A stretch of DNA of 64,000 nucleotides from Dictyophora rubrovolvata (Eukaryota > Basidiomycota > Agaricomycetes > Phallales > Phallaceae), in assembly GCA_029959195.1 (NCBI GenBank), contig CP114121.1, forward strand, positions 1,178,001-1,242,000. Reading direction: 5' to 3'. Positions 1-64,000 of the stretch are shown here, in pieces (positions within the stretch are counted from its first letter, which is position 1; each line of letters opens with the position of its first letter). Both the position numbers and the translations under genes were made by a program. The notes beneath the pieces are model-generated. The model had not been told where the DNA came from. It did not search any database and was given only the letters and a program-made list of their open reading frames with translations.

Positions 1-3000
1 CGCTTCTTTTGGTCCTGATAATTTTGAATTCGGATCCTCACAGGTGTACATCAAATTCATTTAGATTGGGGATTCAGAGCTGTGGGAGGGAGACGCTCTG
101 GTGGGTTGGTACGTGTCAGGCATGTAACTTCTGTTGAAACCTCTACCATGCACCAATTATGGCTCTTCGAGAGAGATATATCACTTCTTGCACGTCACCA
201 GACATTAGTTTTACATGAATGATTTAGTAATGGTTTCAGGACGTTAAGTTCCCAGCAAGAACTACTTACTACGTTGACATCTTGTCACGATTCCGAACAG
301 TACTTTGTTTACAGGCACCAGGTCGACGTTCTTTTTCGTTTATTCATAAAATACCATGATGATGATGGAGCATATACTATCACAAGTGGACAGTAAAGTT
401 TCATAGCAATGGGGGCGAGTGGGAAGGCTGTAAATACATATAAATAGATTCTCGATACCGCAGTACGATTCTCCAGATTGATTATTACATGAGTTTACAA
501 GACAGTTTGTTGACAGAAAATTTTTTTTCAGAAGGGACCATACCAGTAAGAGGTGGGTATGCACCAAGTTTCAGGAAGGGCAAAACCGACCCTGGCATTG
601 GCACCACGTTGAACGAACCCTTCAATGGCGGACTCCAGGTTTGAATAATTAACCCATGGGTCCTAGGTGGCGTGCGCAGCTTGTGCTCAGGAAACACTGG
701 CTGGCCACAGGAACTTTGCCTTGGTATAGTATTCGAGCAGGACCATTGAACGGACCATGGAAACTGTCGGGTAAAATTCAATTCAGGCTCTTCTTCTCTG
801 TCAATGGAATCTCTTGCAGGTTAAATATTGTTCCTGAAGATGATAAGTACTTGACAAGCTAATAGAATATCATTACAGATAGCGATAAATGATAGTTAGA
901 CAATTACAGAAATATACCGAGACACTCTCATCATCTATCATCAATACGGAATATGGGGCCCAACTTCAGGTCCTATCACGAAAATCCGGAATTGTATTAT
1001 TTGCCGAAGTAAGAACTTCATCCACAAGAACAAGATATTGTACCCAGATATGCCACTCAGTACTCAGTTATCGAACCGGACGCGCGGGGTTTCTGCCAAG
1101 CGTTTATGAGCCATGGCATAATGAAAGAACTCGAGCAAAGGGATGATGAGACGGATAAGTACCAGCTCATACGAATCCCAGGTGAACTGATGAATTAACA
1201 TCAAGGTTCCACTTCCCTTGGCTTCCCCGAAGAATAATTAACAGTCTAAGCTAGGTTAGAGGCAAAAGCTTCCTACTTCCAAAGTGCTGTGTAACCCGGA
1301 CCCGGCCAGGGCCACGGGATAGAATTGAGAGCCATTGTATTTTTTCATGGAGAATTTTAGAAGCGTTCGTCAGTGTGTACAGATAACACCGGGGCATTGA
1401 GAAGACGAGCGACATGCCATGACCAGTCAAGTCAGTTACCGACCGCCGAACCATTAAGTCAAAGTTCTTCGGCGTTAATTAATCCCTGTGTACGTACATA
1501 CATGATGATGACAGATCAAAGAAGCTTTCGCTAGTAGAGATAAACCTACTGCCTCGAAGCCAATAGTTTTAAATATTTGAGTTGGGTTTCGTGGGTGTCT
1601 ACCAATTAGAGAGACATTTCTCATCCGAATAAGAGTTCGAAATCAGACGAGTGGAGTGAACGAGAGGAGTATCGATAAGAAGGGAAGGATTGCGTGGCGA
1701 CCACCATCAATGAATGATGAAGCTATGGCATGGCATGGGTACACACATATTTTTAACAGGAAAATAGTCGGTTCCAGAGCATCGGTGATTGGATCATAAA
1801 TCTAATTTAGGAAGGATCAATATTTGGTGATCGCAATGATGTTCCTTGATAAACCCCAGACGTCTCATCTGATGTCTGGGCTTCAGAGCGTATGGAGTTT
1901 GCGAGTTGGGCTTTTTGAAAGGTGTTTTGTTTCGAAGGAAAATGAGAGTAAGAACAAAAACCCTTAAAGTCTGATAAGTTCCGGTTAGGTTAGTAAAGAA
2001 ATCAGCTGAGGGGGTTTGTTTGATTCGGAAGTGTTATCTACATCAGAGATAACTATTAATGAGATCATCTATGCATTAGTTTTCTTAAATAACTCACTCT
2101 TATATTACGCGAAAAGTGAAAAATACAATCAATCTAATTAGATGCAGATATATTTACAACTGCCTGCATGATATGTACTCAACTTCGCTGGAAACCAACT
2201 TTATGCCTATTCAGAACATGCGAGGCTTTCCTGAGTTACTGATGGATTTTGCGCACACGAGTTCGGATTTCCTTTGAATTGAGATACCCCTTGTTCTTAT
2301 TCGGAAAAAATCTCCATGATGGCTCTAGTGAGGTGAGATGAGAGATCAGAATTTAAAAAAGAAAGACGAAGGTCACTGGGAAAAAGCTACGGGCGTTACA
2401 AAGTGTGATATTATAGTTATGTAATGAAGCTTACCTCACTCACCAACAAATATACTTGCTATCATCATTCATGCGAATCACAGTGCTGTCATGTTAGTGG
2501 TGCGGCAGCGAGGGTACCATACTGCTCGCGATGTTATTGTCTGTTGCATAGTAACCGAAATGGGTGGATGGGTGGTATCAACGCGACAGAAATGCATGCA
2601 ATGTGTAATTGTTTTGGTAATGTCAAGCAAGGAACATCCGACGTGAGCTTGCGGCTTTTTTACTTATCAGTACACACGGACGGACGGACGGACGGAGCAA
2701 CGACAGCGACAGTGACAGTGCAGGTGATCTGCAATCTACATAATGCATGCATGCATGTATTGGAGAATTTCCATTCGGAAATGAGTTTTTCAACCCCGTT
2801 TTCGGACTCGGGAGGAATTGAGAACAAGCCATGGCTTCAACTAGGAAGTTACTCTTATTCATGAACTCGCTGAAACCTGACAACACGCCAGATTAATTTG
2901 TTTTAGTCAAAATAAAAAGACCAAGTGACAAAAGTGAACCCATTTCATAAATCCGCGTGGTCTTTTTTTTTTGGGTGCGTGGAGTGAACCAAGATGGACG

Positions 3001-3813
3001 CGTGATGCTCCTGAAAAAGTTCGGAGCCTGCTCAGTCTGCCACTGGCACCGGCAGTCGTAGTACTGCCTAGTATGCACTGTAGGGCTAGGTCAACCATGG
3101 CAAGACTTTGGATTGATTGCAGTCCTTACCACTTCCATATGGACGAATAAAAGTACTGACATTCATTTACTGTCAGGCTAGTGCCTAAGACCATGGCAAT
3201 CAAATATTGACGTCTCACTTGCGGCACCGCCTAGTATACTGCATTAAGGGAGGGCGTCAGCTCGATTCAGCAATCAACCGAATCGGTGTGTGCGCCAAAA
3301 AAAAGTGATGATGATGATGATGATGCCTTTGTATTCATTCCTCCACCTTTTTCTTTTTCTTCAGAAGAACAATGGTCGAGTTCATGTCTGTCAAAACTTT
3401 GTTGTTCATACGTTTGAGCAAAAAAAAAAAATCGATTCGCTATTGTACTATGTATATGTATGTATGCAACACGTAATCTAAACTAGATTCTCGTCAACTG
3501 GAAGAAAAGAAGAAAAATGATACAGTAGATTTGATTTGTGAGAAAGAAAAAAAAGAAATGAGATGTGAAGGTGAGATTCGTAAAATGCAGGAAACAGGGC
3601 ATGACTGGGTAACATGACTGGCTTGGCCAAAGAATTAACAGAAATAAGGTTTGTACAGTAAGGATATACCGAAAAGTCGAGCACAAATGAAGACGAAATT
3701 TGAAAGTAATGAAGGAAGGACTCAATCCATTATGATGCAGATGATGAGAATGGGTTTTGATTATTGGTATTTGTTTTTTTTTGGGGGGGGGAAGCCGGGT
3801 AAGAGGCTTGAGC
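1..3813. other. Gene-poor region with simple repeats
   Basis: No coding region could be supported here. Open frames are short (at most about 146 codons), show no family resemblance and cannot be joined by plausible splice sites. Short simple-sequence tracts are present: a run of CGGA units near 2678-2697, GCAT units near 2743-2757, a GAT run near 3308-3325 and several A or T runs. The 500-860 stretch has long open frames on both strands, but I could not match them to a family. Confidence 0.6.
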
Positions 3814-4951
3814 CTAATAGTATCCCCGTCGGGGCTGTCTAACCCGCACAGTCCATTGAATTTCTTCATAGGGTGGGGGCGACTCTTGTTCCATTTGTTC
3901 CATGTGCTCCATGTGTTTATTATCTTCTGAAAACGCAAAGGGATTAAACTCTAGCGATGCGGTATGCCGGAGTTGTGGGCGACGATTCTCCTCTGACGAT
4001 TGTTGCCGCTGGTACTCCCATGTCGAGTTAGGTAGCGACTGCGAATGGGCATGAGCGGTGTACGGTCGGTTCGCGTATGAGTATGAGGGGATCGAAGAGG
4101 ATGGTGAAGTGGGAGGAAGGAGTGTGGAGGGCGAGGTAGAGACGGTAGTAGAAGAAGATGACGATGATAGTGAGATAGGAGATGCGGCAGAAATATCGAG
4201 CACGGGTGATTCGGGTCGTACAGGTTGGGACGAGCGACGGAATGCATGCCAGTCTTGTGGGTGTGTTGTCAGAAGTAAAGCAGTGACGATAATGTAGTCC
4301 GTGAGTAAAGGTGATACGTTGATGCCGACCTCGGAAAAGGTGGTTGCTGCGTTCACGAAAATGGTGATTCGTGCGCGGGCTGTAAGTATAGCAGGTTCGA
4401 ATATCGCCACTGGTGTTCCTGACGATGATACGCACTGAAAGTGAACAAGTTAAGTAAATCTGCCTCTCTAGAGAGAAAAACAAGTGAAAGTGAAACGCAC
4501 TTGGAAAACACCTTGAACTCGTCTCCATTTGAACGATGCCGAATGGCCTGGTAGACGGAATTTGCGAGATCTGAAAGAAAAGGATGAGCTTTTGGTTTTT
4601 TTATTTTATTAAATTAGTACCAAAATAAACATACGTGTTAACAAAATTCCTTTTCAAAAGATCGTCTTCCGAGAGTGAAGAGCCGTTGATGAGGATGTTG
4701 GCGGGGGGGAAGTCCTTTCCTTTGCCCTTGGTGGAGGCACACGTAGGCCATTGAATGCTCGCGACGAGACTAAGGCCGTAGTATGGATCGCATCGTGATA
4801 AACTGGTTGTATTCTCGTACGTCTCGGTGGAGTAGACTGGGAGTCCGTCGCTTGTAAGGACTGTCTCGAGGAAGGAGGGTGAGGAGAGACGAAGAGTAGT
4901 TTGAGATATGGGAGTAGGAGTTGGAGTTGCTGGACAGATCCTTGGCGACAT
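3814..4951 (-). CDS. DUF6593-type hypothetical protein
   Basis: Three-exon gene, 335 residues; exons 4635-4951, 4501-4570 and 3814-4434 (minus). The N-terminal half has the pattern I associate with basidiomycete DUF6593 proteins: a strand with TSDGLPVYSTET, then VASIQWP, a short basic segment KFRLPGHSASFKWRRVQ, and a hydrophobic helix near the end of the domain (LLTDYIIVTALLLT). The function of this family is unknown. The C-terminal 130 residues are a low-complexity tail rich in Ser, Thr and Pro, with a small Met/Glu/His repeat and a PPPYEE motif that resembles a PPxY WW-domain ligand. The start at 4951 was chosen because it opens the conserved part; an in-frame upstream Met at 5131 would add 60 unsupported residues. 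Assignment rests on recalled family pattern, not on a search. Confidence 0.72.
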
Positions 4952-7710
4952 GTTCTCGAGAAGGGGACAAGGTCGAGGAGAGAGGGGCGGAGGATGAGGA
5001 ACAATGAGAGTATTTAAATGCAAATGGCAACTAGTAAAGTTATTGCATATGTATTCGATTGAACTGACTGAGAGAGAGGAGGGAAGCGCGTGGGAGGCCG
5101 GAGAATGCCACGCGGAGCCAAAAATGGTCAAATGCGCGATATTATTTCAGTACAAAAAATAAAACAAAAATAAAACAAAATAAAAATAAAAATAAAAAAT
5201 AAAAATACCTCGACTAAAAATGCGAATTTTCATCCGGTCGTTTCTCGTCTCCGGACTCGCCACTGAGTCAGCATTTGCCGTGCTTCCCGTGTGCGTAAAT
5301 GTGTAGTACACATGTATATTAGCATTTGGATGAATCATAATTAATATTCGAGTATAGGAAACGTCATTGACTCTTCTCCTGATATGAATCATACGGGGGC
5401 GCAATAGTCAATCTTGAACCCAACACACCGCCGGAATAGGAGCGTCCTGGAGAACCCAAGTACATAGTACATGTTGACTAGGAGCCGAAGTCTGCAAGAG
5501 GAATCCGGAGCCACAAGCACCGGATATGCGTCTCTTCAGCAGTGGTGCGGCTATACCACTGTCGTTGAATAGGTTATCAAGATCTTCGAGACCGCGGGTA
5601 ACAAAAGTATAATCGCACAGCGATGTTGCTATGTGTTGACCTTTTTTCGACCAGGCCAGTGCGCGTGCGAGGAGCCCGAGCCCATGAGTTTAGTTAGGTG
5701 ATGATGTCCCTGCGCCATAATGCATAACGGATTCGGGGTAGCCTTTTTCTGTGAATCTCTCAGAAACATTTCCCCTTTGCAATCTCCGTGCTGCATCGCA
5801 TTGAACCCAAAGAGGCTCAAAGAGGCCTATCGTAAATTTCCCACTGGTTCACTATATGCAGGCCTTGCTTCTCGCTGCCTTATTCGAATTCCAGACATTA
5901 GCTGTAATAATTATGACTTCAATGTCTTGTACAATATAAATACTCCCTTTACAATAATAGACATTGCGCGGGGAAAATAGGAATTGAACGAATTGAACGG
6001 TGTGATCTGTACAGGTTCGTCTTTTTTGGTGCGAGACCTATCGGGGGCTGACCGTTCGTGCCCGTCAAACGTGTTGAAAGTCCCTGCGATAGCTGTCACC
6101 ATTGAATCAGATGCAGTGCATTACACTGCCAGACGCCACGTAGAACATCTACTAATGTGCCGGACGAACTAGTAATGGATGAGCCATTGAATAGTTTAAA
6201 TCATCCACTATACGCTGAAATACGCATTACTTACTATAAAGTTTAGCAAGCACTGATTTCAGAATTGACGGGCCTGACCTTCCTTCGTTGAACGCATCAT
6301 ACAAGCATGTATGCTTCTCACACAACACGCACAATACTAGAGCTCTAACTCACTAAAGTTACCGTGGAAGCCATTTCATTGGAATCAATTCTGCCCCGTG
6401 AAAAGAAGCATGTCATAAATGTTTAGAACGCAAACGTGTCGACCCTGTAAGGTGTAGTCGCCTGTGGACTTGGCCCACAAAGGAGCAAGTGGGAACAAGT
6501 TAATAATCTGTTAATACATACATATGCGCCCACCCTGTATATTTCCCAGTGGCAGACGGATCAAGCCACCCTCCGGAGCAGCCAGCAGCGGAGGCAGGAA
6601 TTCGAGGGTAATTCGAGGGTGGTTCTTGTCTTGACTCTTTTGGGCCGACAAATACTTGTTCCGGAATCCGCTTCACTCCTAAATATTAAATATGTATCGA
6701 CAACATTGGCATATCGCAAGCACCCCTATTATCTTGTCTGTTAGATCTGGCTGAGCTCGAGTCGAGTAGCTTGCTATCACTTCAAATTATTGACGTTAAT
6801 CACAAGTGGCTGGTAAATTTTGTAGAGACAAACCATAGTACGCTACCATACGGGAAGTCAAGCTCTGACCCCGTGTGGTTATTATAAGGATCCCTGATCG
6901 TCCAATGCTATTACAAGCTCCGGCCGCGTATATTTCTAGTCCCCACGATCACGACCTCAAATGTCCGGAGGAAGCCCCCAATTATCGGTGCCTATTCAAT
7001 TGATGAGAATGATTCGCACAGAAACGGCCTAGCTCCTCCGGACTTGCATACCAACGACTCTAAAATAAATAAATAGTCGACAACCGAGCGCATCCAGCAA
7101 TATGTAGAGGATTGTAAGCAGCATCTTATAGCTAAGTACATAGAGGAGGTCATCTGGCGAATCCAATGAAGAGCGAGGATAACTAAGCAGCAATATAACT
7201 CCTATTAAATGACTCACCTAACCGTCATCCGAGCCATCCGATAATTGACCACCTATATTGCTGCGAACATACGTGTACCATGGATACTGTGTCATATAGT
7301 TAACTTGCGCAATAACGACGCCCCAATCATATCCAAGCGCGCCCGTCAGATTTTGAATTCTACGTTTGTATGACCGAGCCGTGATCGGGAGCGGGCGCTG
7401 TTGCCACATACCACCAGACGATTGCGCATTTGTGCGGCAGAGAAAAGGTGAATTAATGACACATATCTTAATCAGCCTCTCACTAAATGCTTATGACAGA
7501 GAATCCGTATTCAATGTCGTTGAAAGCAAAATAAAAATAAAAATATTGGAAGACAGCGCTTGGAATCTCCGACTAAAAATTCAATATCGGCGTTCCTTCA
7601 TTGTTCAACTCGCAGAATAACGGCATATTCGTGTCCTCCTTCTTTTCAACCCAAACCCACCAAATTCGTCGCTATCAGTCTAATTTTTATCAGATACCAG
7701 TTAACCATCC
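4952..7710. other. Intergenic region, no gene recognised
   Basis: The first 250 bases are the upstream region of the DUF6593-type gene and contain an A-rich tract of AAAAT/AAAAC units at about 5155-5207. From 5400 to 7700 only short frames (under 90 codons) occur on either strand and none looks like a known protein. The last 100 bases should hold the promoter of the CHZ1 gene. I saw no tRNA or structured RNA signal. Confidence 0.55.
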
Positions 7711-8264
7711 ATGTCTACAACGGACGATAAAACGTATTATTACTAAAAAAGCCCAATTTGATCTGAAACCATTGAGTTGACGCGGTTTTTTTCCCCTCCT
7801 TTCGCCAGATCTGTTGCTTCGCCCTCTAAAGGTCAAGCTCAAAATGCATCGACCGGGAAGCCCGAGCTTGCAAAGACTTCGGCAGAAGAAAAGTCTAAAG
7901 GAAAGGGGAAAGCTGCCGATTTGATAGATGATGACGAAGGTGATGACGAAGACGAGGATGACGATGATGATGAAGACGAGGAAGATTATGAAATGGCAGA
8001 TGAAGACGAGGAGGACGAAGATGAGAATGAGGACGTGAGTGTCTTTACCTTTTATTTCTCCTTCACGACGCGTTCGGTGACGCGTCGCCCTCCTCTACCT
8101 CTACGTCTAAATGCTGTTTTTTTTTATAGGAAATCGATAAAATAGATCCGAGTGTCATCCTCCCGCCCGGTCGTCGAACGCGTGGAATTAAAATAGATTA
8201 TTCTTCAAAAGAGGCCCAAGAGAAAGCTGGTCTCACCCACGCTGACGAAGACGACGATGAGTAA
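7711..8264 (+). CDS. CHZ1: Histone H2A.Z-specific chaperone CHZ1
   Basis: Three exons: 7711-7733, 7809-8034 and 8130-8264, giving 127 residues. The middle exon encodes a long, almost uninterrupted Asp/Glu block. The last exon carries the CHZ motif: IDPSVILPPGRRTRGIKIDY, which matches the conserved IDxSxIIxxxRRTRGxxIDY core. In yeast this motif wraps around the H2A.Z-H2B dimer, and Chz1 delivers the dimer to the SWR1 complex in the nucleus, so the same role is inferred. The first exon is only 23 bases and ends in the middle of a Thr codon; introns 1 and 2 are 75 and 95 bases. The gene converges on the Tfb4 gene, with 197 bases between stop codons. Length is close to that of fungal orthologues. 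Confidence 0.88.
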
Positions 8265-8461
8265 GAAATCATCGTAATTCCTTTTAAGAATACTCGAGTG
8301 CTGTATAACGTTGAACGTCTTATGTAGAGCAAGTAAAAACTACTGCTACTTTGTGTGTATTTTTTTTCATGCTATTAGGGACCATCAACAAGTAGAATGT
8401 ATGCTCTGACTCTGCAGGTTTATACAAAAACCCGAAAGCGCATTTGACGTGGAAATCCGAT

Positions 8462-9848
8462 TCATTTCAAAGTACTTTGTAATCCATTTTTGGGTTTCGT
8501 TGTCCCATTCGTGTGTATGGCAGGTAGCCGCGAGTTATTCAATCGCTGCAGGGTCTTCATCGGGAATTTGGTCCTACAATGGGTATAAAACGAGTATGCC
8601 CCAATGCCCGAGACGAGCTTACCGGCAAGTTGAGCAGACGGGGATAGGCTGGCAAAAAACTGAGTGATCATTAATAAGCGAAATGACTTGACTACTCCGC
8701 GGGAAAGATAGGACAACTCACTGCTCAAGCAAACACTACATACGAATCCTATATCTACGATCTTCTTGTGGCAAAAACAAGCTGCTCTGAAATCTACCCG
8801 ATCTTGAGTTGGCGTAGCTATATACTGTCGTAGCTTCAGTGGTGGTAGAAATGTCATCTTGTGTATATTCCATGAGAATTGGAGGAAAACGGGGAATAAT
8901 GGGTACCAACAATAAGATACTGCAGTAGCGCATCCTTCTGTTCGAGATACAGATACGAACCACCAGTCAAATGCGCGGCTTGCTGCAAAAAGACCGTATC
9001 AGGACCAAACAGCTTGCAAACATCAATAGGCACTTTCTACAACAAGAAAAGGAAGGAGAAGAAAAAAAAAAGTTCATATAATCTTCGACAAGGGCGCGTA
9101 TGAGCATGGTTACTAACGAGTTTTTGAGCGGAGAAGATCGCATTCATCAACGGAATATAAGCCGACGACAAATCCGGTGAGACCGAGAAAATCAAAATAC
9201 GCGAATCAGTAACTTTGACGGTTGTTGCAGTTGAAGTTTTCTCCGAGGCCAACTGATTGAGCCGATTGATGTCTAAGTTGCGTTTATACATTCAGTGGTC
9301 GTCCTTTGCCAGGGCGTAGTTTACATACGGCAAAGAGCCTTGGTTAGAGCACCAACGAGCGCACATGGAGCTAGATAACATGACTGAATGTTTACGGCTT
9401 TCCCCTAACGCAACGAGAGTAATAATTGTGCACACCTTCCTCGCTTGTCTTGTCCACTGCATCCAAGCGCTCTGCTATGCCCTTCGTAACAACAGCATCG
9501 ACCGTTCTAAATGGCTGATATGTATTTGAATCGGCCGGTTCAACAGAACTTGCAGCTATCATATCTGCAGACGAAAACAGCATTTCACTGGTCACGCAGA
9601 TTAATCAGGAGGAGAGAGCAAAGCGGAAACAAGAAAGAAAGTTTGAGTCAAACTCACCTTTTGCCTGGGAGGGCAGCGAACACGGCCAATGTATTTTCAT
9701 GCTTTAGTGCAATATGGCTGTTAACGAAAGTGAGTAAATGGGATAGGAATACGTTCAAAGGCAGCGGGTGTTGGCATGTTGAGCAGAAATGCCACTGAGT
9801 CGGTGAAAGGTCGAGAATCAAAGACAAGTGAACGGGAAAATCATCCAT
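8462..9848 (-). CDS. TFB4: TFIIH core subunit Tfb4 (p34/GTF2H3)
   Basis: Eight exons (9658-9848, 9436-9587, 9329-9370, 9118-9272, 8911-9036, 8722-8857, 8623-8659, 8462-8573), 316 residues. The N-terminal two thirds follow the von Willebrand-A-like fold of Tfb4, with recognisable blocks FVNSHIALKHENTLAVFAA, ALVGALTKALCHINRL, IPLMNAIFSAQKL and PIDVCKLFGPDTVFLQQAAH. The C-terminus is a cysteine zinc ribbon (Cys249, 251, 262, 265, 270, 276 and 279 by my count). Tfb4 binds Ssl1/p44 in the TFIIH core, needed for RNA polymerase II initiation and nucleotide excision repair. The exon 5/6 junction uses a GTTGGT donor. An in-frame Met opens the conserved region at 9848. Family assignment is strong across all exons. 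Confidence 0.93.
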
Positions 9849-10474
9849 TAGATCAACTAAAGCTACAGATCAATGATGAATAGTAACAAGTGTTTCGATG
9901 GATAAGGGACCTTATTTGAAGCAATGTTGCATTGTCAACTGCAGGTAATGGCAAGAGCTTTGAAGGCACGAAGCCAAACTTAGGCTGTGACTAAGTAGAA
10001 TAATCACGCGGCGTTCCCTTGCATGACTAATCCAATTTCTCCGTTATTGCACTTTCATGTTCGTGTTGTTAAAAAGCAGGTATTGTTTCTGAACCTGATA
10101 TAATTGCATTGTTTGCGTTGTCCTTTTGGATTGTACACCGAGTATACGTACCCTCAAATATCGTCTTACATTTTTTATCCAGTCAGCGTCTCGGAATTGT
10201 CACAAGTCTTCTTGCTTTGGATGCTTACTACGTGTAAGCCCGGTGACTCAAATACTAAGCTCGCTAAATTTTCTATAGTGTTTACGCTTTTAGTTACACT
10301 GTTTGTTGGAACATTTAGAGTCATTTCGCTTAATACTCACTTTTTCTGTGTTAATTACAACCAGAAATGAGCGCGTTCACGAAATCAATTAACCAAAGCT
10401 CCAGGCTACTAGCGAAATATAATACAAGATGTGTGCAGTGTGTACATGTCTGTGGTATTGTGAAGGATCGAAAA
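9849..10474. other. Intergenic region between Tfb4 and helicase genes
   Basis: This 626-base stretch holds the promoter of the Tfb4 gene and the 3' region of the MOV10-like gene, both on the minus strand. An 88-codon open frame at 10104-10370 (plus) is hydrophobic by composition but has no family resemblance; I treat it as chance. Confidence 0.6.
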
Positions 10475-13400
10475 TCACTCGACACACCCCCAGGACTGAT
10501 CGACGTTACCATAAAACTCGTCGCGACCCTCGCTGGATTCCCAGGACTGTCCGCCATTGCCGAGGATTAACGACTTGGTCCTCTCAATCAATCCTTCCAG
10601 CTCATTTCGGGCCATTTCTCGACGCGATGGGCCATAGTCGTCGCTCGTGACGGGCTCAGTAGTATCCCAATCAGGCTCTACACCGCGCCATCCTCCGCCC
10701 AGATAGACGTAATTCATGAAACCTCTCCAGAGAGGATCGAGTGAGAGAACAGCGGGATCTCCGATTACGATCAGAAGAGCTTGAGCTCGGGTCATCGCGA
10801 CTATTATTGGCGCGTCAAACATGAGCTGGATTCTCAGTAGATGCAACATACCGTTGAATCGGCGCGGATTGGCAACAAAGCCGAGAGTATGTCTGATGTC
10901 AAATTCCACATGTTCCATGCTGCTTCGTACAGTGGATAGAATAATGACACGTCGTTCCTAGAAGCCGAGCTGAAGGTTGTTGCTTGAATCAAAAAGTAAA
11001 GTACTTACTTGACCTTGAAACTCTTCGACACTCCCAACTTTAACTTCAGAGCATTTGATTTTTTTGAGCAATGCACGTATCTTCAATACTTGCGCGCGGT
11101 ACGGAGCAATCACACCAATTTGCCCATCCTGAAGTCTAAAGCGTTTATCTTTACGCAAGCGATCCACATACCCGCGTACAACTGAGGCCTCGTCAGGATT
11201 GAAAAACGAGGGAGAATTAGCTTCTCGCATATCTTGTCCTGCGATGCCATGAAAAACGATGGGAAAATCTGGTGAAACAAGCTCGTCAGATCGTAATAAG
11301 CTGTGCGTTATGGCTAAATCGCCATGAGCTTCCAATTCGTCTTTGTAGAACTGCTCGTTGGGGTATTTGAGGATGACGGGGTGGCTTCGCCAATTTTTGA
11401 TCAACTTCACGAAACTAAACAATCATATAAGAACCGAATTTTTCAGATACCCGCTGAGAATCGAGAATTACGTTATACCGTATCCAATTTCCCGTTCGTA
11501 TATTTCACTCGACATCAATCTATCCAAAAAGCTTGCTGCCAGACCCAACGAAGCCGCAACTGTAGACCTAATAACGGGCCCAAGTTGTTTTGGATCGCCA
11601 GAGAGAATAACGTTGGTCTAAAAAGACATTGTTATCAGAATCATTATTACTTGGGGAATAAAATCAAACCTTTTCGTTCGCAAGCATCTTGATAGGAATC
11701 ATCGCTTCGGGCTCCGAAGCTTGTCCAGCCTCATCGATAAATATATGGGTAAAATATCCTTGTCCAAGTCCCGACAAATGAATGGCAGACACACACGTCG
11801 AAATTATTATTTTGAAACCTTTCATTTCGACCGGGGGCGGGATATGAAAAGATCCCGTCGAGTTTACACGAGAATAAGGCTGCAAAACCTTGGGCATTGA
11901 TTCTTTAGACCGTGTAACCGCATTTAGTCGAAACATTTGCGAAGGAGTCAAACCGTCCCTTAAGCGATCCATCATCAAATCGGCTGCTGAATTGCTCGTC
12001 GCGCACGCCAGAATACGGGCCTGGGGGTTAGCAAAGAGAATTTGACGCATAGCTTCCACGATTGTGACTGTTTTCCCGGTTCCTGGTCTGATAAAAACTT
12101 GTTCAGCCAGATGCATTTGAGAGAAGAAAGAATCACGTACGGTCCAAAAACAACGAAGGGTACACTTCCTGCAGGCATGCTCAAAATTGTCCCAACCGCT
12201 TGCAGCTGATGAATATTTGATTCAATATTTCTGTTGACAGGACGAATCTTTCTTATTTCAGTATCTGTGACTTGAACGCGGTTTTTGATGTCGATGGCGG
12301 AAGGAAAAAGGATACGATCTGGTCGAAATGTCGCGGCTAAAGCTTGCTGCATCCTGCGTATCGGTAATCTATTCAACTTGAAGCGAATATTGTATCGCTG
12401 TCCTCGAAGAAACTTGAATGATTTGTGGAACTGCAAATCCACATCCTCTAAACGGACTTGGTGGACATATCCTTCGAACCAACGATCCGTGTCGCCTGCC
12501 TCCATGGGTTGAACAAGGATCCTATCGCCAATAATCACGCTAGGCCGCTTTTCTGCTAGACCAGGAACAGGAAGCCTTGAAATAATTATAGGCAGCGCGA
12601 AGGAAAAGTTAGTTTATGTTTCGAGAAACAAGTACAACTCACCGATAAAAGGCAGACACAGGGTCCATCCGAGCGCCTTGCATGTCATAACGCTGGATGT
12701 CTATGCTGCATAGGGAAAAAAAAATCAGCTCGAATGCTCCATGGATATAGAAAAAAAATCACTTCATTTGGATTTCTTCGGCATAAAGAAGGATCTTGAA
12801 CAGTTCGCCATAACTTTTAGAGTTGAAACTTCTGGGCAACCAATTGTCTCGAAGTGTCTGGGTAATAATTTTCTTGTCGTCCGAACTAAGGACTTCTTCC
12901 AAAGCCTTTGGGATGGTAAATTTTTGAAGTTTAACTGTCCATTTTGGATCCTTAATAAAATCTGGCTTAACACCAGGTACCACCGTTTTCTCAGGCTCGC
13001 GTTTCGTCTTTTCGACGGGTTGGTATGGGGCGGATGGTTTTAAAATATCCCAGTCTTCTTTGCTACTAACAACAGCTTGAAGAGATCTGGTTATGACAAA
13101 TTGTTCATTCAAGGACTGAAACACGATCTCCACGCAGTCACGGTATCGGCCTGCGAGGCCTCGAGCATTAAAGGTCACGATAATGCGTTCCGAGGAGTTG
13201 GCGGTCAAGGATCGGGGCAGTTGTGTATGTTGAAGAGAAAAGCTTTCAGGTGAGGTGTTAGCATATTCATAGTGAGGGAGTAGAGGTGATAGAACGTACG
13301 CGGAAGGTCTTTTGACGGTAGCCTTAGTAGAAGACAGTCTGATTTCGGTAAGAGTAATGCTCTCTTCGTTCGTCGGCACAATGTCGATGTTCGAATTGTG

Positions 13401-13976
13401 CTCAGTTCTGGACGCGATAACGTCGATGAACCCAAAGTCAAATTCGCCTTTCACATCGACGCCGTGTTTGTGGTTCTCACCCTCGTTTTGCAACGTAAAG
13501 AGCTGTGCCTTCTTTCGATGTATATAAGAAGATAGGTGTCTTGATTTGTCGCGTTCCCGCAAGGTCTTATCGCAGATCTCACAGCGAAAGAATCCAGATT
13601 GCGCTGGAACATCGCGTTCGATGTGACTTTGAAGTTGTTGTTGTACATGTTCCGTCTCCACGCTCTCAGGTCGCTGCGCCGCACGCCGTAGATGTCGTCT
13701 CCCACGGATGTGCTCGGTATAGATGTGCGATGACGGAAGAGTTATATTACAGATATTGCAAACCAATGGACCAGAACCATTGTTTCGCTTCTTGAGGCGT
13801 TTTGAGTGTTTTTTGCCACTCGTGTGCACTTTAAAGTCGACGTCTGAGGTACAAACTACGGCACAAACGAGGCAAATCCGGTCTTTGGTGCAATGTTGGC
13901 AATTCCGTTGCGTACAGACGCCTTGAGAGATGATATTTGGACACAATGGAGAGGGGGCGGCGGGTGCTGTTGACAT
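10475..13976 (-). CDS. MOV10/SDE3-like superfamily 1 RNA helicase with zinc fingers
   Basis: Eight exons (12763-13976, 12643-12705, 12141-12575, 11670-12087, 11472-11617, 11009-11414, 10852-10957, 10475-10800), 1037 residues. The first 170 residues hold a Cys/His cluster (CPNIISQGVC..NCQHC) and three C2H2-type fingers with long linkers. Helicase motifs follow: Walker A GPPGTGKT formed across an intron at about residue 570, DEAG at about 689, GDPKQLGP, NWRSHP, EEFQGQ and VAMTRAQ. This order is that of the Upf1-like SF1 helicases, nearest to MOV10/SDE3/Armitage. Relatives act in RNA silencing and mRNA turnover; that role is inferred. The exon 5 donor is GTAATT, chosen because it restores YGITFVKLIKNWRSHP. 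An internal intron splits RFN and VAMTRA. Confidence 0.9.
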
Positions 13977-14232
13977 TGTCCAGGAAAAACAAAGGAGTCG
14001 TTGAGGGGAGGGAAATGGTGTTCCCTTGCATGCAATCACCATGATGCTTCTTGCCTCCATGTGCTATTTATCCAGACTTCTACCCAATCAACCTTTTCAA
14101 ATTTTTAAACTCCGGAACTTTAAAGTCGCAAAACATTTGAAAAGACAACTGGCAAAAAATGGTAAGCGAGCATGCCATGTAGGCTTCGTCCTACAGGATG
14201 GGCAAGTGACGCGTCAATTAAGCAAAGGCCGC

Positions 14233-14553
14233 TTACCCCGGTCGGTATTTCCGTATAGACTCTTCGTCCAGCAATTCTAACTTCTCATCATAGACACGTA
14301 CTAGTGAATCGTCGCTCGGTTCTTGCATGAAGAGTTTCCTATCGAAATTCCTCAGAATGCGTGTGAACTCCCGACGTTTCGACCTCGACAAGGCGACGTA
14401 GGTATTGAACGTTGTCAGACCCCCGGAAGACGGTTTCGTGATATCCACTAAGAGAGACGATATGCTTTGCGCTTGCGCCTTATAGTCCGTGAAAGAGTAG
14501 GCTGGTGTTAAGGGGTATTGGACGCGGTAAATTGAATTATTATTCTCGTCCAT
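14233..14553 (-). pseudogene. Isolated PIF1-like helicase C-terminal fragment
   Basis: One uninterrupted frame of 106 residues with its own Met. It contains the last two helicase motifs of PIF1/RecD-type enzymes: motif V as YSFTDYKAQAQS and motif VI as YVALSRSK, followed by a basic helix and a charged tail. No Walker A, Walker B or other upstream motif exists on this strand before 14753, where the next gene ends, so it cannot be a working helicase. Similar short fragments are scattered in agaricomycete genomes as I recall them. It could be debris of a Helitron or PIF1-family gene, or a retained small gene, since the frame is intact and ends cleanly. It lies 256 bases upstream of the MOV10-like start codon. 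Confidence 0.6.
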
Positions 14554-14753
14554 GCCGCCGCATGCAAGGGATTTGGCGTCACCAGCGCCTCTAGTCTCAA
14601 TCTCTCAACGTCTCTCAGCTTTCAAATCTCAAATAAAGCTGTGAACGGTGCAATGGTTGATTAACGCGGCGGCTATCTCTTTGATATTAGATAGCATAGG
14701 AAATAGGAAGGATAATATTATAATTGGTTTTAACATTTAGCATGTTACAATAT

Positions 14754-15899
14754 TTATCTGTCTCTCCGTTTTCCAGCACCAGAATTGACAGGAACTTTCC
14801 GCTTTCGAAATAAACCTGGTTTAGAGGCGTCCGGCTCCGACTTGACTAAAGTAATATTTAGCTCTTCCTCTTTCTTGATTTCCGAGTCTTTGAGGACGGC
14901 TTGATCCGCGTCCTTCTGCAGGGACTCTGGCTCAGGCAACTTCGGGAGATCTGTCGTTGGCTCGGAGCTGTCTTCGATATTTAGCTTTTCTTCTTCCTTC
15001 TTTATTGAATTTCCCAGCGAAATTTCCGCGGATGAGTAGGATATTGAGGTGCTTGATGTTGATGTTAGCTCCCCTGCCTTCTTCCATCCGCGGCTGACCC
15101 AAACAGGCTTCTCGGTACCCGCAGAAAGCGAGGGATAAGATGATGTCGCCGGTTCATTAGCACTCGATGGTGTTTCTTCATTTTCTGTTCGGGGTTTGAC
15201 TTTGATAACACCAGGATCGTATATCTCTCCCAAACCTACCGCTACTGTTTTCCGACGCAGCTTGAACTGCCGAGTATCTTCTTCATCTACTGACCCTTCG
15301 TCACGTTTACGAATTTGCCCGACTACATTCGTCTCTGTTTCAGCTGATGAACTAGCAGTAGCAGCAGCTGGATCGACTTTTTCGGGAAGTGGCGGTGGTG
15401 GTGGAACGACTGAAACCCATTCTCCCACAGCTCCTTCATTTTTCTTAAGCTCTTCAGCAGCCTCTAGTTCAGCATCCGGATCTGTGATACCTAACGATTG
15501 AGCCGTGCTATAATTGGCGAATGGGTCCGCCGGTTTAGACGCAGGCTTTGGTTTAGATGTACTAGCCGTCGTGGATCGAGAAGCTGACGTTGAGCCTGAA
15601 CTAACGTCCTGGGCAAATGCAGCTTGAGCAGCAGCTTCCACAAACTTCATAGTCCGTTTTTCCTCTTCCGAGTCTTGTTTCTTTTTCATTCCGGTTTTGT
15701 AGAGATTTCGAATATACCGCTCCTTGTTTCCTTTGTGTCGTAGACCACCCTCATGTTGCATTCGGGATGGCGCATCATCTGCTATAAAGGTTTCGCAGTA
15801 TTGACACTTGGAGCTGTAATAAATAACGAGTTGACGAGGAAATTACTATGCTTTCATACTCACCCAATACTTCTTCTTTGATACCCAGTATTCTGACAT
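14754..15899 (-). CDS. WBP4/FBP21-like U1-type zinc-finger protein
   Basis: Two exons, 15864-15899 and 14754-15806, 362 residues. The first 45 residues are a U1C/matrin-type C2H2 zinc finger: YW, CQYC, then HEGGLRHKGNKERYI, the same layout as the N-terminus of human WBP4, a component of the pre-catalytic spliceosome. The 57-base intron sits between the aromatic residue and the first zinc Cys; the acceptor TCCAAG was chosen over the nearby TTACAG because only it keeps frame. The rest is low complexity: Ala/Ser/Thr-rich, a Pro run near residue 140 and acidic Glu/Lys segments. I see no WW domains, which human WBP4 has. A spliceosomal role is inferred from the finger alone. Confidence 0.8.
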
Positions 15900-16027
15900 G
15901 GAGTAAATTGTGACTGGTTTTAGTCACGTCCACATTCCGATCATCCTCACTGCAGGACCCGTTCCAAGTTAACAAGAAATGGACAATTCTTGTTTTCGCA
16001 AATGAAGTTATCAGAAATGCCCTTATT

Positions 16028-17594
16028 TTACAATGGTTCTGTTATGAACTTTCCAATCTGTTCGCTTAAGAATTCATTATCCTTCTGACTTGCACCGCCT
16101 CCAGCCTGATGGCCCCAAACCGAGTCGATCACCACAAGCTCAGAATTTGGCAATAAGGCTATCTCATTTTTGCTATCTTCAGGCTACAAAATTGTAAGTT
16201 ATCAAAATCGCAAAATACAATACTCCCATCTTACCGGAAAGTATAGATCAGTTTTGCATGGCATAATAAGGCCCTTGACACTGATACTCTTCAACGTCTT
16301 CTCCAGGTCGCCACCATCACGAATCAAAGATATATCAGCCTTGGTCCACGTTTCAAATAGTGTCACAAGATCATTAGCGTCCCATTTAAGAAACCGAGCT
16401 TCCCAGTTGCCTCTCATGAAATCCTCCAGACTCTTGTATTTGCCGCCGAATTTATACTGGTGTTCTCTGAACCACTGCGAAATTGGAGTGTCAGCTTTCA
16501 ACATTCGAGGATCACGATATATCCGATAGACAAACCGTTTGGCCATATGCCCAGGCGCCTTTGAAGAAGTTAGATCTGCTCGAACAAGATCGGAAAAATA
16601 GACAAGGCATACAATATACCCTTCCAAATGCTCGGATGCCATTGGTGGGTGGAGAAACGTAATGTCCGAAATTGAAATCTCTAGATGCCAGTAGGGCTGC
16701 TTTAGGTCCTTCGATGAAACTGCGACGCCCGAGTAAATTTCACTATCAACCTGATAAGAATGAAGTTACCATTGATTGTGTGGGCTTGTTCTCGCAGATC
16801 CACAGATGACGATGAAGCTGAGTGTGATTCCTGCAGTCAGCTTGGGAGGGCAATTATTCAGTGATGTATGTATTCACCGCTCTACAAATTCCGGATACAT
16901 AGCGGCCCAATGATACGCCTTCGAACCATGGTTTAGCGAAGTCTTATGCCCAACAAAACCTAGACTATGTTGCGTACCTGCTGGCCTCCCATCGAGAAGC
17001 CAAGGACACAGTGCACCCTCTTCACCCCCAGCTTTTCGGTCAAGACGATATATTGTGCTCGTCTAAAAAGATAGATGAATCGGCATTACGTCAACATCTG
17101 TGATGAGTTGCGTACACATTATCTGCGTGGCTAACGTGGGGGAAGAAACTGCCATTAAACGGAGCTGGCTTGGTGTGCTTTAATCAAATACAATCTATCC
17201 CAAGCATATATTGGATACTAACTGTGTTAGATGGTGAGGAAGACTATGTAATATCATCGATATTCTGGCTTAAACAGGCCCGAGTTTGTTGACGCTCACC
17301 TCCCCATTGGAGAATAAGGCAAATGTAATGACGAAGTATTTTCGAGGATCTAAAACCTTGTTGTCTCCAACGAGATAATACTGGCTATCCAGCCTTCCCC
17401 CAAAGCAGGTCGGAAATCTACAAGATGGATAATTATTATCACAATAACAACGTGGAGTCCCAGAAGACATACACAATGCAAGGATTAGAAAGATCGCCAT
17501 GAGTCCGATAGGCAGTTATAGCCTCTGGAAGCGTTCCACCTGCGACCTCAAAGGATTCGTGTGTGTAATATTGCGTCTCTGGGACGTTCTGCAT
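16028..17594 (-). CDS. Homoserine O-acetyltransferase-like alpha/beta hydrolase
   Basis: Eleven exons: 17473-17594, 17300-17417, 17223-17243, 17116-17177, 16978-17062, 16878-16918, 16770-16817, 16613-16719, 16536-16558, 16235-16474 and 16028-16183; 340 residues. The nucleophile elbow GFSMGGQQ lies at residues 129-136, so Ser131 is the likely nucleophile. Other family blocks are FPTCFGGRLDSQYYLVG, RKYFVITFALFSNGE, AYHWAAMYPEFVER, AWAYGQTWFREHQYKFGGKY and the histidine block VWGHQAGGGA near residue 314. The protein is shorter than bona fide Met2 and belongs to the fungal MET2-like hydrolase subfamily, whose substrate is mostly unknown; acyl transfer to homoserine should not be assumed. Two very small exons (21 and 23 bases) are needed for conserved residues. 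Both ends are well supported. Confidence 0.86.
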
Positions 17595-18633
17595 TGACAA
17601 TTAGTTTGTTGCGGATAAGGCGGGTGCTACGGGGAAGGGAAGTCGTTGGCAATAACTCATGGGAATATATTAGGCCTTTAGGACTTGGACAGATCACCTG
17701 CATTGTGTTTTACGTTTGTCGGCTCATAGCTAGAATTGATAGATATTGACCTTCCGCTGGTAGGAAAAAGACTTCCATTTTATCTACCAATGAGAGTCTT
17801 GTTAATGGTTATCACGGCATATAGTGCAGATAGCTAGATGCTATATTGGAATTAGACACCAAATTATCAACTGCCGAAATCCGAAATCCGACAAACTGTA
17901 AAGCACTTGTTAAGGAATCTCAGACATGAAGGATAATTTTTGACTCAGGTTTCTCGAAGAGATCAAGTTACTGAACGTGGGATTGATAGGTGATTACAGG
18001 TTGTCAGCAAGAATTGATAAAGGCTTAAAACAAGCTACTCGTGCCCAAGCTAAGTGCCTAATACGTGTACGAGACGCCACCTAAAGGCTTAAATTTTACT
18101 AGAGGCTTGCCATATCAAAGGTGTGTTGCTCCGAGATGTAACATGTCCTTTGATTTCCCACAATAATATTTTGATGGCACTTCTCGAGCAGTTGGCGTAC
18201 CATTGATATGCATGACACAGGGCCAACTCGAATCGGGAAAATAGATTTTGAGGGACATGAAATTGTGAACTTGCACTGAAAAGGGGACTGTCACGCGTTA
18301 CGGCGTCATGGGGTCGCTTCAGACTGGAGTGGTGTCAGCCAATCAAAGGCCACCATTGAAATCACGTGTAGTTGCTAGTTTCCCCAGGCTGGTAAGGCTC
18401 GTGCATTACGTTATGCAGCCGAATCGACATTTGTCTGTTCCGAGCAGATGCCCCTCTCAGTATCTTCCCATCTTACTTGACGTGGTTGGCGGGTCCACAG
18501 ATCATCCTTTCTCTGCAACAACAGTTTCGTCTGTCTGTTTTCTCTACTCTTTGTCGCCCGGCGAGGATAGACCGTTTGCACTGGAACTCACCCAAACCGG
18601 CCGGTTGTCATACCTACTTCACAACGCCTTTCC
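17595..18633. other. Divergent promoter region, hydrolase and MFS genes
   Basis: About 1 kb between two divergent start codons. It should carry both promoters. A 127-codon open frame at 18308-18691 overlaps the start of the MFS gene in another frame and has no family resemblance. I saw no other structure. Confidence 0.6.
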
Positions 18634-20752
18634 ATGGAGAAAGATTCGTCAGATGCATCGTCCAAAATTATTGTACAATCTATACCACTAGACTCTCCTG
18701 CTTCGTCAAATGGTAGCCTCGGCGGTGACACATATACCTTGAACAAGTGGAGGTTTCCTGGATTAGTCGGTCTTATAATGTATAATTTAGCCGCTGGAAT
18801 GAGCTGGACTTGGTTTGGTTCCATTGCAACCCAAGGTAAGTACTCACTAGTACTCACTGTTCAAGTAGCTGCAGTCTAATCTAAACCTAAATCTTCAATA
18901 TCAAGTTACGGAAGACTTTCATGTATCAGTTTCTCAAGTGAACTGGCTGGGAAATATAATAAATCTCGTCTTTCTTCCTGCGTCACTTGCCGTTCCTTTT
19001 ATGTGCACTAAGTATGGTTTACGACGAAGCTGTTTCGGCGGCGCAGTTCTTCTTATTTTATCTGGTTGGATACGATATGCTGGAACCCCGAAATCTCTTA
19101 GTCCTGCTGGTGCATATGTCTTGTTGGTCATAGGACAAGTTAGCAAAGCTAAAAGCTCACATATAGTCTTTCAATACTAACACGTGCCATTAATAGATAT
19201 TGGCTGCCATGGCTCAGCCAATTTTCCTAGTGATTGGACCTCGATTTTCGGAAGCTTGGTTCGACTTCAATGGTCGAACTACAGCAACAATGGTTGTATC
19301 TGTCGGTATGAGGCGTCCTCATAACCTTGTCTATTTGAATTCATATTTTAGTACCTTGATTAGCCAATCCCGTGGGATCCGCTCTAGGACAGTTATTACC
19401 TTCTCTTTTAGGTACTACGAGACAATCGGTACGCTCATTTATCTGTCCATACAAAGTGTCAAATTTTGAAAACATTCTTCCAGATTCTGATCCTTGCCAT
19501 CATTTCAACCGCTGTATTTCCTGTTGGTTTTCTGATCCGTGATATACCTCCGACACCCCCCAGTACGTCTCTATGTAACTTTTATCTTCTCGGTACAGAT
19601 ACCGTTCCCGTTCAGCCTTTTCCGGAAGCATACCCCCGCCTCCTCCGATGTCGACTCTGAGATCTTTGGTAGGCTGCCCAACGGACGACGACAGGCGCTA
19701 TTCTCTACGAGCGAAGCTAGATTTTTATCTCCTAACACTTGCGTTTGGGATATTTTGTGGAGCGTTTGTGCTATTCTTCTACATACCTTATTCGCTTTGA
19801 CCTAAACAAGGAGATAGGATCAATGCTTTCTCACTATTAACAGCTCAAATATTCGAACCCTATGGATATTCTGCAACAGATTCGGGACTTTTTGTAAGTC
19901 GAATGGGTTGTTCTTATTATATTTAGAAAACGGGCTGACTCGTTTAGGGCGCTGTTATTATCCTGGTGAAGTCTTAAGTCTGGGTCCGGATGTTTTTAGT
20001 TCCTAATTTTCATCTTTGAGTAGGCCGGCCTTGCTGCTGCGATTGTTACAGCACCACTTTTTGATCGTGTTTTCACGACAAGAATAAACATTTCTGCAAG
20101 AACAATGGCGTTCTTTTTAGGTCTCTCCTGGTATGTTTGTCATTCCCATCGGAGGGGAAAAAGATCTCCTAACTAGCATTTGACATGGCAGGGTGGGTCT
20201 TATATGGGCTGGTTCGTCCGAAATCAACTTTTATATATATTACTACTTATCACCTCTAACAACAAAATGCAGTGCGTGCTCATAATTCCGGTGGCATATT
20301 TGCCGTCATGGCCGTCATCGGTATCTTGTCATTAGCATTGCTTCCTATCAGTCTTGAGCTGGCTTGTGAGCTTACTCAAGATGCCGAAGTTAGTGCTGCG
20401 ATAGTGTGGGATAAGTAAGTTCTTGTAGTTAGTATACATATTTGCGTGTTTTAATCTGATTTCCCTTTCTCAAGTGCTAATCTACTTACGGTGGTTTTTG
20501 TTTTGGGTGAGTATACTATCTATCTATCCTTTTTCCCTGCTAAGATCATCCAAAGCCGAGACGGCTCTAACCGATGGACATGAAGCATCCCCACCTCTGA
20601 ACATGCATCGCGCTCTGATATTGACAGGAGCTATGTGCTGTGCAGCTGGATGTATGATAGCCGTCTGCTTCCGTGGGCTCCCAGACTCACGCCGTGCCAT
20701 GGATAAAGCCAAAGAAAAAGATTCTAATTCTAATTCCATACCAGCCATTTAA
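18634..20752 (+). CDS. MFS transporter, FLVCR/SLC49-like
   Basis: Thirteen exons: 18634-18835, 18906-19138, 19197-19305, 19364-19428, 19484-19562, 19616-19769, 19818-19893, 19948-19965, 20024-20130, 20192-20211, 20273-20414, 20475-20506 and 20556-20752; 477 residues. About twelve hydrophobic segments. Diagnostic blocks of the FLVCR family are VNWLGNIINLVFLPASL, RFSEAWFDFNGRTTATM, ANPVGSALGQLLPSLL, EPYGYSATDSGLFGAVIIL and RAHNSGGIFAVM. Animal relatives move heme, choline or ethanolamine; the fungal substrate is unknown. The exon 6/7 junction is odd: reading straight on gives an in-frame TGA, and removing 48 bases restores the helix but needs a GC donor with a poor consensus. Exon 8 is 18 bases. 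The C-terminal tail is Lys/Asp-rich and cytosolic. Confidence 0.85.
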
Positions 20753-20925
20753 GACTGTACCCTCTAGTTTATTATTCCCTTTCCTGGATTCTTTGCCCGT
20801 GTCATCGGATTGTAATACCTGCGGACTTTCTCGGTTATCTTATATAATACGCCTCACATCATTGGCGGAAGCAAATAAAGGGATCGAATGTTCGCTCAAC
20901 TTTGAATTCCACCTCACACCCTAAA

Positions 20926-23294
20926 ATGAGTTCTCGTTCTCAGCCTACTAATGGTCGTTTAGCATTCGCATCGAAGACCGCTTTTGAATTATTGGCATCC
21001 CCAGATAACAACGAGGAATCAGAGGAAGAAGGTCCCGAGCAAGTCGACCCGGGTTCGGAGGGTACCAGTAGCCAAGACACGACTGTAAATGTGAAACGAA
21101 ACATCTCTCCATCTACTCCTTCACTATCACTAGAATCACCAAAATCTGGTTCCGGGCAGTATGTTTTCTTTAAAAAATGTGTATATTTTATCAAAACGTG
21201 TTAAAAAACAGTACTCTTAGTCCAAAGTTATCCAAAAATGCTCAGAAGCGCGCCGCCAGGACAGCTCGTCGTCAGGAACAAAGCCAGTCAACGCCCTTGG
21301 ACGTGGGCGTTCAGCCAGAAGGATCGTCGAAAGTTATAGATATACAGAGCGCGACCGGAACAACGGCAAACGTATCTCCTTTGCAAACATCAACCGAGAA
21401 TGCACAGACCAAGGTGCCTCCCACCAAGGGAGCTGTCGTCCGGGGGGCACCGATGAAGGTCGAAGTTAATACACCTCAAGTCGTTCCAGCGATCTCGTTC
21501 ACTCCGCTACTATCTCCGACTGTCAGAAAACGTAAAGCCTCGCAGGATCTGGCGTCTAGCCCTTTCTCTAAAGAATTTAAATTTGAGCAGGATGACTTCC
21601 GTGCAGCAAATTTAGAAGCCTCAAAAGAAACTAAGGAGGATGAAAGAGCCAAAAAATTGAGGAACGTGGGAACACGTACTCTCTGGACGCTGATTATGAT
21701 ATCTGGATTCCTAAGTACGTTCTGTTACCAAGGTCGTGTTTCTTTTTACACTACTCAACATTATTTAGCTCTTTTGGCGATGGGTCATGCGTACATGATT
21801 TTACTTATTTTGCTCTGCCAGTCTATCGTTTATCGAGAAGTTACTTCACTGTTTACGTTATTGCGCGGCGATTCTGATTCTGATGAGGAACTATGGCGGA
21901 AGACATTGAACTGGTATTTTTTTGCTGTCGCCAATTATTTCTTGTATGGTGAAAGCATTATTTCCTATTTCAAGGTGAGCTAGCCTGTTTATGTATTTTG
22001 TATGAGAGAGCCCATAGATCGCAGCATGTCGTTTTCTCAGATGCATTGCTATTCTCTTTCGCTACAAATCATCGACTAATAAGCTTTATCCTTTATACCA
22101 TCGGTTTGTTTCTCCTTTTTCTTTTATCTATCCAGTGATTAACTTAATCTCAAATTAGGCTTTGTTGGTTTTGTTGGTTCTTTGAAGAAGCAGTATCTTA
22201 AGCAACAGTTCGCCCTGTTCTGCTGGGTGCATATGAGTCTCTTTCTCATCGTAGTTTCGAGGTGAGCAACATTAAGAACATGCTTATATTTATGTAACTT
22301 CTACCCTATAGCCATTTCATCGTGAACAATATTTTGGAGGTGTGTTATCTTTGAGCTGCCACCGTTGCATTCTTTTCGTTAAGATTATTTTAAGGGTCTC
22401 ATTTGGTTCTGGGTTCCCGCTTCCTTAGTCATATCAAATGATATTTTTGCTTATGTATGGGGTAAGCTGCCCTAGTCATTCCAAAATTGCATTCGACTAA
22501 AGATTCCTATACAGGGATGACACTTGGTCGGACACCGCTGATAAAATTGTCACCAAAAAAAACCGTGGAAGGGTTCGTTGGAGCGTTGTTTACAACTCTC
22601 ATTTTTGGTATCGTCGTAAGTGAATATTTTTCGGTCCGATACATTGGCTTCAATATGCTGTAGTGGGGGACTTTCTTTATGGAGTACGACTACATGGTCT
22701 GTCCCGTCACAGATCTGGGTGTATCAATTCTATCGCCTATGTCTTGCAAGCGCAATCCAGTGTTCATTTGGAGAGAATGGATTATACCTGCGCCACTGAA
22801 AATTGCTTTGACTTTTATCGTAAGCATTTTTAGATGTGTATTTTTCATTTCGACTCATTTTGTACTTTTACAGTTCGGGAGACCAATAACACTGATACAC
22901 TACGCCCCTTATCAGTTCCATGTAATAGTCATGGCCATGTTTGCTTCTTTAGTAGCACCCTTTGGAGGTTTTTTCGCGTCCGGTTTTAAACGTGCATTCG
23001 GGATCAAAGATTTCGGGGACAGTATTCCTGGCCACGGTGGGATGACGGACAGAATGGACTGCCAGTACGTCCTGGGTTTCCTCCTTTATATTAATTGTTA
23101 TTCACCCACAAACTCTTAGATTTTTGATGGGCATGTTCAGTTATGTCTACTACAGCAGTGTAGTCCGTGAAAATCATACGGTGGAATCGCTTCTTCAAAC
23201 CATCGTTTCTAGCCTAAGTGCTCAGGAACAATTACAAATTTACGAACAGCTGACGCATTACCTTATCGAACGGAGGCTCATCAAAAATTACTGA
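20926..23294 (+). CDS. CDS1: CDP-diacylglycerol synthase (phosphatidate cytidylyltransferase)
   Basis: Eleven exons: 20926-21158, 21212-21714, 21769-21974, 22025-22103, 22159-22261, 22312-22339, 22395-22461, 22515-22615, 22664-22819, 22874-23064, 23120-23294; 613 residues. It makes CDP-diacylglycerol from CTP and phosphatidate at the ER, the branch point to phosphatidylinositol, phosphatidylserine and cardiolipin. The family signature is complete: [11 protein letters not shown], then [10 protein letters not shown] near the C-terminus. Other blocks are [54 protein letters not shown] and [13 protein letters not shown]. About eight membrane helices follow residue 235. The first 230 residues are disordered, basic and Ser-rich, longer than in yeast Cds1. 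The intron 21715-21768 is 54 bases with no stop, so a naive reading would add 18 false residues. Confidence 0.95.
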
Positions 23295-23506
23295 TACGAG
23301 ATAGTTTTGTCTTAATTCGTAGTTTGGACTACAGTCAATTAATTATCAAGCGCATTTTTCGTGAAAAAAAAACTATGCATTTTTGGGTGAAGTGTACAAA
23401 ACGTCATAGTGTGCCTTGATGCAACGTCGTATCATAGGCAATAAATCATGTCATAGTCATATAATCAAACATAGATATAAGTGACCAGACAAAGCAGCGC
23501 TTTATT

Positions 23507-24122
23507 TTATGAACGGGGCTTTTCCTGTAATGACACGCGGTCAGATAGCGGAGAAGATCGATTTCACATTCACACCCACCTTCTTTTCCTTCCATAAAGC
23601 CAACAAACCAACGCCCGAAACTTTTACAACCTTGAAGCGCACGCCAGGAATATCACCCTTAGCCTTTCCTCGACGACCGAAACCAGAGATAAGAACCTCA
23701 TCGTTCTCGTCTAAGTAGTTCAAGCAACCATCGTTCTATCATAACAGAAAATGTGAGAAGCTTAAACTTGAACAAAGAATAAGGGTTTCGACGCACGGGT
23801 ACGAAGGCGGTGACTTTCTTTCCGTTCTTAATGAGTTGTACTCGGACGCATTTTCGAATGGCTGAGTTGGGTTGTTTGGCTTCAACGCCAACCTTCTCAA
23901 GGACTATCCCCTTGGCATGAGATGAACCACCAGTAGGCGATGTTTTATAAATGTTTCCAAGGGCTCGCTTTTTGTAGGCTTTGTCGGCCTGAGTAAATGA
24001 ACTTTTAAGTCATATTCATTCAGAGATAATAGATGAATACAGAAACTTACCCAGCGATTTTCTCGACGACTGATACGAAGTTTACGAGCTGCCTGAAGCC
24101 CACGGGGTTTGTTGGATCCCAT
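23507..24122 (-). CDS. RPS23: 40S ribosomal protein S23 (uS12)
   Basis: Four exons (24051-24122, 23797-23988, 23580-23735, 23507-23524), 145 residues, the usual length. The sequence follows eukaryotic uS12 closely: [65 protein letters not shown] and a C-terminus EKPRS. It sits in the decoding centre of the small subunit; the KQPNSA loop holds the proline hydroxylated in other eukaryotes (Pro62 in human). The last exon codes for only five residues and the stop; without it, the preceding frame reads on for twelve unrelated residues. The gene converges on CDS1, with 212 bases between stops. Very high confidence. Confidence 0.97.
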
Positions 24123-24341
24123 AACGATAAAGGTTGGTCTTGCTGTTTAAAGATACGTTTAGGAAGCGGACTCTGGAAATGTACCGTTACAGCTGCCCGG
24201 CACTTTGGCTGAGGGCGCCAATTTTTCGGCGCCTACCACTGACACGAACGTATGATTTGGAGACAGTTTAACTCTATTCAGGACTATTTAGGACAATTCA
24301 AAGTTATTTCGAAAATTCTACATTGATTTGAACCATTATGT

Positions 24342-27300
24342 TCAGGCGAAGACATCAGTAGCTAATCTTTCGTTCTGAATCTTCTCCCAAGCTTGATTAA
24401 CCACCTCGTCGCCCCAGGTCGGTTGCCTCAAACGAATTATCTTTAACAATGCTTCTTTAATTCCACTAGCAACTCCGGGAGAACCACAAGTGTAAAACTT
24501 TTGAAAATGATGAGCGATACAAATCAATAGATAAATGATCTGGGACAGAACTCATACCTTGGCACCCTTTTCGTACATCGCGGAAATTAGGTCCCGATCG
24601 TACCAAACACGGCTTCAATAAACATTCAGAAGCAGAGACTGGAAGTAATAGAATATACACTTACTCTTGAACATATTTATTTCCATCCGAGCGTTCCACG
24701 TCACGACTAAATGCTGGTTTGATTTGCAATATTCCCTGCTCCTGCCACTCCTTCAGGTTATCATTTGAATACAAGAAGTCATGACCAGGTGCTCGACAGC
24801 CATAAAACAAGACCATCTCTCCAACGTTTTGGCCCGAAGCCGCTTGAATTGCCCGCTCTTGCATGAAGGAGCGCATTGGAGCGATGCCCGAACCTGCCGC
24901 AAACATGACAATCGGTTTCGAGGATTCGGATGGAAGATGGAAGATAGCTGGTGAAGGCCGTATTCCAACATAAATCTTTTCACCGGGCTTGATAGCGGCG
25001 AGGTAATTAGAGGCCACTCCCAAATATCTGTTTGGTAACCCTGATGAAGCTGGTTTGTCAACAACAGAGACCGTGATCGTGACATGTTGGGGATTCCAGA
25101 GAGGGGAACTGGATATAGAATATTGACGGATACGCATCGTTGGCAACATTCCCAAGAAAGAAGCAAAAGGTATGGAGATATCTGGATAAAGCTCGAGAAT
25201 ATCGAGAATGCTCAGTTGTTTGTCGAATACACCCATCTTATAATTATCAAGGAGGGCCTCGAGAGCAGAGACTGTTTCTCCGGAAGCATATTTTTTCAGA
25301 TCTTGGATATGTTTTCGAGTAGCCGGTTGAGATATTTCGACGTAACCGGCCAAAACTTCAGAAACGCCGATGGGTTTACTTGTTGGCAGTGTTATTGGGA
25401 CAGACGAGTTGATTTGAATCTGATCGAGAGTAATTAAAATGTATATTTTCCTACGCTATGAAATATCACGAACCTCCTGATCAGGAATGAGATTGAAACG
25501 GCTTAGAACCCGCTGCACGTATTCCGCTGGATTCCTAGGCAATATCATAAGATAATCTCCTGCTTTGTAAACCGCGTCTTCAGGGAGTTCGATTTCTAAC
25601 ATCGAAAGAATTAATAGACTTCGCGAGAGGGAGAGAGAAAGTCACTAACCAATATGATACTTCGGCGATTCTCCAGATTTCGTGAGACGCTGATTGAGAA
25701 TGACTTTGCCGAGACCAGATGTATCTTCCTTTTGAAGAACTGCGGGCCTGGCATTATCTATAAAGTCGATAGAAAGAGAATTCAAATCTTCTTTTTCAGT
25801 GTGTACAACTTTTCCATAAACCTGTCAACAGATGTTATCGCCATGTAGAGAAAAGAATTTATTTTTCATACTCCACCCAAAGTAGTCCATAATTTGAGAA
25901 CGAAATTATCGAACTAAGTTACCCGTCGTTGATCAGTCATTAAGGAAGAGACCAATAGATCTATTTGTAGCTCACCGTTTCGAAGAAATCATCACTGCCA
26001 GAATCGGCTGCAGTTCTTTCAAGGATCCTCTCTGCTCCGTATTTTGCGAGCAGCTCGTCCACCAAGGTCGGTACTTTTTGATATGTATGGACCCAATCAT
26101 GATGTCCGCATCCAAAAACAGCATATTTGACTCCAGAAAACTCTGCGTCTTGACCACGTCTAAGAGCCTCCACAAAACGTCCAGCATTGTCCGCTGGTTC
26201 ACCTTCGTATGAGGCTGTGAAAATTATGACAGGTCCATCCGTTGGCATCCTCGATTCGATGGAATCCAATGTTATGATAGAAGGGCTAAATCCTGACGAA
26301 GAAATATAGTCAGACCGTGTAGGGGGCTTAGGACATGACTCGGGCTCGTACCCTTGATACCAGCCTGTGCTCCAACACGCTGAGCGAAGTCTTTGCAAGT
26401 TCCAGAGTTACTTCCGTAGGCTAAGTATAAAGGCACGCCGCTGGAGGGCTTAATTTCGTCCTTAGTTTCAGGAGCTCCAGACGTTTTCACCGCCTTCGGA
26501 AGAACAGGAGAGATAGTCTTCTTCCGGGGAATAGCGTGTATGAAGAAATTGTTAGGCTTGATGGTGAGAGTGGCTTTTAACTATACGGGATGAGCGTATG
26601 GAGCAATAAAATGCGCCTTGATTATCCTCACCTCTAGCTGGTAAAGCGGGTTGTGAAGTGTTATGTCGAACTTTTGGAAAATGGTTGCAACGGCTATAAG
26701 AGCCTCTTGCCACGCCAGGGGCCTAATGGGTTATCAACAAACGCATAGTAAGAAACCAGATAAAAATATCCAACCGTCCAATACAAGCACGGACACCACT
26801 TCCAAAGGGCTTCCACGCGTTTTTCTAAACGCGTGTGAAAATTGAATGCGAGACAAATATGGCTCAGAACGTACAGGTAACTTCTCAAACTTCTCGTCCA
26901 GCATTCTTTCTGGTTCAAATTCATCGGCCTTAGCAAAAAGCAAATTAGTAAAGAGTGTGGAGTATCAACGTAAAATAAACCAACGTTTTCACCATAAACC
27001 GCTGGATCGCGATGTAGACTAGGAAGAAGGACACTTATCGTCTCGTTCGGAGTTACTAGATATTGCTTGTCGCCCGATTGCAAGATTGTATCTTCAAATG
27101 CTTTCATAGAGATAGCAGTTACAGGAGGCGTAAGTCGAAGCACCTCTCGGAGAACAGCTACGTAGCAAGGGCAATTGGGATATCATTTTCGTATCGTAGC
27201 GAGGTTCCTACTTACCCGCAATGTACTTGAGTTTTCCGACGTGTTCCGGTCTAATTGGCTCATCTCCAAGAACTCTGTCTACTTCTTCCCGAACTTTAGC

Positions 27301-28749
27301 ATATGCTGTGGGATCATGGAGCAAGAAGTTGAGCTGTAAATGCATCGTTGACAATTATGTCATGGCAGTATACGGTAAGTGTAGACTTACGGTGAAGGAA
27401 AGCATTCCAGAAGTAGTCTCATGACCGGCTATAAGGAACGTTACCAAATTGGCAGCAATATTTTCATCAGGTAAACCCTGCCCAGTAACTGGATCCTTAG
27501 CAGTCAACATCAGCCCTAACAAATCATCAATTTCAACAGATCCTTCTTTGCGCTTTTTTATCACTGTGTCAGGGTTATCAATGATCAAGTATATGGGGTT
27601 ATATACGGTGCGGACTTACAATCGAGTGTGAAGTTTATCATCCAGTCGCGCTCGGATTCATAACGCGCATTGGCACTTCGATACAAGTACGATTGAACCA
27701 AGGAGGGTCGGCTAGCACGGTCGCCGGACTCTTTGAGAAAGCTATAGGATGTTGTTAGTTATTAAAAGTTACTCGACTGTTGGACTGACAAGGCCATAGA
27801 TTTGATGAAGGGCGGCGTTTCGATCTATAAAATCTCATTAGATCATTACTAGAACAGGAACCGAAGGGGCTTTACGGAATAAAAAGAATTCAAGCGATGA
27901 GACATAGTGGTTCTACAACGAGATTCAGCCAGATGAAAGCGAAATGAAATTAAGAAGCATACTCACAACGCGATAGTGTCAAATGCAAGTCGGGTAAAAT
28001 CTTCTGCTGGCTCAATTTGATATTCGGGTCCGAATCTAAATGAGATAAAGATACTTTTTCTTAAAAATTACAAAGCAATTATACCTCTGTGGGACATGAG
28101 TTTAAGCCTTTACATACAGGACAAGGTTACTTACCTCCCATTTGTCAATGAGTTGGGAGGCGATGTCAACCATGGAGTTGAACATTCCAAGGATTTTCAA
28201 AGGTCCGAACGCAGGCATTAGAATACGGTCTTACGCGGCATTTAAGTCGAGACGAATGACCAGAGACCAGAGATTGTACTTACGAGCTACGGCCCAATTA
28301 TTCTCTCCATGGAATGCTGTGAACAAACCATCTCCAGTGAGATTGCGAACTTCTTTCAAAGAACCTTCCACAGCTTTGTGGAAACGCTTCTGGTCGCAAA
28401 CCTGATCCGCGATTTCTTCGCTAGAAACCATAATAGATGTCCTGCCTGGAGAAGTAAATTCAACATCCATGGTATTCATCCACTAGAACTGACACCATTA
28501 CCTGGAAGGGATAACTGATAGATGGGGCCGTATTCTTTGGCAAGAAGCATGAGAGACCGAGGAGGCAGCTACAGTTGCTTAGTGAACATCCTCTGCTGCG
28601 AGCAATCATAAAGAACGGACGGACCTCTTTGTCAATAAGATGTGCATTGCCTATAAGAGGGATCTTGGGACTAGACGATGTCAGTTGAGAGTTGAGTAAC
28701 TGTGTGAGAGGCGTAGAAAAACGTACGGTTGAGGAATAGGAGAAATCAT
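24342..28749 (-). CDS. Self-sufficient P450-reductase fusion, CYP505 type
   Basis: Twenty-four exons, 1054 residues: 28727-28749, 28625-28670, 28502-28568, 28284-28445, 28135-28229, 28085-28086, 27967-28035, 27876-27912, 27790-27824, 27620-27741, 27391-27563, 27216-27333, 26985-27157, 26875-26928, 26775-26824, 26632-26722, 26352-26580, 25976-26292, 25872-25913, 25650-25821, 25474-25595, 24665-25419, 24558-24612, 24342-24497. Heme domain: I-helix AGHETTS, K-helix [11 protein letters not shown], heme loop [10 protein letters not shown] (Cys406). Then an FMN domain ([15 protein letters not shown]), an FAD site ([10 protein letters not shown]) and NADPH blocks ([24 protein letters not shown]). 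The order and length match fungal P450foxy/CYP505 and bacterial BM3, which hydroxylate fatty acids below the terminal carbon; substrate here is inferred. The protein needs no separate reductase. I see no N-terminal anchor, fitting a soluble enzyme. A 2-base exon supplies part of one Arg codon. Confidence 0.94.
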
Positions 28750-29261
28750 GACTGTTCAATATTCAGTATTGCAGTGGTGATGCAAGAATGGTTGAACGGA
28801 GGGGCTTTTATAACCTCGCGGATTCAGGTTCATCAGGAAGGCGAGACAAGGCGTAAGAAGGTTATCACATGCTGATAAGTCAATGTATTGGGATTCCGTT
28901 TACGATTGATGCATAATGATAGCTATTGATGCCTTCTCCGGCTAACCCTGGTGAACGCCGAAACATCTAATCGGAAGGGATCTCGCAATGAAATCGCAAT
29001 GAGGATGCTCGAGAACTTCGGAAGCTTATGTTTTATCGGACAACCGCACTTGAGGAATCACCTTTGAATCGGAAGAGATAGTACGCAAAAAATACTGGCG
29101 ACGGATACTTGCTGTAACCGGAAACGGTTGCATACATAATCAGGCCTTCCAATTGGTGCTCGATTTGCTTAGTAAGCCATGTCACCGCGCCTAACGGGCA
29201 TACGTACTGCTCGACGCGTCATTCAGCATTCTCTGTACCCTACGTGTAGCAACTCTTAAAC
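28750..29261. other. Divergent promoter region, P450 and proteasome genes
   Basis: Five hundred bases between divergent start codons (P450 minus, proteasome plus). No further gene seen. The promoters of both should be here. Confidence 0.65.
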
Positions 29262-30422
29262 ATGGTATGTCAATAGCAATGCATTCTTAGTTCATACGTT
29301 TATTCATTTATTATTATTAGGCTCGCCGTTATGATAGTATGGTGGTTTTATTCAAGGTGTTTTCGCTACATTAAAACGTTTTCATAGGTCGCACCACTAT
29401 ATTTTCCCCTGAGGGTACGAGGAAAAGTTAGTTCTTCTTTTAGAGTTATATACTGACATTGCTATAGGCCGTTTGTATCAGAGTACGCGTTATTGCACAC
29501 TGATGATTTCCGTGTACTTATCTAAATCGAAGTTGAATATGCTATGGAGGCCATATCACATGCTGGTACCGTGCTCGGAATATTGGCTAAAGACGGGGTT
29601 GTTTTGGCGGCAGAAAAGAAAATTACAGGAAAACTTCTAGATCTATCGGGTGTGAAAGAAGGCGGATATGGTGGAAGCGGGGAAAAGATATACCTTTTAA
29701 ACTCGTAAATCACACCCCTTTCAGACTTTTCTAAGTAATTGCCAACACATATTTCAGAAATGTTATTGCTGGTGTTGCGGGTATCACAGCTGATGCCAAC
29801 TCACTGATCAATTTTGCGCGCAATGCTGCTCAAAGATATTTACTTACGTATAACGAGGATATACCAGTCGAACAACTAGCCCAGCGGTTATGCAACATGA
29901 AACAAGGTTATACTCAGTTTGGAGGTAATGCCAATCTCCTCTCGTCTGCCTGTTTATGAAAATATGATGATAGGTCTCCGTCCGTTCGGCGTATCATTGT
30001 TGTACGCTGGATATGATGTCCAATACAACTTCCAGCTATACCATTCGGATCCGTCAGGTAATTACTCTGGTTGGAAGGCCACTTGTATCGGTGCAAACAA
30101 TGGGACTGCGCAAAGTTTGCTAAAGCAGGAGTATAAAGACGATATAACAGTAGAAGAGGCGATTGCGCTCGCCATACGGGTCATGAGTAAGACCATGGAT
30201 AGCACAACCCTCAGCAGCGAAAAGCGTCAGTACAATTCCGTTCACGAGACGACCTTATCTAATGATTTATAAATTTATCAAGTTGAATTCGCTGTTTTGA
30301 CTCTCGATCAAAAGACTAAGCGACCACGACCGAAGGTATACAAACCTGCGGAGATTAATGCTTTACTGGATAAACATGGACTAGGAAAGAAAGAAGAAGA
30401 CGCGGAGATGAGAACATCTTAG
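29262..30422 (+). CDS. 20S proteasome subunit alpha-4 (PSMA4/Pre9)
   Basis: Eight exons: 29262-29264, 29321-29336, 29388-29414, 29468-29482, 29533-29704, 29758-29924, 29974-30225 and 30283-30422; 263 residues. The N-terminus reads [20 protein letters not shown] then [13 protein letters not shown], the proteasome alpha-type signature of the alpha-4 class (Pre9, also called alpha-3 in yeast numbering). Further blocks are [52 protein letters not shown], and a Lys/Glu C-terminus. The subunit forms part of the outer ring that gates the 20S core. The first four exons are 3, 16, 27 and 15 bases; exon 1 is the initiator codon alone. All are needed to recover conserved residues, and each has good GT and AG borders. 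The usual Gln-Val-Glu is Gln-Ile-Glu here. Confidence 0.95.
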
Positions 30423-30583
30423 TCCCTTTCTGTTATGCAGTTGTATGTATAGCGTAATAAAAACCCGTTCCGATACCAACGTGTCGTTCAATCCTACATT
30501 AGACGCTATAATTACACGGAGTACGTATCTTTTGGGCACGTTAAATAACACCTCTGATATATATTAACCTTTTCCTAAATTTT

Positions 30584-32314
30584 TTAAAAGAAGGACCTCG
30601 ATCGCCTGAGACCTCTTCGTGGTGAACTTGAGTAAGTGCCAGGTGGAGGTGGTAAGCCAACAGATGCACCAGGGTAACCATATGCACCACCATTAAGACC
30701 CTGACCGAGACGTTGCATCTGCGCGACTTTAGGGTAATAGGTCCCTTGAATACCTGGACCGAGGACTGGATCGTATACGACATTTGAGGAATTGACCGTC
30801 GAGCCACTGAAGGATCCTACACCTGTATTCATGAAACCGACATCGTTGCCCAGCCCCGGACCCAATGCACCACCACCATATCCAAGACCTGGATTCCTTA
30901 GACCAGCTCCGGCACCTCTAAAGCCGTCCATTCCCGTGCCCCCTCTTCTCACTCCCCCTCCTCCTCCCATTCCTCCGTAACCACCATACGCCGATCCGCC
31001 AGAACCTCCAGCAAAGCCGGAGTTGCCATACCCTCTTTGAAAGTTCCCTCCATAAGGCCCATATCCGGAGTCTCCTTCATAATCATCAAACCCGTCAAAG
31101 TCGTCCGGAAAATCTTCAGCGGGAGGAGGGATATATCCCTGGCCCCCTCCGTCTGAATAGGGACTTGCAAAAGGTGTAGTGAATGCAGGGGAGGGTGACA
31201 TCAAAGGAGGAAGTGCAGCGTCCATACCCGTCATATTCAGCGAATTGCCTCCATACGAGGATGCGGGTGATGCAAGGTTTGAGGGACCATAGTAAGGCGT
31301 TGGAGGACGATAACGCAGGCCTGCCGAAGATGGGTTCGGTGTTAAGGCACGGCGTCTACTCAAGCTGTTCCGTCTGAAAGACATCGAATCAGTGATAAGG
31401 CTAGCGGACATTCTAGTGAAGTTGACTGACCTAGAAACAGAACTCAATCTCGGAAAACGGTTATAAGGTTCATCAGCGGATTCGTAATTATAGGTCTAGT
31501 ATGCGAACGATATCATGATGAGTATGCAAAGTGATCATAGCACAATCCATTCAAACTAACCTGAATGTATATTCGAGAAGCCGTAGCAGCGGCAGTCTCA
31601 CAAGCTTCCAAACGACCCCATTTGTCATAGGGATGTCCTGTATAAGCCCAGAGCCTTGTTGCTTGAGTACTCAATGTAAGTCTGTGCGCGTACTTGATAC
31701 AGTCTTTATATCATTTACCTTCTCCAATAGCTAAACCAACTAGTGCTTCGCGCTCTCTTTCTCGATCAGCATTCATAGGCGCAGCATATATCGCATTGTG
31801 CGTTTCCCAAAACCTTATTGCTTCGTAACCGGCGGCTGCACCGATCTCTTTTGGAAGGACACTTGCGGGCGCAACCTGTAATAATGGTCAACCAAAGGTA
31901 CGCCGAAACCTACACTTCAGAAAGAAGAAGAAGAAGAAACTGACAAGTCCCGAATATAGCCTCTTCCACCAATGGAAGGCTTGGTTCCTGCCGAATCCAG
32001 TGCCCAGGACGAAATCCCTCATCTTATACCAAACATAATCGAAAACAGTGCTTGAATTATGATGACGGTGAGCAAAGCCTTCAACCGTACCAACTAATCT
32101 CAAACATACTTATCTCGACTACCCGAGTGCGCCGTGAAATAATCATTTCCGGACCCTACACACCAGTAATCACTTGAGACAGCAAGTGAGAAAACAGTGG
32201 GTAATAATGCTTACAAGAGGACAGCGGTCGATATCCGGGCGTAGGAGGCGGTATTGGTTGAAATCGAGACGTTCCCCATGAGGGGAGGGTGTTGTAGTAC
32301 GAGTAAGAAGCCAT
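30584..32314 (-). CDS. CipC/DUF3759-like protein with glycine-rich tail
   Basis: Seven exons (32215-32314, 32110-32155, 31945-32050, 31719-31875, 31561-31661, 31431-31495, 30584-31373), 454 residues. The middle part resembles the DUF3759 domain of CipC proteins: PKEIGAAAGYEAIRFWE, EREALVGLAIGEATRLW and LEACETAAATASRIY, an Ala-rich helical repeat. CipC was first found as a concanamycin-induced Aspergillus protein; its function is unknown. The last 260 residues are low complexity: Arg/Ser-rich, then Pro/Ser/Gly, an acidic Asp/Tyr patch, long Gly/Tyr-rich stretches and a basic Arg/Ser end. The last intron, 31374-31430, is 57 bases and could be read through without a stop, adding 19 residues. The 5' exons, rich in Trp and aromatic residues, are less certain. 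Confidence 0.68.
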
Positions 32315-34509
32315 GGTGAGACTGAAAGGAACTACTGGAGCATATATCCATCAGCGCTGACATTTTATCTTGACTGAAGCTATACGGGGCTATACTCAGT
32401 TCAGACGTCATTTGACAGGGCCGCTGACGAAAGCACACCGGGGCTTGTTCGACTACTTACGGACGGAGCAAATCACGAAAACGTCACGATCTCAGCCCTG
32501 ATTGGTCTTTCTTCCCCGCAGAGAAGGCACGACTGTGGAGCCTTGGCCCTTGGTTGACTCCAAAAACGTGAAAATTGGAAATTGCCGTGTAGATGTGAAA
32601 TATCGGATGCCCACGCCAGCACTACTGCGGTCGTATTGCAAAGAAAAGCGAATGATTGTTGTCGAAACAGATTTGGATAATTAAAAAGATTTGCAGGCGG
32701 GTTTCCCTCATGTATAACCCGTAGGTAAGCCTGCATGCAGCACACCAACAATTAGAGTGATCACCAAGAAACAAATGTTTCGGATGTGTCTCATTGGTCG
32801 AGCACACAAATACTTAAGCTACTCAAGCTCAAGCTTGCAGTGCGCGAAAAGAAATTATTCGGTTTGGTATAGGGTGCCTAACTTTTTGCTACAACGAGCG
32901 CTAACATTTCTTCATAACCGCATATAACCACTGATGTCAATCGATACTCCTCCAGCAATTCTTGGTGAGCTCGGTACTGGAGGCAATTGTGACAAATGTG
33001 TGTTTGGGTAATACGCAAAGTCGTCCAATAAAAGTGGAATATGAGTTATGCCATATATATCTTACCTAACCAGCGCTAATACCACACACTCTTTGTATCC
33101 GCTACCAGCAGCTACCTCGACCAGCCTGTCCAACAGATGAATGCGTGTTTGATGAGCGTACGTTACAAGGAATGATATTGTCCCGCAAAGGTGAATAAAA
33201 GAATGTCCTTTAATGATAAAAGTGACTGACATTTGATCATGCTTGTTACGATGGAAACATACGTAACTATGAAGAAGCAATAGTTTTTTAGTGAGTCAAT
33301 AAAGGCTGGGCTTGGTAAATGAATCGAACGTGTAACTTGGGGTACAATTAGGCTGACAACCTAGTTAGGCGGACCATTAAATACACGAGCAATAGCCCCA
33401 GAATATTCAGCTGCACGCGTATATGAATCTAAGGTTACCCAGAGTCATATTCGGCAAGGTGGGTTTCGATTACACTATGATGAAAGCTGGGGCGATGAGG
33501 ACCATTAAGATCAAAATGCTGTCATGTGAAGACTAGAGGAAATGGCTACACAGCTGCAGCAAATAAACGCGCGTTTGATAGCAACCGATGAACGAACAAT
33601 ACAGGGAATGATGATATCAGCTAAGGCGAATAAAAGAATGTTCTTTAATGATAAAGTGACTCACATTTGATCAGGCCCATAATTCAACTTGTTACGATGG
33701 GAACATCCGTTAACTATGAGGTAGTTAGACTGCCAAATGGAGCAACACCCGAGTCGCAAGTAGGATATTGTTGTTTGATGAATTTTTAGGGAGCTGAGAG
33801 TTTGGTGTAGGAACTCCCAATATTGCGGAAGTTATTATCAAACATCAGACGACTGTCGTTGGCAAATGCGACAAGGTATTGCGAGGCCTACCAATTACAA
33901 GGTAACTTTGCCAGCTTAAACGAACGCCAGATTGCTATTGGACTTCATATCGGTTGTGTAGTGTTGTAGTGAACTTGTATTGAAACTCTGCAATTCATTA
34001 GCTTTGTGGTCCATCAACTTTGTAATTTACTAACTTTGTGGTTCATCGAGGGGCTCTTAGAGACAATATAATTGTATGTTCCTTGTAAAGATCTGCAGGA
34101 TACTGCAACTACAGCTTAGACCGGTAAGAAAGTCTTTTTCAGCTGAGGTAGTCTTTTATCCGATGTGGTTGTAAAAACACAGTCGATTTTTGACTTGGTG
34201 CCGCATTTAATTGGTGTACATATGTACATTCAGCTGGAGGTTCTACGAGTTGCCCAAATTATCGTAGCCACGCGATTTCTGTTCCATTCACATGTTAGAC
34301 TGGCTTGGCCAAATTATCACATACGTTTAATTACTTCTTTTACGCGATTGTTTCTATAGTCAGCAAAAAAAGTGATAGTGGTCATCAGGCAACTCCTGGG
34401 AGGTCCATCGGTACCCCTGTATGTTACCCCGAGACCGGACTCTGCACACCGTGCGTGGGCAGTGACAGTTGCAGTAATAAGCACCAATCGAAACTCTGAA
34501 ACTGTCATC
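32315..34509. other. Divergent promoter region with duplicated segments
   Basis: 2.2 kb between the divergent CipC-like and CLC start codons. No gene is supported. Two related segments of about 130 and 150 bases lie at 33143-33273 and 33569-33720. A short tandem pattern around 33985-34052 repeats a CTTTGTGGTYCATC-like unit. The region is much longer than most gaps in the window. Confidence 0.6.
33143..33720 (+). repeat. Diverged direct repeat pair, non-coding
   Basis: Copy A is 33143-33273 and copy B 33569-33720. Shared words include GCGAATAAAAGAATGT (A has GTGAATAAAAGAATGT), CTTTAATGATAAA, CATTTGATCA and CTTGTTACGATGG, in the same order and strand. Copy B has an insertion of about 15 bases after TTGATCA. 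Neither copy has a long open frame. They may be remains of a duplicated promoter or a small unidentified repeat family. Confidence 0.75.
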
Positions 34510-37500
34510 ATGCCAATTGATGTCGTCGACAATAATGACGGTCCTCCAGTCTCGTACCTATACCGAAACTCGTCCAATCAGACGCCCCCAGTCCGTACAC
34601 GACCGCGACTACTGTTGATGAGAAGCTACAGTCTGCCGCTTTCGTCACAATCACCCTTACCTGCGCAAGGTATATCACCTGAGCAACGATCGACTACTAT
34701 TCATGAGCCGGGGTCACCGGAGTGGCGAAGAGAACGGCTGTTACGCATTGGCTCTGTCAACCGTAGTACTGAACCAGCTTCACCTGGACCATTGAACGAA
34801 TCCACCGCTCCTACAGCAGAACCGAGTGAAACAGCTCTGTTGATACCTACTAGGAGCAGGACATATGGGTCTGTATCTAGCTATCGCAATAATCGAAACC
34901 GCGTATTAAGTCGCGAGAGTGGATTTCGCTATCACGACACTCCCCCAAGTTTATCACGATCGTCTTCCATCGGTTTGCTGAGGCGGGCATCAGTTTTCAA
35001 AAAACCTATAGACTACGATGCTGCTGCTGGAGATAGTCCTGCAAAGGACTCTGTTGAGAAAACTAGTGCCAACGGGATACGGGTTTGGTAACGTGCCAAT
35101 TTGTGCCAGACTTCTTCTCGTCTAAACCGTCTCTCAGGTATTCAAGCTTCACGTCAATCGATTGGTTACACGACTCGGTAAGCGGTCCTTTCTTTCAAGT
35201 CCAAAACAATGTAATGTTTCGAACATATACTATCCAGATCAAGGACTCGAGACGCCGTTCTAAACTTCGCAGGCGCAAGTCGCTTCGAGGTCGAATCCGC
35301 AACGTGATCGATCGGAGTCTAGGATGGATCGTGGTCACAATCGTCGGGATTTTATCAGCAATATTGGCATTTCTTATCGTCCGTAGCGAACAATGGCTCT
35401 TTGACCTTAAAGAAGGCAAATGCAGAGGGTCGCAGTGGTACAAAGCGAAGCGCTTTTGTTGTCCTCAAATGGCATCCTTCAATGTAATCCCAATCACTGA
35501 GCCTCCATGTTACAATTGGGAAACATGGTCGGATATTGCTAAAGCGCATGGCATCCATGCAGAAATCGAACATATATCATATATATTTATCGCAGTAAGC
35601 TTCTCAAGTTCTTACACAAACGTTTTTGGTCAAATTTGTTTTAGCTTTTACTTGCATTAACTTCATGTCTATTAACAATTAATTTCACCGCATCGACGTC
35701 ATTTATAGGGAGAAAAGATTTTGGCGTACTTTCACCTTCATTTTTCAGTCATGAAACACTCAACACACAGCCGAAACCTACACCCGCCTTCCAACCGCGT
35801 AAGATGTATTTTGTCAGTTATTATCATTGTCATTACATACATGATCGTTTCATGTATGTATTTTTCATAGGCCGCCGGAAGTGGTATACCTGAAGTCAAG
35901 AGTATACTGTCTGGTAAGCTATTATTGCCTTCTTTAAACAACTCCGCGTTGAGAAATAGAGTTTAGGTTTTGTCATCCATGGCTACCTTGGTGGACAGAC
36001 ACTTTTTGTCAAAGCCACAGGTTTGGCGTTGTCCGTCGCATCGGGTCTATCTTTAGGTATATAATACTGTTAATCGTTTTCTAGCCTGTTTACCCATTCT
36101 TCACTAGGTAAGGAAGGACCTTTGGTACATATAGCTTCCTGTGTCGGCAACATAGTCAGCCGTTATTTTTGGAAGTATGAGACTAACGAAGGTATTTACG
36201 TGAATAATATGTATTTTAGCAAACGCTGATATGTTTTCTAAAAGGCAAACGACGAGAAATTCTCAGCGCAGCAAGTGCAGCAGGAGTAGCAGTTGCATTT
36301 GGTGCACCAATTGGCGGCGTCCTTTTCAGTTTGGAAGAGGTTTCATATTTCTTCCCAGCGAAGGTCATGTTGAGAAGGCAAGTTATTCTGTTTAAATTCA
36401 AATATATTCCATAATAAAGGCTTCTACAGTCTCTTCTGTGCCATTGTTGGCGCTCTGACTTTGCGAATACTGGATCCATTTGGTACTGGAAAAATTGTTC
36501 TCTTTCAGGTTCGATACGATAGAGTAAGTGATGCATTATCTAGGCCGTGTTGTTACTTAGACGTTTTAGGATTGGCATGCGTTTGAATTGGTTTTTTTTG
36601 CTATCATTGGAACTTTTGGCGTAAGTATATCAAAATATGTCGCACGTAATTTTCTCGCGTTTATGCAAAATTTTATAAGGGTTTATATGGTGCATACTTT
36701 TCCAAGCTGAATTACTGGTGGGCCAAGAATGTTCGTGGCAAAACCTGGCTCGGTTTGTATCCGGTAACGGAGGTCCTTTTGGTAAATTGTCGTCTTTTGC
36801 TATAAATAATCTCGAGTCTGATTTCTTATCTGAGATCACATCCCTGACGACCGTGTTGTCGTTCATTAATCCATATACGCGCATGGCCGGTACTGAACTT
36901 GTCTTTAATCTCTTTGCGGAATGTCACAAAGGAGAGTCGCATGAGGGGTTATGTCCGAAGACCCCCGACAACATACGGCCTCTTATAGCAATTATAGGAA
37001 TTGCTATGATCATCAAAGCAGCTCTTACAGTTATCACGTTCGGAATCAAACTTCCAGCCGGAATCTTCATTCCTACTCTCGGTGTAGGAGCATGTTTTGG
37101 GAGAATTGTGGGGTTCTGCGTACAATATCTGTATTGGACCAGGCCGGAGATGTGGTTGTTCAAATCTTGCCACGGAGATCCTTCCTGTATCATTCCTGGT
37201 ATATATGCCATGGTAAGACTCAATATGCTCGGTTGGTGGACATTAACGCATAAGTTTGGTAGGTTGGCGCAGCCGCTGCATTATCTGGAGTTACCGTAAG
37301 TCTTTCTCTCTTTAAAACAAGTCATTCTCGCTTTGAAGTAAATGAGTAGAGAACGACAGTTTCGCTCGCCGTCATCATGTGTGAATTGACCGACACCTTA
37401 ACATACGTAGTCCCGATTATGCTTGGCGTATTGATCGGCAAAACCGTTGCTGATGCTTTGCAACACAAGGGCATCTACGATTTATATATTGAGTGGGTGC

Positions 37501-38365
37501 ATAGGATGCTGTATCTTCCTGCTCCCGACTTATAATTGTGTCAGGTTATCTCAATTACCTTACCTTGACAATAAGTCAGAATACCGCTGGGATGATCTTC
37601 AAGCGGCTGACATCGTCAGTGATTACCTCCTGCTATATCGGAAGGCGTTGTCTCATGATGTTATAGGCTATTCGTGATGTCGAGGTTATCTATCTCGACG
37701 AGGCGAATACTGTCCGAAGTTTATGCGACAAACTTCAGGCAGCCATGCGCGGCGGATATGGAGATGGCGGATTTCCCCTTCTACAAAGAGATTCTCAAGG
37801 AGCGAAGGTCCTGGGATATGTAGGAATGAGCGAGCTTGAACATGCATTAGGTAACTTCAGCCTCAATCGAGTTTTTTTCACCGGTGCTTCATATACCTAC
37901 CCAGCTATCGTGGCCGAAAGCGAGGATGCAGAATGCTACTTCAATCCCCAAAGAGGCCATTGGAACCATCCCTACCATGATGACGGGTCCTCAATTATGT
38001 CGTCTGGGGAACTCGTCCCTAATGAGTTCAATTTCACCAAATATATAGACCAGGTATTATTCACCAGCCAAGGAAGTGACTGATATTAACGTCACCGCAT
38101 TTCATTGAAAGGCTCCATTGTCTGTTCCATCATGTGCGTCCCTTGAACTGGTGCAGCAATTTTTCGTCAAGCTCGGGGCGCGATATGTCGTGGTGCAGAA
38201 CGCGGCTGGGTACTGTGCGTGTTGATATTATCTGAATTGAAACCCTGGGTATGCTGACATTCAGTAATACTTTTCATTCGTCCAGTCGAGGGCGTGATTG
38301 AAAAGAAGCGTTGGCTTGGGTTTCTCCGCGAATTGGAAGAGAAGACGCAGACGCAGACGCAATAA
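34510..38365 (+). CDS. CLC-type chloride/proton antiporter
   Basis: Nineteen exons: 34510-35087, 35138-35177, 35238-35594, 35645-35812, 35871-35913, 35967-36056, 36108-36191, 36245-36377, 36430-36523, 36570-36620, 36680-36781, 36835-37212, 37263-37295, 37350-37492, 37545-37614, 37667-37850, 37905-38053, 38112-38214, 38286-38365; 959 residues. CLC motifs: GSGIPE (about residue 384), GKEGP with the gating Glu (about 427), and the ion-site block [32 protein letters not shown] matches the region of the internal proton Glu in mammalian CLC-5, pointing to an exchanger; Ser in GSGIP suits chloride. The C-terminus has two CBS-like stretches. Fungal relatives include Gef1, so an endomembrane site is inferred. 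The first 200 residues are a disordered cytosolic tail; an in-frame Met at 34372 would extend it by 46. One intron (36378-36429) is GC-AG. Confidence 0.93.
36378..36429 (+). other. GC-AG intron in CLC gene
   Basis: The intron begins GCAAGT after AG and ends CTACAG. The 52-base length and exact match to the GC-AG donor consensus AG|GCAAGT support it. Removing it gives [16 protein letters not shown], which fits the family. Confidence 0.85.
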
Positions 38366-38693
38366 TTAGCCATCATTTGCCAATATAATACATTATTATT
38401 ATTATACAGGATAGGAGAGTAAACATGAAGGAAACACGAGGTAAACAGTCGTGATGTGGGTGTTACATCATATGTTATGTACTGCCCTGCCACGCGTGAT
38501 AAGCGTGATTGTGATGAGGCAAAGGGACAACTAAAAACTGATAACAGATGGAGCTTGCCGCGACTTCTGGGTTTGCATGAAAATTTGCCTGATCAACCGG
38601 CATTGTTTCGCGAACCTTTAAAACGTAACTAGCGGCGGCAACAATCTCCTCTCTTTCTTTATCCCCCTTCTCCCTTCTCCCTTTTCCCTATCC
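38366..38693. other. Intergenic region, CLC to ABC transporter
   Basis: A 328-base gap between two plus-strand genes. It contains a short ATT run near 38392-38403 and a pyrimidine-rich stretch (38645-38690) directly before the ABC transporter start codon, a common feature upstream of fungal start sites. Confidence 0.6.
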
Positions 38694-41600
38694 ATGGCGG
38701 GCCCGTCGTCTGTGCTAGAGGCTCTTGTCGTCCTCCGTTTGGCGGAGCCGGGTTTATTGGTTTTATTAGCGTTTTCATTATGCTTTTTACGACCCTCTTC
38801 TAACGAAAACAATGATGAAGACCTTCCAATTGTACCGGTTATTATTGCACAGAAAGCTCCTCGGAGGGCTCTCATCCTGTCCTTTTTGTCTTTCCTTGCG
38901 TCTGCATACTTTTTAGATGGAGCCTTGATTGTAGCTCGTGCAGTCCTCAACGGCGTTTGGGAAAGCTCGTTTCCACAGTGGCGTTTTCTGGAAATTTCGG
39001 ATGTTCTTGGATTACTCGCTTTCGCCGGTCTAGCCGCTATTGGCACGTGGAAAGACGTCAATAGTGTTGAAGTCTGGACGCGCAGTCGAGTGAAGGTTTT
39101 CGCCATCTTCGCGTTGGTTGTGGACATCACACAGGTAGCCTTACTGGCCTGCATACTGAACTTCGCGAACGAGAAATCGGGACCGCTGGGTCGTATTAAT
39201 CTGCCGAATACGACACATTTCTTACTTGTGGTCTTGCGCGTTATATTTCTCTTAGTCCTTACGGTCGCGTTGTACTATCCGCGTGTATCATACCTCCCCG
39301 CTAGCCGCAACGTTGAAGAAGCTGACTCGTCCGCCAGTCTCCTTCAACCAGGCTCTTCCGCCCAATACGGTACATTCACTCCGCAGACTATCACGCGCTC
39401 CCATACCCCAGCACCCATTGATGGGACTCCATCTTCAGCAAACCCACAGGTGAATCCACCTAGACCCAGTGCACCTGGCCCCCTCAAGCCTAGTAAGGAA
39501 ACCAACGAGGACCCGTCTTGGAAAGAGTTGGCACAGCGCCTTAGAAAGCTGGCGCCCTATCTATGGCCCCAAAAGGACAAAGGACTTCAGTTCCTCGCCG
39601 TGAGTAATCTGCGTACAGTCGATTGGAGTAGCATGACAGTAATTTCTCTTAGGGAATCTGCATCCTGTTACTTGGCATTGGTAGAATTGTTAATGTTCTA
39701 CTACCTATTACTCTCGGAAAAATTGTCAGCGCTTTGGAAGACCATTCCGATCCGACATCGCCTAACCCTTTGTCGAGCTCAATATGGCCTCCTTTACTTC
39801 TCTATGTAGGCTTACGGTTCTTACAAAGTCCTGGCGGTATTTCGGCTCTACGGGATGTAAGTGGACTTTACTCGGTATGTAACAATACCTAAAATGAATT
39901 TCTAGACTTTATGGGCACCCGTCATGCAATATTCTGATAGAGGTACGTTGAATGGATTGGCGTCTCAATTGAATTCAAATCGCTTTCAGAAATGTCCCAA
40001 CTTTCATTTGATCACCTTCTAAACCTTTCTCTTGCTTTTCATACGAGACGTAAAACCGGAGAAGTCCTTCGCATACTCGATCGCGGCGCCGCCATCAATC
40101 ATATCCTGGAGGTCTGTCTTCTTATTTATGAATCTTGTGAATTATTGCTTATTGATCCTTTGTAGTTGTTGCTGTTTAACATTGGTCCGATATTTTTGGA
40201 TATCATTGTAGCCTTGGGATTCTTCTTTTATGTCTTTGGATGGCCATTGGCTATCGTCATTTCGGTCGTAATGGTAGCATATGGTATGATTGATTACTCA
40301 CCCGTAACGAGTATATGTACTGATATTGAACTTTAGTATATGCTAGCGTAAGTAATTAGTTTTTTTATTTATTTGTATAGATGGCAATATTTTTTATGAC
40401 AGGTTATATTGACCAGATGGAGAACGAAGTTACGACGCCGTATGAATGACCGCGACGTGGTACGTGAAAATGACATTGCTTTGCATTTGTTAATACTTGA
40501 TTTCTGCGCAGGTAACTCGAGGCATTCACACAGATTGTCTTCTCAATTACGAAACCGTCAAGTACTTCAACGGCGAACAACATGAAGGCCGTCGTTATCA
40601 AGACGCCATCCGCCAATACCAGGCTCTCGAATACCGCGTCATGGGTTTGTCTTGAAGTTTTGTTTTCAGATTATGCTTGGCAGATTGATTTGTGACATTA
40701 GCTTCGTTGAATTTGTTGAACTTGGTTCAAAATTTGATCTTCGTATGTCTTTTTGGGCCGTCTTTTATGCGATACTGACTCGTTTTGTCATAGTCTCTTG
40801 GCGTTCTTGTTGGTAGTTTACTTGTGGCTTCTCAAGTTTTGAACGGCCAACTGGATTCCAATGGTCGCCCCATGACCTCCAGTAGCTTCGTTGTGTTCAT
40901 AACCTATCTCGCTCAAGTGAGTTATGTAAAGCGGCTTGTAAACTTTCATTGATTCATTGGTAACTTTCCATAGCTCTATGGTCCTTTAAACAGTCTTGGA
41001 TACATCTATCGTTCCATCAACCAAAACCTCATAGACACCGAACGGCTTATGAAGTTGCTCGACGAGCCACCGGAAGTCAAAGACAAACCAGACGCTGTAG
41101 ACTTCAATATTGTGGATGGTGAAATTGAGTTCGGTAGGTTTTATGCAGAAATAGGTCACTTCATTTTATTAACCCCTTAATTAGATAATGTTAACTTCTC
41201 ATATGACGGTCGTGTTAAAGCTTTGAACGGTGTTTCATTCAAAGTTCCGAAAGGATCTTCTGTAGCACTCGTTGGAGAAAGTGGGAGCGGGAAGAGTACA
41301 ATCCTGAGGCTTTTATACCGTTTTTACGATCTTAAGGAGGGTGAAGGTCGAATTCTCATTGAGGGCCGGGATATTCGTGAAGTGACTCAACAATCATTAC
41401 GAAGGGCAATCGGTGTGGTTCCGCAAGACAGTGTTTTGTTCAACGCAAGCATTGCATATAACATCGGGTATAAATGCATCCGTACTTTTTTGATATGGCA
41501 TGTCATTCATAATTAATTCGACAGATACGGAAAGTTCGGGGCTTCTCCAGATGAAATCCAAGCAGCTGCTCAGGCTGCTCAGATGCATGAACGTGTAATG

Positions 41601-43185
41601 TCCTTCCCTGATGGCTACGAAACTATCGTAGGCGAGCGTGGTGTGCGTCTTAGCGGTGGAGAGAAACAGCGTGTTGCCATTGCTCGAACTCTTTTGAAGA
41701 ATCCGCCAATTCTGCTATTGGACGAAGCCACCAGCGCCTTAGATACCTCAACCGAAAAGGATATCCAGAAAGCGCTACAGAACCTTGTGCGTACACTGAC
41801 AGGCTACAAAGTGTGAAATAACTACTGATGCTTTCGCCAATTGTAGGTCAAGGGACGATCTTCCCTGTCAATTGCTCACAGGTTATCTGTAAGTGCATGT
41901 TCGCTGAATTTATTTTGCCCCTATTAATGCTCGCTATCTGTTATAGACAATTGCTAACGCAGATATGTGAGTAGTTTGGACCCGAATTGTCGCCTCCAGC
42001 GTCGTCGATACTTACTTTTTTACTAGTATTCTCGTTCTCAAAGATGGTCAAATTGTCGAATCCGGTCATTTCCGAGATCTTCTCTCACAAGGCGGTATCT
42101 TCGCTACAATGTGGGAGAATCAAGCATCTGCTGAAGAAGCTGCTGAGATCGTGAACGCGTCCAATGTTACTCGGCAAACCGTTTCGGGTTATGTGGTTAA
42201 TGAACCGGAAGGCCGGCTTCTGCAGGCTGCAGTCGAGGAAGAACGACCTTCTGAACCTCAGGTTATTGTTGCTGCCGGTGCACCTCCTAATCTTACTGGA
42301 CCAGAGGATCCGTTTGCGGACAATTTCCAGATTGCTGCTGACAGAGCCTCTACGGTTGTTGAACAGCCCTCAGATTCGCCTTTACCTATCTCCGTACAGT
42401 TTCCCGAAGCCCTTGACGCAGATGTTCAAGCCGTGGAACCATCAACCCACGAGGCTGGAAGTATCGTTGAAACAACCGAGCTTCCAAACCAATTCACTAG
42501 CGAAGAATCGCGCAACGGGTTGATTACTCTCAACTCTGAAGCAGGTGAAGGTGTGAAAGACGTGTCCGAAGATATCTCATCTGCTGTGGCGTTTCCGTCG
42601 TCGTCGCAAGATAACGAACCTGATCCCACTGAAGTCGATGATGGTCCTTCTGTTCCAATTCTATCTCCAAAGCCGCAGGTTCAGACTGGACCTGGACCTG
42701 TAGCATTCCCGACTGGAGATGCCGAACTGACACAGTCTGCACCTGCCACACCTGTTCCTGTCGCATTCCCAAGTTCAACACCGGCAGTCCCCCACCATCA
42801 GAGCGTGACCTTCAGTTCTGGAATTGCTACTCCACCTCGATCCGGTACACCCGATCATGAAAGCAAAGTTCCCAAAAGAATCAGGAAGACTTCGCAGAAT
42901 ATTCAGAAATTCGCGAGAAGTTTGTCGTTTGCTGGGAAAAGGCAGAGTACTTCGTCAAGTATTACTAAGGTCGAGGGCACGGCTAGTGCTCCTGTTACTG
43001 CGGGACCTGGCACTCCCAGATCGTCTAGAGAAGACTCCGTCACTCGGGTTGGTGCTTCTGCCGGTGGTGAGGGCAGTATCGGTGGCGATAGCGGAAGCAG
43101 TCTTGGACCCGATCGCGATGACAAGGACAAAGATAAAGAGCCAAGAAAGAGTAGATTATTGAAAGGCAGAAAGAGCACAAAATGA
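38694..43185 (+). CDS. HMT1/ABCB6-like ABC half-transporter with long tail
   Basis: Sixteen exons: 38694-39599, 39653-39856, 39906-39942, 39990-40111, 40166-40283, 40337-40347, 40403-40459, 40512-40644, 40702-40742, 40794-40916, 40974-41133, 41185-41467, 41525-41786, 41847-41888, 41947-41966, 42027-43185; 1225 residues. About 200 N-terminal residues form several helices before the core, as in fission yeast Hmt1 and human ABCB6. Core: TMD with [14 protein letters not shown] and [14 protein letters not shown], then the ATPase with Walker [10 protein letters not shown] (about 667), signature [12 protein letters not shown] (about 774), Walker [13 protein letters not shown] (about 794) and SIAHRLST. 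Hmt1 loads heavy-metal conjugates into the vacuole; ABCB6 is linked to heme and porphyrins. A similar role is inferred. About 345 C-terminal residues are disordered, with repeated VAFPS-like words. Exon 6 is 11 bases. Confidence 0.93.
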
Positions 43186-43745
43186 AGTGAAAGTCTATAT
43201 GTAACACATCGCGACGATTGAGGTGTAGGTTTCTTTCCTTGCTGTCTACCGTATCCGCTTATTTGTTTCGGAAAATTTTGGTTTCTGTTTGTTGGCACAT
43301 GCTTTTTTGCATGATTATGTTTCTCCGTGTTTTTTCTCCTTAACCTTTCTTTTATTCCCCATCGCATTCTGTTTGTCGCAACGCAATACCTATTCCCATT
43401 TCCTCAATTTATTCCAATTTATGCATCCCTTTTAACGACCCAGTAATGACTGCCTTTAAAAAAGAGGAACTTTTTGTTTCTTATAACGTTACTACATCCA
43501 TCGACGTACGAGTTTTTTGTAATGAAAATTTGTCATATCCTCTTGATACCCTGCAGCACACATACAATGACACTTGTTCTGTCTCTTTACCCTTGACAGT
43601 CCTGAAATTCTGATGTTTTTCCGTCTTTATCCTTTCGTATTATAAACACCGTGACGCATGGTGCATACTATTTTTGGGTAATCTCACAGCAGAACAAGCT
43701 TGAGAAAATAACTGGTGTATTTACATTTACAGTGTTTCTTTTCAC
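43186..43745. other. Intergenic region between convergent genes
   Basis: 560 bases between the stop codons of the ABC transporter (plus) and the hypothetical membrane gene (minus). It is pyrimidine-rich on the plus strand and should hold both 3' untranslated regions. No gene seen. Confidence 0.6.
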
Positions 43746-44820
43746 TCATCTTAATAGACCTTCAAAGACGTTTTCCAAAATCGACACAGCCATCCTTGCG
43801 TATGGGTTTACTCCTATTGCATCCAAAACGCCAAGCATCTCCGAGGCTTGCTCTAAATTTTGTACCACAGGCCCTTCGCATAAGGCTGTATTGGAAGGAT
43901 TGAAATATCACGTAGTTAGTAGGTTACGTAGGAAATATGACAGCCTAGGGGCTAGGGACTTACGATGCATAATACCAGAAATTATCACCTCCCAAATGAA
44001 GCTCACTCCAAATGCCAGAGTCACCACAACACACGTAATCCATACAGCTGGAGGCTGAGAATATCCAGCAAAACATAGAGTACACCGGGCCGAATGGTAC
44101 TGAGTGTCGACCATTTCAGAGCATCTTACTTAGTACCTAGTATCAACTTGAAGTAACTAATCTGTCTGCCGTCCGTAGGGAATAGAAGGGATAAGTGCTT
44201 CCGAAATTCTGGATCACAAGTTATAAACAACATGCAACGAAGGCCCCAGAATTTCTTGCTTTCTTGCATTTCTTTGAGCAGACTTTCCACTGATGACTTT
44301 TGAATCTGTTGCTTTTCTGTAGATGCATTATCAAGGATCTCTTGGATACGGTCACGCCTTTCGTTGTCCATAAACAAGTGGCCTGGTGCTTGAGCCTCGG
44401 AAATCGATTTCTTCAGTTCGACGGCATGAATTACTCCCTGGCTGGCATCCAGAATATCGAATACCAATCCAAGAAACCCAATGGCATTAGTGGCCACCTG
44501 GATTCTCATATCGTTTTTATCCACTGTGAGAGCAATAATTTGAGATTGGACGCCAGCGATGAAAGTTGCCTGTACGCCACAAGTTGGTGTCACTCGTCAC
44601 TTTAGGCTAAAGGTATATACAACAGCATTCGTACCACTAGCACAGCCGCATTTACTGATTCCACGAGATATGTAGAAACAGTAATTTTCTTCTGAGTGAA
44701 GGTTGCGCGATATTCATTGTCCTTTCGCAGAAAGTTTAGGGCCGTCACAAATGGAGACTCAGCCGTGTGCAGACCTTCAGGTGGACCGTCCACTACAATA
44801 GATGTTGCCGGCCCGTTCAT
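43746..44820 (-). pseudogene. Fungal membrane-associated hypothetical gene, probable frameshift
   Basis: Four exons can be placed: 44635-44820, 44148-44569, 43964-44099 and 43746-43885 (minus). They encode a short N-terminus, a segment VATFIAGVQSQIIALTVDK, an amphipathic region, a Lys/Glu-rich helix, a hydrophobic segment (VLYVLLDILSLQ, then AVWITCVVVTLAFGVSFIW) and a tail ending in FEGLLR. I recall similar multi-paralogue families in Agaricales with no known function. The third exon does not stay in one frame: its first half fits the frame left by exon 2, its second half the frame needed for the last exon, so a single-base difference lies near 44050. This suggests recent decay or a sequence error. 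Lengths therefore do not sum to whole codons. Confidence is for the presence of the gene, not for its activity. Confidence 0.5.
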
Positions 44821-47030
44821 CGCAGGAGTTCAATTTTCAAGGAAATGTTAACGGGTACCCCGAGAGAATATGGGACTCTATGAGCTGATTAGTACTCGGT
44901 GTTTCAAGTTATTCGTGCAGCAAAGCTGAAAGAGAGAAAACATACGGGGTAGAGTTGCGTTGAACCATTCGTGATATGGCGCGAAGACGTTCCATTTGAG
45001 CTGATTTCAAATCCCATTGGAAGCTGATTGCACAGGATGAGAGGCTTCTGCTATTGTGCCGAGGTAATATCCTATGGAGAAAACCGAGCGCTCAGAGAAA
45101 CCTTCTACCTTGACTGCCACCTTCGTATAATACATTCTGCCAAACAATGTAAGTATCTGTCAAACATGTCATTTTCATTCGTGTCACATACGCGTCTCCG
45201 ACTCTGGATACCCTTTGTCCGAGTCAATAGTACCCAAGTCTAAATGCTTATTGCCACTTGTATAGGAGAGACCTCAAATTTCAATCATAGTCGCTGGGCT
45301 CGAGCTGGTGTCATCGGCCGTAGTTTAGCTCACTACTTATAGTAAAGGAATGTTAATTCACTCACCATGTGCCACCCTGAGGCTTCGCGCGATGTCAAAC
45401 ACCTCCAGTGTATAGCATAGTCTTGAAGTAGATTGTGTGTCTTTTGATAGACATTCCGTAAATAATTGACCGAACTTTGCACGTACGAGCTAGCTTTGAC
45501 ATTTACCCAAAACTTAAAAACGCTGGCTATTGTGTTACCCACACAATCAATCCATCCGCTCAAATCTACGACTTTTCATTGGCGGTTACCTACATAGGAC
45601 AGATTAAAGCGGGAAAACTGTTTAAAGTTAGAATCTCATGTAACCTAAAGTTAAATACGCATCTACGTACCTTAGAGTTGAATAGTCCCAGGCCAAGAGC
45701 GTGAGCGCCGCTCGATGAAGCCATGGCACCACAAGATAGAATTGGTCTGATTTTCAATTAGTGAGATTTGGAGGTACTTATCGGATGGACCTATATCTGA
45801 ACTCGTGCTCACACGGAAGATCCACAAGTGGCAATTTTTTCAGGGGGGCTGTCATGTAAAAGGCCATCATTTCAATTTCTTAATACTATGCGCGGCATAT
45901 CCCCTGTAATACTTGATTGAATGAAATATCCGTGTTGTTTTAAGGCTTTTTGGTCGATACTAGTCAGGCACCAAAGCCGGGGTATTCAAGTTCCTTGCTC
46001 AATGTTAGACTTGAAATATGCGATTATTATCGGTATACATACTAACATATCTATACTATTCCTCTATTAGACTGGGCCGTTCGCGAATCAGACCTTGATC
46101 AGCCCCAGGGGCAGTGGCTGGCAGAGGTGTCTTCGAATACATATATAGTTAGGAACCTGTTCCCAGATTCTGAGATTCTAAATGTCAATGTCAATGTCAA
46201 TTATCCTTGTTATGGGCACGATAATCGATATTCTCACGTCCGCAACAGATGGCAAGGGACCGGACGATCTCCAACCCGGGGAATCTCGCGCTCCTTCGCG
46301 TGACGTGAACGGAACAGTCTGGTTGGAAGCCTAGAACTCTGGAAGGGAATACACGCATAGGAACGCTGGAAATACGATTCTCTAGTGGCACATGGAACCT
46401 TTTTTTTTTTTTTTCGTTACTCGGAGAAGCTTGTGTTCAGAACCCCAAATTTTGGCTGTGACTGTGACATGCTAATAAATAGTACACCATAGCGAATATA
46501 CACTGCCAGCCAGCCTAAAGCTTCCTGGTGTCTGTAAGGATGTCTGCTAATGAATTGAGTTTTTAAAGACTACCGCCATATTAGCATGATATGGTCGGCA
46601 GGGGAAGGGGGATTAAGGGTATATGGTGCGATGCGAGAGGCTCTTCCCCAAATCAAACCTTATTCAAACTGCCCACTGAGCGGAGTCTACTTCGGAATTT
46701 GAAATTTGCGTCTTCCGGGTGAGATTGTTTGAGCGAAGGCTACTTAAAAGAGGGGTGCTCAGTTTGCAATCGACTCCTGTCTCTTTCTCTCCTCCTTCGT
46801 CCGCCAATTTCGTTTCTCGTCTTCCCCTCAAGACAGCTGCACTCAAGTTTACTTAAGCCCAGTTGTTGAAATCAGTGGTTGACGCTCGGTCTCGTTGACG
46901 GTTTTCTCGGTTGTTTGTTGTGTTTATTTAAAAACAAAACAAAACAAAACATTATATCGGTTTCTGGGTCTCGTTCTCGGTTTCTGCATTCTGTTCTAGT
47001 ACTCCCCCATCTTCGAAATTAAATACAACA
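44821..47030. other. Intergenic region with possible orphan exons
   Basis: No complete gene is supported. On the minus strand two exon-like pieces occur: 45670-45722, starting with Met and ending at a GTACGT donor, and about 45364-45555, a 60-residue frame with amphipathic helices that ends at a GTGAGT donor. They could not be joined to anything downstream in a consistent frame. Simple tracts: GTCAAT units near 46180-46201, a T run near 46400 and AAAAC units at 46930-46951. The last 300 bases should hold the promoter of the RRM gene. Confidence 0.5.
46930..46951 (+). repeat. AAAAC microsatellite in RRM gene 5' region
   Basis: Four copies of an AAAAC unit about 80 bases before the RRM start codon, followed by repeated GGTTTCTG/GTCTCGTTCTC words up to 46995. 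It is probably within the promoter or 5' untranslated region of the RRM gene. Confidence 0.8.
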
Positions 47031-47881
47031 ATGTCTGCAAAGGTTTACGTCGGGTCAGTTTCCATGCTATTGTCGTTCTCGTTCTCCGTTTTCGCTCTGT
47101 TTTTTTTTTTTATTACAAGTTCTACCCCCTTTAAACTTCTAGAACATTCACATGTTTACCCTTTCCTTCTCCCCTCTTTTTCCCTCTTTTTTGCCTCGTG
47201 TTTCGGTATGACTGATAGGCGTAATTTTTCCTGTTTATAGCAATTTAAGTTGGAATACAACTGATGAAAGCCTGAAACATGTTCGTTTCCGTGTGCTCTC
47301 ATTCCTGCCCTTCTGCAACTGTTGACCGTCTTGCTTTCTTTTTTATTTATTATTATTTATCATTCTGTGTCGCCTTGTCACGTTTCGGCCTGCTTCGACT
47401 CGAAAATTCTACAATTATGACGTTCCCGGGCTGGTTTCATGAAATGTTATGCATAATTTATGCCTACATCTCCTGTTTCGACATGCATATATCATTCCAT
47501 AAACAAAATAACCAGGCTTTCTCGCAGTATGGCAGTATTCTCGACGTGCGATATCTCTTTCCAACCGAATTTTTTTTTCCAAATCTAACATGATCACCCG
47601 TTCTTGCTCATCTTTTTTACCTTAAAAACATGCAGTCCATCGTCATGCGTGATCGAGACACTGGACGGTCTCGCGGGTTCGGGTTTGTGACGTATGGAAG
47701 TGAACAAGAAGCCAATTCTGCTATTGCCGGGTTGAACGAACAAGATCTTGATGGAAGGAAGATTAAGGTTAATATTGCTAATGCTCGTGGCGGTGGTGGC
47801 GGCGGTGGCGGCGGAGGATCTGGCCGAGGTGGTGGTGGTGGTGGTGGGTTTTTTATCTCGTGGTTTACATCTGTTTTTTCT

Positions 47882-47924
<43 letters not shown>

Positions 47925-48269
47925 ACACTTAACTACATTCTCTTGGTATCGATGTTCAATCCGGTGTCTAGGCTCCTATCAATATAATAACAGTGGGTAT
48001 AGCTCTGGTGGGTATGGCGGAGGGTACCCAGCATCCGGTTTGCGGCCGACCTCGCTCACCGATTGAACTCAAAAACTTATTATGTTGCTTCTGCAGGTGG
48101 TTATGGTAGTGGCGGCTACAATCAAGGCGGGTCATATCAACAGGGCGGATACGGAGGAGGGTATGGACAAGGTAGGAGGTCCCGGCAGACTGAGGATTCA
48201 GAATAAAGCGATGAATGCATATATTATGTAGGAGGATATCCCAGTTACGGCCAGGGTGGGCAATATTGA
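47031..48269 (+). CDS. Glycine-rich RRM RNA-binding protein
   Basis: Seven exons: 47031-47053, 47241-47280, 47516-47545, 47636-47843, 47972-48037, 48097-48171 and 48232-48269; 159 residues. One RRM spans residues 4 to about 78, with RNP2 as KVYVGNLS and RNP1 as RGFGFVTY (residues 44-51). The rest is a Gly-rich tail with Gly-Tyr and Gly-Gln repeats ending GGQY. This is the layout of plant and fungal GRP-type proteins and of mammalian CIRBP/RBM3, which bind RNA in stress and cold responses; that role is inferred. The first two introns are long for this genome (187 and 235 bases), which in RRM genes often goes with regulated splicing. The fourth intron (47844-47971) carries a long CT microsatellite. 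The Gly run at the end of exon 4 leaves the exact donor open by one repeat. Confidence 0.9.
47885..47922 (+). repeat. CT microsatellite inside RRM intron 4
   Basis: About 18 perfect CT units inside the intron at 47844-47971, between the donor and the branch region. A second, shorter CT run lies at 48541-48564, downstream of the stop codon. Confidence 0.9.
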
Positions 48270-49353
48270 AAAAGCATCGCAGGTACGGGCACTCGGAAGA
48301 TTCCGGCCTGCTGGGGTTTCTTCTTTTGTCGTCCGGCGTCAAATAGACTTGCTTGCTAAAAGGGAAAAAAAAAATCATGTGCGTCGATTTTTCCTGAGAC
48401 CCGGCAGCGGGCGAGGGTGGGAATGCAACACTGACGATCTTTTTCATGTTCCAGTTCTATACTCCTCACCCTGTTTTTCTGTTCCACTCACCCCTCGTTC
48501 ATCTTGTTACTTTTTCTCGATCGATATATGCTTTTCCCATTCTCTCTCTCTCTCTCTCTCTCTCGCCTCTTTCTTTTCTCTTTATGTGCAGAACGACAAA
48601 TGTATAAGTAACGGCTTCGAAATCTGTTTCAGTGATATTTGGCTGTAGTCTTTTTCAGATGCTTTTGTCTACTGTCTGCGAAATATATGTACTACTGTCA
48701 TTGCTGGCGCATGTTGCATATCCGTATCGAAAGATAAAGCGATCTATTTGAAGATCCCCTTTGTGGCGTTGTTTTCGAGTAGTTCCGGATCCAGGCTCAG
48801 GGCTGGAGCGTAGCAGGAGTTTTAATAATAGACTCCGACTGTCTCAGATCTTTCTAGATAAACTTTGTGCGTTGAGGTGATTTATTTAATCATCTGACTG
48901 TTATTTGTATGCCTGTTGTGCTACCAAAGACGAGTGAGCTAAATTAGACTAGAGGAGGACAGACCAGTGACCAGTGATCAGAGACCAGTGACCAGATACC
49001 AGAGACTTGTGAATGTGCCGCGATCGTAAATCGCCGGGAGAGACGGGGCAATATTGGCATCAGTATCGCATCGATCTTTTTGTTGTTTATTGTCATGACC
49101 GGCCGGAAATTCAGTGATCGACTGAGAGGCCGTGTGGACGCGGGGTAATAACAAGGATAGCAAAGGTGGATTATAATTATCCATTATTATACGTCTGGTC
49201 ACTGACGAGAACGTGGGACATCGTACATGTCCAAGTTGCACTTTCACAGGTTGTGGTCGTGGACTTTCACTCTCTCCCTCATCTCTGAATCTCCTTCTCC
49301 CCCCCGCTGGCTGAACTATTCCAACCCGTTTTACGACCTCGACGACAAAAATA
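48270..49353. other. Intergenic region upstream of HMG-box gene
   Basis: 1.1 kb holding the RRM 3' region and the promoter of the HMG-box gene. It contains a CT run at 48541-48564 and a short imperfect tandem array at 48961-49005 built on a GACCAGTGA-like unit of 7 to 11 bases. The last 60 bases before the start codon are pyrimidine-rich. No gene seen. Confidence 0.6.
48961..49005 (+). repeat. Short ACCAGTG tandem array
   Basis: Five or more imperfect copies of ACCAGTGA/ACCAGATA/TCAGAG-like units in 45 bases, about 350 bases upstream of the HMG-box gene start. Spacing is irregular (7 to 11 bases). Confidence 0.7.
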
Positions 49354-52052
49354 ATGACCACGATGGATGTGGTGCCTACCAACTGTAGTGCGCCATCTCC
49401 GTCCTATCATATGAGTAATATGAACAAAATGAACAATATGAACAATATGAACGTTAACATGAATGTGAACATGACTATGAATGCCACCAATAGCAGACGA
49501 GGCGCAACACAGCATGTCCCGCCGCTGACTGGATTTTCCGGGGGTCTGTCCAAAAACATGGACCTACACAGTCAATACGAACGACTTGCTTTCCTTGGAC
49601 AGCGTTCCCACTCTGCTCTATTTGGTTCAACGTCCTCCGTTTGGCGTCTCTCCAGTCAATCCTCGTTTCCCTCTTCCTCTCCGTCAGCCTCGTCGTCTGA
49701 TACCCTTTTATCAGATATCCACCCTCATACGACTACTAGTTTCGCCACAACCACTGGTCAGCGGGTCAATCACCAAGGTGAACCTGAAAACGAAGAAAAT
49801 TCCCCGCAAGACGAGTACCTCCACGCCGCCGCCGACGACGAAGACGAAGACTACAACAACGAGGAAGAAGACGACGACGAAGAAGAAGAAGGAGGAGGAG
49901 ACAGCACTCGCGCGGAATCACGCAAAGTTCAGCAGTACAACTATCAATACAGACACATTTTCTCCAATTCAACTCCTGCACCCGCGTCGACTCCTCATCA
50001 CCCTCACTTTTTCGAGTTCTCTTTCAACGTAATGACTGGCCCAGATAGGACCAACGAATCCTCCTCCTCTTCTTCCTCTTATCGCGCCAATCCACTTGCA
50101 GCTCCAAATCAACCCCCACGTCCCCCCAACGCATGGATCCTCTACAGGTCCGATAAACTCAAAAACATCCCATCCCCTCCTCCAGGCGCACCCAAACGGC
50201 CTCAAGCAGAGGTCTCCAAAATGATCTCGCAAATGTGGAAACTCGAGTCTGCAGACGTTCGAAGCCATTACGAAAGGCTTTCCGAGATCAAAAAAGCCGA
50301 ACACCAGGCTATGTACCCAGGTTACCGATTTCAGCCTATGAAAAAGGAGGACAAAGACCGTATTAGGGCTGAGAAGCAAGCTGAGAAGGAGAGAGAACGC
50401 GAGGCGCGTAAGGCTAGTCGAAAGACGCGTCAGACGGCCGCTGGTTCACAAGTCGCTCCTCCAGAGGGGTATCCGCCGTTGTTCACCAATCAGGCGCGTG
50501 CCTTGCCCTCGTCAGTCCCAGCTGCCCCAAGCGCCGTTCCCAATGGCATGGGCCTACAGCAGCAGGCTGCTTCAGGTTCCATGGCTGCCCCCTCATCGTC
50601 TTCCTCGGGTCCGCCAGGCGATTTGCCCACTCCACCGGGTGATAACGATGGCTGCACACCTCCTTCACTACCATCACAATCACAACCATCGTCGTCCTCG
50701 TCAGACCCAATTACAGCTCCTGCGCCTCCTCTCCTTGCACCCCAACCCACACCCGTTCCACAACGCCCGCCGTCACCTTCTGCATGGCACGAACCCGGTT
50801 CCGTCTCAAATGCCACGCTACCACAGCATGATACACCCTTCTCTCTTGATAACATTCCTACATGGTTTGATTCCTCCTTGTTTTTACCTGATCCGCCATC
50901 TGACGCAGACGTACGTTCACCTTTCCTCTCCATGTTATTTGTTTGCTCAAAATTCTCTTTCAGAGTTATATTACTGTCCCACTTCCTTCGCAGCAACCCC
51001 TGGGCTGGTCACCCGACGACCCCGGCCCATTGAGCGATATGCACCTCTCCTTCTTCGATCAACCATCTACCTCACAACAACAACACCCAGCACTCTCCAT
51101 CAAAACAACGGGTCTTCCATCAAACATACCCTCTAATTCAGCACATGCACAATCAAACCCTCCGCCGCCACCACCACCATTAACAGCGACAGCGTCGACT
51201 AGTACTAGTCTTACCCCCGCCACAACGACCGTTTCCCCAGATCAGCTCCAGCTGCACGCCGTCGTAGCAGCAACGAACGATCCGAACATTTTTGCGCTCG
51301 ATTTTGATTTCGCGAATAACGAGCTTTTTGACGGGACGCGCGAGATTCAGGTGTCTATGGCTCCGAATATGCTGTTTTCCACTGCGTTTAATGATTTTGG
51401 TGGTAACAACGGTAACGCGGCGAATGACGACTTTGCTAGTCTACTAAATTGGGACTCGTCTAATTTTTCGGGTGCTACTGCCAGTGGTAGTAATAACTAT
51501 CCATTCCCTTCTTCGTATCCTACGGGGGACGTAGATTTTTCTCTCCAACTAGGATTGGATCTAGGAATTGACATCGACATGAATAGTATGGACGCTCTCA
51601 ACGCCCCCGGAGCAATGTCATTACCTCCTCCTCCCCCTCCTTCTGACGTGATGGTGGGGATGATAGGATTAAACGGGTCCTCATCCTTTTCGTCGATGAT
51701 GTCTACCACACCGAGTGCGACTAGTGCTAATACGAGTCAGACGTCGTTACATCCTACACCGCCGCCGCCATGGTCTGCATCTGCGTCTACGAGAGACGAG
51801 CGAGAAGGGGTGACTTTTCAAAAGGGTGATTCGAATTCGAGTATTATTGAATTGGATCGGGCGCAGCAGCAGCAACAGCAACAACAGTCAGCACCAACAA
51901 CGACGACGACGACGACCCCGTATGTCCCACCTGCAGGCGCGATACACTCTTCCACGAGACGTGTTGCTGCTGATTGGAGACGTATACGAGCGATGACGCC
52001 CGATCCTGAACATGATTTCGAACCCGGCTCGCGTCAAGATTCAAATCCGTGA
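49354..52052 (+). CDS. HMG-box transcription factor (MATA_HMG type)
   Basis: Two exons, 49354-50910 and 50964-52052, 881 residues. The HMG box is at about residues 254-325: PRPPNAWILYRSDK, then a basic and proline-containing insert, VSKMISQMWKLESADVRSHY and KAEHQAMYPGYRFQP. The Asn-Ala-Trp start and YPGYRFQP end match the sequence-specific MATA/ROX1/Ste11 class rather than the HMGB class. Such proteins in basidiomycetes include Prf1- and mat-type regulators of mating and fruiting; role here is inferred. N-terminal to the box lie an Asn/Met repeat (encoded near 49420-49485), Ser-rich stretches and an acidic block. The C-terminal half is Pro, Ser and Gln rich, with LGLDLGIDIDM resembling an acidic activation segment. 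Met at 49354 is the first in frame; a later start is possible. Confidence 0.9.
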
Positions 52053-54991
52053 TATATTTTTCGCTTTGATTATTCCCTTCCAAGCTCCGTCGTTTCTTTT
52101 CTTTACGGTCGGTGTAAAACATCTGCTGGGTGGGGCGGAAGAAACTTGTTTTTCCTCTTCTTGACGGATAGGAGATCTTTTGGATATGAATATGGTGGCT
52201 TGATGTCTCCATGTTGTCCAGATATCCTTATTCAAGTTGGCGTCCTCCCCCCCTTTTTTTATTATTGTTCGCCTTGCTGGCACGCGTTGTTCACCCCGGG
52301 CTCGTTCTCATTTCCTTCCGTATCATACTGGATTGAAAAATACCTTACTCCGTACACTACACTACTACTCTACCCCCCTTCCTCTGATGACAAACGAACG
52401 AACGGAAACGACGAGCACGATTTCTTTTTTAGAGGATCGACTATCTATCCTCCTGCCTCCCGGGTTACCTTCAGCTTCAGCCCTTCCCTCCCTCCATCCA
52501 TCCGCTACTTAGAGAGTTACCATACCCGGGCTTTTGCTTGCACCAATTTTTTTCTTTTTTCTTTTTTCTTTTTCTATTTTATCTCAAACGGAGGATATAT
52601 GATAAGCAACGAACAAAAAATGACATCTCCTCTTCGACAGCCTCTTTCTGCGTTCTCGTCTGCGCTACACTCTACCCAACCTGCTTGCTGGACTACATGT
52701 ATATATTCCGTCGGTTTTTCGATTCGCACTCGCTCTACCTTGGCTTTGATACGTGCATATATCCATTAGCGGCGCGAGTCGGTAATAGTGTGCAAGTATC
52801 TCTGAGTCTAGGTCCAAAGATAGGCTGTAATGCCTTCGTACCGCTTGGGCACGTCCGGATTCAAGCATGATGATAATCTTCTGTCATCTGGGTTAATATT
52901 ACGTCCGGGCTATCTGTCTCTTTTTATGGTTTATTTCGATTTTCTCTCTTTCTCTCATCTCTCCGCCGCTCCCTTTTGTTGAGCGCCTCAAAATCTAAAG
53001 AATGTGTTTTTATTTGCCCATGCTTTTTCCTCTCTTCTTCCTTCCATCTTTCTCTCTTATATCGTTTCAGTGTTTAGGATATATCTCTTTAGCAATCTCT
53101 TTTATTGTTTGTTTTTTTGTGTATCTCCCTTTGAATCTCACCGAATCAGTGCTTTTCTTTTTTTCTTTTCTCCCAAAACAAACTGTGCTTATTGGTTGTA
53201 TATTTACTGTAGTATAAATAAATTAAAAATGAAGCGAATAGAGCGAATTGATTTTTTCTAGTGCGCGCGTGTACGAGAGCTGTGAAATGCCACTAAATCT
53301 CCCACGGGCTGATCTCACCTGAGCAAGCCGAAAGTTGTTTATACTACTACTGCTGACTTGGTTCAGGAGGAACGCAGGGTTGCTTTGCTTCGAGTCCCTG
53401 AGAAAATACAAGGGCGCCGTTTTAAGTAATTTTTTTTCTTCTCTCGGAGCATGCGAGCATTGTAAGTATGTACATAAAAATGACACATTGTCTAAAAAAG
53501 GGGCCTCAACTTTTTTTTTTTCTTTTGTTCGAAGCATTGGCTTCTCATGCATAGATTAACTAGCAGTTAAGGACCTTCTTCCAGGGGCACTGCCTCTCCC
53601 GATAATCATGTCGAGTCATTACTATTATCGCCTATCTTTATTAAACCTTTTTTTTTCGGGTTCTCGTATTGTTCGTCATCTGGATATATAAATCCCCTTG
53701 TTTTTTTTTTTCTTTCTTTCTTTCTTTCTTTCTTTCTTTGCCTGAGTTTTGGCACAAATCAGCTGCCATTTTCCACCTCAGCCTTCCGACTATTTTTGGG
53801 TAATAGCGCGCAGATGCTCGTTCGGTTCCGCCCTCTATTCCCCCAGACACTCATGTCTGTGCCCCAATTTCGCAGTCACATGTTACATATAATTATTAAT
53901 GATGTCATCATCAGTCGTGTTACAGAACGCGTTGTCACCGTACTCACAAGGGACTAAACTACTATGTACTGTCTACTAAACTAATTTAAATTTAGTGTAG
54001 TTATGAATTCAATTTCCAGGAGCTCTTGGTTCTTCATTTCTTGACGAGAGCGGAATTCACTGGCACTGTCAGAGTTTCCCGGGTATGCAAGGGTCTAAAG
54101 TTTGACAACGATCGTTTCTTGGATCGATCGGAGTATCGTTAGACTCTTTCGATACCAATCGATCCCTATTTTTATCAAGCCATGAGAGGAGCAGGTTAAA
54201 TTTGTGCCATTCCGTAACCATGACACCCTAATTAACCTGATACCTCTTGTAATTTAGTCAATTACAGTAAGATCCTTTTGTCGTTGACTCGGAAGTCCTC
54301 ACACGGTCATGGCTCGGCAGATCTTGATCTTGTTAATCTTGTCTTTAGTCTTTGTCCTTGTCATAAATGCAGTCAATTGAGACCGGAGCATGCTAGATAC
54401 AGGAAAGTCGTCTCGGAGATGGCCGTACTGGTCCTTAGTCGATGTGGTTTAACCACCACAAGTAACAATGAATCTAACACTCAGTTATGGATGCTTGTGT
54501 AATCTTCAAAACATGGGATATGTTGACAGCTCAGTATTTCCTAAACTGTGATGAATAAGATGTCCATTAGTATGTATCCATATTACTTCGTCTCTCTACT
54601 CACCTTTAAAATACTCGAATTAAATATGCGTTCTAGCGCTAATGCCCCTCAACTCAAATAGTCCACTGCCGTTCAGGCCCAGGGCTCTCCTTCCCAAATA
54701 AGCCAAGTTCTGATTCTTCAAGAGCCAGCGTCGTTTTCTTTTTCGGCCCCCTTAATACATAGCGTTATCTTCGTCTTTACCGCTGATTTCCTGGTTGAAA
54801 CAAACCGAATACCGGTTTAGAGCCGCTATGGTCATGTTCGGAATAACTCGGTTCGATTATCTGAAAAGTGATTATACATATACACAAAGTACAGCGCTTC
54901 GACAATATATATTTTTACTGCAAGAAAAGAAATAAATGAAACTGGTTGGAATGCAAATACTAGGACACAAAACCCACATTCGAATACTTGT
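52053..54991. other. Long pyrimidine-rich intergenic region
   Basis: 2.9 kb with no supported gene. The first 1.2 kb after the HMG-box stop codon is strongly T/C-rich on the plus strand and contains open frames up to 207 codons (52146-52769) that read as Phe/Ser/Leu/Pro strings and look like by-products of composition. A TTTC array lies at 53710-53739. From 53880 to 54990 the composition becomes ordinary. It may include a long 3' untranslated region of the HMG-box transcript and the 3' end of the minus-strand gene that stops at 54992. Confidence 0.55.
53710..53739 (+). repeat. TTTC microsatellite
   Basis: About seven TTTC units after a run of twelve Ts in an intergenic region. Confidence 0.85.
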
Positions 54992-55345
54992 TCAAGCATC
55001 TTCCGAACCTTCAGCAGACAGGCTTTCTAGAGTACTCTCCATCACAACTCGAATACGTTCAATTCTTGACATTAGATTGTCCAATTCGCCCGAAGACTGC
55101 GATCTTAAAACACTCCGGGCTCGAGATATGAATTCGCGAGATTTGTCGAGGGAGTCTTCCAGCGTGGGGCTCGAGCCTACTACTTTCGTTGAAGTCGAAT
55201 CGCCGGCATCTACGTTTGTTTCTCGAAGTATAGCATGTAAGTCTATATCGTTTGCCCTGATCAACGCTAGATCGTGCAACAGTGAACTGAGAGGAAGTGG
55301 AGTGTTTGCTGGCTTTGCTGAGTCCGGCATTGGAGAAAATCGCAA
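54992..55345 (-). CDS. Small coiled-coil hypothetical protein
   Basis: A single uninterrupted frame of 117 residues on the minus strand. The second half looks like a helical coiled coil: SLDKSREFISRARSVL, then LDNLMSRIERIRVVMESTLE. The N-terminus is Pro/Ser-rich, followed by a Leu-rich helix. I recall small proteins with the pattern KSREFxRxARxxL in other agaricomycetes, without known function. It lies 86 bases after the stop codon of QNG1 on the same strand, so it could have a short promoter there. No introns are needed. Confidence is moderate because a 117-codon frame could arise by chance, though codon use looks protein-like and ends in an acidic tail. Confidence 0.58.
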   Translation of the reverse strand: MRFSPMPDSAKPANTPLPLSSLLHDLALIRANDIDLHAILRETNVDAGDSTSTKVVGSSPTLEDSLDKSREFISRARSVLRSQSSGELDNLMSRIERIRVVMESTLESLSAEGSEDA

Positions 55346-55431
55346 GATCTAGGGATAGTAGTATTTACGTAAACAATGACTCCTTGACCTTTGAAATTTG
55401 ATTTCGTTCTTCGCAGCACAAAATTCTCAAT

Positions 55432-56871
55432 CTAGAAGAATACAGTGTTTCTTTCCACAAATCTAACTAATTCTCGATAATCCGGGCGATCCTTTGCACC
55501 AGCCCATAACCATGCGTCTAACTCGGGCAGTACCATTTGCTTGACGCCCTCCGGTAGATCCTTCTCTGCACCTGCAATTTTAATAATATTTTCGCAAGCA
55601 TCAATCGCGGCTGCTCTCAAAACAAATGCGTCGTCAGCCGAAAGCACGGGCCCCTCTTTAGGTGCATGTGTTCTCGCTCGATCTTTAATCAATTTTCGCT
55701 CTTCGGGCGTAAACTCTTTATCAGGAGAAACGGAAAGAAGCGCGTCGATATCTGACAGTGCAAGCGATGATTTGAATGCATCTCGAAGAGAAGGGGAGCA
55801 TGCTGTTGAAAGATCGAGGATGCGGAGATGTATGAGGATAGACGGTATAACGTTGTCTGAAAAGATAGGAAGATGGGAAGTAGAGGGGACAGGGATTGTC
55901 GTCGCAACTGTTTTGTCTCTTCCGAAACGTTGTGCTATCCCATGAAGCAGAAAGAGAGCTTTTTTGAACAGATAAATGGCTGGAAATAACAACAAGTTTA
56001 GCGAGTAGGAAGATGGGCGAGAGTACTCCTGACTTACGTTGTCCGTTTACCATGGCCATGTCGCGGAAGGCAGGGATAGCCCGGACAAGCTAATAAAACA
56101 AGAAATCGTCAGTGATACGAACCACACTTATAATTAAAAGTTTTACCTTGTCCAAAACAAAATCAACATCGCCTTCGCCTTCTTCACCGAGTCGTTTGCC
56201 CGAGTCTTTGAGTGTTTCTAAGACGAATGATCCCAGATCGGGGTATCCTTGATCAACAAGAATCTGTCCAGTTTCATTCAACACTTCCGTGACGAGTTTA
56301 ACAAGCTCATATAAGGGTCCACCCAACTCGCCGACTGTTACCCCTGGAATCGTTTCGTGAGGTCTTTCAACATGTAAAGACACGTTCATCATTTCGGCAA
56401 TACGTGCGATCGATATTTCTTTAATCGCACTTGCAGACAAGTTATCACCTCCATCCTCTGCTACCGAAGAGATGAATAGCGAAAGTATGATGCATCTGAT
56501 TGAATCCCATGCACCTCGACCTGTTGCTTCGTGCAATGGCACACGATAACCCGATCCGAAATTGATTAGTGATAAAAGGGAAAGTAGATTGAGCTCAGAA
56601 AGTGGGCTGGGGAAGTTCAGTGGGAGAGATAAACCGTGTGCGTTCGAAAGTTGTTGAAAGGTGTCCTGGAATGCGGGTGAATGCAGCAAAGCTCGAATAG
56701 CTTCGTGTGAGACCTAGTAAGTCCGTTGAAAATATTAAGAGTCTCTTCCGATATCCCCAGTATTTTTTAATTCACCGTAATACCAGACAATTCACGAGCC
56801 TTTTTCGCCGATTCTCGAATGGAGGAAAGATAGTTATTCGCTGACGGAAACGGTGGAACGGTAGAGGCCAT
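55432..56871 (-). CDS. QNG1: Queuosine salvage glycohydrolase QNG1 (DUF2419)
   Basis: Four exons (56776-56871, 56147-56713, 56038-56089, 55432-55979), 420 residues. Family blocks in order are LINFGSGYRVPLHE then GRGAWDSIRCIILSLFIS near residue 90, LVKLVTEVLNETGQILV, LVRAIPAFRDMA, YLFKKALFLLHGIAQRFG, FSDNVIPSILIHLRIL, and the C-terminal LPELDAWLWAGAKDRPDYRE with a final VERNTVFF. This matches the DUF2419/Q-salvage family, human C9orf64/QNG1, which releases the base queuine from queuosine nucleotides for reuse in tRNA. Fungi that retain this gene can recycle queuine although they cannot make it. The segment between the third exon and the end is longer than in human. Its start codon is 48 bases from that of AIM41 on the opposite strand. 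Confidence 0.9.
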
Positions 56872-56919
56872 TCTCGGCGCGGACTTCAAATAGCTACCCG
56901 AGCGACAGCGAGATTTTCT
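56872..56919. promoter_or_regulatory. Very short bidirectional promoter, QNG1 and AIM41
   Basis: Only 48 bases separate the start codons of QNG1 (minus, 56871) and AIM41 (plus, 56920). Both starts are supported by conserved N-terminal layout, so the promoters must overlap each other or lie inside the opposing genes. I see no clear TATA box. Confidence 0.7.
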
Positions 56920-57571
56920 ATGTTGCGCAGTATTACAACCCGCTATATCCCAAAAACCCGCAAGTTTACGACTACAAATGTTCTGCGTGTTGAGGACGTT
57001 TTATCCCATCTCCGTGTGGACCTCAAAAATGCGATGAAAGCGAAGGACTCGCTAACTTCTACAACCATCCGTGTATGTTTAATACTTTAACTGATGTTCT
57101 CTTCATGATGAATCGTTTAGATAGTCTGTTCTTGCCGACATATATGCAATTCAGAAAGATTCGCCTAAGAAAGTATTCCAGCAATCCGACTTTATCTCCA
57201 TAATCCGAAAAGCGGAACAACAGAGAGTGAGCAGCCGTTATCACAACATACGTTTTACTTCTGCTTATTTCTCTTGTTTCCTTAAGCTTGATGCAGCAAT
57301 GCAATATCAACACGCTCTACGTCAGGACTTGGCTGAAAAAGAAAGACACGAAGCAGCGATTTTGTCAAATTACCTCCCTGCCCTCTTGAGCCCAAGCGAA
57401 ATCAAGACCCTTCTTCGAAATATTCTCACTAATTTGCCGGAAGGCACAAAAAGGGATTCAAAAACCAAAGGTATCGTTATCAAAGAATTTTACAAGAGCG
57501 TGGATAAGAACAGAGTCAGAGGAGACATCGTTAGACAGCAATTGGATGAAATTTGCGTTTCCCAAAGCTAA
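56920..57571 (+). CDS. AIM41: AIM41-like mitochondrial GatB/YqeY protein
   Basis: Three exons (56920-57072, 57125-57226, 57287-57571), 179 residues. The first 20 residues are rich in Arg, Thr and Tyr with no acids, consistent with a mitochondrial presequence. Then follows the GatB/YqeY domain: LSHLRVDLKNAMKAKDSLTS, SVLADIYAIQKDS, HALRQDLAEKERHEAAILSN then YLPALLSPSEI, and the helix FYKSVDKNRVRGDIVRQQL. This matches yeast Aim41 in length and layout. The domain resembles the tail of GatB in amidotransferases, but the role of free-standing copies is unknown; the yeast name refers to a petite-frequency phenotype. The second intron was placed to give KAEQQRLDAAMQYQHALRQD. It converges on HRD1 with 180 bases between stops. 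Confidence 0.92.
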
Positions 57572-57751
57572 TTCAAACTTCTGATAAGACAGACCTATAA
57601 TATAGCATAATAATATGTATTGTAAACCGATTGGACGAGCACATCGTTGTGCACGTCGTTGTACACAGCGTGACGGGAAAGGTCGACACAGTAAAAGAAC
57701 TCGAAGAAAACTTTATTTCAAAAGAATTCATCATCCATGTATTTGCTTTTT

Positions 57752-60700
57752 TTATCGTTCCGGTTCTTTTCCAGATCGGACATGATTTTCCACGCTTGAG
57801 CTTGCTTCAGCCGGAGGCAGATTAGACTCTGGTGTAGCTTCCAGATTCGATGTATCCGACGTAGTAGGTTCAATTAATTTTGGTACTTCAAGTTCGGCAA
57901 TTTTCGATGTAGACGAACTCGATGTAGTTCCATTGGCACCCGGCGAAGTGATTACAACACCAGAGGATACCTGCGAGCCCGACGAACCCGGAATGGGTGG
58001 AACAGTAGATGAAAATACAGCCTCAGTCCTTCTCGGACCCTCGCTTTGCTCTCGTGCTGGAGGCAACAAACTCCGCACTCTTACAAGCTCCTCCGAACAA
58101 CGCCACATGACACCCTGCACTTCTTCCAGTATTCGGAGTCTTTCGTCAATAGCCTCACGAGTGAGTGTATCAAGTCTCGCGAGCTGTTCGTCTGTTAAAG
58201 AAAACGTTGGTTGTCGGAGAAGGTCTCGTAATTCTGGGACTGTCATGTCATCAAATCGCGTTTGGGAGCCCGAGGGGCGTACTGGAGAAAAGTATGGGGA
58301 GCGTGAACGTAATTGAAAATGACGCAAAGTGCCTTGGTTGATCCTGTTTCCAGGGGGGGGAGGAACAATGGTAGCTGATGTACTAGCTGGATCAAAGAGT
58401 GGAATAAGTGAAGGAACAGGAGTTGTCCTATAAGGTGACGGCGACGGTGCACGCGCATTCACAGAGGAAGGAGTGGCAGAAGTGGAGTTCGCAGATGTAG
58501 ACGGCTGCAAAGAGACGGGTGGGATAAGAGATGGAATAGTAGTATTTTGACCAGCGTTATTGTTATTGTTATCAATATTTAGGCCGGTATTTAGTGCAGG
58601 CGGTCGGCCATCAGTGTTAGGCACAGGTAATCTGCCTTGACTTTGATTTTGGTCAGAACTTGAGCTGGAATCCGAGACACCATTGATGGCTTCCAATCTT
58701 CTTATCGCTGCTAATGCAGCCGCTTCTCTCAGTGTTGTTGAAGTATCTGGTACATCGGGTGGGGTAGCAGCCGACGTTGCTGCACTGGTAGAGTCAGGGT
58801 TAGTAGGGACAGTTGGAGTGGGAGTCGTTGGTTGCGCCTGTACGGAGTATTGCTGTTGAGCCTGAGGCTGGGGTTGACCTTCCACTTGTGTTTGAGCTGC
58901 TACATGATTCTGATATGGTTGCTGTTGTTGTTGCTCCTGACCCCAAGGCTGCCATTGGTTTCCAATATAAAAACCTTGCAACACCTGAACAGGAGGCGGG
59001 GCGAGTTGTTGCTGCAGAGGTTGTTGGTACTGCTGATTTTGCGGAGCGTTTTGTGGAACCTGAGGCTGCAACCACGGTCCAAAGGGATTCTGAAAACCAA
59101 AAGGTTGTGGCTGCTGCTGTTGTAAAGGCTGCAAAGGCTGTTGCATTTGACCTGGAATCTGTGCTTGCCTTTGGAGATTTTCGGCGGCCATTGGTCCGGC
59201 AGCAAATTGACCGGGAACAAGAGGAGGTGCCATTCCCGCTCCGTGAAGCCACCGCGCCAAGAAACCCTGTGGTCGGACCCCTGCCATATTCCCATTGGGT
59301 TGTGGTACTACCCCGGGAGCTGGTGCATTCGCACCTGGTCCTCCCGCACCCGCACCCGCCACAATACCGGGGCCATTGGCTGGTCTTGTGTCCAAAACAG
59401 TACGACGACAAGTAGGACAACTTTGTTGACGCTCCAGCCAAGATCGCAAACAATGGAAATGAAACACATGACCACAAGGTAATTTCTTTGGCGTATCGTT
59501 GATTCCAGATGGACGGTGGGGGACTCCTGCAGCTGCCGCCTGTTGACCCGGTTGTGCGCCTGCGGCGCCATTTGGGACCGGAGTTGGCTCTCGATGATGC
59601 ATTTCCTCCCTGCAGATGATGCACGTACGGTCACTCAACTGAGAGAGATCAGTCTCTGTAGCGTTGGGATATCGTTCATCCATGTTACGAGTGGCAGTGC
59701 GGTATCGAACTAAATCGCGACATCGTTGGTAGAACGAGCGGGCCGTGATGTAAATGTCCCGTACAATGTTCAATGGCAAGCCATAAAATGCGAGCACAAT
59801 AAGGAAGAATGTCATGTATGTGACTAACTTCAGAAAATCTGATGAAATAATGAAAACGGGTGAGGTTCGCATAAAAAACAAGGGGAAAAGGAATAAAATA
59901 TGCCTACCTGTAGTCAGTTCAACGTAAAAAATATACATGCTTTTATTCTCCCAAACTGGAGCATTCTCCCCTCCTCGGGAAGCTGCGCGCCGGGTGTCGT
60001 ACCATATGATGAGATATTTGCTTATAGAGTTGAGAGCGCTAGCCAGAAGAATGGAATACTGGCAAATAGATTGACAATTTCATTCGGGTTTGGCAACGAA
60101 CGAAAAAAAAAAGGAAACGACTCACTTCGCTTGCGAACAGCACAACGGCGCCAATACCATTGGTCAAGATACTTTCAATCGAGAAGCAAACCATAATTAC
60201 ATCAATGAACCACAGGAAGAAAAATAGAACATTGATGCGGATATGGAACCAAACATTAGGACCCGGGTATTGCACCTGATCCATCTGCGCCATGACACAT
60301 TGAAGTACGAGAAAGGCAAAGGTGAAAACATGAGCCTACCCATTCAATCCGGAAGCTCATAAGCCAGTGGAAGCATTTGATAAATAGGAGGAAACCGAAC
60401 ATAACCGCAAAGCTAGCATCAAATTCGTCTCGAAAAATGGTGAACGCAAGAAGTGACTCCGTTAAAAAGAACCAGATTTTGTCATAAAGTCGCTGGCGTG
60501 AGATAATCAGATTTCGAAACTACAAGTTTATGTGATTCATTCAATTGCTACTTACCTCGACTTCGCTCGCCCGGAGAGAACCGAAAAACACTTGTTGGAA
60601 TGCATGCCCCGTCAATACTGAACATAAGATACCGAAGTTGGCCAGTACCTAGATAGGAAAAAAGGGTAATGGACTCGTTGGTAAAGGTGCGCGTCTTCAC

Positions 60701-61012
60701 GTGTACGACACTCACCATGACACTACGGTTACTCCGAGAAAGGTGAACCGCAACAGCATAGAAATTGCTGTAACTTTTAAATGCATTGAAGATTACAACC
60801 GAGACGGCCAGCGCGGAAAGAACACCGTAAAGCACAAGCCTACAGCAGTCAGATGGAATGAGCCAGTGCGATGGAATGAGATAACATATAAAATATACCG
60901 GTTGACCGTCGCCAATCTAGCATAGGGTCGTAAAAGCTCCTAGACAAATAGCATGATATGATTAGCCAAAAAGAGACAAAGACTGGACGTTACGTACCTG
61001 TGCGAATGGCAT
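57752..61012 (-). CDS. HRD1: ERAD ubiquitin ligase HRD1 (synoviolin)
   Basis: Eight exons (60998-61012, 60899-60939, 60716-60839, 60556-60648, 60340-60492, 60126-60284, 59908-60058, 57752-59838), 940 residues. The N-terminal 300 residues give several hydrophobic helices and match Hrd1: RLVLYGVLSALAV, FYAVAVHLSRSN, GHAFQQVFFGSLRASEVERL, FTIFRDEFDASFAVMFGFLL, SILTNGIGAVVLFASEYSIL and ENKSMYIFYVELTTDFLKL. A RING-H2 domain lies at about 317-388, from CIICREEM to LPCGHVFHFHCLRSWLERQQ and CPTC. Hrd1 ubiquitinates misfolded proteins at the ER membrane and forms the channel with Der1 and Hrd3. The remaining 550 residues are Pro/Gln/Ser-rich and disordered, with poly-Gln stretches near 58860-59130. 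The first two exons (5 and 14 codons) are short but spliced cleanly; the extreme N-terminus is the least certain part. Confidence 0.94.
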
Positions 61013-62315
61013 TGATATGACACAACGAAAGATTCTAAATGTTGAGTTGGTTTAAATTTCACCAAAATAATACAAGGAAGATTGTAATTGTGGTGAATGA
61101 AAGATGAAGGGTATAAAGAAACGTTTGGAAAACGTCGAATGGAAGGATCGGGAAGTGCAAGTACGTGTCAGTTGACGGTCACGGCCATCACTGATTGGTT
61201 GGCTCATTGCTGACGTAAACCGAGATGCGCTCGGCTTTGTCCGGTGCCGAACCTCCGATCTGGTAGAACAGTCCTTGCCTTAAAGTCAATCTAACTGCTT
61301 TGCTTGATTTTGTATTTTTGACTCCGAGGTCTAATTATCCAATACGTGCATTATTATTCGGAATGGTCGGATATACGTTTTCGAGCGTCATTCAGTATTT
61401 GCAGGATTGTCAAATTTTCGAAGTCTTGGTACCGGTGAGTCCGATACTATTTACTGTCTCGTTTCGCTCGTCCGAGCTCGGAGAAGAAAACATTAGGGAA
61501 CGAGGCGTGTCTTTTAGTCATCCAACAATGGCGTGGTTTTTCATCAGCCCATTGCCAAGATTCATACTGGCTACGTTTGTCTCGAAATGCATTGGAGGGA
61601 AACGATAGCCTGAGCCTCTTTGAAAACATTCTTCTCTTTTTCTCATATTAAGAACAGTCTTAAGAAAAAATAAAGAAGTTCACACATGGGATTACTTCAT
61701 GAACAGAAAAGCTAAGTTTTGTGCGAGTTATTGTTCAGTTCTACGCGAGAAGAAGTGTTGCAGGATCGACATCATGGTACCGGTGAGTCCGATATATCAT
61801 TCGCGATGTCGTCTCACTCATAAACTTGGAAAAGAAAGAATTTAGGACTTGGCGTGTTTTTTAGCCATCCAATGACGTACAGGTACTTGATCAACAGCCC
61901 CCGCCACCGCAGTTTTGTGCCGAAACAAGTTTGAGAGAAACAATGGCCTCAAAAACAATTCCTTTCTCTCCTTCATATTAAAACTTCGTTCAAAGACAGC
62001 TCCAACAGGATCTGACTTTTTGGACACAGGAAACAAAGTTTTTGTGAGCTATCATTGAATTTTCTGATTCCTTTACATACGGAGATGAAGCATCGCGTGA
62101 TTAACAGAAAATCAACTCTATTGACATGGATCCGGTAGGTCCGATAATACTCACATTTGTCTGACTTGTCTGAATAAGACTCTAGGGGCAATGCCCGTCT
62201 TTAGTCATTTTGAGAATGACGTACTATCCGCTGTAGCTCTATTTAAACGGTCTGCATTTCTCTCCAGACGTCCCAGCTCGATAAAAGCAAAACTAATTCG
62301 ATAAAGCTAGAAACA
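61013..62315. other. Intergenic region with tandem copies of DUF427 exon 1
   Basis: 1.3 kb between the divergent HRD1 and DUF427 starts. The first 400 bases should be the HRD1 promoter. From about 61400 onward it is filled by two decayed copies of the DUF427 promoter and first exon, described separately. Confidence 0.75.
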
Positions 62316-62440
62316 ATGTCGTCCAAATCGTTCTTCTCTATTCCTCACGTTGAAGACAGTCCTAAGAGGATTAGGGTACTACACGCAGGGGTTTGCTTGG
62401 TGGATTCGAAAAACGCAAAGCTTGTGTGAGTCATTCCTCT
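61401..62440 (+). repeat. Tandem repeat of DUF427 promoter and first exon
   Basis: Three related units in direct tandem, about 340 to 375 bases apart. Each begins with a conserved block: TGGTACCGGTGAGTCCGATA (61427), the same at 61773, and TGGATCCGGTAGGTCCGATA (62127). Each then has a GGCGTGT/TTTTTAG/CATCCAA region and ends with a copy of exon 1 of the DUF427 gene. The first two exon copies start near 61605 and 61943; the intact one is 62316-62425. Shared exon words include TTCTTCTCT, AGACAG or AACAGTC, AAAGC and TTTTGTG(C/A)G. Copy 1 lacks the ATG, copy 2 keeps it but soon loses frame. The shared sequence runs on past the exon donor, so the units include the start of the intron. Confidence 0.72.
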
Positions 62441-63233
62441 ATTTTCTGTGATTATATCAAGGGATAAACTCGTCGAACAGTTGGCTTCATGAGGAATATC
62501 CTTTCTATTTCTTTCCTGAAAACGAACTTCCTAAGGAATATTTGAAGCCGACCAAATTGAACACCGAAGATGCCACGATTTTCGACCTGACGTTGGGGGA
62601 ACAAAACACGGAACCCGAGGAAGTCGTGACGCATCACCACAAAGGCGCATTAGCCGGGCTTTTTACAATAAAATTTGATAAAGTGGACATGTGGTTTGAA
62701 GAAGACGAGGAGATTGTTGTCCACCCCAAGGATCCTTACAAGGTATGTGTTGGGTGTTTTCAAGGGCAGTATTTGTGCTTCTTTACTCTATTTCGATTAC
62801 TTGACAGCGCGCCGATGTTCTTTGTTCTACACGCCATGTCAGGGTTGAAATTAATGGCGTGGAAGTAGCCAACACGAGGACGCCTCTTCTTTTATTTGAA
62901 ACCTCTTTACCTACGCGTACTTATATTCCAAAAACGGAGTGTCGCTTGGACCTGTTTCGATCATCGACTTTAAAGACATCTTGTCCGTATAAGGTATGGC
63001 TGGTAACTCATTTACTCTAGTCATCAAATCTAATTACGACATTTATGATTATATAGGGTCAGGCCAGTTATTACCATGTGCAAACACCTTCGGGGTTAGT
63101 TGAAAATGTTGTGTGGTGGCACCCATACACGACGCTTGAGTGCGCGCCCATAAGAGGCTTGGTTGCCTTCTATGATGAAGAAGTGGATGTATGGGTTGAT
63201 GGCGTGAAGCAACAAAGACCAAGAGCCCATTGA
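62316..63233 (+). CDS. DUF427-domain protein
   Basis: Four exons (62316-62425, 62481-62742, 62808-62993, 63057-63233), 244 residues. It carries two related beta-rich lobes: FDKVDMWFEEDEEIVVHPKDPYKRAD, then HVRVEINGVEVANT with LLLFETSLPTRTYIP, and a second lobe GQASYYHV, VVWWHPYTT, IRGLVAFYDEEVDVWVDG. This is the DUF427 pattern. The family is widespread in bacteria and fungi and its biochemical role is unclear. The first exon encodes MSSKSFFSIPHVEDSPKRI, a basic stretch of unknown role, and is the part repeated upstream. Exon 2 joins as KLVWLHEE. No signal peptide or membrane segment is seen. Codon use and splice borders are ordinary. Confidence 0.87.
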
Positions 63234-64000
63234 TTTTCTTAGTTTTGTCAGTGCCGCTGTAATGCGTAAATACAAATTAAGCACTGTTTGTTGTTTTTCC
63301 TTTCTTTTCTTATTCTTTATGGAAGAGGTGTCGAGACGCTAAAGTCACAGAAGGGTCCATTACTAGTAAGTAACACCGGTCCGAGAGTACATATCTGACA
63401 GGCACTTGGATGAGTCTCACAGGACGACTAGCCAAATATGTGAGCGTAATGTACATATGTATATATATGCATCATTCGGATTTGGGGTAGCAACCTGAGG
63501 AAGATGCATAGTAAATAGTTTTAATTTGGCTACGAAAACACTGCCCCGGCCATTGGCTTCAGATAACAAACTAATGATAGCCGTACTAGTACATATATTC
63601 AAGGAAACATCTATACGTAGCAGACCTATCGGACGAATCCTTTTTGAGTCGAAATGATTTATGAGCTTGGACCCGCTGCTCGGTTTATGTAACCAAGCTC
63701 AATGTTTCTTAGACACCGACGCACGCATATGATCTTCCAAATCCGTATGTTCCGACAACTATGCAGCAGCTAGCTTGTTCAGGTTCGGAACTTCACGTGA
63801 GTCGCGGTGAGATCGATGAGAAGCAGAGCCTGACAAATAGAGATTTACTGGCAGCCCCATGACAGAAATGCATAATTCCTAAAAGGAGCTTTTTTCTGCA
63901 AGCGTTCATCAAAAACATGGATGGACTAGGGTCGGTCACGGTCATCCTGAGGCGACCTTTTCAAGCGCCTAAAACGCGTTTAAAAGTGTGCAGGAATGGC
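63234..64000. other. Intergenic region to window end
   Basis: No gene is supported in the last 767 bases. Only frames of about 60 codons occur. The first part should be the 3' region of the DUF427 gene. Confidence 0.55.

Follow-up and report, generated by a model that had tools for sequence, protein, structure and literature searches.

The question raised by this locus is whether a gene is read through an exon of only two bases. The window, a stretch of 64,000 nucleotides of the Dictyophora rubrovolvata genome, carries on its minus strand a gene in which a P450 is fused to its reductase, and within the P450 half a gap of 99 nt separates the coding segments for DKWE and FGPEY. The features concerned, numbered from the first base of the window, are the following:

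24342..28749, minus strand: P450-reductase fusion gene, predicted with 24 exons and 1054 residues plus stop (from the gene-finder path, translation and Pfam)
28135..28229, minus strand: upstream exon, ending ...QLIDKWE on the full codon GAG (phase 0)
28087..28134, minus strand: predicted first intron, 48 nt, GTAAGT...CCCACAG (donor at the 97.5th and acceptor at the 37.2th percentile)
28085..28086, minus strand: putative two-base exon AG, bases 1-2 of the AGA codon of Arg132
28036..28084, minus strand: predicted second intron, 49 nt, GTATAA...CATTTAG (donor at the 12.6th and acceptor at the 93.8th percentile)
27967..28035, minus strand: downstream exon, beginning A TTC GGA

In the predicted protein the Pfam domains p450, Flavodoxin_1, FAD_binding_1 and NAD_binding_1 occur in that order, all above the cut-off, which is the domain order of CYP505 proteins (P450, then flavodoxin, FAD and NAD in one protein). 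Membership of CYP505 is defined by more than 40% identity to named CYP505 proteins; among PDB entries the P450 half matches 7p6l best (460.1 bits), a bifunctional P450/NADPH-P450 reductase which we take to be a CYP505A. At least one copy of the fusion gene is present in this genome (28.2 Mb, 11 contigs), and the remaining P450 matches are pieces of 25-51% identity, these counts likewise being lower bounds. The best model of the gene has 23 introns and, apart from the 99-nt gap, it is open over 1054 codons with no second break. The gene lying just downstream on the same strand (23541-24342, minus strand), whose product is presumably ribosomal protein S23-like, was merged with the P450 gene when the gene finder was run over the whole stretch.

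The gap consists of a 48-nt GT...AG intron, the dinucleotide AG and a 49-nt GT...AG intron. Since the upstream exon ends in phase 0 and the downstream exon opens with A TTC GGA, the frame is kept only if two bases are supplied. The sequence-only reading of this DNA had placed an AG at 28085-28086 between exons 28135-28229 and 27967-28035, which it found to be two bases short, and both the coordinates and the bases proved correct. Its description of the introns of 48 and 49 nt as normal in size is also borne out: the median length is 56 nt among the 435 introns predicted in 220 kb of this genome, only 9 of which reach 90 nt or more, and the 14 other introns of the P450 half measure 48-58 nt. 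Judged from the DNA, the gene very probably carries a two-nucleotide exon between two GT-AG introns of normal size, each of which would be recognised by intron definition, with removal in two successive steps.

The identity of the residue in the gap was examined in related proteins. Prokaryote genomes were searched with a four-sequence alignment, which gave 312 relatives, an earlier scan of them that used the protein of the window as sole query having confirmed no relative; the best 80 of the 312, all bacterial loci and none discarded for stops, were aligned together with three PDB chains. Prokaryotic relatives bear on the residue and not on introns. The residue at the gap column is arginine in all 83 relatives, and 82 of 84 proteins, that of the window included, have a spacing of 13 residues from KW to D-[FM]-[TI]-[RG]-L, the other two falling outside the search pattern. 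Homology breaks off and resumes exactly at the outer splice sites of the gap, and sites at least as strong as these are scarce (12 for the donor and 44 for the acceptor among 227,920 positions). Two features expected of an ultra-short exon are found at the site: the bases are demanded by the frame (two bases short) and by a conserved residue (Arg in 83/83), and canonical GT-AG introns of normal length lie on both sides, one of them with a weak donor. The basis of the case for the predicted exon is that the arginine is invariant, that the spacing is fixed and that the outer sites stand at the exact break in homology.

Alternative ways of joining the flanking exons were enumerated between fixed anchors, allowing one or two introns of 40-160 nt and retaining the solutions that are in frame and free of stops. 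Nineteen such solutions were obtained, among which the two-base exon ranks first by splice score (2.96), a single 58-nt intron second (1.27) and a single 82-nt intron third (0.26). Six products were also scored against a family profile built from the 83 relatives, the window protein being excluded. The microexon product scored best (488.7 bits); the others were the product of a 15-nt exon in which RYNCF replaces RFGPEYQIE (476.4 bits), that of the 82-nt intron with VSNLVL in place of R (476.3 bits, 12.4 below the microexon product), that of a 64-nt intron, which carries an insert (471.8 bits), that of the 58-nt intron with 13 extra residues (469.9 bits, 18.8 below) and that of a 124-nt intron, which is without RFGPEYQIE (465.4 bits). 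Both the 82-nt and the 58-nt solutions put extra residues into an ungapped block of the alignment.

The 82-nt intron (28036..28117, minus strand; donor GTATGT) keeps the frame, meets no stop and has a donor that scores above the inner donor of the two-base solution (5.17 against 3.03). We nevertheless regard it as highly improbable, as it loses an arginine invariant in 83 of 83 relatives, alters the spacing shared by 82 of 84 proteins, yields the poorer profile score given above and gives no account of the very strong donor, GTAAGT, that lies where homology breaks off. The 58-nt intron (28060..28117, minus strand), also in frame and stop-free and of ideal length, keeps the arginine and adds the 13 residues VSNLVLKSIFISF ahead of RFGPEY; its profile score is the lower of the two, and it would make both strong outer sites coincidences, so that it is extremely improbable.

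A gene finder that uses no protein data was trained on 220 kb of this genome: the window itself, an adjacent stretch of 50 kb, and 32 loci surrounding P450 matches. Since a few of these loci overlap, some introns may be counted twice. The starting splice-site matrices were taken from 14 hand-read introns of this fusion gene, the two disputed introns being excluded, and later rounds of training left out introns adjoining exons shorter than 20 nt. The program was rebuilt with a cost per intron and a choice of strand, and the prior training, in which the number of introns had run from 685 to 1591 to 642, was dropped; by the end of its fifth round the rebuilt version was based on 50 gene models and 435 introns. 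It places the two-nucleotide exon, and forbidding that exon costs 3.04 nats, the 82-nt intron then being preferred as the second choice. Its prior on exon length is too kind to two-nucleotide exons, and its errors include a 3-nt exon in a proteasome gene, where homology indicates 15 nt, and a 0-nt exon elsewhere. The choice made by the gene finder is therefore support for the predicted exon and not proof.

The proteasome gene lies beside the fusion gene on the plus strand and encodes an alpha subunit, its best PDB matches being alpha type-3/4 subunits. Its 15-nt exon (29468-29482, plus strand) codes for RLYQ plus part of the codon on either side and sits between introns of 53 and 50 nt, and the joined protein aligns to solved subunits with no gap. 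The gene finder also placed exons of 7, 10 and 11 nt in three other genes of the window (16811-16817, minus strand; 20121-20130, plus strand; 40337-40347, plus strand); these are predictions of a program that errs at such sizes.

A further rival is a frameshift. A single 99-nt intron (28134-28036), whether the gene was broken recently or the assembly is in error, would use the outer sites, which form the strongest pair, and its splice score of 1.17 is only 1.8 below that of the two-intron solution; introns of 90 nt or more do exist (the 9 of 435 noted above). The sequence-only reading was right that this intron is out of frame and unusual in length, but it is not the sole rival, since the 82-nt and 58-nt introns, which that reading does not mention, also keep the frame. 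Chance was assessed in a simulation of 200,000 gaps of 99 nt, each keeping the real first 8 and last 14 bases, with cut-offs that were chosen after seeing the case: the pattern AG-NN-GT with both introns of at least 44 nt arose in 1.7% of the simulated gaps, the pattern with an Arg codon in 0.12%, and an Arg codon together with inner sites that both equal or exceed the observed strength in 0.008%, whereas a frame-restoring exon of 2, 5, 8, 11 or 14 nt with a summed inner-site score at least as high as observed arose in 0.65%. A broken gene or a faulty assembly would seldom be expected to contain by accident an AG exon that restores the arginine between sites this good (0.008%), or indeed an equally good frame-restoring exon of 2-14 nt (0.65%), and no other break is found across the 1054 codons. 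A frameshift is thus considered very unlikely. There is also a trap for annotation here: without the two-nucleotide exon, the gene would be called frameshifted.

One further reading predicts an identical mRNA. The AG of the microexon is the same dinucleotide as the AG that ends the second intron, so that a single intron ending two bases earlier, a non-canonical 97-nt GT...TT intron with the downstream exon starting at the AG of the usual acceptor (...CATTT/AGATTC), likewise yields GAG AGA TTC; cDNA alone, including the RT-PCR suggested in the sequence-only reading, cannot tell the two apart. A read aligner may therefore report this mRNA as a single 97-nt intron. Such an intron would leave the arrangement CCCACAG/AG/GTATAA unexplained and demands an unusual length, and we know of no class of 3' splice site like it; the probability that it accounts for the locus is accordingly put very low.

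Four other explanations were considered and rejected. Spliceosomal twin introns (stwintrons) need nothing to be kept between the introns, and removal of all 99 nt leads to a stop at codon 139. For recursive splicing at a zero-nucleotide exon the candidate is CCCACAGAG/GT, with an acceptor score of -0.27, the use of which loses the frame; in either of these two schemes the two bases would be lost as well. An origin of one intron by duplication of the other was not supported, the local similarity between them being no better than that of shuffled letters (p 0.32), and against an origin from a dispersed intron element, the 401-nt region found no match in this genome other than its own position.

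The gene structure containing the putative two-base exon is thus the best supported of those compared. From the sequence, the frame, the constraint on residue and spacing and the site scores, which are observed, we infer that transcripts are actually spliced through it. The two retained bases would complete the AGA codon of Arg132, each of the two short introns being recognised by intron definition. The sequence-only reading took intron definition to be implied by the size of the exon; it is the likely mechanism, though not a special implication here, as it is the usual mode for short fungal introns. The same reading described the AG as flanked by a good acceptor and a good donor, which does not hold: by percentile the outer donor and acceptor (97.5th and 93.8th) exceed the inner pair, of which the acceptor is middling (37.2th) and the donor weak (12.6th), GTATAA opening only 1 of the 435 predicted introns. 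Branch-like motifs in introns 1 and 2 stand at the 68th and 53rd percentile; in intron 2 the best such motif is just 5 nt away from the intron end, where it is hardly usable, and the next is poor.

The two introns would be removed successively rather than together, because the acceptor of intron 1 and the donor of intron 2, two bases apart, could hardly be occupied at the same time. Either may go first. The three bases ahead of the second donor are GAG with or without intron 1, so that removal of intron 1 neither creates nor destroys that donor. Length, more than the strength of the sites, would disfavour the skip of 99 nt, given the rarity of introns of 90 nt or more (9/435). Errors are predicted to end translation early, with stops at codon 139 when the exon is skipped, at codon 142 when intron 1 or both introns are kept and at codon 148 when intron 2 is kept; skipping the exon or retaining either intron thus gives a stop at most 17 codons past the junction.

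Because the inner sites are the weaker pair, the cell could alternate between inclusion of the exon and the 99-nt skip. The two-nucleotide exon might on this basis act as a built-in splicing checkpoint, inclusion of AG giving the active enzyme and the skip a stop at codon 139 and mRNA decay, perhaps kept across related fungi; the level of the enzyme would then be set through the efficiency of the two successive intron-definition events. This we consider an unlikely, speculative extension of the preferred gene structure. Confirmation of the two-base exon by transcripts would add a two-nucleotide spliceosomal exon in a fungus to the confirmed one-nucleotide cases and would provide a clean test of the removal of short introns where an acceptor and the following donor overlap.

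Small introns and tiny exons also occur in P450 genes of another fungus. Those of Phanerochaete chrysosporium have microexons down to 6 bp (2 residues), the smallest described there, and its CYP505 genes have 17-22 introns, against 23 in the best model of the window gene (PMC1184071). Two adjacent introns removed in consecutive reactions also recall the stwintrons of ascomycetes (PMC6616335); in a stwintron, however, one of the pair splits a splice element of its partner and no base from between the two reaches the mRNA, whereas here two bases would stay. From Arabidopsis, Drosophila and humans, exons of 2-5 bp are cited in PMC12940212. The plant genes APC11 and VPS55 contain one-nucleotide exons that are experimentally confirmed and conserved across land plants, and like the exon proposed here these ultra-short exons require a two-step joining (PMC4674806, PMC8831610). 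For Arabidopsis APC11 the authors propose intron definition combined with recursive splicing (PMC4674806), and an acceptor and a next donor two bases apart would similarly call for two successive intron-definition events.

The closest parallel is the one-nucleotide exon of CYP621A, for which Nelson and Syed 2026 give 20 Fusarium orthologues (24 genes in the discussion) and 18 SRA reads (PMC12940212). They suggest that a base was lost from the border of an exon and that a cryptic exon then came into use (PMC12940212). In both cases the gene is a fungal P450 gene, ordinary GT-AG introns flank the exon, and what pointed to the exon was a conserved motif broken by a gap in the frame, together with an over-long intron. 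The CYP621A exon differs in having one base instead of two and in lying in another family and another motif (the Gly of PKG), and it is backed by orthologues and reads (PMC12940212), whereas the exon described here is predicted from genome sequence. Among the titles and opening parts of abstracts listed in searches of open-licence PMC text, none names a two-nucleotide exon in a fungus or in CYP505. Since plants and a different fungal P450 already provide confirmed one-nucleotide exons, the putative two-base exon of the Dictyophora rubrovolvata fusion gene is probably a new case of a known rarity.
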